NCBI GenBank assembly: GCA_009760855.2
Contig: WPIO01000079.1
Span: 1,563,501 to 1,627,500, forward strand
Reading direction: 5' to 3'
Origin: Cristatella mucedo
Taxonomy: Eukaryota > Bryozoa > Phylactolaemata > Cristatellidae
DNA length: 64,000 nt
Part shown: in pieces, positions 1 through 64,000 of the stretch
Numbering within the stretch: position 1 is the first letter of the stretch
Layout: every line of letters starts with the position of its first letter
Position numbers and translations under genes: made by a program
Notes under the pieces: generated by a model
Databases searched by the model: none
The model's input: only the letters and a program-made list of their open reading frames with translations
Told to the model about the DNA's origin: nothing

Positions 1-805
1 ACTAAAGTCTGGGTACTGTGAGAAGCATTGAGCTTGTGCAGCAGAATGTGACGCGATTTTAGCTCTGGACTTCGAGCCGAACTATAGTTGCTGCATATAA
101 GTAGAACACCTGTAACTCTCCATCGCTGTCTATTGGACTTTTTAGCGTACGGACCTGGACGTTGTTTGTTGTGCTATGGATGCCCTTTGTCACCGCTGCG
201 CCCGGCCACTGTCACTCCGCCCTCCACTGCCTTCTGGTTTCGATGCTGCACATGCAAGTAGTCCATTCAAGTGCTCACAGCTTACCGGGCATTTGTCAGG
301 GTTCGGCTGAGACTGAAACATGTAATAATGCATATACAGTCTGTCTAGGTCCGTCAGAATTTGAACGCCACCACAATCTGTGAGTACAGCCATGGGGATT
401 TGAGTGACTTAGCTGAGCTCCTGGAAAGACAAAAATTAATGAGGGGAATTTCGCATATTTCGAGTTATGCATTAAGGGTCGTTTGCGGGTGAAGAGTGCG
501 GGAAAATGATACAGGAATAGCTGCAAAACAGTGTGCAATACGTCTGTTTGTCGACCTGCCAGATTAAACCAGGAACGGTAGAGACAACAAAGAAAAGTTG
601 GTTCCTTTGCCTTAAATATACATCTGACCACAATTCTCAGCAGTTCCCTCTAAATCAAGGCAAAAAAAAGACGGCTATCTCAACGATACCGTTACACCAG
701 GCAGAAACCGTGATTTTCCGCCTTCAGAACGTCCCAAGCTGAATGGGGTTCAGGAGATAGATTTTTAAAGATATCTCTCAGCTCTATGTGCCCCATTACT
801 ATAAA
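1..805. other. Unassigned single-copy-looking DNA
   Basis: No family A or B LINE motif, tRNA-like box or convincing exon was seen in this stretch. Open frames are short (up to about 110 codons) and overlap on both strands, as expected by chance. Confidence 0.4.
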
Positions 806-946
806 AATATAATTCATTTATGTAGTGCCCCAAGAGAACCTAATCTCTATTCAGGCGTTTCACATATGCCTCGGGGCTCCAGCCCACGATCTTAGTCAGA
901 CCTTGGTCGGGGCGAGCACCTTTACCGCTAGACCACACCAGCTCGG
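806..946 (-). mobile_element. tRNA-derived SINE with LINE-A-like 3' hairpin
   Basis: Read on the minus strand, the element starts with a tRNA-like head: an A-box-like sequence is the complement of positions 925-935 and fits TRGYNNARNNG. It ends with the AAGCGCC/GGCGCTA hairpin and the AGAGATTAAG-type loop that also closes family A LINEs. About 140 bp align with the copy at 62,098-62,245 and with the + strand copy at 43,730-43,857. The B-box region is less canonical than in a functional tRNA. I infer a non-autonomous SINE mobilised by the family A reverse transcriptase through the shared tail. Confidence 0.75.
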
Positions 947-1904
947 AGCAATAGCTGAATGATCTCCAGGCTGTTCTGAGTTCTCGTTGTTTGCGACTGT
1001 ATGATCAGGTATGATATGCATGTCATGCAACTGTTTTTTCAGGTTGTTACAGTAGTCTAACGACTGTTTAAAAGGCATATAAAGTCCTCTTTGTCTGCAT
1101 CACGAATCTGAAGTCACTGCTCACCACTTGACAGTTGTAGCTGCAATGCTGTGGGTCCCCAGCGACTATCAAATGCTAGCCACCGAGAACGGTCATCTTC
1201 ATGAAAATCTGTGCACACGATTCAGTTCTACCTGATCGTTCTCAGCAAGCCTGCGATAAAGTATCATGCGATGAACTCACCTAATCTGCATTGACTGACT
1301 ACCATACACCTGGCCTTTGTGTGTGTCTGACTATCTATATCTAACAACTAATATGAACACTAGAGGTAGCGTGCCACAAAAAGTGCTACACCTAATCTAT
1401 CGACGTCAAATCACTAGACAATTGTGCTGAGCATTCAGCAAGTCAATGAAAGTGAGATTTGTTTGGCGAGGCATTTCGTTTCAATCTTCCTTTTTTTGTC
1501 GCAATTAAATTGGTTTGTCTGAAAAGTGCATGTATGGGGATTTTAACATCTTTTCTAGTCCGATTACAAAGAAAACTCAACAAACATATTATAAGCGTAC
1601 TCCTTTCATCTAAGAAGACATATTTCACAAAATAGACATGTGTCGAACGGTGCTCATTATTTCTTTCTAGCTAGCCTCTAAACACCCAGAGAGATGCTGC
1701 GATAAAATGCCTCGGATAAAGTGAAACTATTGAATTGCAACAACCAGCAGTAAATCAGTTACGTAGGCTGGTACAGAAATCTATCATTCACATTCAGTAA
1801 AACCGGCTTTCTGCTAAGAGTGCCGTCACGACGTTAGCCATGATGGAAGTTGTATTTTAGCACAACTGCTCCCCTTAGATTATATAATGGCTTAATGAGG
1901 TCGT
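947..1904. other. Unassigned AT-rich DNA
   Basis: No transposon motif or exon-like segment was recognised between the SINE and the first LINE copy. Confidence 0.4.
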
Positions 1905-3445
1905 GCTCTCACGGGCGTACTAGGACTACTGTAGATCGTATGAATTGATCCTAACAAAGGCCAAGTCTAGCTTCTATTAAAACATTATTAAATCGTAACG
2001 GAAAATACAAAAATGCTGATGGCTACGATCAACCATCTCCTTAACAGCTCCCAGGTTAGCTTCTTACCTAATCCTCCTTGTGATGATCTATCTGATTGTT
2101 TCTCAAGCTTCTTTGTCAACAAGATAGACAAGATCAGACGGTCCATTCATCTGGTAGCCACATTCCCCTGGAACAATGTCCACAAATCCTGAGCAGTACC
2201 TCAATTTCTGCATTTAAGGAGGCCTCTAGTGACCTCGTCTGGAAATTTGCATCGCAGTCGATGAAGAAAACCTTTCCTCTAGATCCTAATCCAACCGACC
2301 TGCTTCTAATATGCATAGATGTGCTGCTGACATTCACTATTAACGCTATAAATGCGTCATTAGTTTCATGTCATGTCCCAGCACCTTTCAAAAAGGCTGT
2401 AGTCATGCCGCTACTCTAGAAAGCTACACAAGACCAAAAGAACTTGAGAAACTTCCCCCAGTCTCCTTCCTACCGTTTCTACTAAAAAAATCGGAACGAG
2501 TCGTGGCAGACCGTCCTAATTCCAGAAACTTCAAACTTTTCTACTACGTTCCAGACTAGTTTTTTAGAGCTTTTCACTCCGCAGAGTCTGCATTGACTAA
2601 CTACTTAGGAATGCAGACTAAGATAAAGTCTCCCTGCTGGTTTTCCTTGATTTTTTGGTTCCTTTTGATACTATTGACCCCCAAGTCCTTCTTGAGGGCC
2701 GCTCATCTCGCCTGTTCATCATTAATCAGTACTAGACACAAGAGTATTTATGTGAATGGACAAAAATAATCAGAAGAACCTCTGAAATATAGGGTTTCTG
2801 GTCTAAAGACCTGTGCAACGAGGCGCTTCAGCTGGTGCAAAACTCTGGCTCAAGGCTTTTCGCTAGTTAACGTAGCAATTGCTATATTACTCCACTTTGC
2901 ACCGATCTGCACTAACTTCAAGTCAACCAGCCCTTCGACTTATAAAGTTGTTGCTCACTTTTAGGTTGCTTCATTCCTTGGCTCCATGCCACGTATCAGA
3001 TCTACTGCCACTTCATACTAAGCATCGCACCACTGGCATTTCGGAATTTAACTGTTTACCTACACCCAATGCAAACCACAAATCCTTTAGAGACTGTGCC
3101 TGTAGTTCGTATGCTCCTAAAGCCTGGAGCTCACTCCCGACTTTTGTCACGACATCCTCTGACTTGACCGCATTTAAAAATAAATTAAAAACACAACTAT
3201 TAATAGCGGAATTTAGTAGACCCCTGTAATTCGTCTTGTATGCGTTTATGTGTGCTGACACTGTACATGCTGTCACTAAAAACACTTACATACTGCCATT
3301 TTGCATGTTACCCCTAACCATAGTATTTTCTTCGTTTATCGATCATGCTACCGCTACTCATTCGATTGCAGTTCTTTTCAGCAAATGTAAAGCACCAAGA
3401 AAGAGATTGAGCTCTCTGGGGGCATTTTATCACGAGTATTATTAC
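1905..3445 (+). mobile_element. Family A LINE, truncated and internally deleted
   Basis: The copy begins in the linker between endonuclease and reverse transcriptase, aligning with the full-length copy from about 52,310. It keeps the stretch encoding FDTIDPQVLLEG (about 2,660-2,700), a decayed form of RT motif A (FDTIDHEVLLERL in the full-length copy). An internal deletion near 2,795-2,805 removes the YADD block, joining the region after motif A directly to the C-terminal part. The C-terminal WSSLPTFVTTSSDLTAFK stretch (about 3,127-3,180) and a decayed 3' end are present. Several stops and frameshifts make it a pseudogene. Confidence 0.88.
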
Positions 3446-3519
3446 CTCGGACTCTATGTTTGTCTCGTTTTTTTACGGTTTATGATCTCCCTCTTACCGA
3501 TTTCATCGTGAGGCAAAAC

Positions 3520-3785
3520 CTAGGTTTTCACTACTGTGCAACCTTCATGTGCTTATGATTGCTGACAATGTGCATACTGCCACTGTGCATGCTGCCACTA
3601 ACCAGGCTTACATGCTGACCCCGTGCCCATTACCCCTAACCATCTCATTCTTACTGTTTATTTAGAATGCCATCCTTGACCATGTAACGATGCATCTTCT
3701 GCTGCAAATTTAAAATGACTACAAAGAGTTCTCTAAGGGCGCTGTATGAATTTTTTTATTTCTATTAATATCGTTATTATTGACA
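3520..3785 (+). mobile_element. Family A LINE, 3' fragment
   Basis: A second 3' end lies just after the previous copy. It shows the GTGCTTATG...GCTGACA...TGCCACTAACC untranslated region, then a decayed hairpin (AGTTCTCTAAGGGCGCT) and ATT-rich tail near 3,745-3,785. No coding sequence remains. It is either a separate 5'-truncated insertion or a duplicated end. Confidence 0.8.
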
Positions 3786-4944
3786 ATATATTTGGCCATA
3801 AAATGGCCACACTTATCGGCAGATATTCCACTATGTGGAGTGAGGCTATAGCTAGATATAATCTGGGACTTGGAACTCCTCTTTTTGCATGCCGAGTATT
3901 CCTATTTCCTGAGTTAGTATATGTGTAGTCGACTCTACAATACATTCGGGTTATTTTTTATTATTCGTAATATAGTTATCAGGTGAATAAATCTAAGATT
4001 CGAGACTGAGAATCATGAAAAATAATCTTCCTTCTATTACTATTAGTAATATACAGCTCAAGTAGGCCAAACAAATATTTCAGAATGAAGAAACTGCTTA
4101 CAATTGCTGGATCTTGCTCTACCTGAATAGCGAGCAACTTTCAGCGACGGCTGACTTATGGAAAGTCTGAGTTTAGGAAAGGCATTTTCATCTATAACTT
4201 AAAGCGGCATATTACTGGCTTATTCGCCCAGCCATCTGTCGTAAAAAACAGACAATTTCAGATACTTCTCCAAAACAACGCGATCTGCATGTATCTTTTT
4301 TAAGCGAGGTTTCTAGAGACATAAAAGTATTGGTAGCAATACTAATGCTTTCCGAAGATTCTTTCGAACAGAATGACAGTGCAATTAAGAATCTAGGCAA
4401 CGTGATCGCACAGGTATAGTTACAGGAGTGAAGTATTAAAATGCTCGAAATAGAATACGCCAGCATATCTTACAGCTGGTATTGTGACTGCATTGTATGC
4501 ATATTACTTCCCTCTGTTTGATCGGTAAGATGCACAAACGGTGATTGACTTACAATCCGTTTGCATTATAGGGCGATTTTCATTCGAGCCGGTTATTTTA
4601 ATTCTGCCAGTATTTGATTATTCTTTAAAAGCATGTTATGTTTATATACGTAACTTTATCTCCAAGTAAAAAAAATATTGTGTACGTGTGCGCTATATGC
4701 AGTGACATGCATGTGGCGTGGTAGGCTGGTGGTAACTAAATCCCGGTACTTAGCCAAATAAAATAAAAGCACAGAAGTAACATGTGTCATTCTTTCCACA
4801 CATGATTTACAGTATTAGCCATATCAGCTTTCCTGTGCTGCATTTCAGGCTTTTCACTAATTCGTAATTTCTAGAGCTGAATACAGTAAAGCATTGCTAA
4901 TAAAAAGCAGCTTGACGATTATGATAGCAATATCATACATTTCT
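3786..4944. other. Unassigned AT-rich DNA
   Basis: Nothing was recognised beyond short AT-rich repeats; the open frames are below 90 codons and are not protein-like. Confidence 0.4.
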
Positions 4945-5040
4945 ATAAAGCCTGTCCAAAACTTAATCTCTTTCTAAGCATTTTGCATATGCTGTAAAGG
5001 AGGCGTGATTTCATCGTTGGCAGTCGCGTGCAAATTGTCA
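4945..5040 (-). mobile_element. Family A LINE, 3' tip
   Basis: Positions 4,972-5,010 carry AACTTAATCTCTTTCTAAGC followed by the complement of the family A stretch before the hairpin (GCTGTAAAGGA). The tip is short and degraded, and it lies just outside the next minus-strand copy. Confidence 0.55.
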
Positions 5041-5069
5041 GCAAGTATGATATTTACTGGTAATATGAT

Positions 5070-6060
5070 TAATCATAATTATAATACGCTTGATATAGCG
5101 CCCTCAGAGAACTGAATCTCTTTCTACGCACTATACGTTTGCTGCAGAGGAAGTGCTATTGAATGGTTAGTGCTACTATGCTCGATGACAGCGAGCATAG
5201 CATGATTCGCGGGAGGCCTGCACAAGGTCAGCATGGAAATATGGTCAGTAGTAGCTTGCACAGTCTCAGCACCTATAAGAACAGACGAGCTCTACTCACG
5301 TTGATCTACTAGGTCATGTGATCAATAGGTGTGCGTTCTTAGTTTCTTTATAAATCTCAGATCAGGCAATGTCTGGATGAAAGTCGGAAGTGAGTTCCGG
5401 CCTTTGAGAGCATACGAACTTAAGTTATAGACTCTGAAAGATTTGAGATTAAGATTCCGGAAAGCGTGTGGTACGATGCTTAGCCAGGTGGGAAAGTAGG
5501 TGTCATAGGTAGGCTGAAGCCAATGAATAAATGGACCTAAAAGTGAATTACAAAACCTTGAAGATGATGCGTTGCTTAACTGGGAGTTAGTGCAGGTCGG
5601 CAAGAAGTGGTGTGGCGTGGCAACTGCGACGCTCACGACAGACAAGCCCAGCTGCAGAGTTTTGCAATAGCTGTAAGCTCCCGATTGCACGTGCCGGTAG
5701 ACTAGCAAGCAGTGAGCTACAGAAGTCAAGACGGGATGTCAAAAATTCATGGACTAATTTAGATGCGATATCCCTGTCTAAACAAGACCAAATTTCAGCA
5801 ATGTTATTTAGCTGAAAGTAGGCAGAATTGGCTGTAGAGCTGAAGCGGGCGTCTAATGAAATCTAATGAAAGGTTAGTTTGAAAAAGTGTACCTCGATTT
5901 CGTATAGATTCAACAGGACATATGCTGGCAGAGCCGATTGTGAGCTTTAACCTTTCCAATGTCTGAATCACATTTGGTTTGCCCTTAGCTAGTAAGTTGG
6001 TTTCATCAACATTTGATTTAATAAAGTTAGAAAGGAGCATGCACAGTATTAGTATGCAAG
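5070..6060 (-). mobile_element. Family A LINE, 3' kilobase
   Basis: The minus-strand copy has its hairpin near 5,098-5,135 and runs upstream through the C-terminal region after the RT core. The minus-strand frame at 5,322-5,729 encodes the block starting near TSVAHCLLVYRHVQSGAYS and contains LRTH-type C-terminal residues. The region at 5,820-6,040 aligns with the part just after YADD (the LLAKGKPNVIQTLERLKLT stretch of the full-length element). It is broken by frameshifts and lacks the catalytic core. Confidence 0.87.
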
Positions 6061-6149
6061 TATTCTAAGTGGTTGCTTGCAGTGTCGGCAGGTATTGCCA
6101 CGTAAAGGAAAAATCGCAAGGACTCTTTGACTGCTTTGAGAAAATGGTA

Positions 6150-6260
6150 TGGTTTAGGCTCTTTATATGTTGTCAAATCAAGGGGTGTTGAGACGTCGGG
6201 CGGGAGTGAATTCCTGGCTTTAAGAGCGTATGAACTTAAGGCGTAGTTTTTAGGGAATTC
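6150..6260 (-). mobile_element. Family A LINE, internal fragment
   Basis: The complement of about 6,175-6,245 matches the conserved C-terminal coding block (AKAWNSLP-type, with the GTCTGACTTGACC region). It is a small, strongly mutated piece next to the larger minus-strand copy. Confidence 0.55.
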
Positions 6261-9200
6261 GAGGTAAATTCAGTGCCATTCTAAAGAATTCACATCACAA
6301 AAAATGGATGGTGCGATGCCCAAGTCTGGTTGGGAATAACCTTGAAATTGCTAGCAGTCTTTATTAGGATGGCATCCGCTCTCAACAAGCTTATAATACA
6401 CAGCCTGAGTATTGGGTATTGTTGACAAAGAAGACTTACCTGCAAATAAAATCATATCAGGCAAATAAATAGATATATGCTACTTAAAATTAATTAACTT
6501 TAAGAAAAAATGGCAACTGTACCGAAGGTTAGCTGGGCCATACTAAAAAGCATAGCGAGTGATTGCTTCTGTTGGTAATCCAAAAAACGAATAAACGTAG
6601 TAAATCCAAGCAGAACCGCAAAGTTATACAAACCTCTTTTAGCAAGCTACATCTGATTCCGACGGTTTTTACGATGCGTACCCTTTTTTTGTGGGTATTG
6701 CGAGCAGCTAAGTGATAGACAATGTGCTCTTCTGAATAACTTTGCCCGTGGGAATCTGTATAAAACTAGAATAACGGTAATGGAAGGCTCCGCGGCTGAA
6801 TAGTCTGCTCGGCCGGACGTCACGACAACGCGGCTCGGATATTTTGGTATTAGGGAACCAATATGGTAAGGTCCAAAATTTTAACATACATGCAACTCGG
6901 GGCCTTAAATCAAGTAGCACTACTACTTCCATACACTACTCGTGCCTGGTTCAACCGATTGATGTTCTGAATTATCTCACGATAGAGCCGCAGCGGGTTT
7001 CCGTTTCATCTTGGGGTCGCTCTGCTTGAAGCTCTGCGCGACATAGCTCAGGCTTCCGACAGAGGAGAACTGGCAGAAAAGCACAAGTGACATTTCGGAC
7101 ACAGGAAAAACGGGAGCGAGATTAGGCAAAAGGGTCCGCTGAGACAAAGCGGTCACTGAAATTGCGGCCCGATTTCAAGGAATATCAATAACACGAAGCT
7201 CTCGGTAGCAAAAGACACTCACGGTCACCTTTGGCAGCTATTGAATACAAAGAACTTGTGAGTCGACGAGTAATCCACCGGAGCAGCAAACCCTGACTTG
7301 AACCGGACTTATAGCAGCTCTGAACAGGATGCTCTCGCGACGGTCGATCGGGGAAGGTGGAGTAGGGCGCGCGGCTTTAAATAGCCAAGGCCAGTTTCTT
7401 GGAATCGCCGCCTGCATACCAGTGGCAGTCAGTGATCAGAGCTTCCAATCTGCAATTTAGTCGTCAGCTGGAATTCGGATACATTTCAGCACCCTTGCCT
7501 GTACCAAGTAGTGTTCTTGCCTTTGGGTGAGATATTGACGCTTAAAAGAGAACGAGGTGATAAGGAAGACGTTGAAGCCAATGTACCACCGTGCAACGGT
7601 CAAGGTCAAACTCATAATGAGCATAGAGCCTTTTTTTGAAACCTCCGCAGAGCGGACTGAGTTGCTGTGTACATATTTGCCGTGGCTCTGCCTCTAGTGC
7701 GCCACACATACGGACTGTGAAGTGAATTAATTTCATATTATGTGTAGCAACTAAACTAGTCTTCATGCCACTTTGCAAGTACTTAATGGCATCGATCGCT
7801 TATATTGCATCAATCAATAGACAGACGGAGCGGGTGTGTTACAAAAGGCTGCTGATTACCTTTAACTGGCAGAAAAACAATGAGCAGAATTTTTTTAAAC
7901 TGGGGTCGAATTATGTTACTTTTACTGTCGGGTCGAGGTCAGGTCACTAAAAGAAGTCGAGAAGCACGGAGGGAGCCGCAGGTAAAGCCGGTACGTATCG
8001 CTTCTTGACGATATTTATTATTACACTCTGTTCGTCCTCAGTTCCGCATTTTGTGTGCAGATATAACTATCGCTCCGGCTTTGCTGGTTGCACGTTGTTA
8101 GAGACTAAAAGCTAGTAGCTGTTCGTGCAGTAATTCTGTTAGAATCCACTCAACCTGACACAGCTCTAGAAAAGAATCGTCGTTTATGGTTGCTTTGAAC
8201 TTGATGCTTCCTGGCAGAGGAAAGGTAGCATGATTCATCTTTAAATCAAGTTAATTGCCATTAAGCTAGATACATCACCGATTTTGGAGTTCGTGAACTA
8301 AATGATCGGTGTATTTTAAACATTCTGCTTGCGTTCGGAAACATTGAAGTGACCCCTCATTTATGCAGTGTCAATAATATCAGAAATCATTGCTGCAAAA
8401 CAACTAATCATCTAAGTAGACAGGATTACTGGACACCGAAACGATCCTTTTGGTCAGCGACAAATTCCGTCCATATCGTTGAAAAAGAAGATTTGTATTA
8501 TCAAGAAATCACTGGTCAAAAAGCTGGGTGAATATTTCATTGAGGTTTTGTGGCTCAACACGTGAATATACGCTCTTGGCTCTAAGACGCTCAAAACCAG
8601 TTAATGTACAAACCGCTTATCTCAATCAAGCAAGTATATCAGATTCTATTTTTTTAACTGATATGCAAACAGTGTAGACATCAATGAAGCAACTTCAGTC
8701 TGAGGAAACTCGTGGCGTTTTAATTTAAGACGGATAAGTTAACCGCCCCCGTGGAAAAAATTGCGTTCTCCTCAAGCTTTACTGCCGCTGTGTAACAGGG
8801 ATGGCCAATGATTCATGGCAGCTTGGGCCGGATTAAGTACATGCGGCAATCAGTAAATTTTGAATACAGTCTTTTAGGATAACTTCAGTGGCATTAAAAT
8901 TCGTCACGCTGCTGCACCGGATTGGCCTCTAAAAAAGCATGTGGTACAAACAACGTCCATCGGAAAGTCAAAGGCCCACCATGTAAGATGGCACTTAAAG
9001 ATGTGGGAACTAAGAGAAAGTCACTTTAGTAAACTATTAGAAGCAACCGAGCACTTCTTCAACCGACAAGCTAGAACATGTGGCCTGAAAATTCGCTACG
9101 TTTTTTCTAACGCGCTTGATCCTTAATTCAATGCTACCCAACGGCAGAATTACTGGAGGTAATTTCCGTATGTCTTCAGTGATTAGCGATTAGAAAGTCT

Positions 9201-9717
9201 CATCTGAGCAGTAAGGGCGTAGATATTGAACTTACTGACACCACTACGGGTTTTGTAAACGACATTCAAATACAAACTGGTGGTCCAATCCGCCGTCTTC
9301 TTAGCTTTCGAAACGCTCGTAGGTTGGATCACGTGGTTACAAGCTCATACATCTGTGAAGCTGCCCAAAACCGGCGAGCTAGCGGCGCAGCGCTGCTTCA
9401 TTGCATCCAAGCTAGTCAATCAAAAACACAAAACCGGTTATTATCGTGAGCTACTCGAAATCGTGTAACCAGAATTGCAAGTTTTTACATGCTGTCCACT
9501 CCGACATTGCTGTCTGCCTAGCAGGGCATTTAGGTTCGCCCTCCCCGAATACCTTGCAGGTTCCTTTAGCTTTGCAATGTTAAACTAATATTTGTATGTG
9601 CATGCAAGTTTATTTCACAGTCTCTATCTGAATGTAATTTACTTACTGATTCTTCTTTTAAGCAAGGGCTCATTTTTGTTAGATGTATGTGGCACTCGTA
9701 CGCATACTTTGGTTTAC
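6261..9717. other. Unassigned DNA
   Basis: About 3.5 kb with no recognised transposon or gene. A TTTAAATA motif at 7,376-7,383 lies in a short GC-rich patch (about 7,330-7,430), but I found no matching initiator at the right distance. The open frames are 60-80 codons. Confidence 0.35.
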
Positions 9718-9742
9718 TTGCTGCTGCTGCTGCTGCTGCTGC
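9718..9742 (+). repeat. (CTG)n microsatellite
   Basis: About eight uninterrupted TGC/CTG units. It would encode leucine or alanine in two + strand frames, but no credible exon surrounds it. Confidence 0.95.
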
Positions 9743-10109
9743 ATTTTAGCAAGAGGCCACTTTCATTGATTAGGTATTTTCTTCCTGTGGTCTCAGTTAC
9801 TTTCCACTAGCTTTCGAGGTTTGGCTTGTTGTTACTCCGTGCAGCGGACACTCTCCAAATCATACCCCGTTGGCCATCTAGCTTTTAAGAAGTCGTGAAC
9901 CATATGTACAGCTTTCCGCTATCGCAATCTTTTTTATCTCTACGAACGATTGATGAGAATTTTTACCGCACACTATTTAGTTTAAATAGCTTCAGATACT
10001 CGTCTTGAAATTAAACGGGACATGTCACTTCACATTGACGACGAATAATTATTAAGCCGCCGCAATAAGAGAGATACGCCGATCTGTTTTACTTGCTTCT
10101 GGATTTGCC

Positions 10110-10470
10110 ACTAGCAATATCTGGCGTCGTTTGCGGACGAGCCAAATACGCGCATCGCAGTAGTGGAATTTCCCAGCAGCCTGTGCGCGCCCCGCTCCCG
10201 CCGACGGACGCCTTCTTCGTTACGCTACGATGCGGAGCGGGAAAATAGTGCTGTAGCGACGTGACCGCGCGCATTGGCTAGCCGCAGCGTTCGGAGGTTG
10301 CGCGATCGTCGTTGAACCACTGGCGGCGTCGGCGAGCTAACCGGACGCCCATCTGCCCACTGAGAAGCCGCTCAGCTGGGGATATCATTTCGCTAGCGGC
10401 AAATGGCTTTCGCGTACCAGCAGACAGCGGAATGTCAGCCGTTCAGCTATGCGTCCGGGCCCGAATGTGG
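10110..10470. promoter_or_regulatory. GC-rich, CpG-dense island
   Basis: This block is clearly richer in CpG than its surroundings, and it includes an inverted CCAAT motif (ATTGGCTAGC, near 10,270). Such islands often mark promoters, but no TATA/initiator pair or convincing first exon was found on either strand. Confidence 0.3.
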
Positions 10471-10644
10471 TTCGATAGCCAGCCTTACTCACCGTTCTTC
10501 TGTCCAGGGTAGTATTGCCCGGCGTTCAGTGCTTCCAGGCCCTTCGGAGACCCTCTTTGCAATGATTGGCCGTTGCAGCTTTCACTATAGCTGGCGCGAG
10601 CATTTGAAAGCATTGTCATTACCTGATAGTTTCTCTCGTTCGTA

Positions 10645-10900
10645 ATATATTTATCGCAGCATTTAGTGGGTCCGTGCGATCCGTCTTTTATATGCTTATG
10701 CGTGCTGACGATGTGCATTCCGCCAGTAACCATATTTGCATTCTGACCCTGTGTGTGTCAACTCTAACCTTGTACGGTTGTTGCCATTGAGAATGCTACA
10801 ACTAGTCGTTGGGTCATGCTTTCTTTGCAAAAAATGTAAATTGGCCAGCAGGAGACCGAGTTTTCTTAGGGTTCTATATTAATTCATTATTGCTGTTATT
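10645..10900 (+). mobile_element. Family A LINE, 3' fragment
   Basis: It starts at the GCAGCATTTAGTGGGTCC end of the coding region, continues through the TGCTTATGCGTGCTGAC untranslated region, and ends with a decayed hairpin (about 10,843-10,875) and ATT-rich tail. The YADD region is absent. Confidence 0.82.
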
Positions 10901-11085
10901 ATCTGCAAAAAATTTGAGGCAGGCTACCGAGCGTAAGTTCTACTAACCCCTGCAATTCGGGTGGGCGTGGTAGTTTCCAGTTATGCATCGCTTGCGCATG
11001 TTTGAGTGCGATACCAGGCCGGCCGTAGCTCTTGGTTACTCGTTCTCCCTCCTGCAGCGAAACGTGAATGCCCAGATGGAGATCC

Positions 11086-11087
<2 letters not shown>
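10901..11087. other. Unassigned spacer
   Basis: No motif was recognised between the LINE tail and the TC repeat. Confidence 0.3.

Positions 11088-11138
<51 letters not shown>
11088..11138 (+). repeat. (TC)n microsatellite
   Basis: About 25 perfect TC units. The repeat generates spurious Leu-Ser or Glu-Arg open frames on the two strands. Confidence 0.97.
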
Positions 11139-11140
<2 letters not shown>

Positions 11141-12289
11141 GGCTTCGTAAAAAGGCATGGCTTTTTTCCATTTCTTCATCTAATCTCTGCAGCTGCTTCG
11201 GGTTGGATTCTCGCTTCCACCGCTCGGTCTTTTACCAGCTATACTAAGTTATGCTAAATAGAGCTAGCTACAGGCGACGGAAGGAAGAGAAAGACGGTTT
11301 TCGCACCGTTTCCTTGGCCATTCGCGTGAGATGACATATTAGCATCTTGTAAATTTGCAAGGAAGTCTTGATTTTTAGGAAAACTTAAATTTATTTCTCC
11401 TGCAATAATTGTCAGTGCTTTATTTTGTATCTACCGACCTTATTTACAAAAAACCATTCTAATAGTTATGGCATCCAAATTAAGTGGATGTTCTTTCCCT
11501 AGAGCTGATTTTAAAACCATTCAAAACATAAAAATCGGATTACCATTCTCTCCCTGACTAGATTTTGAACACATAATTTAATCTACGTAATGTACTGTTG
11601 AATTGAATAAATATATTTGAAAATAAAGCAAGTTTCAATAGGCTGTCCAATTTGTAAGAAATTTGATGGCTTTCTGTTTAGTACCGAATTAATTTTGAGA
11701 CGTTTTTCTGGACCGCAAACATTGGTTTGGGTGCAGGTCTTCCTCAAACCGTCAAATGCAGTAGTAATGTAGCCGGTGTGTCAGTCTATACTCTAACTGG
11801 AGTTGTTTGAAGTTCTTTATAAGATTTTACACGCACAAAAATCTTCTTATGCAAGAGAATACAATATTGCGTAGGATTAAGCTAGAGATTACAATGTTCT
11901 ATCTTATGGTAGAGACAATTGACTCAGCGTAGTCACTCGTGTCTCTAAAGACTCACTAAAGCAGCACAACAATGACGAAATATGGGAAAAGCTAAGAAGA
12001 TGAGCCTCTATAATTCTCTCGTTATACGAAACAATTGTCCCATGAAGAAACACCGGCAATTTTTCTGCAGGAAGGCAAGACACGAGCATACTATTTGCGA
12101 AGATTCATCTGTAGCTCTCCATTTTTTCATGGCTCAAAGGCGGGAGTCAGTCTTAGGAGCTGAGCGGATCCCTGCTGGCCACTGCTGCTTCTGCGAAAGT
12201 TCAAAAATTGATATCGTTTTTTTCTCAACCACCTACCAATACCTGCGGAAGTGATAATTACCAGAATACTCCAGAAAATCATTCACCGT
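11139..12289. other. Unassigned AT-rich DNA
   Basis: No gene or transposon motif was recognised; the right end may hold further decayed family B sequence that I could not align. Confidence 0.3.
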
Positions 12290-12870
12290 CATGTAAATCT
12301 GTTTAGGGTCTGACACGGCAGGACTTTAGTTTTCATTTTTGAGTATTTTTCGAGTGAACAGATAATCCCTGGCTTTTCTAAGCTTCCGGGTGTAGACTCG
12401 GAGGAAGTCTATTAAATTGGCTAGATCTTCATCAGAGCTTTATTTCTTAAAGCGGCGTTCCAGCTTGAACTTTACGTGGCGCATATTTTTAAGGTTTTCT
12501 TCTAAATTAAATTGAATCTCCTTGACTTGTTACTCTGACTAAATTTACGCGACCATGCTCGTCAAGAGCACTTCTGCGTTCCATAGTCACTGCAATAGTT
12601 ATGGTATCGAGGCATGTCAGTCGATTTTTTGTTAATATCAAGAATCGACTGTCTCAAAAATATATTTCAAAAATGTATCCGGGTTAATTATTTTTAAGGT
12701 GTGTCACTGGCAAACTCGGAGTTACTCTGCACGAAAACAAAATAGCCTAGAACAGCAATCGACAATAAAAAATTATTCGGAATCCGGCGAGCGAGCAAAC
12801 AAGAAGGTGATGGGGCAGATATTTTAAATGATAGCGAGATCCGTGATATGACAACTGATAGGAGGGTATT
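12290..12870 (-). mobile_element. Family B LINE, 5' fragment
   Basis: It aligns with 18,045-18,640 of the longer family B copy: both share the GACTCG(G/A)AGGAAGTCT block and the stretch complementary to the endonuclease C-terminal motif LDLVI (about 12,820-12,850). This is the endonuclease-RT linker region. Stops and indels are frequent, and neither RT catalytic block is present. Confidence 0.65.
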
Positions 12871-12894
12871 TTTAATTGTTTGACTAAACATTAA

Positions 12895-13400
12895 GGCCCC
12901 TTCATTTTTTGGCTCCAGCCTATATCTCTGACCTACTCCCCCACCAGACCAAGCATCATACCACCCACTTTTATGAATCTTAACTGTTTACTTATACCAT
13001 GTACAAACCTCAAATCTTTTGGAGAACGTGCATTTAGTTCCTATGCTCCTAAAGTCTGGAACTCACTCTGACTTGTGTCACCATAGCCCCTGAATTGACC
13101 ACATTTTAAACGAGCTCAAAAACACACCTATTTAGGAAAGCATTTAGTGGGTTCCCGTGATTCGTTTTTTGTGTGCTTATGCGTGCTGACACTGTGCATG
13201 CTTCCACTATCAACACTTGCATGCTGACCTTGTGCACTTCACCCATAGCCATGTTTTTTCTTCGTTTATCGAGCATGCTACCACTACTCATTCAATCGTG
13301 TTTTCTTTTCAGCAAATGTAAAGCCCCAACAAAGAGATTGAGATCTCTGAGGGCGCTTTATTAAGTGTATTATCATTATTATTATCAGTATTAAACCAAA
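12895..13400 (+). mobile_element. Family A LINE, 3' copy
   Basis: The copy covers the last coding part (complement-free + strand, from the LAPAYISDLLPHQTKHHT-like region through KVWNSL at about 13,050), the complete 3' untranslated region, the hairpin near 13,320-13,365, and an ATT tail (about 13,365-13,395). Substitutions and small indels break the frame. Confidence 0.88.
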
Positions 13401-14224
13401 GTTCTCCACATTGACCAAAAAAGGAGCAAGCATGGATTTTGCTAAAATTTTAAACGTATTTGTTTAAGTCCCCTGCAATAATAGTTACTTGTAAGGCTCA
13501 AATATTATATTAAGGAACTCAAAAACCTTCTTCGTAAACAAGGTGATACAGCTGGAAAGAGTTAGGTAGATCTCAAACTTGAGAAGCGTTTCCTTTTAGG
13601 GAGACCGGATAGAAACTATTCAAAAATGATCCACGCCAAACAACTCAGTAGTTATAGCCGAACGATTCACGAGCAGCAGTAGCAACCCGACCGCTTTCCT
13701 AGTCGGACCACACGGAGTGAAAGAATGCCAATCATGGTGGGATTGACTCAGGTCCGGTGCCACAGGAGCGTGGCGTCATCCTCGCCTAAGTCAACAGAGA
13801 TGCATCTAGCTCCTCCTGGATACGGCGATGTGGTACAAGCCTCAATATTAACTAGTCTGCCACACGGTCTGGGATTTTTCTCTTAGACATTTGCTATGAA
13901 GCGCTGTTAAACCCCACTGAGAAACTTGAATGGATTTTCGAAAGCCTGCCGCTAAGAACCGAAGGGGCAGCACTCAGAAGTTTCCGTCTAAAAACTCTAT
14001 CAAAAACTGTATTACTGTGTGAAGACAGTAAGTATGCAGAGCATTAAAAGGATGCGCAGCTAGGCCGGACTCTCTTTGAACCTATCTTTAAAAGAAAGAT
14101 GATCCATTTACAAAGCTCCGAAATAACTGAATACCTTAAAATAACCGTGGCACCACCGGAAATAAAATCTGACGCGATGCCATTGCTCCTCCAGTCACGT
14201 GATTGCTCTCCCACCAACCAGGCT
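13401..14224. other. Unassigned DNA
   Basis: No recognisable gene or mobile element was found. Confidence 0.3.
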
Positions 14225-14700
14225 CCTGCACCAACTGTTGATCTCTTCGCCCCTCGAACTAAATTGAAATCAGCTTGCGACCGCACGTTCAGCTCAATAG
14301 CACAAAAACTCAGGTTCTGTACGGAAAATAAATTAGCTGCTTTATTCCTCAGCTTAAAAACCGTTTGTGACAGAAGCATTAGCTCTGCAGGTCCTAGGCT
14401 GTGAAACTCACTTCCACGATGCTTATCCAACGACAAATACTCGACCGATGCCGACTAGGGAACATTATTTTCAGCTGTCCTGAGCCGCTACGTCCATGTT
14501 ACCAACTGCTTCAACCGCTCTCCTGGTTCAGCTTGCTTCTAACCATCGCTTCGTTGCGCGAGATGGAGTTTGTTGGCTACCGAATGGGCACCGAAAGCCG
14601 CTTGGGCTGTGAGTGCGGTCTACAAAACTCTCTTGCGTAACGCCCACATAGTCTTTGTGGCTTTGCGGAGTTACAGAGGGAGATGTAAACGAACAAGCAA
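14225..14700 (+). mobile_element. Family B LINE, 3' copy with LINE-like flank
   Basis: Positions 14,310-14,420 encode the family B C-terminal block (ENKLAALFLSL, then ISSAGPRL followed by a stop where other copies have W, then NSLP). The 3' untranslated block GGCTTTGCGGAGTTACAGAG ends it at about 14,690. Just upstream, 14,230-14,310 encodes LFAPRTKLKSACDRTFSSIA, which resembles the same C-terminal region of a different CR1/L2 copy, so two fragments may be joined here. Confidence 0.72.
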
Positions 14701-14929
14701 AACCCGCCTCTGTTAACGGCTGCTTCCCGCACTCACCAAGCGTAATTTAAATCTCAGTTAAAGTCGCTTCCGCTCAGCGAATTTCCCTTAACGTGAACGC
14801 GATCTCGTCTTTTCCGCTCTGTGCATACTGTGCGTGCTCACCTTGTGTGCTCACGTTTGCATGACGAATTGCACATCAATCGCAAGAAATCCTGCTAACC
14901 GCGATCGCTAGTCTTCTCTAATGCGATTT

Positions 14930-15062
14930 GGCAAGCTCGTCTAGGCACGAAACACTTTTAATAGTGCATACTCTGTCCACCCACGTGGTCTTTGTGACTT
15001 TGTGGAATTACAGACGGAGATACGTCACGTTACATTACGTTGATAAAGTGTACACCATTAAC
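14930..15062 (+). mobile_element. Family B LINE, 3' tip
   Basis: A second family B end follows: the TTTGTGGAATTACAGACGGA block and ATTACATTAC-like tail (about 14,985-15,050). No coding sequence remains. Confidence 0.72.
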
Positions 15063-15384
15063 CTCGTGGGTATGGATAATTTCCAAGTGATTTGCAAAGA
15101 ACCAAAGTATAGATAAATTTATCGCAGGGCATGATACGGATGACCTATCAATACTATAATAATAATAATAATAACTATTATTTAATTGTAATCCAATGGT
15201 TTTGCTAGAGAACTGTCTGAGTCTTCGAGACTGAGACGTATTTTAAGCACCTGCAAACACACTTTATATTCAGTGTTTTTTAACTTGCTTAATTTTTGAG
15301 ACTATTACTCCTCACTCGAATTATGGTAGATGCCTAGAAACGTCTGCCGGGCTTTTGAGGGGTGCTAACGGCTAACTAATATAA

Positions 15385-15465
15385 TAATAAAAGTATTAAT
15401 ACACTTCATAAAGCACCCTCAGTGAACTCGATCTCTTTCTATGCTCTTTGAGTTTGCTATTATTA
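15385..15465 (-). mobile_element. Family A LINE, 3' tip only
   Basis: A minus-strand hairpin with AT-rich tail: AAAGCACCCTCAGTGAACTC and TCTCTTTCTATGCTCTTTG lie at about 15,410-15,450. The piece is under 100 bp and non-coding. Confidence 0.75.
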
Positions 15466-16039
15466 TAGACTGTAGCTATAGCTAGTTACAATCTGCAACT
15501 ATAGTTCATTCGGCCTCCCTAGGGTACAGAAAACCGACTGATAAGAACGGTTGACATATTTTTACATTTATTAACTGGTAAGTAGTCACAGTTCAGCAGC
15601 CACTTTAAAAAAATTGTAATTTGCAGCGATTTCTTGATAAGATTATTTTCGAAGCTTTTCACCCAGTACTTCCAAGTAAATCGACGTGTAACTGGAGACC
15701 GGATGAAACGCCGAGCTCAATATTTTCTCTTTAGGATTATTTTAGGTATTGCAATCCCTTGGTCGCAGACCGTAAAACTTGCCAACGAGATTTTGCACCT
15801 CGGAGGCATTGTCGTTTTTACCCCCGCACTCGATTCGCCGGTTTCCGATTTAGTAAGAAATGGTAACCCTTTACTGGCCAAATCAGACTCCCATTCATTC
15901 TGGACGCCACATAAAGCACTCAACGTGCGCTTTTTCGACTCTGAAAAACTGGTACTCTCTGTTTTGAAGAATTATGAAACAAGAAACAGACCGTCCGTTT
16001 TTTCAAAGGCTAATTTTCCACCCTTAAAATGTGCTTTCT
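15466..16039. other. Unassigned DNA with a 140-codon open frame
   Basis: A + strand ATG frame at 15,634-16,056 (140 codons) has no recognised motif. Its right end overlaps the start of the family B copy, and frames of this length are expected by chance in 64 kb. I do not call it a gene. Confidence 0.3.
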
Positions 16040-18645
16040 GTAATCTTCGTCTGTAACTCTACGAAGCTACGAAGACTGTGTTGGTGTTATCCTGGAGAGT
16101 TTTATGAAACGCCATTACAGCTTAAGCGGCCGTCGGTACGCATTCGGTAGGCAAAAGAAAAAGTGAGAAGCGTAGTTTAGTCAGGGTGCAGTTGGTATAG
16201 TGAGCTGAGTGGAAGTAGCGGCTCAATAATGCTGCAAATTGCGTGAAGTAGTTGTCATCTGGAGAGTATATGTCGTTGCTTATGAATTGGAGAAGTCAGT
16301 TCCGCATTCAGAACCTTCGGAGCAAAATGAAAAGATTGTGCTTCCTTTGCAGCAAATTTAAAGTGCCTAGTCGGAAATTGAGTTCTCTCTGAGGGCGCTG
16401 CTTCAAATTTAGTATTATTAAAGTTGTTATTAAAGCTTGTGTCGCCTAATACCTTTAAGCGGAGTAATAGAGCAGCTAATGCTCTGTCCAATGACTTACC
16501 CGAAACCCAAGGAGCCTGCAGCTGATGCAGCAATTCAGCTAGGTATGAAGTAGCCAAGCCACAGCGGGCCTTATGGGTCAGCGTAAGAACTTTGCTCGAT
16601 ATCCGTTGATCAACCGTCAGCCATCCTTGCTCTTTTAGCAAAGGAGACACGTGGTCAAAACTCTAAGACTTAAGAACTAGCCTTGAAGCCATCTTCATCA
16701 GTAGCTGCGGTGGCCTAGTGACGTTTGTTGGCAGTTTTTCTTTGGCAGCTCTGCTGAGGTTTGGATTGCAACAATCTAGTTGAGACAACCAGGAAGCTAG
16801 ATACATGTTTTTCAAGCCTCCGTGGAAGAAGGCTCCTAATAGTAGGTAAGGATAGAACGTAATGGCTATCTGTGGAAGCAGTCCTCATAAAGAAGCTTTC
16901 AAAACTCAGGCGAAAACTACACCTAAATTTAGAGCACTTGATGGCATTCTTACAACAGCATCACCTGTTAAAATGAATTTCTTCTAGTCCGGAAACACGG
17001 CTAGGGTGTCGAGTGAATAGCAGTTTCGCTTTATCTTCGTCTAGTTTACGGAAATTAGCCTATATCCAGGACCTAATGTCGACAAGTCAATCATTCAGTT
17101 AAGAAGTTACTTCAGCAGAATCAGACGGCTTAGACATAAATTACAGCTTCGTATCATCAGCATACAAATAATTGTCTATTCCATGGGCCCGAATTACTTT
17201 TCCCCGAGTATTAGTATCAAATAGAGAACAGCAAAGGACATAAATCTTATATTTGCGAGATTCCGCAGGCGATGACTGGATTGGTAGATGAGACCTGACC
17301 TCCAAACGCGGTGGATTGAACAAGACCAGACAAGTATGATTGAAAACCATGCCAATGCCTTGTCCTCCAGACCGATCCTTGTTCCCAATCGTTCAACTAG
17401 AATCTCGTGATCTATAGTGTCGAAGGAAGTTTCTATATCCAGCAGTGCATAGAACAGTGACATTATCGTTATCGTTGCTACGTATGATATAAATGTTTAC
17501 ACAAAGAAGAGAGGTTTAATTTTTTCGGCACCGCATGAGCTCTGACGCAAATCTTTCTGATAAACTATCCTTTGAAATATCTGCCACGAGCCGCTTAGCG
17601 TCATTTTTTCAAGTATTTTTTACCAAAAGAGGGAAGCTAAAGTGGGCGATAGATTGCAGGGACCTCTTATATTTATCCAGTCATTTTAAGTATCAATTTT
17701 AGAAAGGTTTATTTTAAGGACTTGGGTACAACCGCAATTTTTTAGAGAGGCATTGAAAATTTCAGCTAAGGCTAGAATCAGTTAGTCTGTTAGTGAAGAC
17801 CGCAGAGGGAAAGGTGTGGGCCTATGCGGTTGTCAGAAGACATTCTTTTTTCTTACTAGGCAGAATCATCTCGTACACATATCTCGGATAATCTTTTAAG
17901 GGGGGACACAGATTACGACAGAACAATTCCTTTAGTCGGAGGATGGCTTTGGGGAGGCATGAGTTTGCACAATTGTTTCAGAGAAGAAAGCTGGAAGATT
18001 TTCGGCCGAACGCTTAATATCTTGTGAGTGAGACCTCTCAGAATTGGCAAGCAACTCATTCACCATCTTTTAAATCCATTCGGGTCTGATTGGCAGGACT
18101 TTCGAATGATTTAAAGTTTGACAAGTTTTCAAATTAAAAAAAAAAGAATCCCAGGACTGTCTCAGCTTCTGCTTGTAGACTCGAAGGAAGTCTTTGAAAT
18201 TGACTAGAGCCTCATCCGACCCGAACTTTTTAAAGCAGCTGTCAAGCCTGCGCTTAATGCAGAGGTGCATCATCTGAAATTCTTCTCGCAAATTAAAAGG
18301 AAGGTCCGTGATTCAGTACGGACACAATCTACCGGAGCATGCTCGTCACGTGCACTGGTCCGGGTGCCTTGTTTGCTGCTTCAGCGAGGATATCAAGGCG
18401 AGGCTGTCAGTCACGTGTGGGGAAGACAAGCGTCACAGACAGATGTCAAACATTTGGTCAATGCTTTTAGTTTGCGTCGCTGAGCAAACTTGGCATCGCC
18501 GTGCACGTACAATGCAGGATCGGAAAACGAGACAGAACAATAATCCCAGATGGCCAGACGACAAGCAACAAACAAGGTCAGTAGGGCAGACATCCTAAAC
18601 GATAACGAGATCCAGGACTTGGCCTGCAGCGTGAGTGGTATGTAG
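16040..18645 (-). mobile_element. Family B LINE, longest copy
   Basis: About 2.6 kb on the minus strand. From its 5' side (high coordinates) it holds the endonuclease C-terminal LDLVI region (about 18,605-18,640), the linker (18,070-18,290, coiled basic sequence), RT motif A encoding FDTIDHEILVERLGTRIGL (about 17,365-17,430), the YADD block (17,147-17,166, YLYADDTK), and the C-terminal KARCGLA..YLAELLHQLQAP region (16,500-16,600). The 3' block CTGTAACTCTACGAAGC begins near 16,048. The N-terminal half of the endonuclease is missing. Multiple stops and frameshifts make it inactive. Confidence 0.87.
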
Positions 18646-18779
18646 AATTTCGTAACTCCACCTCAAAACACCGTCGGCCTTTCCCTTGGGAAGAGGCCTG
18701 AAGCTGTGCACAATTCCGTTTGGTTTCTTAGTCCTTTTATGGGCATTTGGGTGGCAGGTACTGAGTAGCGCCACCCGGC

Positions 18780-19262
18780 GGATAGCTAGCTACCCCAACC
18801 CACCTGACGAACCGGCTACAACACAACATTACGCGCCAACGTGGTGAGTCTAGTTAGACCTGACTCGACAGAGCTGCCTCCGGAAACATTCAGCAGTTCG
18901 ATTGCTTCTAAAAATGCAGAAGAAATGTCTGCGACGGCGGCCACTGTGTGGGCAAGCTTAAATGGCAAAGTCTCCGGGCTTACCCACAGGGCCTTAGCTG
19001 CGACAAAATGGCGACCGCCCTCTCCAGGAGGGACGCCTCGAGCATGTGCGCTCCCCCGCCCCAGCGAGCCTCTAGAGAGAGCTGCTTTGTCGAGAGAGCT
19101 TTGACCGGCGAGCTCCGCGGAATGACGCCCACGCGTCCACCACGAGTGCTGGCGCACGACCAAGAGGCCGTTTGTGTCCGAGGTGAGCTTGCTTGCCTCT
19201 GGTTTGCTTGAGACAGCCCTGGCACGCCAGCTACGTCGCCAGCGGTGCTGCCATATTTCATG
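18780..19262. promoter_or_regulatory. GC-rich, CpG-dense island
   Basis: Base composition changes sharply after the family B copy. The island contains an ACAAAATGGCGACC motif that fits both a strong Kozak start and a YY1-like promoter site (about 19,003-19,016), and a splice-donor-like CCGAGGTGAGC (ends at 19,182). Long frames on both strands follow from the high GC content. A promoter/first-exon region is plausible. Confidence 0.4.
19008..19182 (+). CDS. Candidate first coding exon, unknown protein
   Basis: An ATG with A at -3 and G at +4 opens a 58-codon frame. It begins MATALSRRDASSMCA and ends at a donor-like CGAG/GTGAGC (GT at 19,183), phase 1. The sequence is basic and low-complexity with no recognised domain. 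Support is only the start context, the donor and the position in a CpG island. The ATGGCG could instead be a YY1 site in a promoter, and the frame could be chance in GC-rich DNA. No downstream exon was identified. Confidence 0.25.
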
Positions 19263-19699
19263 AGCGCTCGCCGACAGTTTTATTTAAACGCTACCAATGA
19301 AAACAGGGATCTGTCTTCGTGAGCATTCAAACAGAAAATTACAGACCACAGCAAGAGGCAAACTCGGTTTGCAACGAATCCAATTTTAATCCTATTACCA
19401 ATGCTAGCAAGTGACCCTATGGTATGAGGATGAGACGCACCGAGGTAAACAGTGGTTAACAGCGAGTTCTAGTATGCCGACCCTTTTCAAAGACGTTAGG
19501 TAGGTAATGATTCTGAACTTCTACTCATTCATGGGTTTCCCTGATAACTTGTTGTTCAAATTTGTTTTCAGCAATTTATGCACGAGTCAGTGAACGTAAC
19601 TGAGCACAGGGCCTTTTGACCAGCAACTGAGAGCAGACGCAGTGCCAGGATTTTCGTCATTACTGTGGAGATAATGTAGAAGTCTAGTGCAAGTACAAT
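19263..19699. other. Unassigned DNA
   Basis: No motif was recognised. Confidence 0.3.
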
Positions 19700-19800
19700 T
19701 TAGAACCGGACACCTAGATTGTGTGCAGATGTAGCAGGATATATGCGGGAAGAGCAGATCGTGAGCGTTAGGTTTTCCAATTTCTGAATTTTGAAGCTCA
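19700..19800 (-). mobile_element. Family A LINE, internal fragment
   Basis: The complement matches the region after YADD that encodes the LERLTLTIGSASISP-like stretch of other copies (19,730-19,790). Both ends are lost. Confidence 0.65.
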
Positions 19801-19987
19801 AATTCTTATTTTTATTTTTCAGTTCCTGTTCGTTGCAACGGGTCTCAACTTCTGATTGACTAATTGACATATATCTATATATTAAGAATAACCTGGTCAA
19901 AAATTGATAAATCTTGCAATTTATTTGGCTTGGCATGTAGAAATCTTACCTTCCTGTATCAACAACGGATGCACGCAGATTCATTCC

Positions 19988-19995
19988 GCCTAGAT
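19988..19995. repeat. Putative 8-bp target site duplication, left
   Basis: GCCTAGAT here and CACTAGAT at 20,184-20,191 match at six of eight bases and immediately bracket the hAT element. An 8-bp duplication is the hAT hallmark; the two mismatches fit an old insertion. Confidence 0.6.
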
Positions 19996-20183
19996 CAGTG
20001 GTTCTCGACCTTCCTAATGCTGCGACTTTTTAATACAGCTCCGTCAGGTTGTGGCGCCCCACAACCATAAAATTATTGTGTCCAAAAGGTGAAAATGCTT
20101 GTTTTCCGCTGGTCTTAGGTGACCACGATGAAAGGGTCGTTCGACCACCAATGGGATCGCCACCTACAGGTTGAGAGCTGCTG
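19996..20183 (+). mobile_element. SPIN-like non-autonomous hAT element
   Basis: The 188-bp element begins CAGTGGTTCTCGACC and ends GGTTGAGAGCTGCTG, imperfect terminal inverted repeats of the SPIN (Space Invaders) hAT family as I remember it. Internal blocks also match: CCTTCCTAATGC, ACAACCATAAAATTATT, TTTTCCGCTGGTCTTAGG and GAAAGGGTCGTTCGACC. Relative to the usual roughly 220-bp non-autonomous form it lacks a central segment after ATAAAATTATT. It encodes nothing and would depend on a hAT transposase supplied elsewhere. Multiple substitutions show that it is not a fresh insertion. Confidence 0.85.
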
Positions 20184-20191
20184 CACTAGAT
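20184..20191. repeat. Putative 8-bp target site duplication, right
   Basis: CACTAGAT follows the right terminal repeat and pairs with GCCTAGAT at 19,988-19,995 (six of eight identical). Confidence 0.6.
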
Positions 20192-20789
20192 GATTGGGCT
20201 GTATTCGCCTAGTAAAAAAGGCAATTCACCAGCGGATTGGGTAGCCTCATCGTAAAAAACGGCCTACAAATTTAGAAAGAATTGAAAAATCTCAATCGAA
20301 TTTACTAAGAGAGCCACTTTTTCTGTATTTCACTCCAATAAAAATCCTGTCTTGAGTATTACTAGCATCATGATGAAACAGTTCCACTACTTCGGAGGAG
20401 ATCTTTGACTGATGCATGGCAAAAGATAATGAATGGGTGGAGACGTCCATTTTCTTAGGCAGATCAACCTGCCAGCTGAAGCCCGAATGCTCTAAAAAGA
20501 CATTTTTATGCGATAAGGTATCTTCCAGAAGTTTCTAGAACAACCTCGAAGAGCTCTTCCTCGTTCACTCCAAAATGAGCTCCGTCTTTCACTGGAATGA
20601 ACGAATTCTTACTCATCTCTGAGCAGAGCAGCCTCCGGCAGCCGAGTCTTCGCTTGCCGCCAACTTCCAAGCCACTGTTCGAACCAGCTTGTGCGAGCAA
20701 GCGTCTGAGCCCTTCACGCAGGCAAAGCTCGGCTTCAGGCGCTGCAATCAGCCACTCTGCTGCTTGCAAACGGCTCTCCCAAACGTGAG
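20192..20789. other. Unassigned DNA with a coding-like minus-strand segment
   Basis: The minus strand is open from 20,769 down to 20,506 without an ATG at its start. The part around AAPEAELCLREGLRRLLAQA is amphipathic and protein-like, and a donor-like GAGATGA/GTAAGA lies inside it (about 20,612). No family is recognised, so an exon cannot be claimed firmly. Confidence 0.25.
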
Positions 20790-20814
20790 AGCTCTTCTAT
20801 CTATCTCGCTTCCG

Positions 20815-21005
20815 AGCAGGGGATTTACTAGCTAGCCGTGCAGCCATATTTACCGCTAGCTGCAGTGGCTTTTTCGGATGCCCGTAATAAATAGAATTGC
20901 AATAATCTAGTCGAGACTGAACTAAATAGCCAGCCATGAAACTGCTTCGTTAAATTGCCACTTACGTGCTATTAGGTAATCCTGGCTCACTGTGTAGATG
21001 AATGC
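20815..21005 (-). mobile_element. Family B LINE, internal fragment
   Basis: The blocks CTGCAGTGGC and AATTGCAATAATCTAG align in order with 44,920-45,060 of another family B copy. It is a short, ancient piece of the C-terminal RT region. Confidence 0.55.
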
Positions 21006-21063
21006 ACAATTTTAGATTTGTAATTCATTTATTGCGCCTGCTCTGCTCCTGTTAAAGAACGGA

Positions 21064-21109
21064 AGAGAGAGAGAGAGAGAGGGAGAGAGAGAGAGAGACA
21101 GAGAGAGAG
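21064..21109 (+). repeat. (GA)n microsatellite, imperfect
   Basis: Some 23 GA units with two interruptions. Confidence 0.95.
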
Positions 21110-22196
21110 CGTATACCAATGAGGTTTTAATAGTACACAAAATGCTACGGACATATTTGAACTTCGTAACGGGCAAAGAGACTAACACCTTCAAATTAGC
21201 TCCCGACTGCGTATCAAAACTCGGCTTTTTTCACATCGCAGTAACAGAGTGTTTAGTGCCACAAGCGACGCCAGCCATGGGGAATTCCAACAGTTCGCAA
21301 ACAGAAAAATAAAGTTGCAGAGCGAATTTAAAGAGAGATTTACGACGGCTGTTCTCTCCTGTGCCGTCGTTTGTGCATTTAAAGCGAGCCACTTCGTTGC
21401 TTTACGGTTCCGTTACGGTACGCCTTTGCGTCACCTTTGGCGCTGAAAAGGCAACAGTTATTGCTGGTCGCTACGTTTATTTGAATTTGACTGCATTTAC
21501 TCGATTCTCGCCCCGCATGCTCAGCCAGACCTCCAATTAGTCTTGGCCTTGTCCTACAGGCGTGCAGCGCGTTCGCAAACACGTGGGCCTATGGCGACAC
21601 GCGCATCTGTCGTTGGGTAAATTCCAAGCTTCCGCTTACCTGATGGCAAGTGTCGCGCAATGCCATCTCTTCGCGTCCGGAGAATTCTCCTCGCACTTCG
21701 TAGGCATGCGCCTTTGCTCCTCTCTCTCTCTCCTCGAGGCTTCCGTTTGGGTTAATTCGTAAACCAGTCGCAGTCTGACGGTAAAGTTCCCAGATGGGTG
21801 CGACTGTTGACGTCAGCGACATTCTTTCGTTGCCGTTCCCCAGCCGCCGTGCACAGGCTTACGACGACTCGTTTGCTGCCGACCGCAATTTTGCGGCCAG
21901 GGTAGGTTCGCGGCTGGCGTTCAATGCGCCGAGTACAGCGCCGCGAATTTCAATGTCAATGCGAGCACTTTTTTGCGTCGATCTGCATTTTACTTACTAG
22001 GGGCTGAGGTCACGATGTCACTTGAAGTTTTTAACTTTTTGAAGACGAAGCTGGTACCTTACCCTTGCTCGGATCATTTTTTTTCTAACGTGACTGGTCG
22101 TGACTTTTCCTGTGTGAGAAAACTGGACATATCTTAGCAGTTATATCTACTGACACGCGTGTTTACCAGGATGAGAGGTGACAAGGATATAGAAAT
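21110..22196. other. Unassigned DNA, moderately GC-rich on the right
   Basis: No transposon motif was seen. A + strand frame from an ATG at 21,794 (MGATVDVSDILSLPFPSRR..., 68 codons) passes a weak donor-like CAGGGTAGGT near 21,905, and a GACGTCAG CRE-like motif lies near 21,810. These are insufficient to call an exon. Confidence 0.3.
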
Positions 22197-22269
22197 ATTA
22201 TATATAAATATATTTATAGATAATAGATATATTCGCTGCTCTGTAAGCGGTATGCTAGCACGCTATTGC
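22197..22269. repeat. Left copy of a 73-bp direct duplication
   Basis: An AT-rich start (TATAAATATATTTAT) is followed by AAGCGGTATGCTAGCACGC and ATTGC. It matches 22,612-22,682 with only a few differences. A family A insertion lies between the two copies. Confidence 0.85.
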
Positions 22270-22343
22270 GGTATGCTAGCGCACTAATTATTTTGAATTT
22301 TGAAGCGACAAGTACTTGGATAGACATATAAATATATAATATA

Positions 22344-22611
22344 CACCTATTTATGACAGCATTTACAGGGTCCCTGTGATTCGTCCTTCATGTGCTTATG
22401 CGTGCTGACACTATGCACGCTGCCACTAACCAAATTTGCATGCTGACCCTGTGCATGTCACCCCTAACCATGTTATTCATGTTGTTTGTTTATCGAGCAT
22501 GATATTACACACCATTCAATTGCATTTTTCTTTACAGCAAATGTAAAGCGCCTAGAAAAAGATTGAGTTCACTGAGGGCGCTTTATCAAGTGCATGTTTA
22601 CTATTATTATT
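22344..22611 (+). mobile_element. Family A LINE, 3' copy between duplicated flanks
   Basis: It starts at CACCTATTTATGACAGCATT near the end of the coding sequence and retains the entire 3' untranslated region, a near-perfect hairpin (AAGCGCC at about 22,547, GGCGCTT at about 22,578) and an ATT tail. It is among the better preserved tails in the window. Confidence 0.93.
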
Positions 22612-22682
22612 ATTATATAAATATATTTATTGATAATAGCTATATTCGCAGCTCTGCAAGCGGTATGCTAGCACGCTATTGC
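22612..22682. repeat. Right copy of a 73-bp direct duplication
   Basis: It matches 22,197-22,269 and begins directly at the end of the LINE ATT tail. Its length is far above a normal LINE target site duplication. Confidence 0.85.
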
Positions 22683-23601
22683 TACTGCTACATTTCTACT
22701 TCCACTGTATCGTTTTGAATTTCCCTGATCAGCTTTTCCTTGGCCGCAGCGAGAGAGCCGAGCGTGTTTTATATTCACGCACGCTTTGCATATGTACGTG
22801 CGCTTTGCAGTGGACACTATAGGCCAGTGATCTTACTATCCGTTGGTTATCGGTGTTTTCATGTTTGCTTTAGCGACACTCTACATCGCAATAGGAAGCA
22901 TACTGATGGCCTAATCGTTGTATTTGTATTATGCTCTCGCTCGATCCGCACGCGGCGGCGGCGCGTAAGAGCAATGGCCTTGGCAATCGGTTCTCTCGCA
23001 GCGGCAGTCGGCAAGTGGCTCCGTCGGTTCTATGCATGCAACCCTACCCATGCAACCTACTCGATTCTTTAAAATAATTATAATAATTATTCTAATAATT
23101 ATTATTTCTCGCCGGGTCAGATAACTGGGCGAAACTAAAGCACTCGGAGATAAAGCCTGCGTAGCTTTCTCGCACAGGTGACCGGAGAGCCTTCCAACAA
23201 CCAAGTGGCTCCGTCCCTGCAAACCCAAGCAGCAGTGAGGTAGATGAGAGCGAGAAAAAACAGGCTCGCTGCGACCGCCGCTAGAGTTCTCGCCGGCAGT
23301 GGAAAACTTTCGAGCATGGAAGGCCTTCCGAGCGGCGCGCACGCCGCCGCCTTCTCCTCTTCCTCTGCATCTTCTTTGTGCCTCGCCGTTAAATTTCTTT
23401 GCGAAATCTCCTCTTCGTGCAATGGCGTCGCCGTCCGCCGCCGCCATTGCACTGCTGGTGGGCGGAGCGCTCGCCGGGGCTGCTTATTCGCCGCTATGGC
23501 CCGCTCATCCTTGTGATGTTACGCGTTGCGCGAGCCACCTGTGCAGACGTCAGAGGGCGGCGCGCTTGCTCTCAGGACGCTGGCACGAGCCGCCGCCGGC
23601 A

Positions 23602-23635
23602 TATAAGCAGATGCGACCGGCGGGTGCGGACAGTA
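23602..23635 (+). promoter_or_regulatory. Candidate core promoter (TATA + initiator)
   Basis: TATAAG at 23,602 lies 30 bp upstream of the A (23,632) of ACAGTAG, an initiator-like sequence. This is the canonical spacing. The pair lies within the CpG island, upstream of the candidate exon at 24,347. The transcription start is inferred only from motif spacing. Confidence 0.4.
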
Positions 23636-23688
23636 GCGGGCAGCGGGCACGCAAAGAAAGGTGACGTCCGCCCTCGGTCCTGTGGTAG
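23632..23688 (+). other. Possible non-coding first exon
   Basis: From the inferred start to a donor-like TGGTAG/GTATGA (GT at 23,689). An alternative donor AAAG/GTGACG lies at 23,661. It would splice to the acceptor at 24,210 and thereby skip several upstream ATGs. Entirely inferred from signals. Confidence 0.2.
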
Positions 23689-24210
23689 GTATGAGCGCCA
23701 GCACGCGCCCGCAAGCGGCTTCTCGAGCAGCCGCTGGACGAAGTTCTTCCGAACGCAGGCGTTCCAGCGACCGAGGCTCTCCGACCGCCAGCGAAAGCGG
23801 CGATCGCCTAGCGCCCTTTTGCTTGTTCGCTTCGATAGCGCCGCCGCCGCCACCCCTACGGCGAGGCAGTGGCACCAGGAAGCGCGCTCAGCCAGACCGC
23901 GACGCGCCAGTCCATTCGCCTCGCGAACGCCAAGCAGGTGCACGCCGCTTGACCTGATGCATCACTGGCACAACTGACGTCATTTCGCGTTCCGACGCCC
24001 GCCTCTTTCTCTCTCTCTCCCCGCCCCCTGCCGATGAGAACGAGCCACTATCCGATCCAAAGACAATTACCTTTGATCTTTCCCTTTTTTAAGGTCGCTG
24101 GCACGCCAAACCTGAGCGCCTAGCGTACCGCGGCAAGCGTCGAGAACTGTCAGGAAGTTTTTCAGTGCAGATTCAATAAGCATTCGTTGGTCGTTGCCTG
24201 TCCATTTCAG

Positions 24211-24212
24211 CG

Positions 24213-24249
<37 letters not shown>

Positions 24250-24556
24250 GCAAGCGAGCGAGGCGAGAACCTCACGGTGCGACACAAACTAAGTTCGGCT
24301 CGCTGTCGCTGCAACTCTCGCGCTCGAAAGACGAGAGGGCTCAGCCATGCTCCTGCTCGCCGTGGCGTTGATGGTGCAACTACTTCCGCCGCCGTCGTCA
24401 TCAGCCGAGCTCTTCCGACCGGAGCAAGTCGTCAACGCAGGAGGCGGCGGGCCCACTTTGACCTACCGCAACGTGCACTCGTTCACTATCGACTGCCGCC
24501 GCCACCATGCGAGCGAGAGGGACTACAGGGCGTGCGCGAGGAACTCTCTCATCCAG
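24211..24556 (+). CDS. Candidate exon with signal peptide; secreted protein, unknown
   Basis: The acceptor CCTGTCCATTTCAG ends at 24,210 and the donor CATCCAG/GTAAGCC follows 24,556. The coding part starts at the ATG at 24,347 (G at -3) and gives 70 codons, phase 0. The N-terminus MLLLAVALMVQLLPPPSSSA is a typical signal peptide, with cleavage likely after SSSA. The mature part starts ELFRPEQVVNAGGGG and has two cysteines (IDCRR and RACAR, 13 residues apart). I do not recognise the family. The cysteine spacing near the N-terminus loosely recalls arthropod takeout/JHBP-like proteins, a weak guess. The 5' part includes a GA microsatellite in the leader. Confidence 0.5.
24216..24248 (+). repeat. 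(GA)n microsatellite
   Basis: About 15 GA units, just downstream of the acceptor-like site and inside the presumed 5' leader. Confidence 0.95.
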
Positions 24557-27500
24557 GTAAGCCAACGGGTGACGCTCGCCGCCGCCGGCCCCTCACGCAA
24601 TGCGACCTGAGAATTTCACTGCTGCAGCGGCCGCCGGATTGCGGATTGGTGACGGTGCGGAGCGAGCGCCGTCGGAGAGAAGGAGGGTGCGAAGTAAAAT
24701 GGCGCCTTCCCTCTGCATCCACCCTAGAGACGATTGTGAGCACGCTCGCAAATCTCATCGCTGGTTGCCGGAAATACCTGCGGCTCTGCCCACTGAGCAG
24801 TCGATCGAGCTCTGCAGTGAATACACGCTAAATTATTACTAATTTATTCACATGCGCACGCAGCCGGATAAGTGGTAAGTCTAATGGATGTATTCTCGAA
24901 TGCCAGTGAGATTTTGCGGTTTGGATTCGCTGCAGTGACGCCGGGCCGCACTGCTGGCTGCGGCGATTAAATCGCACGAACCTCGCCACATACGAGCCAG
25001 CTTAAAGGTGCACGAGCATTCGTTGATGAAGTTCAGGGTCGTGAGAGCCTTCGAGGGACGCCTAAAATGCTACAGCCGTCATTCTCAGACAGGCACAGGC
25101 TGCGTGGCTTTGTTGGGTTACAGAGGCAGATACATACGAGCGAGTGCCTAGCGGCAAGCGTCTGCGATCTGAAGAGAGGGGTTTGCTCGGACGTCACCTT
25201 GCGGCTAGGCACAGTCGAGCGTCGGCTGCCAATTCCCAACGTACATAAGTCTGACGTAAATCGCACGAGTTTCGGACGTATCGTAACCGTTCTCAGCCTA
25301 AATAAATTGGAGAATTCTCTTTGGTTTCATGTGCCAAGCACACGCCCACGGATGTCATGCGATGCGTCCAGCGAAAGCCCTATTGGACAACGAATGCCGG
25401 TGAACTATGAAAGATTGCGAATGTCTAGTAGCTGGTAAATGGTCCTCTCATTACGGCTAAGATTCCAGATTGTACAGAATTAATTACGTTGCCTTAGGCT
25501 GATTGTGCGTAGGAACGGGTCGCAGAAGAGGTGAGGAGACTAGCTGTTCCACGGAGAGGTAGCTGCTCTTACCGACGCCTAGTGTAATGTGTTCGTGTAA
25601 AAGTGAATAGAGACTATTGTAGAAGTTATTTCCATGCATGCGAATACGCTGAAGCATGGGTCCAATTGATGTGTCAGTGAATATCAAGTAGGCACGCGCC
25701 AACTCAAGTCATGGCTTGCTTTTAAAAGCGAGCCGTCTTATAAATAATCCTTTGCAATGTAAAGAAGCCGATCGAAACCCAGGGAGAAGAAAAGTGTCGC
25801 GATGTAAACTCACCGTTTTTCTTTCACAAATCGTGTTTTGAATGGCCATGCCCTACTACACGTCTACCTTTTGGCTTCCAGTTCCCTCAAGAATTACAGT
25901 ACGTGCGTCCGTAGGACTGCACAGGTATCGCAGCGATCGTCACGTCAATATTTCAAATGGTCGGGAGACCGGAAGTATAGTACTAACCTCAAAAAGAGCT
26001 CGAAAGAAGGAATTGGCAGATCATCACGTAATTAACGTCATTACGAGGAAAAAACTTCATTTTTTAAAGTCCGCTCCTGCTACGGTTGAGGCCATTGTCT
26101 ATTGCTTCACCTGAGATTGTTCCCGAACTGACTTCCGGTCGCCCTTCGCTTGAGACACTAATGAACCGCGCTTCTGCACGATCGTGCCTCGTTTGGTTTG
26201 ATAATAATAGATTATTAATAGGAGAGTGGTAGCGCGCCCTAAGAAAATGAAAGCTTTTTTCCGTACGCTTTACATAAGCTGAACACGGAAAGCCGACGGA
26301 CAAAAGCCAGTGGACGCATAGGACCCGAGATTCCGTTTGCCGGTTTACGGTTGCAGTCACGAGTTGGTGGTGAGCGGCTCCACCCAGGGTGCGAGCTATC
26401 GTGGCAGGTTGGCTTGGCGCTTGCGTTTGAGGCATGCACCGAACACCGGCGATGGCTGCGGCACGTGGGCGAGGTGAACACTGCTTGCTGACGTCACGCT
26501 CGATGTGTACTTTTCGCCTCATTATAGAGCTACTGCGCTGGCAATGCTTTGATGAGATTTAATAGTATTTGATGTACTGGCAGATAATATTTACTTTTTT
26601 TAATGTACAGCAGCATTTCGCACTCCCTCAACTAAAATTGAACAGTAAATTTTGCGTTCAATAATGAAATAGCGTGGACCAGGTTAGCTGTTACAGTATC
26701 TTGAACGCTTCTTTTTTGTAAATCAATTTCTCTGCAATATTTCCCTGCTACATACTAGAAACCGGGTAAAAGCCGTGCAGTCTGCAGTTAACCAGTTAGC
26801 ATTTCGTAGATTTTCTGTTTTGTCTAGGTGAATGATTGCGACTTATTATTTGAGAATAAAAAAACTACATTTTCCGCAGCAGCATCCTTGCATCAATTGC
26901 AATACAAATTGTATCGGCTAAGGCACGTGTAACGTGAGTTCAAAAATAAAGAATCAATAAAATTTCCTGCTTTACAGATGGGCATTGTAATTCCTCAGCC
27001 TTCATACGATCTTCCAGCGAGATAGGCTCGTTGGTTCTTAAACTTCGACTACTGGTATCACGTGCCCGACGGCAGCAGCAGGAGAGCTGTCCTAGCATCG
27101 CTGACAATTACAAAGCGCCCCAACAGTGACCGCTTTGACGTCGCATCTTGTTACTCTCTATGAATTACATACTGCACTGCACTTAATTTCGTGTCGAGAT
27201 TTTAAGTTTACACTATATTTCATGACGAAATATTTTTGTTGACGTGTATATATTTTCATTGAATTAAAGGTAAAATTAGCCAGTGCACGGGCTCTATTTT
27301 CTAATCACGGCTCGTGGATCCCGTGTAAATTGAATAATTTAAGTGCATATACCAGGAGTTAATAATAACGCAGCCATTCAGCTAGAATAAGATGTCGGCG
27401 TTAAGTTTTTTTTTGCGTCATCGATCGGCTGTCTCTCTTATGACTTGGTGCCAAGCACTGGAAGTGACGTGAAGCCACAACTGAACAATGGCCACTTGTT

Positions 27501-27771
27501 TAAGCAGGAATGACCGGAGCTCTTACCTGATCGTCCCAACGTGGCAGAACAACGTGGCAGACAGAGCCGCCTCTAGAACGGCGACTCTGGTACCATGAAA
27601 CGTTCGCTCTGGTTCATATGCCAGAGTAAATTTAGCAGTCTCGTTTGATTGCTGTAAGTGTGTCCCAGTGGAACGAAGCAACGCTCATCGGCCTGGTCGC
27701 ATTTAAATAAACTAATCACGAACCAGTGAATGGTTCTTCCGATAATCGCATTCTTGTGTTCACTCACGCAG
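24557..27771. other. Probable intron; no transposon recognised
   Basis: If the exons at 24,347 and 27,772 belong together, this is a 3.2-kb intron. It starts within the CpG island, including a 47-codon ATG frame at 24,699 in strong context, and becomes AT-rich. I saw no family A or B copy here, unlike most other stretches of this size. Confidence 0.3.
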
Positions 27772-27825
27772 AATTTGATGTCGACCAGCAGAACGGTCGC
27801 GCGCAGCATCTTTGTGCGAGGTCAG
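27772..27825 (+). CDS. Possible 54-bp in-phase exon
   Basis: The acceptor TTGTGTTCACTCACGCAG ends at 27,771 and the donor GGTCAG/GTAAGAG follows 27,825. The 54 bp are open in phase 0, which matches the phase 0 donor at 24,556, and encode NLMSTSRTVARSIFVRGQ. The segment is more CpG-rich than its surroundings. No family is recognised. A minus-strand open frame overlaps it, so chance remains possible. Confidence 0.33.
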
Positions 27826-29299
<1,474 letters not shown>

Positions 29300-29314
29300 A
29301 AAAAGAGAGATGGC

Positions 29315-29345
29315 TAGATAGATAGATAGATAGATAGATAGAGAA

Positions 29346-29391
<46 letters not shown>
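29315..29391 (+). repeat. (GATA)n microsatellite
   Basis: About 19 GATA/TAGA units with one interruption (GAGAAATAGA near 29,341). It forms a compound tract with the TA repeat. Confidence 0.98.
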
Positions 29392-29899
29392 TCTATGAGT
29401 GATCAAGCTGCAAACCTAGCTTCGACCCCACAGCCAATCCTGGTGAAGACACCGATAATAACAGAATGCATACTGCTTGAGTGCAGATGACTGATCTTGG
29501 CTTGGAATACTAACAAGCAGCCCACTTGTTTTTTTTTCTCAGAATTCTCTCGATGTTTCGCAAGTTATAAGATCATTATTCCCAGCTATCGATACATTGC
29601 GTCATCGCGTTAAGACAGAGACGTACTAAAAAGCCAAAAGCCATACGCTCGATATAGATTTCAGTTGTGTGATGTCACAGAGAGAAGATACAATTCGGAG
29701 AGTCAGGAATAATAAAAACATCTCAGGGTTTCGGCCAAGCCACAGTAGCTGGTGATCGCGAAGATAATTGAAGCGACTTAGGAAGCGTCTATTGAAAGCA
29801 GAGCCGTACAGAAGACTTAAATTGACGTGACTCACGTCTTGTCGGACTTGGTTTGCTAGCGAAACCTGAGCTTACCATGACACCAGTATGATCTTACGT
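29392..29899. other. Unassigned DNA
   Basis: No gene or transposon motif was recognised. Confidence 0.3.
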
Positions 29900-30400
29900 T
29901 GACCCGCAAGGTGTGCCGCGGCTTGACTACACCATACCAAGCAGAATTGATGCACTAGTTTTAGCTCCCCCTCGTGCCTCCACTTCCTTAATTGATAATA
30001 AATGAGTAGCTTCATGGCTCCACTTAACGACCGTTGTTGACGGAAGCTTTCCTTCTGCAATTCCTAGACTATGGAACTCACTAAAAAAATTCGTACTAAT
30101 GGCGTCAACTCTCCTGCACCCGAATGTGTGGCATCCTTTCCAGCTGTCCTTGGCTACTAGTTCCATGCTACTCACTTCCTCGACTGCCTCCCTGCTCACT
30201 GAATTATGCCTCTCACTTTTGCTGTATTGTATCAGACGAGGTCTTTTGGCTACCTCGTGCGTAAGGAAAGCCGCTTTGGCTTCGAGTGTGTTGTAAACAA
30301 CTCTGCTGGGTACATCGACTTAGTCGCTGTGGCTTTGCGGAATCATAGACGGAGATATATCGCATTCCAATACATTTCCAGTTATTCGGAGACAAAAGAC
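29900..30400 (+). mobile_element. Family B LINE, 3' copy
   Basis: GTGCCGCGGCTTGACTACAC (about 29,912) aligns with the conserved C-terminal RT block of family B. Later come a decayed CTATGGAACTCACT (about 30,068, the LWNSL codons), the ACTCACTTCCTCGACTGCCT region, and the 3' block GTGGCTTTGCGGAATCATAG with a short AT-rich tail near 30,370-30,395. No catalytic region remains. Confidence 0.75.
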
Positions 30401-31010
30401 ACTCTGCTAAGCTTACATCTTATGGTTTATGAAGATGACCACCGTAAATCAATTACAGAACAGCAAAAATAGGCTGCAAACATATGGCCATAAACAGCTG
30501 TAAACTACCGAGCAGGAACTTTCTCAAAGGTACCAACGAAATGGCGAATCAAAACACAACTTTAGCACATCGGTAGAGTAGAAAAAGGTTGAAAACCGCC
30601 AGTAGCTGAAGCACCTCGCGAGAGGCTCGCTCTATCAGCTACTGTGACGGCCAGTCACGGGAATGGTCGCTAGCATAGGTAAGGATACAAGCACCGGAGG
30701 TAGGCAGCAGCGGCATTGCATTATGAGTCGGTGAAGTAAGTGATAGTAGGGATGGTCAGTGCGACATAAGAAGCAACACGCCGGGGTCAGTATTCTCGAT
30801 TGCGAAATGTCGCAAAGAAGCACGACTCCGATGTCGAGAGCGAATACGATGAAGATTCAATAGCTAATTAGCGATCGATTGCGATCCTTTATGCACCTCG
30901 CTGAATTGGGCGATGGCGAAATTCGATGACGAGTTGGCACACTTTTCGATCCCGCCATGCCATTTCGATCCCGATTGTATTTCGATTCCATCATGTCATT
31001 TTGATTCCAG
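30401..31010. other. Unassigned DNA ending in a short imperfect tandem
   Basis: Positions about 30,945-31,008 contain repeated TTTCGATCCC/TTTCGATTCC and CATGCCA/CATGTCA units of roughly 18 bp. No gene was recognised. Confidence 0.4.
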
Positions 31011-31036
31011 CTGCTGCTGCTGCTGCTGCTGCTGCT
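31011..31036 (+). repeat. (CTG)n microsatellite
   Basis: Eight CTG units, immediately following the imperfect tandem. Confidence 0.95.
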
Positions 31037-31276
31037 AATAGAATGCTCGACTGCAAAGGCAGCAGCCTGCTGCGTGCCAGTGCGACACAGCCGAAGAGAA
31101 ACTAGTGCTTAGTAAGCTAGCAGATGAAAAATCATATCTCACAAATCATGTCTAAACCTGGCGTAATCTATCGTCATTCTGAGGGCTGCTTATGTCCAAC
31201 GGCAAGAAGTATGCTTCGAGGTACTGGTCGGGTCGGGAGTGCGAGTCGGCACCTGTCATCATGAGGTAAGGCGAGT

Positions 31277-31360
31277 CCGTAATGGCACACTAGGTAAAGC
31301 GGTTGCTTTCACGGCCTCGGTCCCGAGGTCTGGGGTTCGATTCCTGCGGTGGGCGATCCT
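31277..31360 (+). mobile_element. tRNA-like SINE head or tRNA pseudogene
   Basis: An A-box-like TGGCACACTAGG at 31,283-31,294 and a perfect B box GGTTCGATTCC at 31,334-31,344 are 39 bp apart, suitable for an internal RNA polymerase III promoter. I could not build a complete cloverleaf with a paired acceptor stem, and the sequence continues into unrelated DNA, so a SINE head is more likely than a functional tRNA gene. It is a different head from that of the SINE at 62,098. Confidence 0.6.
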
Positions 31361-31479
31361 TCATCGCCACTGCAAGCGGTGGTGATAGCCGTAAAGGCTC
31401 TTCTGTAGCTATACAAAAAGATGCTGTTTAATCGGCTAAGATTTATTTATTTAGGTGAGTAGCAAGTTTTTTTCTAGTA

Positions 31480-32640
31480 TCAGGGAATCCACCGTGTATC
31501 GTAATTTGACTCCATCTGTAACTCCGAAAAGCCACGGCAGCTAAGTGCCTTGCTACGCTGGAGAGTGTTCTGCAGCATATCCACAATGTCTGAGTGGCTT
31601 TCGGTACGCATGAGTTAGCCAGCAGACTTCGTCTCAAGCAGTGAAGTGAAAGAAACAGGCAAAGCAAGATCAAGGGCAGATCAAGGGCAGAGCAGTCGAT
31701 GAAGAGTAAGTAGCGTAGAATTAGGTGTTTAGGACTGCTAGATATGCCACAGTCAGCAAAAGGCGAGTGGTTGGAGTTACTTATGAATTGTGGAGGTGAG
31801 TTCCACAGTCTAGGGTCTTCTGGAAAAAAAATGTATCGTCAACGCTCTTTAAGAGGGGGAATGCAATCGCTCATGTGTACCTCATCGTGACCTCATGGCG
31901 ACCTCATGGCCTTACCTCATGGCGAACCTGTGCATGTCACCCCGAACCATGCTATTCATTTTGTTTGTGTATCAAGCATGATTTTACTCATCATTCAACT
32001 GCATTTCCCTTTCCAGCAAATGTAAAGCGCCTAGAGAGAGATTAAGTTCTCTGAGGGTGCTTTTTCAAGTGCATTATTATTATTATTATTATGTGTCGCC
32101 TATAGAGGACATGAGGCCACGAAGAGGCTGAAACTGGTGCAGCATTTTAACTACGCAATAACAAGTGAAGCCACGTCAAGCCTTGTGAGTTAGTACAGTA
32201 CAAGATTTTGCTCTGTATCTACTAATCGACCGAAACCCATCGCTCCTCCTGTTGCCACGGAAACACACCGCCAACTCTCGGCTATTTTTTTACTAGCCTT
32301 ACAGCTTTATTCATCACCAACTGATCTGACCTAATGATTTATTTTTGGAATCCAGCCAAAACGAAATTGCAGTAATCCAGCCTAGCAAAACCCGGGAGCT
32401 AGCAAAATTGTTTGCCACTCACCTGTGAAGACCGTCACTAATCTCAGATATGGATCAAACGTGGTGGCTAGCTGTGACTAGAGGCGGCATTTTTCGACCA
32501 AGCTTTTAAAAATGTAGCTCTGTCAGATATGGTACCTAAATTGGAAGCACGTGGTTGCCGTCGCAGTGCACCATCACCTGTTGGAAGAGCAAAGTCCTCC
32601 AATCCAGTCATAAGCTTAGTAGCGTTGCAAGAACTGGTTG
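31480..32640 (-). mobile_element. Family B LINE, interrupted by a family A tail
   Basis: The minus-strand copy begins with its 3' block (complement of TGACTCCATCTGTAACTCCG, about 31,507) and extends upstream through the C-terminal block. It resumes at about 32,100 (GCCACGAAGAGGCTGAAACT) and ends near 32,620 in the region after YADD. A family A fragment at 31,926-32,093 splits it. It has no intact frame. Confidence 0.82.
31926..32093 (+). mobile_element. Family A LINE 3' tail nested in family B
   Basis: It retains only the last part of the 3' untranslated region (CCTGTGCATGTCACCCC), the hairpin (AAGCGCC at about 32,023, GGTGCTT) and an ATT tail to 32,093. Family B sequence flanks it on both sides, so it inserted later than the family B copy. 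Confidence 0.9.
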
Positions 32641-34634
32641 AATTCCATGGAAAATGTGCATCTTGGTTATTTGCTACGATTGCAATTATCCGAAGTCACA
32701 CTGCATGCAGTAAATTGCACGAGGCTTGCAGTGCTGACAGATGCATGCCGAGAGAGTAGCGATGAGAACCAGGTGGCGCCACAGGATAGTCACCTTTTTA
32801 GTTGGACAGTTCCGAATATGTTTCATCACCGTGTAGGGCACGGTGGATATGTGTCCTTCCACTTTCGCAGTGTTCGCTTTGCCACGCACCGACGCACCGC
32901 CAATGCGACCGCCGCGGTCAGGCAGTCGTGAATTGCCGGCCATGCAAGCGCATCTCACTGCCTTCCGGCTTTGAGAGCAGGCACGTGACGTTCGGCTCTC
33001 GTGGAGTTCTCTGTCTTTCTTTACAGCCCGCTCTGACGAAAATTCGAATTTCCGCGGTATCTGAATATCTCAAAAAGTTACAAAACTAATTTAAAGACTT
33101 TTGCAAACCTAGTGTGACCTAGAGAGACAGAGAAATCTCTGACCCTCAAAATATGATCCCAGCTTGAAAAATCACGATTGACGTCCTTTAGCGGAATCCG
33201 GACGCTCTGCTCCAAGTAACCTTTTGCTTCAGTCGCGTGAGCAATGCAGCAAATCCGCCCAATTGGTTGCACGCCATGGCCGATTTTGGCACAGCTCGCT
33301 TACGTTACCCCACTCAAGGCAGCATTTGTTCTTGAAATCACGTATAGCATTCGTCCATCTCTCTCCTCGCACGCATTCCTAGATGCTCAACGTGGAGCAC
33401 GTTAAAGATGCCTAACTAGACGGCTAGGACTTTCATTCGCAGACGTCGAGCGACTTCGCTATTACGCCGTCCTAATTTAACTCCCCGGTCGCCTGCGATT
33501 CTATGCGGTCGCGTAAAAAAGGTAGCATTTCAGTCCTCAAAGAAATAAATGCTGGCCTTGAGCTCAAGTAAGAAGACGCGTCTCGGCAAATGAATGCGCA
33601 CGGGCTTTTTTTTGTTTTATTTCTTCGCTCTTTCTCTATTCTATTGTTGACATCGGACTGGCTGAATTCACGCGAGATCACGCCAATCGTTACAAGGAAA
33701 CCAGTAGCAGACGGTAGATGGTGCCACTCGGCAGCGAAGATGAGTTCGGCATGAAGAACGGATGCGGAAGTTTCTAATAAGATGATCGGAGCGATCGTGC
33801 ATCTAATCTGTGGCTACGGGAGTTAGCTTGGGTGTGAGAGTGGTCCTATCAAGCCGTGACTTTAAACCGGGCCCGACAGACACGGCGCTAGAGGCTGAAA
33901 TCGTCCACAGTCGTTGCGAACTTGGGCCGCGGCGTAGATTATCGGTACTGAGCTCGGTATTGTCATTTTATGCTTATCGCCGGCGGACCGCCGAAAAACT
34001 CGCTCTGCACTCAGCTTTTTACTTCTCTAGTGCCTCAGCGATTTCCCTGAGTAGGCAGGCGGACTTGCGATTGCTTCTACTAAAGTAGGACGGTTGCAAT
34101 GACTCAGTTTAGGTGAAATATGGTACCGGCGACTACTAGATAGCTGGTGGCGGCACAGAGCTTCCATTTACAGCATCCGCGCCATGGCTAAATTTAACGA
34201 GAGGCTGAAATCTTCGGCAGTCACGCGTGCTTAGCTTTCTGATTAACTATCAGCTTTATTTTGTCAGTCTATTATTGCCAATACTCGGGCTAAAGACTTT
34301 CGGAATCACCTTGTAATTCTTGTTTTGTAAAAAAAAATCTAATGATGGCGCTACTGCATGAGTGCATATTTCTCGAAACCTTCTGCCACAGCATTAAAAT
34401 GGAAATGGAAATGAGATTCCAATCTTAGGTTATAAAAAAAAATTATTTATGAATTAAAATGTGGTCAGAGGTAAGGCACACTAGCGAAATTTCATGATTG
34501 AGGTATTAACAGACCTCGCAGAGACATTCTAGGCATTACACTACTATATCATTTCACCGCGGCTTTTACATTTATGCTACGTGGCAGTGTTTACTGTATC
34601 GAGTGAATTTATTCTGCTGCCTCTATGATTACTT
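32641..34634. other. Unassigned DNA
   Basis: About 2 kb without recognised transposon or exon; the open frames are below 100 codons. Confidence 0.3.
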
Positions 34635-34668
34635 TTACTAATTACTAATTACTAATTACTATTACTAA
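34635..34668 (+). repeat. (TTACTAA)n short tandem repeat
   Basis: Three near-perfect 7-bp units followed by degenerate ones. Confidence 0.85.
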
Positions 34669-34914
34669 GGGATTACTGGGTCGTTCAACGGCGGCCCCAG
34701 CTACACCAACCGGATTATGACCAGATTCAGTAAGTAAGAGGGTAGAGCCAAAATTACTAAGCAAATGTTCTCGGCAGAGCTAACCCAATCTACAGAATGG
34801 GCAAAGCTTACTAAGTTGTAATAATGAGGGAAAATTAGTTCTCAATAACAAAACGCACACTTTTTAGACAAGCAGCCCTGAGTGAATTAGCAATCTGATC
34901 TATGTGCATAACTT

Positions 34915-37290
34915 ACATTGGGATTATTGCTGGCCCGTAGTCTATCGTCTGCCCAGGCACCAAGATGTCGCTTGTTTTTTATTTCTCTGATTTCATTTCG
35001 AATCTGAGTTCAAGAGATCGATCTTTTCTCGTTACGGGTAATTTTAAAGTTCATGATATAACTTATCTGACATCTGCAGCACATAATTTCGTGTACTGAC
35101 TGACTCATTTTATCTCGTGCCTCATGTGCATAGCCCTACTCATGTCAAGGGTCACACACTTGACCAAAGATCTCATACAACTATCCATCGACAGGCATAC
35201 GAGGAATACTGTAGGTCGTACCAATCCATCCACTCAAATGCCAAGTCTAGCTTCAAAGAGAACATTGTTGAATCATAGATGCACAATCCAAAATTGCTGA
35301 TCTCGACGATCGACCATCTCAACCACTCACAAGTAAGTTCCTTACCTAATCCCTGCGACAATCTAGCTGATCGCTTCTCTAACTTCTCGTATTGTCCAGA
35401 AGAAAGGTCATGAGCTCCATCCCAAATAATCGCCGCTTTCCCCAAGACCGATGTCCCTCAACTCCTTGCAGCACCTCAATTTCTACATCCAATGATGTCA
35501 CTAGTGACCTCGTCTTGAATGTTACATCTCGACAAAAAAGACAAGTCATTTCGATGCTATTCCCACGATCCTTCGATTAGTTATTCTGCTGCTGCTATGC
35601 ACACCTAGCATCAATAGCATGTCATTAGCCTCAGGTCATGTCACAGTACCTTTCAAAAGAGCTGCTGTCAGGCAACTGCTCAAGAAAGCTGCGCCAGACG
35701 AAGAGAATTTGAGCAGTAACCGCACAGTTTCTCTTCAGCTATTCCGGTCAAGGACGCCAGAGCGAGTCGTGGCAGACCAGCTGAACTCGTATATTGAAAT
35801 TTCAAACCTTGCTTGTTAGTCACAATCTGGCTTTAGAGCTAATCACTCCACAGAGTCAGCATTTTTTCGGGTGTGCTATGACCTACTTAGGAATGAGGAA
35901 ATGGGTTGAGTACTCTGCGTGCTTTGCTCGATCTTTCGGCAGCTTTTGATACTGCCTATCACCAAGTTCTTCTTCAGTGCCCCTCATCTTGCCTGGCCAT
36001 CACTGGCACTTCTCTGCATTGGTTCATGTTCTATCTCAGTGGGAGACTCTAGTGTATTAATGTGAATGGACAAAGATCATCCGAGGTACCTCTGAAATAT
36101 AGGGTACCTCAGGGCTCCGTGCATGGTCGGGTTCTTTTCACGATTAATACTTCCCCTCTTGCCGATGTGATTGCCAAGCACAATCTAGGCTTTCACTTCT
36201 ATGCGGATGAAACTCAGTTATACCTTTGCTTTAATAAATCACAGCCTTTGAGCACCTCCAATTCTCTTAACTCCCATGCTGCGTGTATTGATAACATCCG
36301 CACATGGGTGGCAGCAAATTATCTTAAAGTGAATGATACAAATAACTTACTAGTTATGGGCATACCAAGTGTGATTCAGACATTGAAAAGGCTAACGCTC
36401 TAAATTGGCTCTGCCACCTCATCTCATGCGGAATCCGCACGAAATCTGGGTTCCATGTTGATAAGTGATAATTTTTTAGGCCACCACATCAACTCCACAA
36501 TCAAGTCTGCCTACTTCCCACTAAATAACATTGCTAAAATTGGGTCGTATTTAGACAGGGATACCGAATATAAGTTGTTCCCTGCATTTGTGACATCCCT
36601 TCTTGAATTCTGAAACTCATTGCTGGCTGGCCAACCGGCATGTGCAATCAGGCGCTTATAGCTAGTGTAAAGCTCTGCAGCTACGCTTGTTTGTCGCGAG
36701 CATTTCAGTTTCCGCATCCCACCACATCTTGCCGACCTGTACTAGCTACCAGTCAAGCAACGGATTGATTTCAAGGTTTTGGCACTCACTTTTAGGTTAA
36801 TCCATTCTTCGGCTCCAATCTACCTATCACATCCACTCGCTCACCTGGCCAAGCATTGTAAACCCCTCTTTTCTGAAACTACCTGTTTACTTCTACTTCG
36901 CACAAACCTCAAATCCTTTGAAGATCTCGCATTTAGTTCGTATGCTCCCAAAGCTTGGAACTCACTCCCGAATTGCGTCATGACATCGTCTGACTTGACC
37001 ACATTTTAAAAGAAATTAAAACCCACATATTTATGAGAGTATGTGGTAGGTTCCCGCGATTCGCTCTTAAAGTGCTTATTTTTGCCGATACTGCACGCTA
37101 TCACTAATCACACTTGCATGCTGACCCAGTGCATGTTACACCTAACCATGTTATCCATATTTTTTATCTAGCATTATACCACTCGCTATTTGATCGTGTT
37201 TCCATTGCAGCAAATTTAAAGCGCCTAGAAAGATTGAGTTCCCTGAGGGTGCTTTAACAATTGTATTACAATTTTTATATTTAATAATAT
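34915..37290 (+). mobile_element. Family A LINE, 2.4-kb copy
   Basis: It starts within the endonuclease (the TAGTCTATCGTCTGCCCAGG region, equivalent to about 51,680 of the full-length copy). About 390 bp between the endonuclease end and the linker are missing (junction near 35,183). It retains RT motif A as FDTAYHQVLLQ (about 35,945-35,980), VPQGSVHGRVLF (about 36,100-36,140) and YADE (36,200-36,211), a change of the second catalytic aspartate to glutamate. The C-terminal region, 3' untranslated region, hairpin and tail follow. Confidence 0.92.
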
Positions 37291-37309
37291 TACAACTGCA
37301 GGCTAGCAG

Positions 37310-39445
37310 CACCTGCTGTTACCAAAATCTTCTTACCTGACCGCATACAGATCTCATTCAGTATAAAGTTTGCACCTTCCTCTGCATTTAAGTTCACCTG
37401 TGAATCGCAAAAGATTTGAGACCCTTCATGTTGATGTCGTCCGCAAAAGAGTATCTTGTTTTCCTTGCTGCTCAATCCGCCCTCCGTCCTATCATCTTTG
37501 TTAGAACGCCACAACACAACACTAGCATCTGACTACGCACACTGTGAGCTCTCGCCTAGACGGCCTAGGGTTTACCACAGACAATACACAAACTAGGTCT
37601 ACTAAGTGCAAGCTTGAAAGTTCATTTGAAAGGCCAGCACAGACTGTCCAGCGACAGGCATACGAGGACAATTTTATATTGTACTATTTGATCGTAGTGA
37701 ATTCAGAATCGGACTTTAATAAAAAAAATATCGATGAAGGACAGATGCGTAATCCGAGAATGCATAGATATGCTGCTGGTATGCTAAACTAACAGCATAC
37801 TTATTTCATTAGCCTTACGTCATGTCTCAGCACCTCTCCATAAAATTTTCATATCAATGCTCAAGAAAGCAAAATTAGACCAAGAGAATTTGAGTAACTA
37901 ACGGCCAGTCTCGCTTCTACCGTTCGTACCGGAGACACTGGAACGAGTCGTGAACGACCGGTTGAACTCAAATATTGAAACCTCAAACATATCTTGTAAG
38001 TTTCCGTCAATTTTAATAACTAATCACTCCACACAGTCAACACTGCTTCAGTTAAATGAATATTATCATAGGCATTAAAGCTTAAATACAGTTCATTTGC
38101 TTGCTTTACTCGATCTTTCGGCAGCTTTTCATACTGTTTATCACCAATTCTGTCCCGAGAGCCTTTCATCTCGCCAGGGCTTCATTGGTACTACACTGCA
38201 ATGTTTGAGTGGGAGACTCCAAAGTATTGAAGAGAACAGAAAAAAAAGCCATCTGAGGAGCCAATAAAGTATGGGTTACCTCGAGGCTCTGCTCTTGGTC
38301 AGATTATTTTCACCATATATACTATCCTTCTTTCCAAAATGATTTCCTAGCGAAACCTAAGCTTGCACTTCCACGTAGATGTCACCCAGTTATACCTTTA
38401 CTTTGATCCCTCCCAGCACTCCAGCACATCGAATTCTCCAAACTACATTGCTGGATGTATTGATGACATCACACAGGGATGACAGCAAGCCTTCTTAACT
38501 TAAGTAATTATAAAACTATTTCTCTAGGTATGAGCTAACCAAGTGTGTTTCAGATATTGGAAAACAAAGCGCTTAAATTTGGCTTTGCCAGCATATATCT
38601 GGTGTCATCTGCACGAAATATAGATGTCGTGTTCCAAATTGATCTTTCATGGGAGGGCCAGATCAGCTCCACAATCCAGCCTGCCTGCTTTCAGAAACAT
38701 GATGTGACTAAAATTCGGGCTTGCTCAGACAAGGATACTACATCTAAACTAGTTTTATGCATTTGTGACTTCCCGTCTAGACTTCCGTAACTTACTGCTT
38801 GCTGTTGAACCGGCCTGTGGAATTAGGTGCTCGCAGTAAGTGCTAAACTCTGCAGCACCGCTCGTTTGCAGTTAGCGTTTCTGTTGGCACATAAAACTGC
38901 TTCTCGCCGACTTGCACGGGATATTAGCCAAGCAGTGCGTTGAATTCAAGGGTTTTCACGCACTTTTAGGTCCCTTCGTCCTTTGACTCCACGGTATCTA
39001 TCAGATCTACGCTCCCAAAAAGCTCAGCACCTGCACATTTCTGAATGTAATCGTTTACCTATACCCCGGACGAACATGAATTCTTTAGCGACTATGCATT
39101 ATGTACTAAGCTTTTAAAGCCATGAGCTAACTTTGAACTGACATTGCGACATATCCTGACTTGACGAAATTAAAAAAATAAATAAAAATCATCTTTTTCT
39201 CGCAGCATCTAGTGGTTCTATGTGATTCATACTTTGTGCATTTGTGCAAACTAACACTGCACACTCTGCCAGTAACCATATTAGCATGCTGACCTTGCGA
39301 ATGACAGCTTAACCACGTTACATCTAATGTCATTGAGCTTGCTAACGTTAACTATTGTGCCAAGCTTCCTTTGCAGCAATTGCATAGTGCCCAGAAAGAG
39401 ATTTAGTTCTCTGAAGGTTCTATAAAACATTATTATTATAATCCT
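37310..39445 (+). mobile_element. Family A LINE, 2.1-kb copy in tandem with the previous one
   Basis: It starts 20 bp after the previous tail, in the endonuclease C-terminal region (CTTACCTGACCGCATACAGA), and runs to a hairpin and short ATT tail near 39,395-39,440. The YADD region has decayed to HVDV (38,368-38,385). It carries more indels than its neighbour and is clearly inactive. Confidence 0.9.
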
Positions 39446-39604
39446 TAACCTCAAACATAAATACAAACAGGAAGGTCGACATCAGGATTTAACCAAGAAA
39501 TCCTACAACAGGTAAGGCTAATCTAGGGGTGACTCATCAATCTTTGGTAATTAAACTGGTAGTCTGCTTTATGCGCATTTTTAAGCTGATTATCGAGATC
39601 GATA

Positions 39605-39800
39605 AAAAAACACAATAATAATACGTTTGATTTAGCACCCTCAGAAAACTCAATCTCTTTCTAGGACTTTACATTGGCTGCAAAGGAAGTACGATCAAAT
39701 TGTTAGTGATAGCATGCTTGATAAACAACATGAATAACATGGGTAGGGGTAACATGCACAGGGTCAGCATGCAGCTACGGCAAGTGACAGCATGCACAAA
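39605..39800 (-). mobile_element. Family A LINE, 3' fragment
   Basis: The minus-strand hairpin (TTAGCACCCTCAGAAAACTC and TCTCTTTCTAGG, about 39,630-39,667) is followed by the 3' untranslated region up to the complement of GTGCATGCTGTCAC (about 39,790). Confidence 0.88.
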
Positions 39801-40928
39801 TCGGTAATCTGAGTCCTAAACTGTAAAAACCTATACTAGAACTTTTATATTATGATACATAAATGGATTCTGTCTGTACTGGTATGGCATGACACCTACA
39901 CAGGAGGCTGCAGCTATTAGTTTTCTAGTTTAAGTATTAATGGTGATTTTTTCTCATTACATAAGTTTAGTCATAGGGTTATTAGTCAAGCATCGACACT
40001 CCTAGTAAAGAAATAGCTCTCTTCAAACAACGAGAACAGGAAAAACGTGCATTAGTTCTGGATCTTTTACCACAAGCTCTTGGGGCAGAGCACATGCTAC
40101 GACAAATGTGCAAGTCTTCTGGGCAGTTGAGGGATCAGCCTTAATCTAGACTAATCGTAAAATCTGTGGATGACAAGCAGGTCTTAAGCAATAGCTGTCC
40201 GGCGATGGGCACTTACGGCTGTGGGATCTGCAAGTAAACCGATTGATCACGGAGCAATATTCTTCGCCATTTACAATTTCTTTTGAACCGGCACGCGCCA
40301 CTTCGCTCTTTTCATTAGCTTCCAGGACACCGTGTCACCTGGCAGCTGTTGTATCCGTTGGTGGTTTAATTTACGATAACCATAACACACGCACTAGTAT
40401 GCCGCATTCAGCTGCTGAAGCTTAGTAGAAGCCTGAATTCACCAGAAGCTTTTTGTTCGATGCTTCCGGTAGACATCTGTGCAGGTACGTGTACATGTGC
40501 CGTGTACACATCTGCTCAGGCAGGTTTTCCGATTCGTCTGGCACGCCAATCGTTATACTGAGTAAAGGTGCCGGTTTTCCTGATCCAAGCAATCTCAGCT
40601 GGCATATGAATGTCGAGATTTCCCGATACTTGTATTGGCACTGTTACACTGTTGTAAGCTACTAGCCATTCTTCCTTGGTCGAACGAAAGGCTACCTCAA
40701 ATATCATCTGCCTACGCAAACATACAGGCATGTCCAGGCTCATTAGAAGTCCTTTAATAAGTAATGCTATTACCTTCTCGCCAAGGAAAACATCCTACTG
40801 CTAGAATGACTAGTCCTTTTTCTATTGGCTAAACGAGGTAAACATTCATTACAGGGTTTCGGGCAGATCTAAGTTACGCGAAATCTTGTGCATCTACTAG
40901 CTACCAGAGGTCTCGGCGTTTACTACAT
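39801..40928. other. Unassigned DNA with a coding-like minus-strand frame
   Basis: The minus strand at 40,516-40,743 is open for 75 codons behind an acceptor-like TATGTTTGCGTAG (about 40,716) and reads protein-like (for example PAEIAWIRKTGTFTQYNDW). No family is recognised, and the + strand is also open here. Confidence 0.25.
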
Positions 40929-40988
40929 AGAGAGAGAGATTAAGTTCTCTGAGGGCGCTTTATCAAGTGAATTATTATTATTATTATT
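40929..40988 (+). mobile_element. Hairpin-only family A tail
   Basis: Sixty bases: AGAGATTAAGTTCTCTGAGG, GCGCTTTATCAAGTG and an ATT tail. Even the 5' arm of the outer stem is missing, making this an extremely short 5'-truncated copy. Confidence 0.9.
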
Positions 40989-41907
40989 TGCGGGTTCTAT
41001 TATTTCATCGGTCCTTTAATGGCTGGTCAAGGTCAAAATTCCTAATGCGCATTCAACACTGGGGTTACAAATACTTTATGTCAGTCTGAAAATTTTGTAA
41101 AGTACATTTTGACCACTGCGATGCTCTAAGTCTCTTTAAAACATTAATGGTTACTGTCTCATCCAAAGTGTTTTTACTTTCCGAGAGATCAAACGCCAGT
41201 GAAATTTTTAGATGCTTTTAGAAACGGTTCCGCAAGAATTTATTCAGTATCGTGAATTGATTTACTCTTGCATACTTCCTTCAAACACATAACTCTTTCG
41301 TTTTAATCTGTAAATGACACTCAAGAAGCTACCCTTTATACAACTGTTCATGTAAATCCTATAGTTACCACAGTTGAGTCAATACAGGCCTTTTGAGTCC
41401 GGAAACAGGTCTGTTTAAAGCAAATTAGCTACCTCGATTACACTGTGCACCACTCCGATGCACAAGCTAACTACGAAGATGCAGTTTTTATTATGCTGCA
41501 CAAGGACTTGACCCGGCTTATCTATTGACTATCAGAAAAAACTGAGGTTAGTGAAATCTCAAGAAAGAATTTAAAAGCTAGTTAATAGATCAACAATGTA
41601 AAATTAATCCTATAATAACTATGGAAGTAGGTAAACTCTCATGGTAGACATTGATTTAATTGATTCTACCATACTCTCTTAGTTTTTTGTGTATGAAAAA
41701 GTTATATTAACTACATTTTTTCTCCTAGCATGATTCATTATTGAAAAGCTATATGTACACTTTTAGATTACGATCCTTTGTGGGTGCTCAATGAATACTA
41801 TTTCAGATCTCGGCTAATAAATAAAAGTCTCACCATTTCCGTTTTGGTATGAACAATATGCCTTGAACTTGGCTGAAAATAATATTGGACATTTTCTAAT
41901 AATCATA
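40989..41907. other. Unassigned AT-rich DNA
   Basis: Nothing was recognised. Confidence 0.35.
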
Positions 41908-42015
41908 CCGTTATTATTAAAGCATTTGTATAGCGCCGTCAGAGAACCCGATCTCTTTCTAAGTACTTTACATTAGCTGCAAAGGAAGCACGATCGAATA
42001 GTAGTGTGACGCTCA
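41908..42015 (-). mobile_element. Family A LINE, 3' tip
   Basis: The ATT tail, TAGCGCCGTCAGAGAACCC, ATCTCTTTCTAAG and the GCTGCAAAGGAAGCACGATC block are present in order on the minus strand. Confidence 0.9.
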
Positions 42016-42429
42016 AAAACAACAACAATAACACACAGTTAGAGGATCTATTGAAATGTAATGACGGGTCTCTTTGGACAAAATTTATTGAACTCTCCGC
42101 GTACCTATAAACAAAGCACATGCATAAGAATTATCTACGGGTACGCTTCGATGAGCTATCCGGTGACTTTTTAAGCGTACACCATTGCACAAAAATATGA
42201 GAACAGAAAGTATAGCTGGCTAACAGCGTCAAAATAAAGTCATTGACTGGCATATGCCCAGCATATACCAAGAGAACTGCCTATCACTGCTAAACGGTTA
42301 CTTTAAGTACTGCAGTGGATTTTCCAAGTCCAAGCTAGAAGTAGTTAGGTGCCCATAGAAACGAAATATGAAAGCAACCGGAAATTGGGTCGGGCCAAAA
42401 CTTCATAGATTGATGATATTGGTAGCACA

Positions 42430-42720
42430 CAGCTTCCCTTCCACAAACTAAGAATGAGCTGAGTAGTTATGGGAATATAAACAAGGCTGTCTGCTGCCAA
42501 GGAACCGCTCCTCTGCAAGTGCTCTAATTGATTGCTTAGATAACCTGTCGTTAGCTAGCCAGAGACGATCGTATAGTAAAATTAAAGTAAAGCTTAGCTG
42601 ATTCCACAGCCTGTTTTGTGCGGCCGGAGAAGAGCTTTGGCGGCAATCCATTCCGCTTGCCGTGGGCAGCAAAGTAATCGTTCTATCTAGGGCTGGGTCA
42701 AACATGGGTCGTGTAGCGGG
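42430..42720 (-). mobile_element. Possible CR1/L2-type C-terminal fragment
   Basis: A minus-strand frame (42,448-42,705) contains QNRLWNQLSF, resembling the conserved PxLWNSLP motif near the C-terminus of CR1/L2 reverse transcriptases. Family A or B membership could not be settled, and the flanks do not align. Confidence 0.3.
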
Positions 42721-42974
42721 AGCACCTATGGACCAAGTCTAGTTGCTGCTCTATGGGCCCTGAGGGGTACAAGAGTAGTGAAGTCATTTCTTACTTAGCG
42801 CGTGCATCGTTCAAGTTAGGGATTTTTCTATCCGCTGATTACATTAGAATCAGGGGGCAATTCACAATTGTTCATATACACGTCTACCCATATCGCCGAC
42901 CGTATAGACTGTAATCGCTGACTTTTTAACCTACGAAGAGTGGCTGCAGACTGACGTGAATGCACCGATGTCCA

Positions 42975-43192
42975 GTAAGTAATGTGCGTGCTGACACCGT
43001 GCATGCTGCCACTTACCACACTTGCATGCTGACCCTGTGCATTTCACCCCTAACCATGTTATTCATGTTGTTTATCAAGCATGAGTCCACCCACGATTCG
43101 ACCGTGTTTCATTTTCAGCAACTGTAAAGCCCATACAAAGACATTGACTTCTCTGAGGGAGCTTTATCAAGGACATTATTACTATTATTATT
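42975..43192 (+). mobile_element. Family A LINE, 3' fragment
   Basis: GTGCGTGCTGACACCGTGC through the hairpin (about 43,124-43,165) and ATT tail. Confidence 0.92.
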
Positions 43193-43729
43193 AAAGCACG
43201 CTGGCGGGAAAAGCACTTTCGCGAAAGCTGTCTGCCCTAAGCCAGCACTACTAGTAAGTGGTCGGTCATGGGGCATTGCCTTTAGACTGTAGGCAATTCG
43301 CGCTACCTCAACTGTGCATGCTGGTTCTGGCGTACGACAAGATCCTGAAATATTGACTTTCGAAACAAGATTAGCGACTTACCATCCAGACCTGACACCG
43401 CTAAGAATCTACTTTTCATACCGGCTAAGTCTGACGAATGATCGAGGCACTTGTTGACATCGAGGGCAGCTTCGAACGAAATCAGCCGCTCCGTCACGTA
43501 GCCTGCGGTCCTGCGAGCTCCTTTAAATAGGAATGCACCTCTTGGTCAGCCCTGCCGTGTTTCGAGATTGGTGAGTCATTTTTAATGCTCGGACCATGCT
43601 CCGCAACTATCCTTGCAATTCTCGCAGTGACCTAGCCTTATCTGCTGGCTGTGCCGCTGGCTTGCCCATAGAATAGAATATGTTCGGAGCCCCCATTACG
43701 GACTGCGGCTTCATTCATAATGCATAGAC
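43193..43729. other. Unassigned DNA
   Basis: A TTTAAATA motif near 43,524 has no matching initiator. No gene was recognised. Confidence 0.3.
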
Positions 43730-43857
43730 CGACCGGTAGCTAATTTAGCCCACTTTTTAAGGTGCTCGACACGACCAAGGTCTGGCCGAAGTAGTGTGCT
43801 CGAGCTCGGTGGCTTAAGTGAAGCGCCTGAATAGAGATTAAGTTTAAGCGAGATAAA
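43730..43857 (+). mobile_element. tRNA-derived SINE with LINE-A-like tail
   Basis: The plus-strand copy carries the GGTGCTCGACACGACCAAGG head and the tail GAAGCGCCTGAATAGAGATT, followed by a degenerate second stem arm. It aligns with the complements of 806-946 and 62,098-62,245. Confidence 0.75.
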
Positions 43858-43970
43858 TAGTAATAACAACAACACATTTGTGTAGCACTGTTGGAGATCT
43901 TAATTTCTTTTTCATGCACTTATCGTGCAAAAGAAGCACGATCGAGTGGTTCGAGGTGACATTAACAGGA
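43858..43970 (-). mobile_element. Family A LINE, 3' tip
   Basis: The complementary hairpin is decayed (GTAGCACTGTTGGAGATC, then TTAATTTCTTTTTCATGC), followed by AAAGAAGCACGATCGAGTGG. It abuts the SINE tail to tail across a shared AT-rich tract. Confidence 0.65.
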
Positions 43971-44131
43971 GAACCACGAGCACGAAGCTAGCAGGCGACT
44001 AGCTAGTGACTCGAGCCAGACAGCACCTCAACAATGTAAACTCAACAATACAACGTCTCAGCCATTTCGGCCTCAAGAAGAGAGTAGCTAGCCGTAGTGA
44101 TCGCACACCCACTACATGATGCAGATGTAAA

Positions 44132-44172
44132 ATTATAATAGTAATAACGATGCACTTGATAAAGCACCCTAG
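44132..44172 (-). mobile_element. Family A LINE, minimal tip
   Basis: ATAATAGTAATAACGATGC, ACTTGATAAAGCACCCT: the outer stem arm and tail only, then unrelated sequence. Confidence 0.6.
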
Positions 44173-44324
44173 TATAGAGAGTACACGTCAAATCAGTGGT
44201 GTTTAAATCAGTCAAATGGCTTGCATGTCCTTTATCTCGTCTATTGAAACCTCTCCGGACCTCCCTGATTGCTGCATTTCAGCGTGTGAAGATGCTTTCA
44301 GCAATCCCAGGAGAGTAGTGCCTC

Positions 44325-45465
44325 AATGCAATGTAACGTAATGTATCTCCGTCTGTAACTTCGCAAAGCCACACAGACTCTGTGGGTGCTATCCAAGAGT
44401 GTTTTGTACAGCTCACTCACAGCCTACGCGACTTTCGGTACACATTTGATAGCCAGCAGGCTTCGTCTCACGCAACAAAAAGAAAGTGGGAAGCATAGCA
44501 GATTCAGGAGAGCAGTTGAGGTAGTGAGTAGCGTGGAAGTAGCAGCTCAGGACCACTGGAAAGGATGAGCCATAGTCGGCAGCAGGAGATTAGTTTTTAT
44601 TGCCTAAGAATTGTAGAAGCAAGTTCCACAGCCTAGGACCTTCAGAGCTAAAGCTTTTGTCGCCAAAGTTCTTTAAGTGAGAGAATGGAATAGATAATTT
44701 ATTGTCCATACAGGACCTAATGGCACGAAGAAGCTGAAACTGGTGCAGCAGTTAAGCTAGGTATGTAGGTTCCGAGCCGTGGCGGGCCTTTTGGGTCAGC
44801 ATAAGAACTTTGCTCTGTTTCCGTTGATCAACCGGGCCGCCATCCTAGCTCTTTCAGCAAAAGAGACACGTGGGCGAACCTCTGGGACTTGAAAACTAGC
44901 CTTGCAGCCATATTCATAGCCATTTGCAGTGGCCTAGTTGCTTTTATTGGTAGCCCCGCTAAAAGGGAATTACAATAATCAAGCCGTGGCAGAACTAAGG
45001 AGCTAGCTAAATTGCTTGCAAGCAGCTCTTTATCTTAGATGGGGATCGTACGTGATGGCTAGCTGTAGAATCAGTCTTCTGAATGAAGCTTTTAAAATTT
45101 AGGCACCTGTTAAAAACCACACATAAATTTCGGACACGCAGTGATGGTCGCACAACAGCATCCCCTATTGGAAGAGCAAAGCCTTCTAATTCAGCCGCAC
45201 GCTTAGGGTGTCCTATGAGCAGCAGTTCGGTTTTATTGTCATTCAGTTTCAAGACGTTTTCCGACATCCAGGATCGAACGTCGGCAAGGCAAGTATTCAG
45301 TTTCTCAGCTGCTTCAGCAGATTCCGACGGTTTGAATGAGAAATGCAGCTGAGTATCCTCAGCATAAAAGTGATATCTTATTACATAGGCCTTAATCACT
45401 TTCCCCAGAGGTTGCTTATAAATGCACAATATCAAGTGACCAAGGACGAATCCTGGTGAACATAT
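44325..45465 (-). mobile_element. Family B LINE, copy 1 of a head-to-tail trio
   Basis: The complement of ATGTATCTCCGTCTGTAACT begins its 3' end at about 44,340. Upstream lie the C-terminal region and a 142-codon frame (45,007-45,435) holding the YADD block as FHYAEDTQ-like YAED (45,351-45,370) and the LNDNKTELLLIGHPKRA stretch after it. It stops in the GFVLGH (PQGxVLGP) region. Truncated 5', without RT motif A or endonuclease. Confidence 0.88.
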
Positions 45466-45574
45466 TTATGTCCATTGCATATGCACATACTTTTTGAAAA
45501 ATAATGACTGATGCGAGTTAGCATAGACTGTTGATATTTTTCTGGATTCATGAATGGTATCATTTGTAATTTAA

Positions 45575-46060
45575 TGTAATGTATCTCCGTCAGTAACTCC
45601 ACAAAGTCATAAAGACCGTGTGGGTGTTACGCAGGAGAGTTTTGTATAGCTCACTCACAGCCTAAGCGGCTTTCGGTACGCATTCGGTAGCCAACAGACC
45701 GTCTCACGCAACAAAGAGAAAGTGGGAAGCATAGCAGAGTCAGGAGAGCAGTTGAGGTAGTGAGTAGCATAGAAGTAGCTGTTCAGGACCGCTGAAAAAG
45801 GTGTGCCATAGTCGGCAGTTGGAGAGTAGTTGTCATTGCGTAAGAATTGTGGAAGCGAGTTCCACAGTCTAGGACCTGCAGAGCTAAGGCTTCTGTTGCC
45901 AACTGTCCTTAAGCGGAGGAATGGGACAGCTAATTTATTGTCCACACAGGACCTGAGGGCGCAAACAGGCTGAAACTAATGCAGCAGTTCAGCTAGGTAC
46001 GAAGGAGCCAAGCCGTGGCGGGCCTTGTGGGTCAGCGTAAGAACTTTGCTCTGTATACCT
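45575..46060 (-). mobile_element. Family B LINE, copy 2 of the trio
   Basis: It starts with the same 3' block (about 45,577) and holds an open frame (45,655-45,945) with NKLAVPFLRLRTVGNRSLSS and GPRLWNSLPQFLRND. It extends to the KARHGLAPSYLAELLH region (45,985-46,050). The C-terminal segment is unusually well preserved. Confidence 0.88.
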
Positions 46061-46269
46061 ATCTCTTCGCCAAATCTCGTTTGACAAATAGTAAACAGCA
46101 CGGTAGCAGATCCAGTGAAGACTACTATTTGCAATAAGCCAAAGAATACTCTGTGGCTTGTTGTCAAACTGCACAGCACAGGCAGTGACTGAGTAGCGGT
46201 ATTCCCTTAAGAGGTGTGAGTAGTCTAGAAATTGGCTGCGCTCTTAAAGTTTGAATGCTGTCAGCTGCC

Positions 46270-46550
46270 GCAGCTGTAATGTATTGTAATTTGTCTCCGT
46301 CTGTAACTCCACAAAGCCATAAAGACTCTGTTGATGTTACGCAGGAGAGTTTTGTATTGCGCACTCACAGCCTAAGACGCTTTCGGTACGTATTCGGTAG
46401 CCAACAGACTTCGTTTTACGCAACAAAAATAAAGTGGGAAGCATAGCAGAGTCAGGAAAGCAGTGGAGGTAGTGAGTAGCATGAAAGTAGCAGCTCAGGA
46501 CCGCTGAAAAGAATGAGCCATAGTCGGCTGCAGGAGAGTAGTAAGGCAAA
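46270..46550 (-). mobile_element. Family B LINE, copy 3 of the trio
   Basis: The 3' block starts at about 46,275. The copy extends only to the YSPAADYGSFFSAVLSCYF region (46,337-46,545) and is truncated before LWNSLP. Confidence 0.86.
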
Positions 46551-47319
46551 AATAAAATGTTTATGATTGTGAGCTAAGCATGAACTTTAGAGGCACTTTT
46601 TTAGTAAAAAGTCTCAAGGTATCTAACTACACAGCAAAGCTTCTGTACCGCGGCAATCAAACTCTTATTTCCTACCGACCGAGCTTATTTGCACCCTGAT
46701 TTGTTTAATAATTGGAAGCAGCAAATAATTGATACAAAGTAGACCTCATTAGCTTACTTCATGGCTTGCAAGCGAACGGAAGGCATTGTTTGAATGGTTC
46801 TTTAGGATAAATGGTTTGTTTAGGTACTTCCTACAGCCATTTTCGGTACCTCCTGCGGCCTTGTGGGTCAAGGCATCAAATACCTTTTGCATATAACTTT
46901 ACGTCAGCTCATGGCTGTGAACACGCTTCAGTTAGCACGCTCGTATTTAATGTCTGGATTACTGTGTCAGCCAGATCATGACAGCGCCAGAGATCCGTTG
47001 CTGCTCCTGAATATTAACCTATAGGAAAATGCCGGCACGTACCGTAACATGTAGTCTAGAAAGTACGCCTGGAAAGCTGGAGCTGAAGTTAGGCAGCTGT
47101 ACTCTAGGCTCCCGGCGACTAAGTTCTACACCGTGGCTGATGCTGTGCAGATGTGCCTATCTCTGGCTGTCGAATCGATTGCTCCGCCTTAGCGGCATGA
47201 GCTACCTCATTTGTGAATTGTCTCTCTTGATTTCAGCACTGCTCTGCTATCTTCGGCATGCCTGGGTGTATTCTAGTCATACCCACAGCTCGTCGGCCGC
47301 GCTTCGAGACTCTGACCTC
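46551..47319. other. Unassigned DNA
   Basis: A + strand frame starting near 47,029 runs into LINE-like sequence but has no recognised N-terminal domain. Confidence 0.3.
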
Positions 47320-47870
47320 ACGGCCATTTGTCGCACCTCGGCAAGAACTACGGCTCTGCCGCGTGCGGCGCGTGCGCGGCTAGGGACGCTAGTTTTAATG
47401 ACGCTGCATCTCGGATGAAGCGATATGCAGCTAACAAGAGACTGCTGCTACCGGATGGACGGATGTGATTCGGTGCTTGCAGCTGCAGCGGTGCACCGTC
47501 CCCGCGTTATACTGGCGAATTTCCTGCCACGCACATCCTTCAGAAATCAGCTAAAGACACATATTTTCCTGTCAGCCGCTCCTATTTTCACGCTGAATTC
47601 GGTCTTGTTTGTGTCGGTGTGCTTTGCATGCGCACCCGTGCATGATGGGCTGAAAATTGTCATGCGTCTGTCAGACTAGCCGGTAGCCTTGACCTTGCCT
47701 ATCCTCGAGGGCCTTTAATCAATGCCATAGCTTGCTTTTCTGAGTGTGATACTTGTTTGCTTTTGCGTGCTCGATTCTGTACAAGTCATCAATACTTGGG
47801 CACTGGCTTTCTTGCAGCGGCATGTAAAGCGCCGAAATAGATGTTAAGGTTATTGCCGTACACTTATGAG
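47320..47870 (+). mobile_element. Diverged L2-type LINE, 3' fragment
   Basis: FRNQLKTHIFLSAAP (47,535-47,585) matches the C-terminal FKxxLKTHLF motif. The 3' end TGCAGCGGCATGTAAAGCGC (about 47,813) resembles the start of the family A hairpin, but the second arm is not recognisable. It is a related but separate subfamily or a very old copy. Confidence 0.55.
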
Positions 47871-49714
47871 GATAAACTGTTGGCATTTTATTACCTTCAT
47901 GCACTTGCCAGCTGCCCGCTTATAATAGTCAGCCACGTAAAAATAGTAGTTGCTTGGGTTATTAGTCAGCTGTCTCAAAATCCTTGGTAAGGCCAACTTT
48001 TTGGCTCTCTGTTAAACCTGTATCAGTTCGTAAACATTCCAAAATCTGGGTTCTGCCAATGTTTAGATTGTTGCCGGCTGATTTAGCTGCATCGCTTTAA
48101 CGCAGAATGCGACGCTTGGCACCTGGCTCCAGCTACAATTTTACAACTTGTGAATCAGCATCATATCCTAAGAACGTCTATGCCCGCTATATTTTAACAA
48201 ACATAACGGCGTCCTACAGTAAGACGATGACTCGGCGGATTAGTAGCCGGCGATCCGCTTGGCGCCGCTTGGCGCCTGTTTTTCTCTACTCAGCATTAGG
48301 ACTGGCAGGAGGCGTCAAGCACTTGAGCTGGTAAATACACTATGATTTATTGCACGGAGGGTTTGCATTGTCATTTTGAATCGCTAGGGTCCCATAGCCA
48401 TCCGTGCGGTCAGCTGGCTACCAGGATTAGACATAAATGGGGCAGCAACAAACTGAGCAGAATGCCAGCTCACTTGACCTCTGGCTTGTCGTCGCTTCGC
48501 ATTGCCACTTGAGTCCGTGACGGTAGATAATAGCTCATGTGATTCAGGTAGTGGAACTTAGGTTGCTAGGTGCGATCCGTCGTTATCCGCCTAGCCATTG
48601 GAATACAGTGCTTTTGATGTTGGCTGCACACCTCCACAGAATGGCGGCTGCCTAGCTCGACAGGCTCTTACTTTGCCACTCAGCCGATAATCAGAGGAAC
48701 AGACGTAGATCGGTGTTTTTTTTAATGTCAATGTGTACTCTTGGATGTCTTCACACGTGGCATACGGAACTCTTTCACTGCTATACGTATCATTCAAATG
48801 CAACAATCGGGATGCATTCGCAAAATCTTTCGAAGCAAAATAAACATTGCATCGCATTACCTTGAAAGCTTTGAGGAAACTTCTATCTATATTCGTGTAC
48901 TTGCAAGGAAGCCTCCGCGTTCAATTAAAAGCTGAAGCCACTACTGCTAGGGAAAACTAAATAATAATAAATAAATAATAAACTAAATACTACTAGGGAA
49001 AACTTAAATCGACGTAAATCAGATTAGACACGGCTCAACGCAGATGATGATTTAGTTCATGAGTTATGCGAATTGAAAAATTCAGTAATCTCTTAATCGC
49101 CTGTGTACAGGCTCACATTTAACTGAAAGTCACTCTCGGATAAGAATGTAATCCGAGTCGTAGCTGCGACGCCTTGCATTACTTAAAGAACTGACTGCCA
49201 GTATTGTCTATTTCATGGTTTTTAAGGAATTTGAAGTGCAAGACTCGGCTCCTCAGATTTAGCAGTTTAAGAACTCATAAGCCGCCCTCAGGTGTATTCA
49301 GGACGATTGCTAATTTGCCTATGTCTTAAAAGTGCAGGTGAGCAATGATTTTGCTCGGCAGGTCTTAATCTTTTGAACTCAGTCAATGACTAAAGAATGG
49401 TTCTTGTCTGCTTATTTCTGGCACCTAGGCCAGACAAAATTAGTACTAAACGGCGAGCCTGAATAGTGGGCTTCCGTAACGCATTCGCTGGGCTGCACTT
49501 TTACCCACCCCCTCTCCACTAGCGACCGGCAGGTTATAAGTGCTTTTTACCCCCTTGCCGGCCACTGAGACCATTTTTGCATTTAAAACGTAATGCGCTC
49601 GTTCTCCTCACTACCGCTAATTGATAAACTTTTAAATTGAAAGCGTTTTCAACTAGGTCGGATTTATTCAACCCAAAGCTACTTTTCACAGATAGAACGC
49701 GGTTCTAGCCTGAT
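47871..49714. other. Unassigned DNA with a short direct repeat
   Basis: CTACTGCTAGGGAAAACT near 48,940 recurs as CTACTACTAGGGAAAACT near 48,987. No gene or transposon was recognised. Confidence 0.3.
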
Positions 49715-50802
49715 AATAATAAAAATAATACCAACAAAAATGCAGTTGAATAGCACCATCATGTTACTTGATTATTTGCTTTCTCGGGAATTTATATATG
49801 CTGTAAAGGAAGTATGACCGAATGTTTAGTAGTAGCATGCTCAATGTCATTCAGCATAACATGGTTAGAGGTGACGTGCATGGGGTCAACATGCAAATAT
49901 GATTATCAGTAGCATGCACAGTTACTGACTATAGCAGTACGCAAAGGACTAATCACGTCAACCTAATAAGTTTTTTGATAAATAGATGCACTTTAGCTTC
50001 TTGCTAAATGACGTCAAGTCAGGAAGAATGGTGACATCAGTCCAGAGTGAGTTCCGGGATTTAGAAGCACAAGAACTAAACACACGGTCTTCGAAAGATT
50101 TGAGGTTCCTACGAGGTGTAGCTAAGTGTTTGATTTTTGAATAGCAAGTGGTACGATACCTAGCCTGTTGAGGGAGCAGATGCGATAGGTAGGCTGGAGC
50201 CAAAGAACGAAGGGACTCAAAAGTGAGATAAATAACCTTAAAAAAGATGCACTGCTTGACCGGGAGCAATAAAAGGTCAGCTAGAGGCGAAATAATGTGA
50301 AAACCAAGAAGCTCATGACACACAAGCCAATTTGAAGAGCTTTGCACAAACTGTAATTGTTTGATTGCACAGGCCGTTAGACCAGCAAGTAGTGAGTTAC
50401 ACGAGTCGAGACGGAATGACACAAATGCATGGACCAACTTCTATGGAGCAAACCTATCCATGCTAGCCCAAACTTAAGCCTTGTTATTTAGCTAAACACA
50501 GGCAGACCTGACTGAAGCTAATGTGGTTACTATCTAATGGGTGGTTACTTAGTCAAGGAGTATCTATATTTTGTCTGTATGCAGCAGGAAATATGCTGGC
50601 TGGGCCGATTTTGAGCGTTAGATTTTCCAATTTATGAATCACACATGGCTTGACCCTAACTAGTAAGTTGGATTTTTGTCATTCTATCTAAGAATTTTTT
50701 TCTGCCATCAATGTCCAGATGTCAGCAATACATACAGAAAAGGAGTTGAGAGAATTCGACATGCTGGCATGCTGGAGATACCAACACAAAGGTATAACTT
50801 GG
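49715..50802 (-). mobile_element. Older family A LINE, 3' half, cut by the full-length copy
   Basis: The minus-strand copy includes the 3' untranslated region, the C-terminal coding frame (49,958-50,437; ASKSRNSLWTDVTILPDLTS) and the region just after YADD. Its last recognisable codons are DTKLYLC (complement of about 50,785-50,806), and it continues at 54,402 with the complementary codons for YAD. One element has thus been split by the insertion at 50,807-54,401. Confidence 0.88.
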
Positions 50803-50806
50803 TGTC
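50803..50806. repeat. 4-bp target site duplication, left
   Basis: TGTC here and at 54,402-54,405. Intact family A copies have a single TGTC at this place (the complement of GACA in the codons after YAD). Confidence 0.65.
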
Positions 50807-53800
50807 TTTCTCGCCTCCTGACATAGAGCGCTCTAACATGCTTTCGTGTTCGTTGCAGAATTCTTCCGAAAACCGAAGTTCTTGCGAACATCGTATACGG
50901 AAACGATACAGCTAAGACCTGTTTAAAGTTATTGTGATTTATTTTTACCGTAGCGTGTAAGAAATTACGTGCTTATGGAAATCTAAACGCTTATCGCTTC
51001 GGGCTGCCGGGTCTCCCACGCCGGCGGCTGCCTTAGCTAAGCCGGCGGCTGGTAACCTGCTTGTTAGTTATGATCGTCAGCAGCTGCTATCGCTTCGTCA
51101 TCGCATATCAAATGCATTCCTAGATATTAATGTTGTTGCTAAGATTAATTAACTATGCATTAACAAAAGAAAAGCACCCAGTGGCAGCCAAGGTGGCCGG
51201 AACCGCCAGCTCAGACGCTGCTCGTTGGGCTGGGACTGCGAGCTGAGTAACCGCTCTTTTGGTTTTCCTAGCATTGTCTCGAACCGCTCAGCACGCTCCC
51301 CCACATGCGTCACTGTAAATCTCTCTAACTTAGTGGTCATCAGGCCTGTTGTAACTCCACCGGCCGGACTTATCGCTTGCCTTTGGAATCCTCGCTCAAT
51401 GTGCAATAAACCTCTGGTAATAAGCGACCTCATTTCTAAAAATGGTATCGACCTGCTCGCCCTAACTGAAACTTGGCTAAAATTGACAAACTGCCAACAA
51501 TTAAAGACGCAATCCCGTTTGGTTTCTCGTTCTTTCACACCCCTAGATCAATCAAAACTGGAGGTGGAGTTGCTGTTATCGTGCACTCGAAATTCAACTT
51601 CAAGCCATTTGCAGTACCCTCGAAGCAGTCTTCTGAATCAATTGTCTTGGTCTCACCCGAAAACAAGCTATAGATAGTAGCATTAGTCTATCGCCCACCA
51701 AGTACCAAATCCTCCTTTATCTCAGATTTCTCCGATCTCATTTCGATTCTGTGTGCAAGGAATCGATCCTTCCTCGTTATGGGTGATGTCAACGTTCACT
51801 TTGGTAACTTATCTGACACTTTCAGCACCGAATTTCGTGCATTGACTGACTCATAGTCTCTTGTGGCTCATATGCATGGCCCTACCCACATCAAGGGTCA
51901 CACACTCGACCAGATTTTCTCATACAACTGCAATTTGTCATCACCAATTATTACCAAATCCTGCTTATCTGACCACATGCAGATCTCATTCAATCTACAG
52001 TGTATGCCCACATCCTCCTCTAAAATAACCTGTGAATCGCGAAACCTCAAGACCCTTGACATCGATGCTGTCCGTGCGAGAATATCAGCTTCGACTCTGC
52101 TGCTCAGTGCTCCCTCCGATCTGCCATCATTGGTAGATAGCTACAAGAAGACACTAGCTGACACGCTCGACGAGTTTGCCCCTCTGACAAAGCACACTGT
52201 GCGCCCCCGCCCAGACGGCCTATGGTTTACCGTAGACATTAAACTAGCCAGGTCTACTAAACGAAAGCTTGAAAAAGCATACAAAAGATCCGGACTAACT
52301 GTCCATCGACAGGCATATGAAGACTACTGTAAGTCTTACCGATCGATCCTAGCAAAGGCAAAGTCTAGCTTCTATACAAACATTGTTGAATCACAGATGC
52401 ACAATCCAAAAATGCTGATGTCGACAATAAACCATCTCCTCAACTGTTCCCAGATTAGCTCCTTACCTGATGATCCTTGTGATGATCTAGCCGATCGCTT
52501 CTCTCAATTCTTTGTGCAGAAGATAGACAAGATCAGGGAATCCATCCCTTCGATGACAACCTCCCCACTAGAATGCTTTTCGTCGGTTCCTGGCTGCACC
52601 TCAATGTCTGCATTTAAGCAGGTCACTAGTGATCTAGTCCTAAAGTTCGTATCTCAATCAAAGAAGACTACAAGTCCTCTGGACCCTATTCCCACTGTCC
52701 TGCTCCTACGTTGCATTGATCTGCTGCTGCCATGCATAACTAACATCATTAATATATCATTAGCCTCAGGTCATGTCCCAGCACCTTTCAAAAAAGCTGT
52801 AGTCAGGCCTCTCCTCGAGAAAGCAACACTGGACCAAGAGAACTTGAGAAACTACTCGTGAAAAACCGTGGTGGACCAGCTGAACTCGTATATCGACACT
52901 TCACACCTTGCTAGTAAGTTCCAGTCTGGCTTTAGAGCTAATCACTCCTCAGAGTCAGCATTGCTTCGGGTATACAACGACCTACTTAGGAATGCAGACA
53001 TGGGTAGAGTGTCTCTGCTTGTTTTGCTTGATCTTTCGGCAGCTTTTGACACAATCGATCACGAAGTTCTTCTAGAGCGCCTCTCATCTCGCCTGGGCAT
53101 CACTGGCACTGCTCTGCAGTGGTTCAGGTCCTATCTCAGTGGGAGACTCCGGAGTATTGACGTGAATGGACAAAGATCATCTGAAGTACCTCTGAAATAT
53201 GGAGTACCTCAGGGCTCCGTGCTAGGTCCGGTTCTGTTCACGGTTTATACTCTCCCTCTTGCTGGTGTGATTGCCAAGCACAATCTTGGCTTTCACTTCT
53301 ATGCGGATGACACTCAGTTGTACCTTTGCTTTGATCCCTCCTAGCCTTCGAGCACCTCAAATTCTGTAAACTCACTTGCTGCCTGCATTGATGACATCCG
53401 CACATGGATGGCAGCAAATTTTCTAAAACTAAACGATGACAAAACTAACTTACTAGTTATGGGCAAACCCGGTATGATTCAGAAATTGGAAAGGCTGAAG
53501 CTCAAAATTGGCTCTGCCAGCATATCTCCTGTCGAATCAGCTCGAAATCTAGGTGTCATATTCCAAAGCGACATCTCGTTAGACACCATATCAGCTCCAC
53601 GGTCAAATCTGCCTATTTTCAGCTTCATAATATTGCTAAATTTCGGGCTTGTTTAGATAAGGATACCACGTCTAAGTTGGTCCATGCATTCGTGACATCT
53701 CGTCTCGTCTTCTGCAACTCACTGCTTACTGGCCCGCCAGCATGTGCGATCAGGTGATTGCAGCTGGTGCAAACTTCTGCAGCTAGGCTTGTCTGTCGTG

Positions 53801-54401
53801 AGCATCGCAGTTGCCACATTACTCCACTTCTCGCCGACCTGCACTGGCTACCAGTCAAGCAACGGATTGACTTCAAGGTTTTTTCGCTCACTTTTAGGTC
53901 CCTTCATTCTATGGCTCTAGCCTATCTCTCCGACATACTCCCCCATAAGACCAAGCATCGTACCACCTGCTTTTCGGAATCCGACAGTCTAGAAATACCT
54001 CATACAAACCTCAAATCCTTTGGAGATCGTGCATTTAGTTCGTATGCTCCCAAAGCCTGGAACTCCCTCCCAACCTGCGTCAGAACATCCCCTGACCTGA
54101 CCACATTTAAAAGGAACTTAAAAACACACCTATTTAGGACAGCATTTAGTGGGTCCCTGTGATTCGCCCTTGATGTGCTTATGCCTGCTGACACTGTGCA
54201 TGCTGCCACTAACCACATTTGCATGCTGACCCTGTGCAAGTCACCCCTAACCATGTTATTCATTTTGTTTGTTTATCAAGCATGATTTTACTTACCATTT
54301 AATTGTATATCCCTTTGCAGCAAATGTAAAGCGCCTAGAAAGAGATTAAGTTCTCTGATGGCGCTTTATCAAGTACATTATTATTATTATTATTACTATT
54401 A
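50807..54401 (+). mobile_element. Full-length family A LINE (CR1/L2 type), about 3.6 kb
   Basis: The insertion boundaries are defined by the split older copy rather than by guesswork. The 5' leader occupies roughly 50,807-51,000. Coding sequence for the endonuclease begins before LIACLWNPRSMCNK (about 51,369) and ends around GHTLDQIFS (51,896). RT motif A (FDTIDHEVLLERL, about 53,045-53,085), VPQGSVLGPVLF (about 53,203-53,240) and YADD (53,300-53,311) are intact. AFSSYAPKAWNSLP (about 54,030-54,070) marks the C-terminus. The 3' untranslated region, hairpin (outer arms 54,329-54,335 and 54,360-54,366; inner arms 54,341-54,345 and 54,352-54,356) and ATT tail end it. No ORF1 was recognised. Confidence 0.92.
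51000..54162 (+). pseudogene. Endonuclease/reverse transcriptase frame of the full-length LINE
   Basis: The polyprotein would nick DNA and reverse-transcribe its own RNA at the target. The frame is broken by a frameshift near 51,475; by in-frame stops at about 51,673, 51,855, 52,861 and 53,344; by a short deletion around 52,855-52,865 (the conserved RPVSLLP-type block is missing); and by another frameshift near 53,585. Two large pieces stay open: 51,863-52,861 (332 codons, endonuclease end plus linker) and 52,868-53,344 (158 codons, catalytic RT core). Catalytic motifs are intact, but the gene cannot be translated whole. Confidence 0.9.
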
Positions 54402-54405
54402 TGTC
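54402..54405. repeat. 4-bp target site duplication, right
   Basis: TGTC, pairing with 50,803-50,806. Confidence 0.65.
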
Positions 54406-54588
54406 ATCTGCATAGAAGTAGAAGCCTAGGCTGTGCCAGTAACCAAATCCGCAGTAGGGAGAGTATAAACCGTGAAAAAACCGGACCTGTGGCATACCCC
54501 CGAGTTATACCATATCTCAGTGATCATTCAGATGATCTTAGTCCATATACGTTGATGCTTTTGAGTCTCACAGTAAGATTGGACAGAA
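54406..54588 (-). mobile_element. Older family A LINE, middle part (continues 49,715-50,802)
   Basis: The complement encodes LGFYFYAD just at the left end, then, after a frameshift, the GPVF region and INVYGLRSSE (equivalent to IDVNGQRSSE of the full-length copy). A second insertion at 54,595 interrupts it again. Confidence 0.82.
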
Positions 54589-54594
54589 AGCACC
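54589..54594. repeat. 6-bp target site duplication, left
   Basis: AGCACC here and again at 54,789-54,794, directly outside the short family A insertion. Confidence 0.7.
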
Positions 54595-54788
54595 ACTAAC
54601 CACACTTGCACTCTGACCCTGTGCATGTCACCCCTACCCATCTTGTGCATGCTGCTTATCAAGCAAGATATTACTCGCCATTCAATCGAGTTTTCTTTTG
54701 CAGCAAATATAAAGTGCCTAGAAAAAGATTGATTTCTCTGAGGGCACTTTATCAAGTGTATTATTATTGCTATTATTAATATTATTTT
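54595..54788 (+). mobile_element. Family A LINE 3' tail nested in the older copy
   Basis: It starts at ACTAACCACACTTGC within the 3' untranslated region and ends with the hairpin (about 54,710-54,750) and ATT-rich tail. The AGCACC duplication fixes both ends. Confidence 0.9.
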
Positions 54789-54794
54789 AGCACC

Positions 54795-54880
54795 GTGCCA
54801 GTGATTCCCAGGTAAGATGAAAGGCACTCTATGAGTACTTTGTGATCGATAGTATCAAAAGCCATCGAAATATACCGAGC
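54795..54880 (-). mobile_element. Older family A LINE, RT motif A (third piece)
   Basis: The complement encodes AFDTIDHKVLIECLSSYLG (about 54,805-54,862), RT motif A of the older minus-strand copy. The upstream RT and endonuclease parts are not recognisable beyond 54,880. Confidence 0.82.
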
Positions 54881-55089
54881 TATTGAAATACTGACCGCTA
54901 AGTAGTAAGTTTACGGTAACCTCATAATTAATCTACAGCTTGAAATTCGTTATTTGATCAAACTTGAAAGCAAATTAAGCAGTCTGAATCTAACCTTGTG
55001 TTAATATTTTCAGAAATCCCGTGCCCATTGAAATTTTGAGGGATTTTAAAATGGTGTTAGTTCTACTATCAATTCTGCCTATTTTCTGT

Positions 55090-55835
55090 AAAGAACCGAC
55101 GCAAGAATTCGGGAGAGCTAAAAATACTCTCAGTGTCACTATTTCGTAGATGCATGACCTCCTCAGAACACTTCTCTAACTCATTACTTGAAGGTATGCC
55201 TGCCTCTGCAATAATTCGCTTAAAGTTGGTGCAAAACTTTTGAGCTGCACTCGCGTCTCCTTAGCACCGAGCTACATTGGTTTTGCTCAAGCGTCATATT
55301 GACATTGAGATCTCGTCACTCACTTTTAGTCCACTTATTTTCTCGTTCCGGCCTAGCAATTGTAAATTACCCTAATCAGACTTCAAATTGTGTTACCTTA
55401 ATTATATCACCTATATGTCACCTTAAGTATGTCACCTTGTGAATCAAGTCGTGTACTTGAACTAACTTCGGATTCTCGGGACACTTTATCTAGCGCCGAA
55501 TTCTCGGGACACTTTAACTAGCGCCGAATTCTCGGGATACCATGCCTTTGCTCGATAGGCATGCACCTGAAGCCTGGAGCTCACTGCCGACTGGCAGCAG
55601 GATAATTCCTTACTTCACAGCACTTTATTAAAAGCTAAAATGACGCCTGCTCCACGGAAAAGTTTAGCCGTCCTTTGTGAATTATTAATCGTGTGTTCAC
55701 GGTTGCGAACACGGCCTTTGTGATGGCTAGCCGACTAACAAGCTGATTCCGTTCCACCCTGTGCAAATCGTATGCAAAAGATGTAGTTCTCTTCGGGAAC
55801 GGTATAATATTTCATTAGTATTCCTGTTATTCATT
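55090..55835 (+). mobile_element. Ancient family A-like LINE fragment
   Basis: TTGGTGCAAAACTTTTGAGC (about 55,224) and TCTCGTCACTCACTTTTAG (about 55,312) match the region after YADD. AAGCCTGGAGCTCACTGCCG (about 55,571) matches KAWSSLP. A vestigial tail (GTAGTTCTCTTCGGGAACGG) lies near 55,785. More diverged than the other copies; a 28-bp tandem is inserted in it. Confidence 0.7.
55472..55538 (+). repeat. 28-bp tandem repeat, 2.4 units
   Basis: Units at 55,472-55,499 and 55,500-55,527 (ATTCTCGGGACACTTT plus TAGCGCCGA) differ by a single base; a third partial unit follows. Confidence 0.93.
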
Positions 55836-56029
55836 TTCCAGATTCTTCACAGAACAAATTGCTAAAATTTGACCGTCTTGAGAATGACAAAAAAAATGCG
55901 AATTCTGAGGCAGCTGCTGCATAGTTGAGCCTGCTATTTTTAGTGAACGCAGAGTTCATTTAAATCGTGCCCTCCGGCAAAGAAACAAGATCCCCCTATA
56001 TTCCTACCAACTCGGTTGACCATCCTGTT

Positions 56030-56160
56030 GTTATAATTTGATTATATAGCTCTCTAAAAGAACTTAGTCTCTATATGGGGACTTTACTTATGCCGAAGAG
56101 TTGACCCAGTGCCCTCGTTCATCAAATGCATTAACCGTAAACTCGGACATTTAAGGCCAG
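56030..56160 (-). mobile_element. Decayed SINE relic
   Basis: TATATAGCTCTCTAAAAGAA and CTTAGTCTCTATATGGGGAC resemble the complement of the SINE tail; GTTGACCCAGTGCCC follows where the head would be. Heavily mutated. Confidence 0.45.
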
Positions 56161-58324
56161 CAAATTAACCCCTGGACACACCAGGCAGCAATAAATCTTC
56201 TTTTGCCTACCGAAACTGATGTTTTGAGCAGGTTATTGTATTGCTCCTGGTACATTTAAACTATCCATCGCACGACTCAATCTTTAATAGCCATTTTTTA
56301 TGCAAAAGCTCTTTAGAATATTTTCCCCTATTCCCGATTTTCTGTAAAATATCTTTAAATCAGACTTCCTCTCACGTAAGAAAGCATTCTATTTCTTGGC
56401 TGACATGACTCTTCTATTCGTACCGAATGCCCGCATGCTCGAAAGGCCCAATGCCTGCCCGGAAATTATCATGACCAGGTGACTGCACGTGTGCTTTAAG
56501 ACGTCATGGTTACTTTTGACATTTCTGACTGTAAAACTAGTGTCGGCAGGCAGCTATCTACCGTTGAACTTGGCAGCCGTGTCTTAAGCCAATTTTTGTG
56601 TCATTCACATTTATCACAAATAAGATTTTGAAAGTGTCCTGAGTCGGCAGTGATTCTTGTGGCTGTAAGGTAACGTAGACATTAAATAAGCTTCAGGCTT
56701 ACTATTGGTGCCAAAACTGTATTCATTCTCTCTGTTAACTTAAATGATCCTGAAACTTTAAGTCGATGCTTGAATCTCCGACTTTAGCGATCTGTTCCTA
56801 AATGCCAATAGATCTATCTGTCATCATCATTATCTAAGATTGGGGTCAATCTATCACAGCTGCTAGCCAATAGTTTTAATTAGCTACTCAGTTCTGAGTC
56901 GGCTGGATTATAGCAATTCCATTTTGCCTAGGCAACCAAAAATCCCATTAGGCCATCGCAGCTGGCACCTACAGAATTTGCATTAAACCCGCTCTCTGCG
57001 GCTCTCTCCAGTCATCACGATGCTGCTTGCCACTATATATAGGTGACGTTCTGGATCACTGTGACACAATCGACGACGACTGGCTTATGCACCTCTAACC
57101 TAATAATTACATCTTGGCTGCTTTGGTTGCTTCTCGGTGGGTTCGCTAATAACGATTGCGATCTCATTAACGCCCGCACTCTCTTTCATTGGGCGTGTTG
57201 CCAAGAGCAGCAAGTTCCAATCGGCCGCCTCATTCGTCAGGGATCCTCGCTCTGTCTGTGGCTCATGGCAATTTCAGTTCTAAATACTTCCAGCTGTCTA
57301 GAAATTGCGCATGAGCTATGCCTCAGCCTAACTTACTGGTCGTTACTGAACGAGAAAAGGTGAAAGTTGACTGATCCCTCGAATAACTATTTTTACGACA
57401 GCTCACCAGGACCTAAAACAGCCTCTAGAAGAATATTAAAACTCGATACTTGACTTGTGTGGGTTTGATAAAGCAAAACCTTTTGCGGAACATTTGAGGC
57501 AGGCTACCTGCAGATCCTAGAGTTTGGATTGATGAAACGCTCTGTCCTTTTTGAATATTCAGGGTCATAGGATTTGGCTCGCAGGGTAAGCGGCAGGTGT
57601 TGTGGGCATGCCTGCACACCGACTTGTTACAGATAATCGCTATGCCATGTAGAACTGGGAAGAAAGAAATGATTCAAAACTTCTCAAACTATCGGTGCTG
57701 TTCAAAATAAAATTTGCTAATTTGAAGCATGATCTTTGTTGGCTCGTGCCACAACTGGCATGACCTCTGTGGAACACAGGCTCTTACGTAAAACCGTCAG
57801 TTTTTCTCAGTTAATCATAATATTATAGCGCATCGTAATATGTTCATGGTTCAGTAATAATTAATGTATTTTGTGAAAACCTATTCAAAACTTTGGCTTT
57901 TAAACTAGAAAGCTCGTATTCAGCTATTCAGCTAGCCCAGGATATATACGGAGTAGAAAATGCAGACCGATCTTATCAAACTCGAGGGTCAGTACCAGAG
58001 CTAAATCTATAGAAACACTTATTGCAAGCTTTTTCTTTAAAAAAAGCATCGCCTCTATTAAAGTATTGGTTTCGAATAGTATTATAGTCAAAAATAGCGG
58101 CATTTTTCAGGCAACCTCCTACGTTGTATTTTATGCTGATCACAGCCTTTTGGTAGATCAATTGAATTTACATCACTTGCGGTCAACCTATACCCTAGTA
58201 AGGGACTAACTTTTACATATTTTTACATCGACCTCTGAGTCCTATGAAACATTATTGGATGCCATTGTATGACTTGGCTGCCATTATCTGACTGCATCTA
58301 AAATAAAGTCCTGCGTAGGTCCTG
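56161..58324. other. Unassigned DNA
   Basis: A + strand frame at about 57,043-57,363 behind a TATATATAG motif (about 57,034) has hydrophobic patches but no recognised domain. Nothing else was identified. Confidence 0.3.
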
Positions 58325-58680
58325 CCTTTTGTTCGCTTTCTCTCAGAACCTGCAACTCACTCCCGCCAGATATCACGACATCACCTGACATTTAAAAAGA
58401 TGCTAAAAAGGTATCCGCTTATCCCAGCATTTAGTGGTCCTTGTTATTCGTCCTTTGTATGCTTTTTCCTGCTGACGTTATTCATGCTGCCACTAACCTT
58501 ATTTGCATGCTGACCGTCGGCATGACACCTCTTACCACGTTATTTTGTTGCCATTGATCATGCTACCACTAAGCATTCAATAATGCTTCCGATATAGCAC
58601 ATATAAAGTGCCTAGACTGAGAGTAATTTATCTCAGGGCGCTAGATAAAGTATTATTATTATTATTGTTACTATCCGCTA
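58325..58680 (+). mobile_element. Family A LINE, 3' copy
   Basis: CTGCAACTCACTCCCGCC (NSLP-type, about 58,347), CATTTAGTGGTCCTTGTT, the 3' untranslated region and a hairpin with AGTGCCTAGACTGAGAGT and GGGCGCTAGA, then an ATT tail. Confidence 0.88.
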
Positions 58681-58743
58681 TAGCCTGCTCATTATAGGCC
58701 GGTACTGCAGAGCTAGCTATGCACAGCAACTTTTCGGTCATAA

Positions 58744-58774
58744 GCCCTTGATGACCCTTGATGAGCCCTTGATG
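58744..58774 (+). repeat. Short CCCTTGATGA tandem
   Basis: Three near-perfect units of CCCTTGATGA with small spacers. Confidence 0.8.
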
Positions 58775-58919
58775 CGATGAGGATTGTTCCCGGCCTTCGC
58801 CGAAATGTATTCGACCCAAGTCAGCCTGGCAGCCACATCTAGCGCTATTTTCAAAGGAATCGCTATCAAAAGCAATTCAATCGCTCACCACGAGCAATGG
58901 TGGCCTCCAGCAGGACGTG

Positions 58920-59460
58920 CTTACAATAGATGCAGCACACGTGAGCCGCGGCGCTCAGCTCGGCGGCGGACCATGCCGCTTTGCACGTGACTCTGAACGG
59001 CCCACCTCCCCCCTCCTGGTGATCCTCGCTAAAAGCGGAACAGACCGCACCGTGGAGAGAGCGCGAGCGAGAAGCACGAGCCGGCAAATATTGTAAAAGC
59101 AAAACACAACCACGTCCGACAGCCGCTACGGACCGAGCGAAGCAGGTGATCGATGCAGCAGATCGACAGGTAGTTTGAGCGGTGGATGGCAACAGTCATT
59201 CTCCTGATTCTAAGCTATCCCATGCCTCTGCGCGACTCACTCACAGAATAGCGAGAGCTTAGGCGCTTGAAAAGCCCGGCGTCGAGGATTAGTTACGGCA
59301 AGCTGCTGCTCCGGCGCTCGAAGTCAAGACTATCGGTACGTCACAGCTCAGACTAGTCCCGCCCCTCGCTCTCTGCCACCGCCCCGCCCCCACCCCACCC
59401 CAGCCGCCGCCTTATTCTGTCGTCATCGACGTTTGGAGCTATTTACTTTCGGAGAATCGG
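58920..59460. promoter_or_regulatory. GC-rich island with E-boxes and GC boxes
   Basis: It includes two CACGTG E-boxes (58,938-58,943 and 58,984-58,989) and a cluster of CCCGCCCC/CCCCGCCCCC GC boxes (59,358-59,400). GC boxes are Sp1/KLF-type sites. The island lies 0.5-1 kb upstream of the TATA motif at 59,925. No exon inside it was identified. Confidence 0.5.
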
Positions 59461-59894
59461 CTCTCGGCTCGCAGGCCATGAGAGATCAAGCGGGAATGTG
59501 ACACATTCTAGCAGCGGCACTGTTGAGCGACACTTCCCACGCCTTTCCTTCGCAAGCATTGCGCAACCAGGATATCTGCCAAGTTCGTGAGAGAGATTTC
59601 GCCCAGGTTCGTCCCCCCTCTCTATCGCCGCTCGCGTCATAAGCGCCTGATGTAAAAAGCGCCCTGCGGCCAGTAAAATATCTCGAGCGGCATTAACACG
59701 CCGGATAAGGTGAGGTCAGGTTGGCCATAAGCAGGGGTTTTTCGAAAAACCTCCAAACACGCTACCAGACCGTTGTCGGACTGTGAGCACGGTTTCTCGG
59801 ATCGCACCTTATTAAGTCCAGCGAGCCGGGCAGCTCGATGTAGCAGAGCAGCCATCGCATCTACTGTCAGCGGACAGCCGTGGCGACCCGTTAG

Positions 59895-59930
59895 CCAATC
59901 AGGAGCTCGGTGATTAATGGCAGATATAAA
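59895..59930 (+). promoter_or_regulatory. Candidate CCAAT/TATA promoter
   Basis: CCAAT at 59,895-59,899 (in TTAGCCAATCAGG) and TATAAA at 59,925-59,930 are 30 bp apart, predicting a start near 59,955 with CCAAT at about -60. The GC-box island lies upstream, and a signal-peptide-like ATG lies 230 bp downstream. No strong initiator was seen. Confidence 0.45.
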
Positions 59931-60171
59931 GCAAGGTATCTCCGTTGGTGACCTCTTGATAGCCACGAGGACCAAGTGGGCGTAATGAAGGATCAAAGCC
60001 AGAGTGCACAACGAGTGGACCGAGGATTTCTTTTTGGTGGCCACTAGCTGAGGGCACTGCGCCTCAGGCGTTCAGCCAAAGCTAGGGAGCTCGTGAGCTA
60101 TTCCTCCGTAGACAGTTAACAAACTTAAAGCTTTGGAGCTTTCACAGGTCTACGAAACGAATTGTTCGGGC

Positions 60172-61089
60172 ATGCGATACTGCAGAATGCTTTCTTTGGC
60201 GATCTTAGTCGGTTTTTTAGCCTCCGCCCGAACGACTAGCCCCGATCAATCGCACACTTACACTTGTAAGGATCTCACTTTTCGGTCTAGGCGTCAACGG
60301 TTGCATATTGAAAAAGCATCACTAGCGGCCCTTACTTTGCACATCTATAGAAACCCGAGGTGCGTGTGCCTGGCACTTCCTGCATGTGACCACATCAGCT
60401 CCACAGTCAAATCTGCTTATTTTCAGCTTCATAACATTGCTGAAATTTGGGCTTGTTTAGATAAGGATACCACGTCCAAGTTGGCCCATGCATTCGTGAC
60501 ATCTCGTCTCGACTTCTGCAACTCACTGCTTACTGGTCTACCAGCATGTGCGATCAGGCGATTGCAGCTGGTGCAAATCTCTGCAGCTAGGCTTGTCTGT
60601 CGTGAGCGTCGCAGTTGCCACATTACTCCACTTCTCGCCGACCTGCACTGGCTACCAGTCAAGCAACGGATTGACTTCAAGGTTTTTTCGCTCACTTTTA
60701 GGTCTCTTCATTATATGGCTCCAGCCTATCTTTCAGATATACTACCCCATCAGGCCAAGCATCGTACCACTCGCTTTTCGGAATCCAACAGTCTAGAAAT
60801 ACCTCGCACAAACCTTAAATCCTTTGGAGACCGTGCATTTAGCTCGTATGCTCCCAAAGCCTGGAACTCCCTCCCGACCTGCGTCAGAACATCCCCTGAC
60901 CTGACCACATTTAAAAGAAACTTAAAAATACACCTATTTAGGACAGCATCTAGTGGGTCCCTGCGATTCGTCCTTGTTGTTCTTATGCGTGCTGATACTG
61001 TGCATGCTGCCACTAACCACATTTGCATGCTGACCATGTGCATGTCACCCCTAACCATATTATTCATTTTGTTTGTTTTTCAAGCATGA
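60172..61089 (+). CDS. Chimeric open frame: signal-peptide-like start fused to LINE C-terminus
   Basis: An ATG frame of 305 codons from 60,172 (second ATG at 60,187). Residues from 60,187 read MLSLAILVGFLASARTTSPD, a good signal peptide; then a cysteine-containing, non-LINE region extends to about 60,388. From there the frame is family A C-terminal sequence (TVKSAYFQLHNIAEI through APKAWNSLP) and runs into its 3' untranslated region. A donor-like CACTT/GTAAGG near 60,266 would instead splice out before the LINE, making only the N-terminal part a real first exon. Whether any product is made is unknown; the uninterrupted join may be chance. Confidence 0.35.
   Translation: MRYCRMLSLAILVGFLASARTTSPDQSHTYTCKDLTFRSRRQRLHIEKASLAALTLHIYRNPRCVCLALPACDHISSTVKSAYFQLHNIAEIWACLDKDTTSKLAHAFVTSRLDFCNSLLTGLPACAIRRLQLVQISAARLVCRERRSCHITPLLADLHWLPVKQRIDFKVFSLTFRSLHYMAPAYLSDILPHQAKHRTTRFSESNSLEIPRTNLKSFGDRAFSSYAPKAWNSLPTCVRTSPDLTTFKRNLKIHLFRTASSGSLRFVLVVLMRADTVHAATNHICMLTMCMSPLTILFILFVFQA
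60381..60387. repeat. Possible 7-bp target site duplication, left
   Basis: TGCATGT here and at 61,207-61,213, near both ends of the family A copy. Confidence 0.45.
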
Positions 61090-61206
61090 TTTTACTTACT
61101 ATTCTATTGCGTATCACTTTGCAGCAAATGTAAAGCGCCTAGAAAGAGATTAAGTTCTCTGAGGGCGCTTTATCAAGTGCAATATTATTATTATTATTAT
61201 TATGTG
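60388..61206 (+). mobile_element. Family A LINE, young 3' copy (0.8 kb)
   Basis: It begins just after the YADD-downstream region (ATCAGCTCCACAGTCAAATC) and keeps one open frame through the whole C-terminal coding part, unlike other copies. By eye it is over 90% identical to 53,590-54,400. The hairpin (61,133-61,170) is perfect, and an ATT tail ends it. It is probably among the youngest insertions here. Confidence 0.94.
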
Positions 61207-61213
61207 TGCATGT
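61207..61213. repeat. Possible 7-bp target site duplication, right
   Basis: TGCATGT, pairing with 60,381-60,387. Confidence 0.45.
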
Positions 61214-61869
61214 CCGGTGTAACCTGACAATAGCGAGATGATGTAGGATGGAGGAGAGCAAAGGAAACGCCTCGATAAAGCTTTTGAGTGGGTGCGATTA
61301 CAACTATGACACCATAACAGAATTGAAATGCGATCACAGCTCTTCCATGGATCTAGAGAAACCGTGGTCGAATAAGAGGCACTCAAAGAACTTCTTTTGA
61401 AGAAGCCTAGCAGACTGGCCTGGCACCAATCGGATCTATACTCTACTGGGTCAGTGGCTAAATGGCTGGATTGCACTCTGGCACTGGCCGATCTGCTTTG
61501 AGAACGGAAAGGATGGAGGGAGGCAGGGAGATTCTGATTCCTAGCCCTTGCCCCCTACCTATCGTCGAGTGTGCTGCGGAGAAAAGAGGCCGTCACTGCT
61601 CAATATAGTGAATTCGTTCTCGTTTTCTGCAGCAGAACGCGGCTGCACCGTGTGAAAGCAGAAAAAGCAGCACTAGTGACGAAGCAAAACAGGGCGAAAC
61701 GGCGGCGGGGCAGATGCGTGGGGCCGGTGTTAAAGGATCGCACGGCCGTCCTATTCCATGAGCCGATGCAGAGCAGAGGGCTTGATGAAGTGAAGACGGA
61801 ATCGTTGCAAGAAGGATTGAGAAGAATCTGAATATTCTCGTAGCCAAGCATGTGTCCTGCAAAGGCCAC
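61214..61869. other. Unassigned DNA
   Basis: Open frames up to 108 codons on both strands in a moderately GC-rich patch; no motif was recognised. Confidence 0.3.
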
Positions 61870-62015
61870 GGGAAATTACTATTTATGGGCAAACCTAGCA
61901 ATACTCGGAAATTTGGAAAGCCTGACCCTCGGAAAGGGCTCGACTATCAAATCTCCTACAGAATCTGCACGCAGTCTGCGTGCTCTGCTATAAAATAAAG
62001 TTTACTTTCACTAGA
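61870..62015 (+). mobile_element. Family A LINE, internal fragment
   Basis: TTACTATTTATGGGCAAACC (LLFMGKP) through GCACGCAGTCTGCGTGC matches the region after YADD (LLVMGKPGMIQ...ARNLGV). The fragment has lost both ends. Confidence 0.75.
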
Positions 62016-62097
62016 TAATCACGTTGGTCCAATGGGCTGGCCATGGTCAGGTCTTTTTCTTTCAGCTACGCGCTATAGCAAAAATGACGCGGCATGA

Positions 62098-62245
62098 TAA
62101 ATATGATATAAATCATCTGTATAGCGCCCCAAGAGAACTTAATCTCTATTCAGGCGCTTCACATACGCCTCAGGGCTCAAGCCCACGACCTCAGCCAGAC
62201 CTTGGTCGGGGCGAGCACCATAACCGCTGGACCAAGCCAGCTCAA
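62098..62245 (-). mobile_element. tRNA-derived SINE with LINE-A-like 3' hairpin (best copy)
   Basis: On the minus strand: an A-box-like TGGTCCAGCGG (complement of 62,224-62,234), a GGGCTTGAGCCC region near the B-box position, then the hairpin with outer arms at 62,153-62,159 and 62,122-62,128, inner AGAGA/TCTCT arms, and a short AT-rich end. About 145 bp long, non-coding. Confidence 0.8.
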
Positions 62246-62344
62246 CGATGAAATGAGGATTCCGCAGCTGCAGCTGGTGCACGTGCTTTTTAAGTCAGTC
62301 ACCGTGTCTGCGACTCGCTAATTAACCGTTCGGTCTGTTTGTGA

Positions 62345-62900
62345 GCAAGAAAATGCTTGTAGCTGGTGCACAGGAGCTGGAGCTAAAAATGGGTCTGTTG
62401 TGCGAGCCTCAACTCTAGCATGTCGCTACGTCTCATCGACCTGCAGCGGGTCACTATCGAGCAGCGCATTGCAGTGCATATGTAAAGCACCCGGAGAGAG
62501 ATTTACTTGAGGACATTAAATAAATTGGTCTTATTATTATTATACATATTATTATTATCAACTTCAGTTTTTTTTTAACTCACTCGTAGGTCTCTGCGTT
62601 TAGTGGCTCCAGCATATCTAGCCGAAGTACTTGTTACTCAGGCTCCGCCGCCCCCCAAAAAGTCACCCCACGGCGACCCTCTGAGTCGCCTTGTCATTTA
62701 GTTGTGCCTCTCTTTCTTAAACCTGAAGTCCTTTGGATACCGTGCCTCAATGTCTTATTCTCCCGAAGCTTGGAGCCAACTTACACATGAGATCACTACG
62801 TCGTCTGACTTAAAGACTTGTTAAAACACCTAATAAATCGCATGTTTCTCGCAGCGTTTGTTTCATCCTTGTCAATCGTCCTTCACGAGAAAATACGTCC
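62345..62900 (+). mobile_element. Family A LINE copy interrupted by a hairpin-only insertion
   Basis: GTAGCTGGTGCACAGGAGC and CGACCTGCAGCGGGTCACTA (about 62,440) continue, after an 85-bp interruption, as ACTTCAGTTTTTTTTTAACT and GTGGCTCCAGCATATC, in the order found in other copies. CGAAGCTTGGAGCCAACTTA (about 62,766) equals KAWNSL. Its own 3' end is lost near 62,900. Confidence 0.8.
62472..62556 (+). mobile_element. Hairpin-only family A (or SINE) tail nested in LINE A
   Basis: ATGTAAAGCACCCGGAGAGA, GATTTACTTGAGGACATT and ATT repeats: a decayed 3' hairpin and tail of 85 bp with no other element sequence. Its location inside aligned LINE sequence shows that it is an insertion. Confidence 0.72.
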
Positions 62901-63479
62901 GCAAATTATCTATACGTATATAAAAAACTCGTAAGTTATTTTCGGATTTTCTATATTAGTCGATGGGGAGCTCCATCTTTCATACATTTAAATTACAGCT
63001 GTATTTATGCAAGACATTATCAAAAGGGCAACGCTAGTGTCATGAAGGCCACTACCTGCGATTTCCCGAACATTCGGTAATCATATCAACTTTAATATGC
63101 TGGTCCTCAATTAATCGTAAGGATGTATTTAAATGGATAGGTAGTACTTAAGTAATTTGTGTACCGTGCAATAGATAAGAGGTAAAATTTTGAAACTTGC
63201 TCCGGTCGTTACCTACACTGAGCTTGCAGAAGTAAAGTGGCACCTAAAGAAGGATATGCTCCGGTCAGCTTTCCAGGGCCTTGACCTAGGGCCACTTCCG
63301 GTCAGCTTTCCAGGGCCTGGGGTAAACTGATGGTTTATTCTTTGTTCCGGTGTTCTTTGCTTGCAGACCCGTGCGTCATTCGGCGTATTTTACTAGCTAG
63401 AGTTCGTACTAACAAGTTGCTCCGAGCTCCGTCATGTATGCTTTGGCATGTTTCATGCTCACTTTTGCATACTCGATAC
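62901..63479. other. Unassigned DNA with a 21-bp direct repeat
   Basis: CCGGTCAGCTTTCCAGGGCC followed by T occurs exactly at 63,261-63,281 and 63,298-63,318. Nothing else was recognised. Confidence 0.5.
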
Positions 63480-63575
63480 AAGGAAAGGTAGTAAGTAGCC
63501 TTGGTCTTTGAATATAATGCAGCGAGTTGTAAAGCGACTGGTTATAGATTAAGATAGATTAGGGCACTATATAAG
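63480..63575 (+). mobile_element. Possible diverged LINE 3' tip
   Basis: TTGTAAAGCGACTGGTTATA, GATTAAGATAGATTAGGGC and ACTATATAAGCAAT recall the L2 3' hairpin, with weak stems. It could be a distinct subfamily. Confidence 0.35.
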
Positions 63576-64000
63576 CAATGTGTAGAATGGGTATTATCAT
63601 ATAATTTAAAGACTCACGGGAAACAATACGCTTTTTTAAATGCTCTGAGATCACCTGAAAACCTGCTGTGCAATGTCGGTAATATCCGGGCCACAGGTGA
63701 CAGACTTCCTTAGCAGCTTGAGAATCATTGGTTTTAATAGCCTCTGAGGTGTCTATCAAAACAGCAGAGACATTGATTCGAAGGTTTTCATTTGAATTCA
63801 GTAGTATTTCGTAGTTGAAGTACAAATCTATAAATTCTTACTACGACTCCCTTGCACTGTCGGATCATTTATTTGAACGTTTACCTTCTCTGTCATTCTT
63901 ATTCCAGTTTTTTGTTTTTATACCGTAAAGGATACTAGGGAAAGTTATTTAAGCTGTCGTAGTCTAGTTTGATCTTGGTTTTTAATGACTGGAAATGTCC
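63576..64000. other. Unassigned AT-rich DNA
   Basis: No motif was recognised up to the end of the window. Confidence 0.3.

What the first reader, a model, noticed from the sequence alone, without database searches (positions are those of the whole stretch)
19988..20191. SPIN-like hAT element with imperfect 8-bp duplication
Both ends and four internal blocks fit the SPIN non-autonomous hAT family as known from tetrapods, a triatomine bug, a pond snail and a planarian, where its patchy distribution was explained by horizontal transfer. The copy here lacks a central segment and has CTAGAT-containing flanks. If this genome is from a lineage without reported SPIN, the finding adds a recipient and may bear on host-parasite exchange.
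Basis: partly seen in the sequence, partly recalled or inferred. Interest (0 to 1): 0.75.

Follow-up and report, generated by a model that had tools for sequence, protein, structure and literature searches.

The report
Decayed copy of SPIN jumping gene
The 188-base stretch is an old, decayed copy of SPIN, a jumping gene known for having crossed between distant animals, and more than a thousand related pieces sit in this apparently invertebrate genome.

Summary
Window 19996-20183 (188 bp) is a non-autonomous hAT element flanked by GCCTAGAT and CACTAGAT (6 of 8 alike). Its genome (572 Mb) holds 1,161 places within 3 mismatches of the family's 29-base 3' end and 1,033 of the short-form junction; reversed controls 0. 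A 187-bp consensus of 41 copies has inverted repeats alike at 15 of 16; 31 of 42 copies have flanking 8-mers matching at 7 or 8 places, around CTAGA. Its middle, absent from the window copy, matched genome copies at up to 93% over 148 bases, and 5 of 8 fetched long copies align over all 311 recalled bases. So the 'missing centre' belongs to a successful short subfamily, not to this copy alone. No transposase with SPIN ends was found (50 of 138 hAT matches examined). The host is an unnamed animal, probably not a vertebrate (recall-based reading of 18S pieces); phylum unresolved. A new host record is possible but unproven. Known kind of element; moderate interest.

The parts
19988..19995 (+). 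left copy of the target-site duplication, GCCTAGAT
   Evidence: 6 of 8 match with the right copy, family preference nnCTAGAn
19996..20183 (+). 188-bp non-autonomous SPIN hAT element (short, internally deleted form); 25 substitutions in 187 compared places from the family consensus (K2P 0.148)
19996..20011 (+). 5' terminal inverted repeat (16 bp)
   Evidence: 12 of 16 places agree with the 3' end; 15 of 16 in the consensus
19996..20077 (+). 5' block shared with recalled SPIN (72 of 82)
20069..20097 (+). junction region of the short form (consensus AAAATTATTGTGTGCAAAATGTGGAAATG; 3 mismatches here)
   Evidence: 1,033 places within 3 mismatches in the genome
20100..20183 (+). 3' block shared with recalled SPIN (72 of 84)
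20168..20183 (-). 3' terminal inverted repeat (16 bp)
20184..20191 (+). right copy of the target-site duplication, CACTAGAT

Best explanation
The feature is a decayed non-autonomous copy (MITE) of the SPIN family of hAT cut-and-paste DNA transposons. It has no gene; it kept only the two ends that a SPIN-type hAT transposase would recognise. Shown here: paired ends, 8-bp duplications at nnCTAGAn in the family, insertion of family members into other repeats whose uninterrupted counterparts exist, more than a thousand places in the genome, and longer relatives (312-642 bp) with the same ends from which the 187-bp form differs by lack of the middle. Inferred: that a transposase supplied in trans moved it, that the short form arose by internal deletion and then amplified, that the family is now silent, and that it came into this lineage by horizontal transfer.
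For: Own-genome copies: 41 matches listed, 40 of 1,703 candidates scored. Consensus, inverted repeats, duplications. Counts 1,161, 1,033 and 56, reversed controls 0. Recalled SPIN ends: 80/81 and 85/85 with the consensus, 72/82 and 72/84 with the window copy. Recalled SPIN middle (182-base query, which overlaps the two end blocks by roughly 17 and 21 bases): 40 matches scored of 118 candidates, best E 9.9e-55, 93% over query 1-148. Five of 8 long copies (L091, L092, L095, L097, L098) align over recalled 1-311 at 83-87%; L093 over 50-311; L094 and L096 in two pieces around extra middle sequence. Matches across joined flanks for 9 copies, e.g. the L019 site against window 53045-53262 (81.7% over 219), inside a reverse-transcriptase frame.
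Against: No transposase gene with SPIN ends was found among 50 of 138 hAT-dimerisation matches. The window copy's own duplication is only 6 of 8, and 11 of 42 copies match at 6 or fewer. The window copy is about twice as diverged as the mean of the 41 copies (0.148 against 0.068), though those were picked as best BLAST hits and so lean to well-kept copies.
Confidence: 0.92

Rival explanations
1. It belongs to another Buster-group hAT family that shares look-alike ends with SPIN (for example Buster1), not to SPIN itself.
For: Buster1 has TGGGTCGCG subterminal repeats and MITEs (366-449 bp in the part of the table seen) in Mengenilla and Schmidtea (passages of PMC4298943); the 3' block here also holds GGTCGCGACC.
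Against: Buster1's inverted repeat is CAGGGCTTCTTAAAC, unlike CAGTGGTTCTCAACC. The agreement with recalled SPIN covers 166 end bases and a middle of about 145 bases.
Confidence: 0.05
2. It is moved by the young hAT family that is abundant in this genome (63 high-scoring, near-alike matches).
For: 16 of those 63 have open frames of 635-642 aa and one has 1,947; the 30 fetched are mostly 98-100% alike to L046 in their main piece.
Against: Its end reads about ...TCCGGTACAGCCCTA, unlike SPIN, and the SPIN consensus has no match in the 30 fetched loci, which hold 1.5 kb on either side of the domain. SPIN copies lie about 7% from their consensus, so their burst looks older.
Confidence: 0.02
3. The SPIN copies are contamination of the assembly by vertebrate DNA.
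For: SPIN is best known from tetrapods (recalled).
Against: Copies lie on contigs up to 24.8 Mb, with 8-bp duplications, inserted into this genome's own repeats; the 100 of 1,033 short-form places that are listed lie on many contigs.
Confidence: 0.01

Closest known systems
SPIN (SPACE INVADERS) hAT transposons and their SPIN_NA MITEs, including rodent URR1-type elements (names recalled; SPIN_NA names for Rhodnius seen)
   Same: Inverted repeats CAGTGGTTCTCAACC / GGTTGAGAACCGCTG, end blocks (165 of 166 bases with the recalled sequence), middle segment in longer copies, 8-bp duplications, dominated by gene-less copies.
   Different: Most places here carry the 187-bp form without the recalled middle: 1,033 within 3 mismatches of the short junction against 56 of a 29-base piece of the middle; a rough ratio, since the two stretches may decay differently. 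No autonomous copy found.
SPIN-like hAT of Biomphalaria glabrata, about 1,000 copies (PMC5440852, passage)
   Same: Invertebrate host, similar copy number, 'significant identity' to SPIN reported by its authors.
   Different: No sequence of it was available for comparison; relation of the hosts unknown.
Buster1 (Mengenilla, Schmidtea, Rhodnius, Heliconius; PMC4298943, passages)
   Same: hAT Buster group, MITEs, TGGGTCGCG subterminal motif like the GGTCGCGACC here, patchy hosts.
   Different: Inverted repeat CAGGGCTTCTTAAAC.

Membership tests
hAT superfamily, non-autonomous element | 8-bp target-site duplications | tested here: met
   31 of 42 copies match at 7 or 8 of 8 places, about 4.7% expected with re-paired flanks; window copy 6 of 8
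hAT superfamily, non-autonomous element | short terminal inverted repeats beginning CAG | tested here: met
   15 of 16 in consensus, 12 of 16 in the window copy
hAT superfamily, non-autonomous element | mobility: uninterrupted counterparts of insertion sites | tested here: met
   9 copies have matches across the joined flanks; none for the window copy
SPIN | SPIN end blocks | tested here: met
   80/81 and 85/85 of the consensus against a sequence recalled from memory; not against Dfam
SPIN | SPIN middle segment in longer copies | tested here: met
   recalled middle: 40 matches scored of 118 candidates; 5 of 8 fetched copies across all 311 recalled bases
SPIN | match to the published SPIN consensus in Dfam/Repbase | not testable with these tools
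   no such library; the three SPIN papers asked for are not held
SPIN | autonomous copy encoding SPIN transposase with the same ends | tested here: inconclusive
SPIN acquired by horizontal transfer | similarity far above that of host genes, patchy host range | tested here: inconclusive
   165 of 166 end bases like the recalled tetrapod sequence, but host unnamed and no host-gene distance computed
Buster1 | inverted repeat CAGGGCTTCTTAAAC | tested here: not met
   consensus begins CAGTGGTTCTCAACC; Buster1 repeat

The most novel reading that the evidence does not exclude
This genome is from an invertebrate lineage (a non-vertebrate, perhaps spiralian animal) with no report of SPIN; it received SPIN by horizontal transfer, and a 187-bp internal-deletion derivative then spread to more than a thousand copies while longer forms stayed rare.
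Probability: 0.45. Interest if true: 0.55.

Novelty: new member of a known kind. Interest (0 to 1): 0.42.

Why it matters
SPIN is a textbook case of horizontal transfer of a transposon across animal phyla. A further invertebrate genome with over a thousand SPIN places and a series of shortened forms would widen the known range and give a relative age (about 6-7% from consensus in the copies sampled) for SPIN activity outside vertebrates. Whether it is a new host depends on naming the genome.

Tried and rejected
Two exact-pattern scans of IMG/VR for SPIN blocks found nothing. Rfam at gathering thresholds found nothing in the window or in the 18S-like locus L099; ARAGORN found no tRNA in the window. 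The young hAT family was rejected as the autonomous partner. A WD-repeat-like frame at 40195-40422 gave only weak PDB matches (best E 0.0045) and no Pfam match. A paper search by assembly size did not name the host (listing only).

Host identity: by recall, the 18S pieces (L099, L100) are not vertebrate-like; both are partial or broken, so this is weak. Cuticle family PF00379: 0 matches, but the tool warns that its 14 control genomes also stayed silent. A COX1 pattern hit on a 21,008-base contig reads with TGA = Trp and has AAA at the Lys of SGKEE, which speaks against the flatworm/echinoderm mitochondrial code if that Lys is right; the spiralian impression is recall.

Full report
WHAT IS THERE. 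Window 19996-20183 is a 188-base sequence that begins CAGTGGTTCTCGACC and ends GGTTGAGAGCTGCTG, between GCCTAGAT (19988-19995) and CACTAGAT (20184-20191). The window lies at G000:C664:1563501-1627500 of a 572.0-Mb assembly in 688 contigs.

IT IS A FAMILY. The element plus flanks matched 41 listed places in its own genome, itself included; 40 of 1,703 first-look candidates were scored. The 8 loci brought in by that search plus 32 regions fetched cover these places and held 42 copies. One of the two copies in L038 has a different interior and was left out of the consensus and distances, so 41 copies were used there. The consensus is 187 bases, with inverted repeats alike at 15 of 16 places. Mean K2P distance of the 41 copies to consensus is 0.068, and 0.056 without the 11 CpG sites; the window copy is at 0.148 (25 substitutions in 187 places). 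The copies were best BLAST hits, so the mean leans low and no fair rank can be given to the window copy. Whole-genome counts within 3 mismatches: 1,161 for the 29-base 3' end, 1,033 for the short-form junction, 56 for a 29-base piece of the long-form middle; reversed controls 0 in each. The window copy itself has 3 mismatches to the junction pattern and 5 to the 3' end pattern, so the second count misses copies as decayed as this one. In the window it is the only copy at a significant score, and the consensus has no match at E 0.001 in the 220,876 bases of L041-L090, fetched for another reason.

TARGET SITES. Of 42 copies, 14 have 8-of-8 and 17 have 7-of-8 matching flanks; 5 have 6, 3 have 5, 1 has 4 and 2 have 3. 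Ends were placed by extending BLAST matches without gaps, so a few low values (such as L024) may be off by a base. Re-pairing left and right flanks at random gives 7 or 8 in 4.7% and 6 or more in 16.5%. The preferred site is nnCTAGAn with a central TA. So the 8-bp duplication is real for the family, while the window copy's 6 of 8 carries little weight alone. In a search with joined flanks, 42 full copies were located (the window copy twice, as window and as L001); those with too little flank were skipped and their number was not printed. Nine copies (L003, L004, L006, L010, L013, L016, L019, L029, L034) gave 95 match rows across the join; other rows were not counted. One example is the L019 site against window 53045-53262 at 81.7% over 219 bases, inside a frame with a reverse-transcriptase match (52862-53341, PF00078, E 4.7e-20). 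The window copy's left flank matches other repeats only at 19696-19789, not up to the insertion point, and its right flank matches nothing else fetched, so its own empty site could not be shown.

WHICH FAMILY. No Dfam or Repbase is at hand and the three SPIN papers asked for are not held. I therefore typed a tetrapod/rodent SPIN sequence from memory. Against the consensus it gives 80 of 81 bases at the 5' end and 85 of 85 at the 3' end; against the window copy 72 of 82 and 72 of 84. The stronger test is the middle, which the window copy does not have. A recalled 182-base query over the middle (overlapping the end blocks by roughly 17 and 21 bases) found 118 candidates; 40 were scored and all 40 are listed as matches; the best is 93% over query 1-148, E 9.9e-55. 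Of the 8 loci fetched, L091, L092, L095, L097 and L098 align over all 311 recalled bases at 83-87%, L093 over 50-311, and L094 and L096 in two pieces around additional interior. L094 (498 bp) and L096 (642 bp) share 404 bases of their 5' part at 86%. This nested series with constant ends is what internal deletion of a longer element produces; the 187-bp form is the one that spread. Flanks of the 8 long copies match at 6 or 7 of 8 in 5, and at 2, 3 and 4 in the other three, of which L093 lacks its 5' end. The rejected neighbour Buster1 has inverted repeat CAGGGCTTCTTAAAC (PMC4298943, passages).

THE TRANSPOSASE. The hAT dimerisation domain PF05699 gives 138 matches, 150 of 766 candidates scored. 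Sixty-three have E at or below 1.1e-16 and look like one young family; the 30 of them fetched were compared and end near ...TCCGGTACAGCCCTA. The SPIN consensus has no match in these 30 loci, which hold 1.5 kb either side of the domain, and only chance-level matches (best E 0.21) in 20 loci of the weaker ones, mostly about 3 kb either side. The other 88 matches were not examined. A SPIN transposase may be lost, broken or simply unexamined.

THE HOST. By recall, two 18S-like pieces are not vertebrate-like, but both look like broken copies. PF00379 cuticle proteins: 0 matches, with silent controls. A COX1 pattern hits a 21,008-base contig; 291 bases read in one frame with TGA as Trp, and AAA stands where I expect Lys, which speaks against rhabditophoran flatworms and echinoderms. 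I lean to a spiralian animal, by recall only, and cannot name a phylum.

WHAT IS KNOWN. Seen in passages: four hAT families of Rhodnius, SPIN among them, up to about 98.1% like those of opossum, squirrel monkey and bat (PMC11614815); 385 SPIN elements in painted turtle (PMC4054807); a hAT of about 1,000 copies with identity to SPIN in the snail Biomphalaria glabrata (PMC5440852). Lymnaea as a SPIN host is recalled (a 2026 paper only quotes Gilbert et al. 2010 on this snail as a trematode vector: PMC13155389, passage). I make no claim that SPIN in this host is absent from print, because the host is unknown.

HOW IT WORKS. Most likely a hAT transposase of SPIN type, made by a full-length element, bound the ends of such gene-less copies, cut them out and pasted them at nnCTAGAn sites with an 8-bp duplication. 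Deletion of the middle made a short passenger that spread to over a thousand copies, and the copies have since decayed. The structure, duplications and counts are shown; the trans-mobilisation, silence and horizontal origin are inferred.

VERDICT. Real, correctly placed, and with high confidence SPIN. A new member (possibly a new host record) of a well-known kind; it becomes more than that only if the genome proves to be from a lineage without SPIN.

Noticed in passing
G000, 63 places, e.g. L046, L052, L062; one on the window's contig at C664:800917-801153: A young hAT family with other ends (about ...TCCGGTACAGCCCTA): the 30 fetched copies are mostly 98-100% alike to L046, and 16 of the 63 have open frames of 635-642 aa; looks recently active.
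   Followed up: partly
window 51153-54162 (+), also pieces at 35508-37006 (+), 45010-45465 (-), 60112-61086 (+): Non-LTR retrotransposon copies (L2/CR1-like by recall) in broken frames; Pfam reverse-transcriptase matches only at 52862-53341 and, below cut-off, 45010-45465. SPIN copies elsewhere have inserted into relatives.
   Followed up: partly
G000: 10 and 15 places, e.g. C166:5067039 (L099), C55:168697 (L100): Scattered 18S rRNA-like fragments, 84-100% and 86-96% like two recalled conserved stretches. By eye and recall, L099 passes into other sequence after about 150 bases and L100 lacks most of the V4 region.
   Followed up: partly
window 22001-26000: GC-rich stretch (0.51-0.53) with CpG observed/expected 1.16-1.23 against 0.89 for the whole window; could be a promoter region.
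   Followed up: no
L038 353-525 (-) and 618-804 (+): Two SPIN copies of different subfamilies lie about 90 bases apart in opposite orientation.
   Followed up: no
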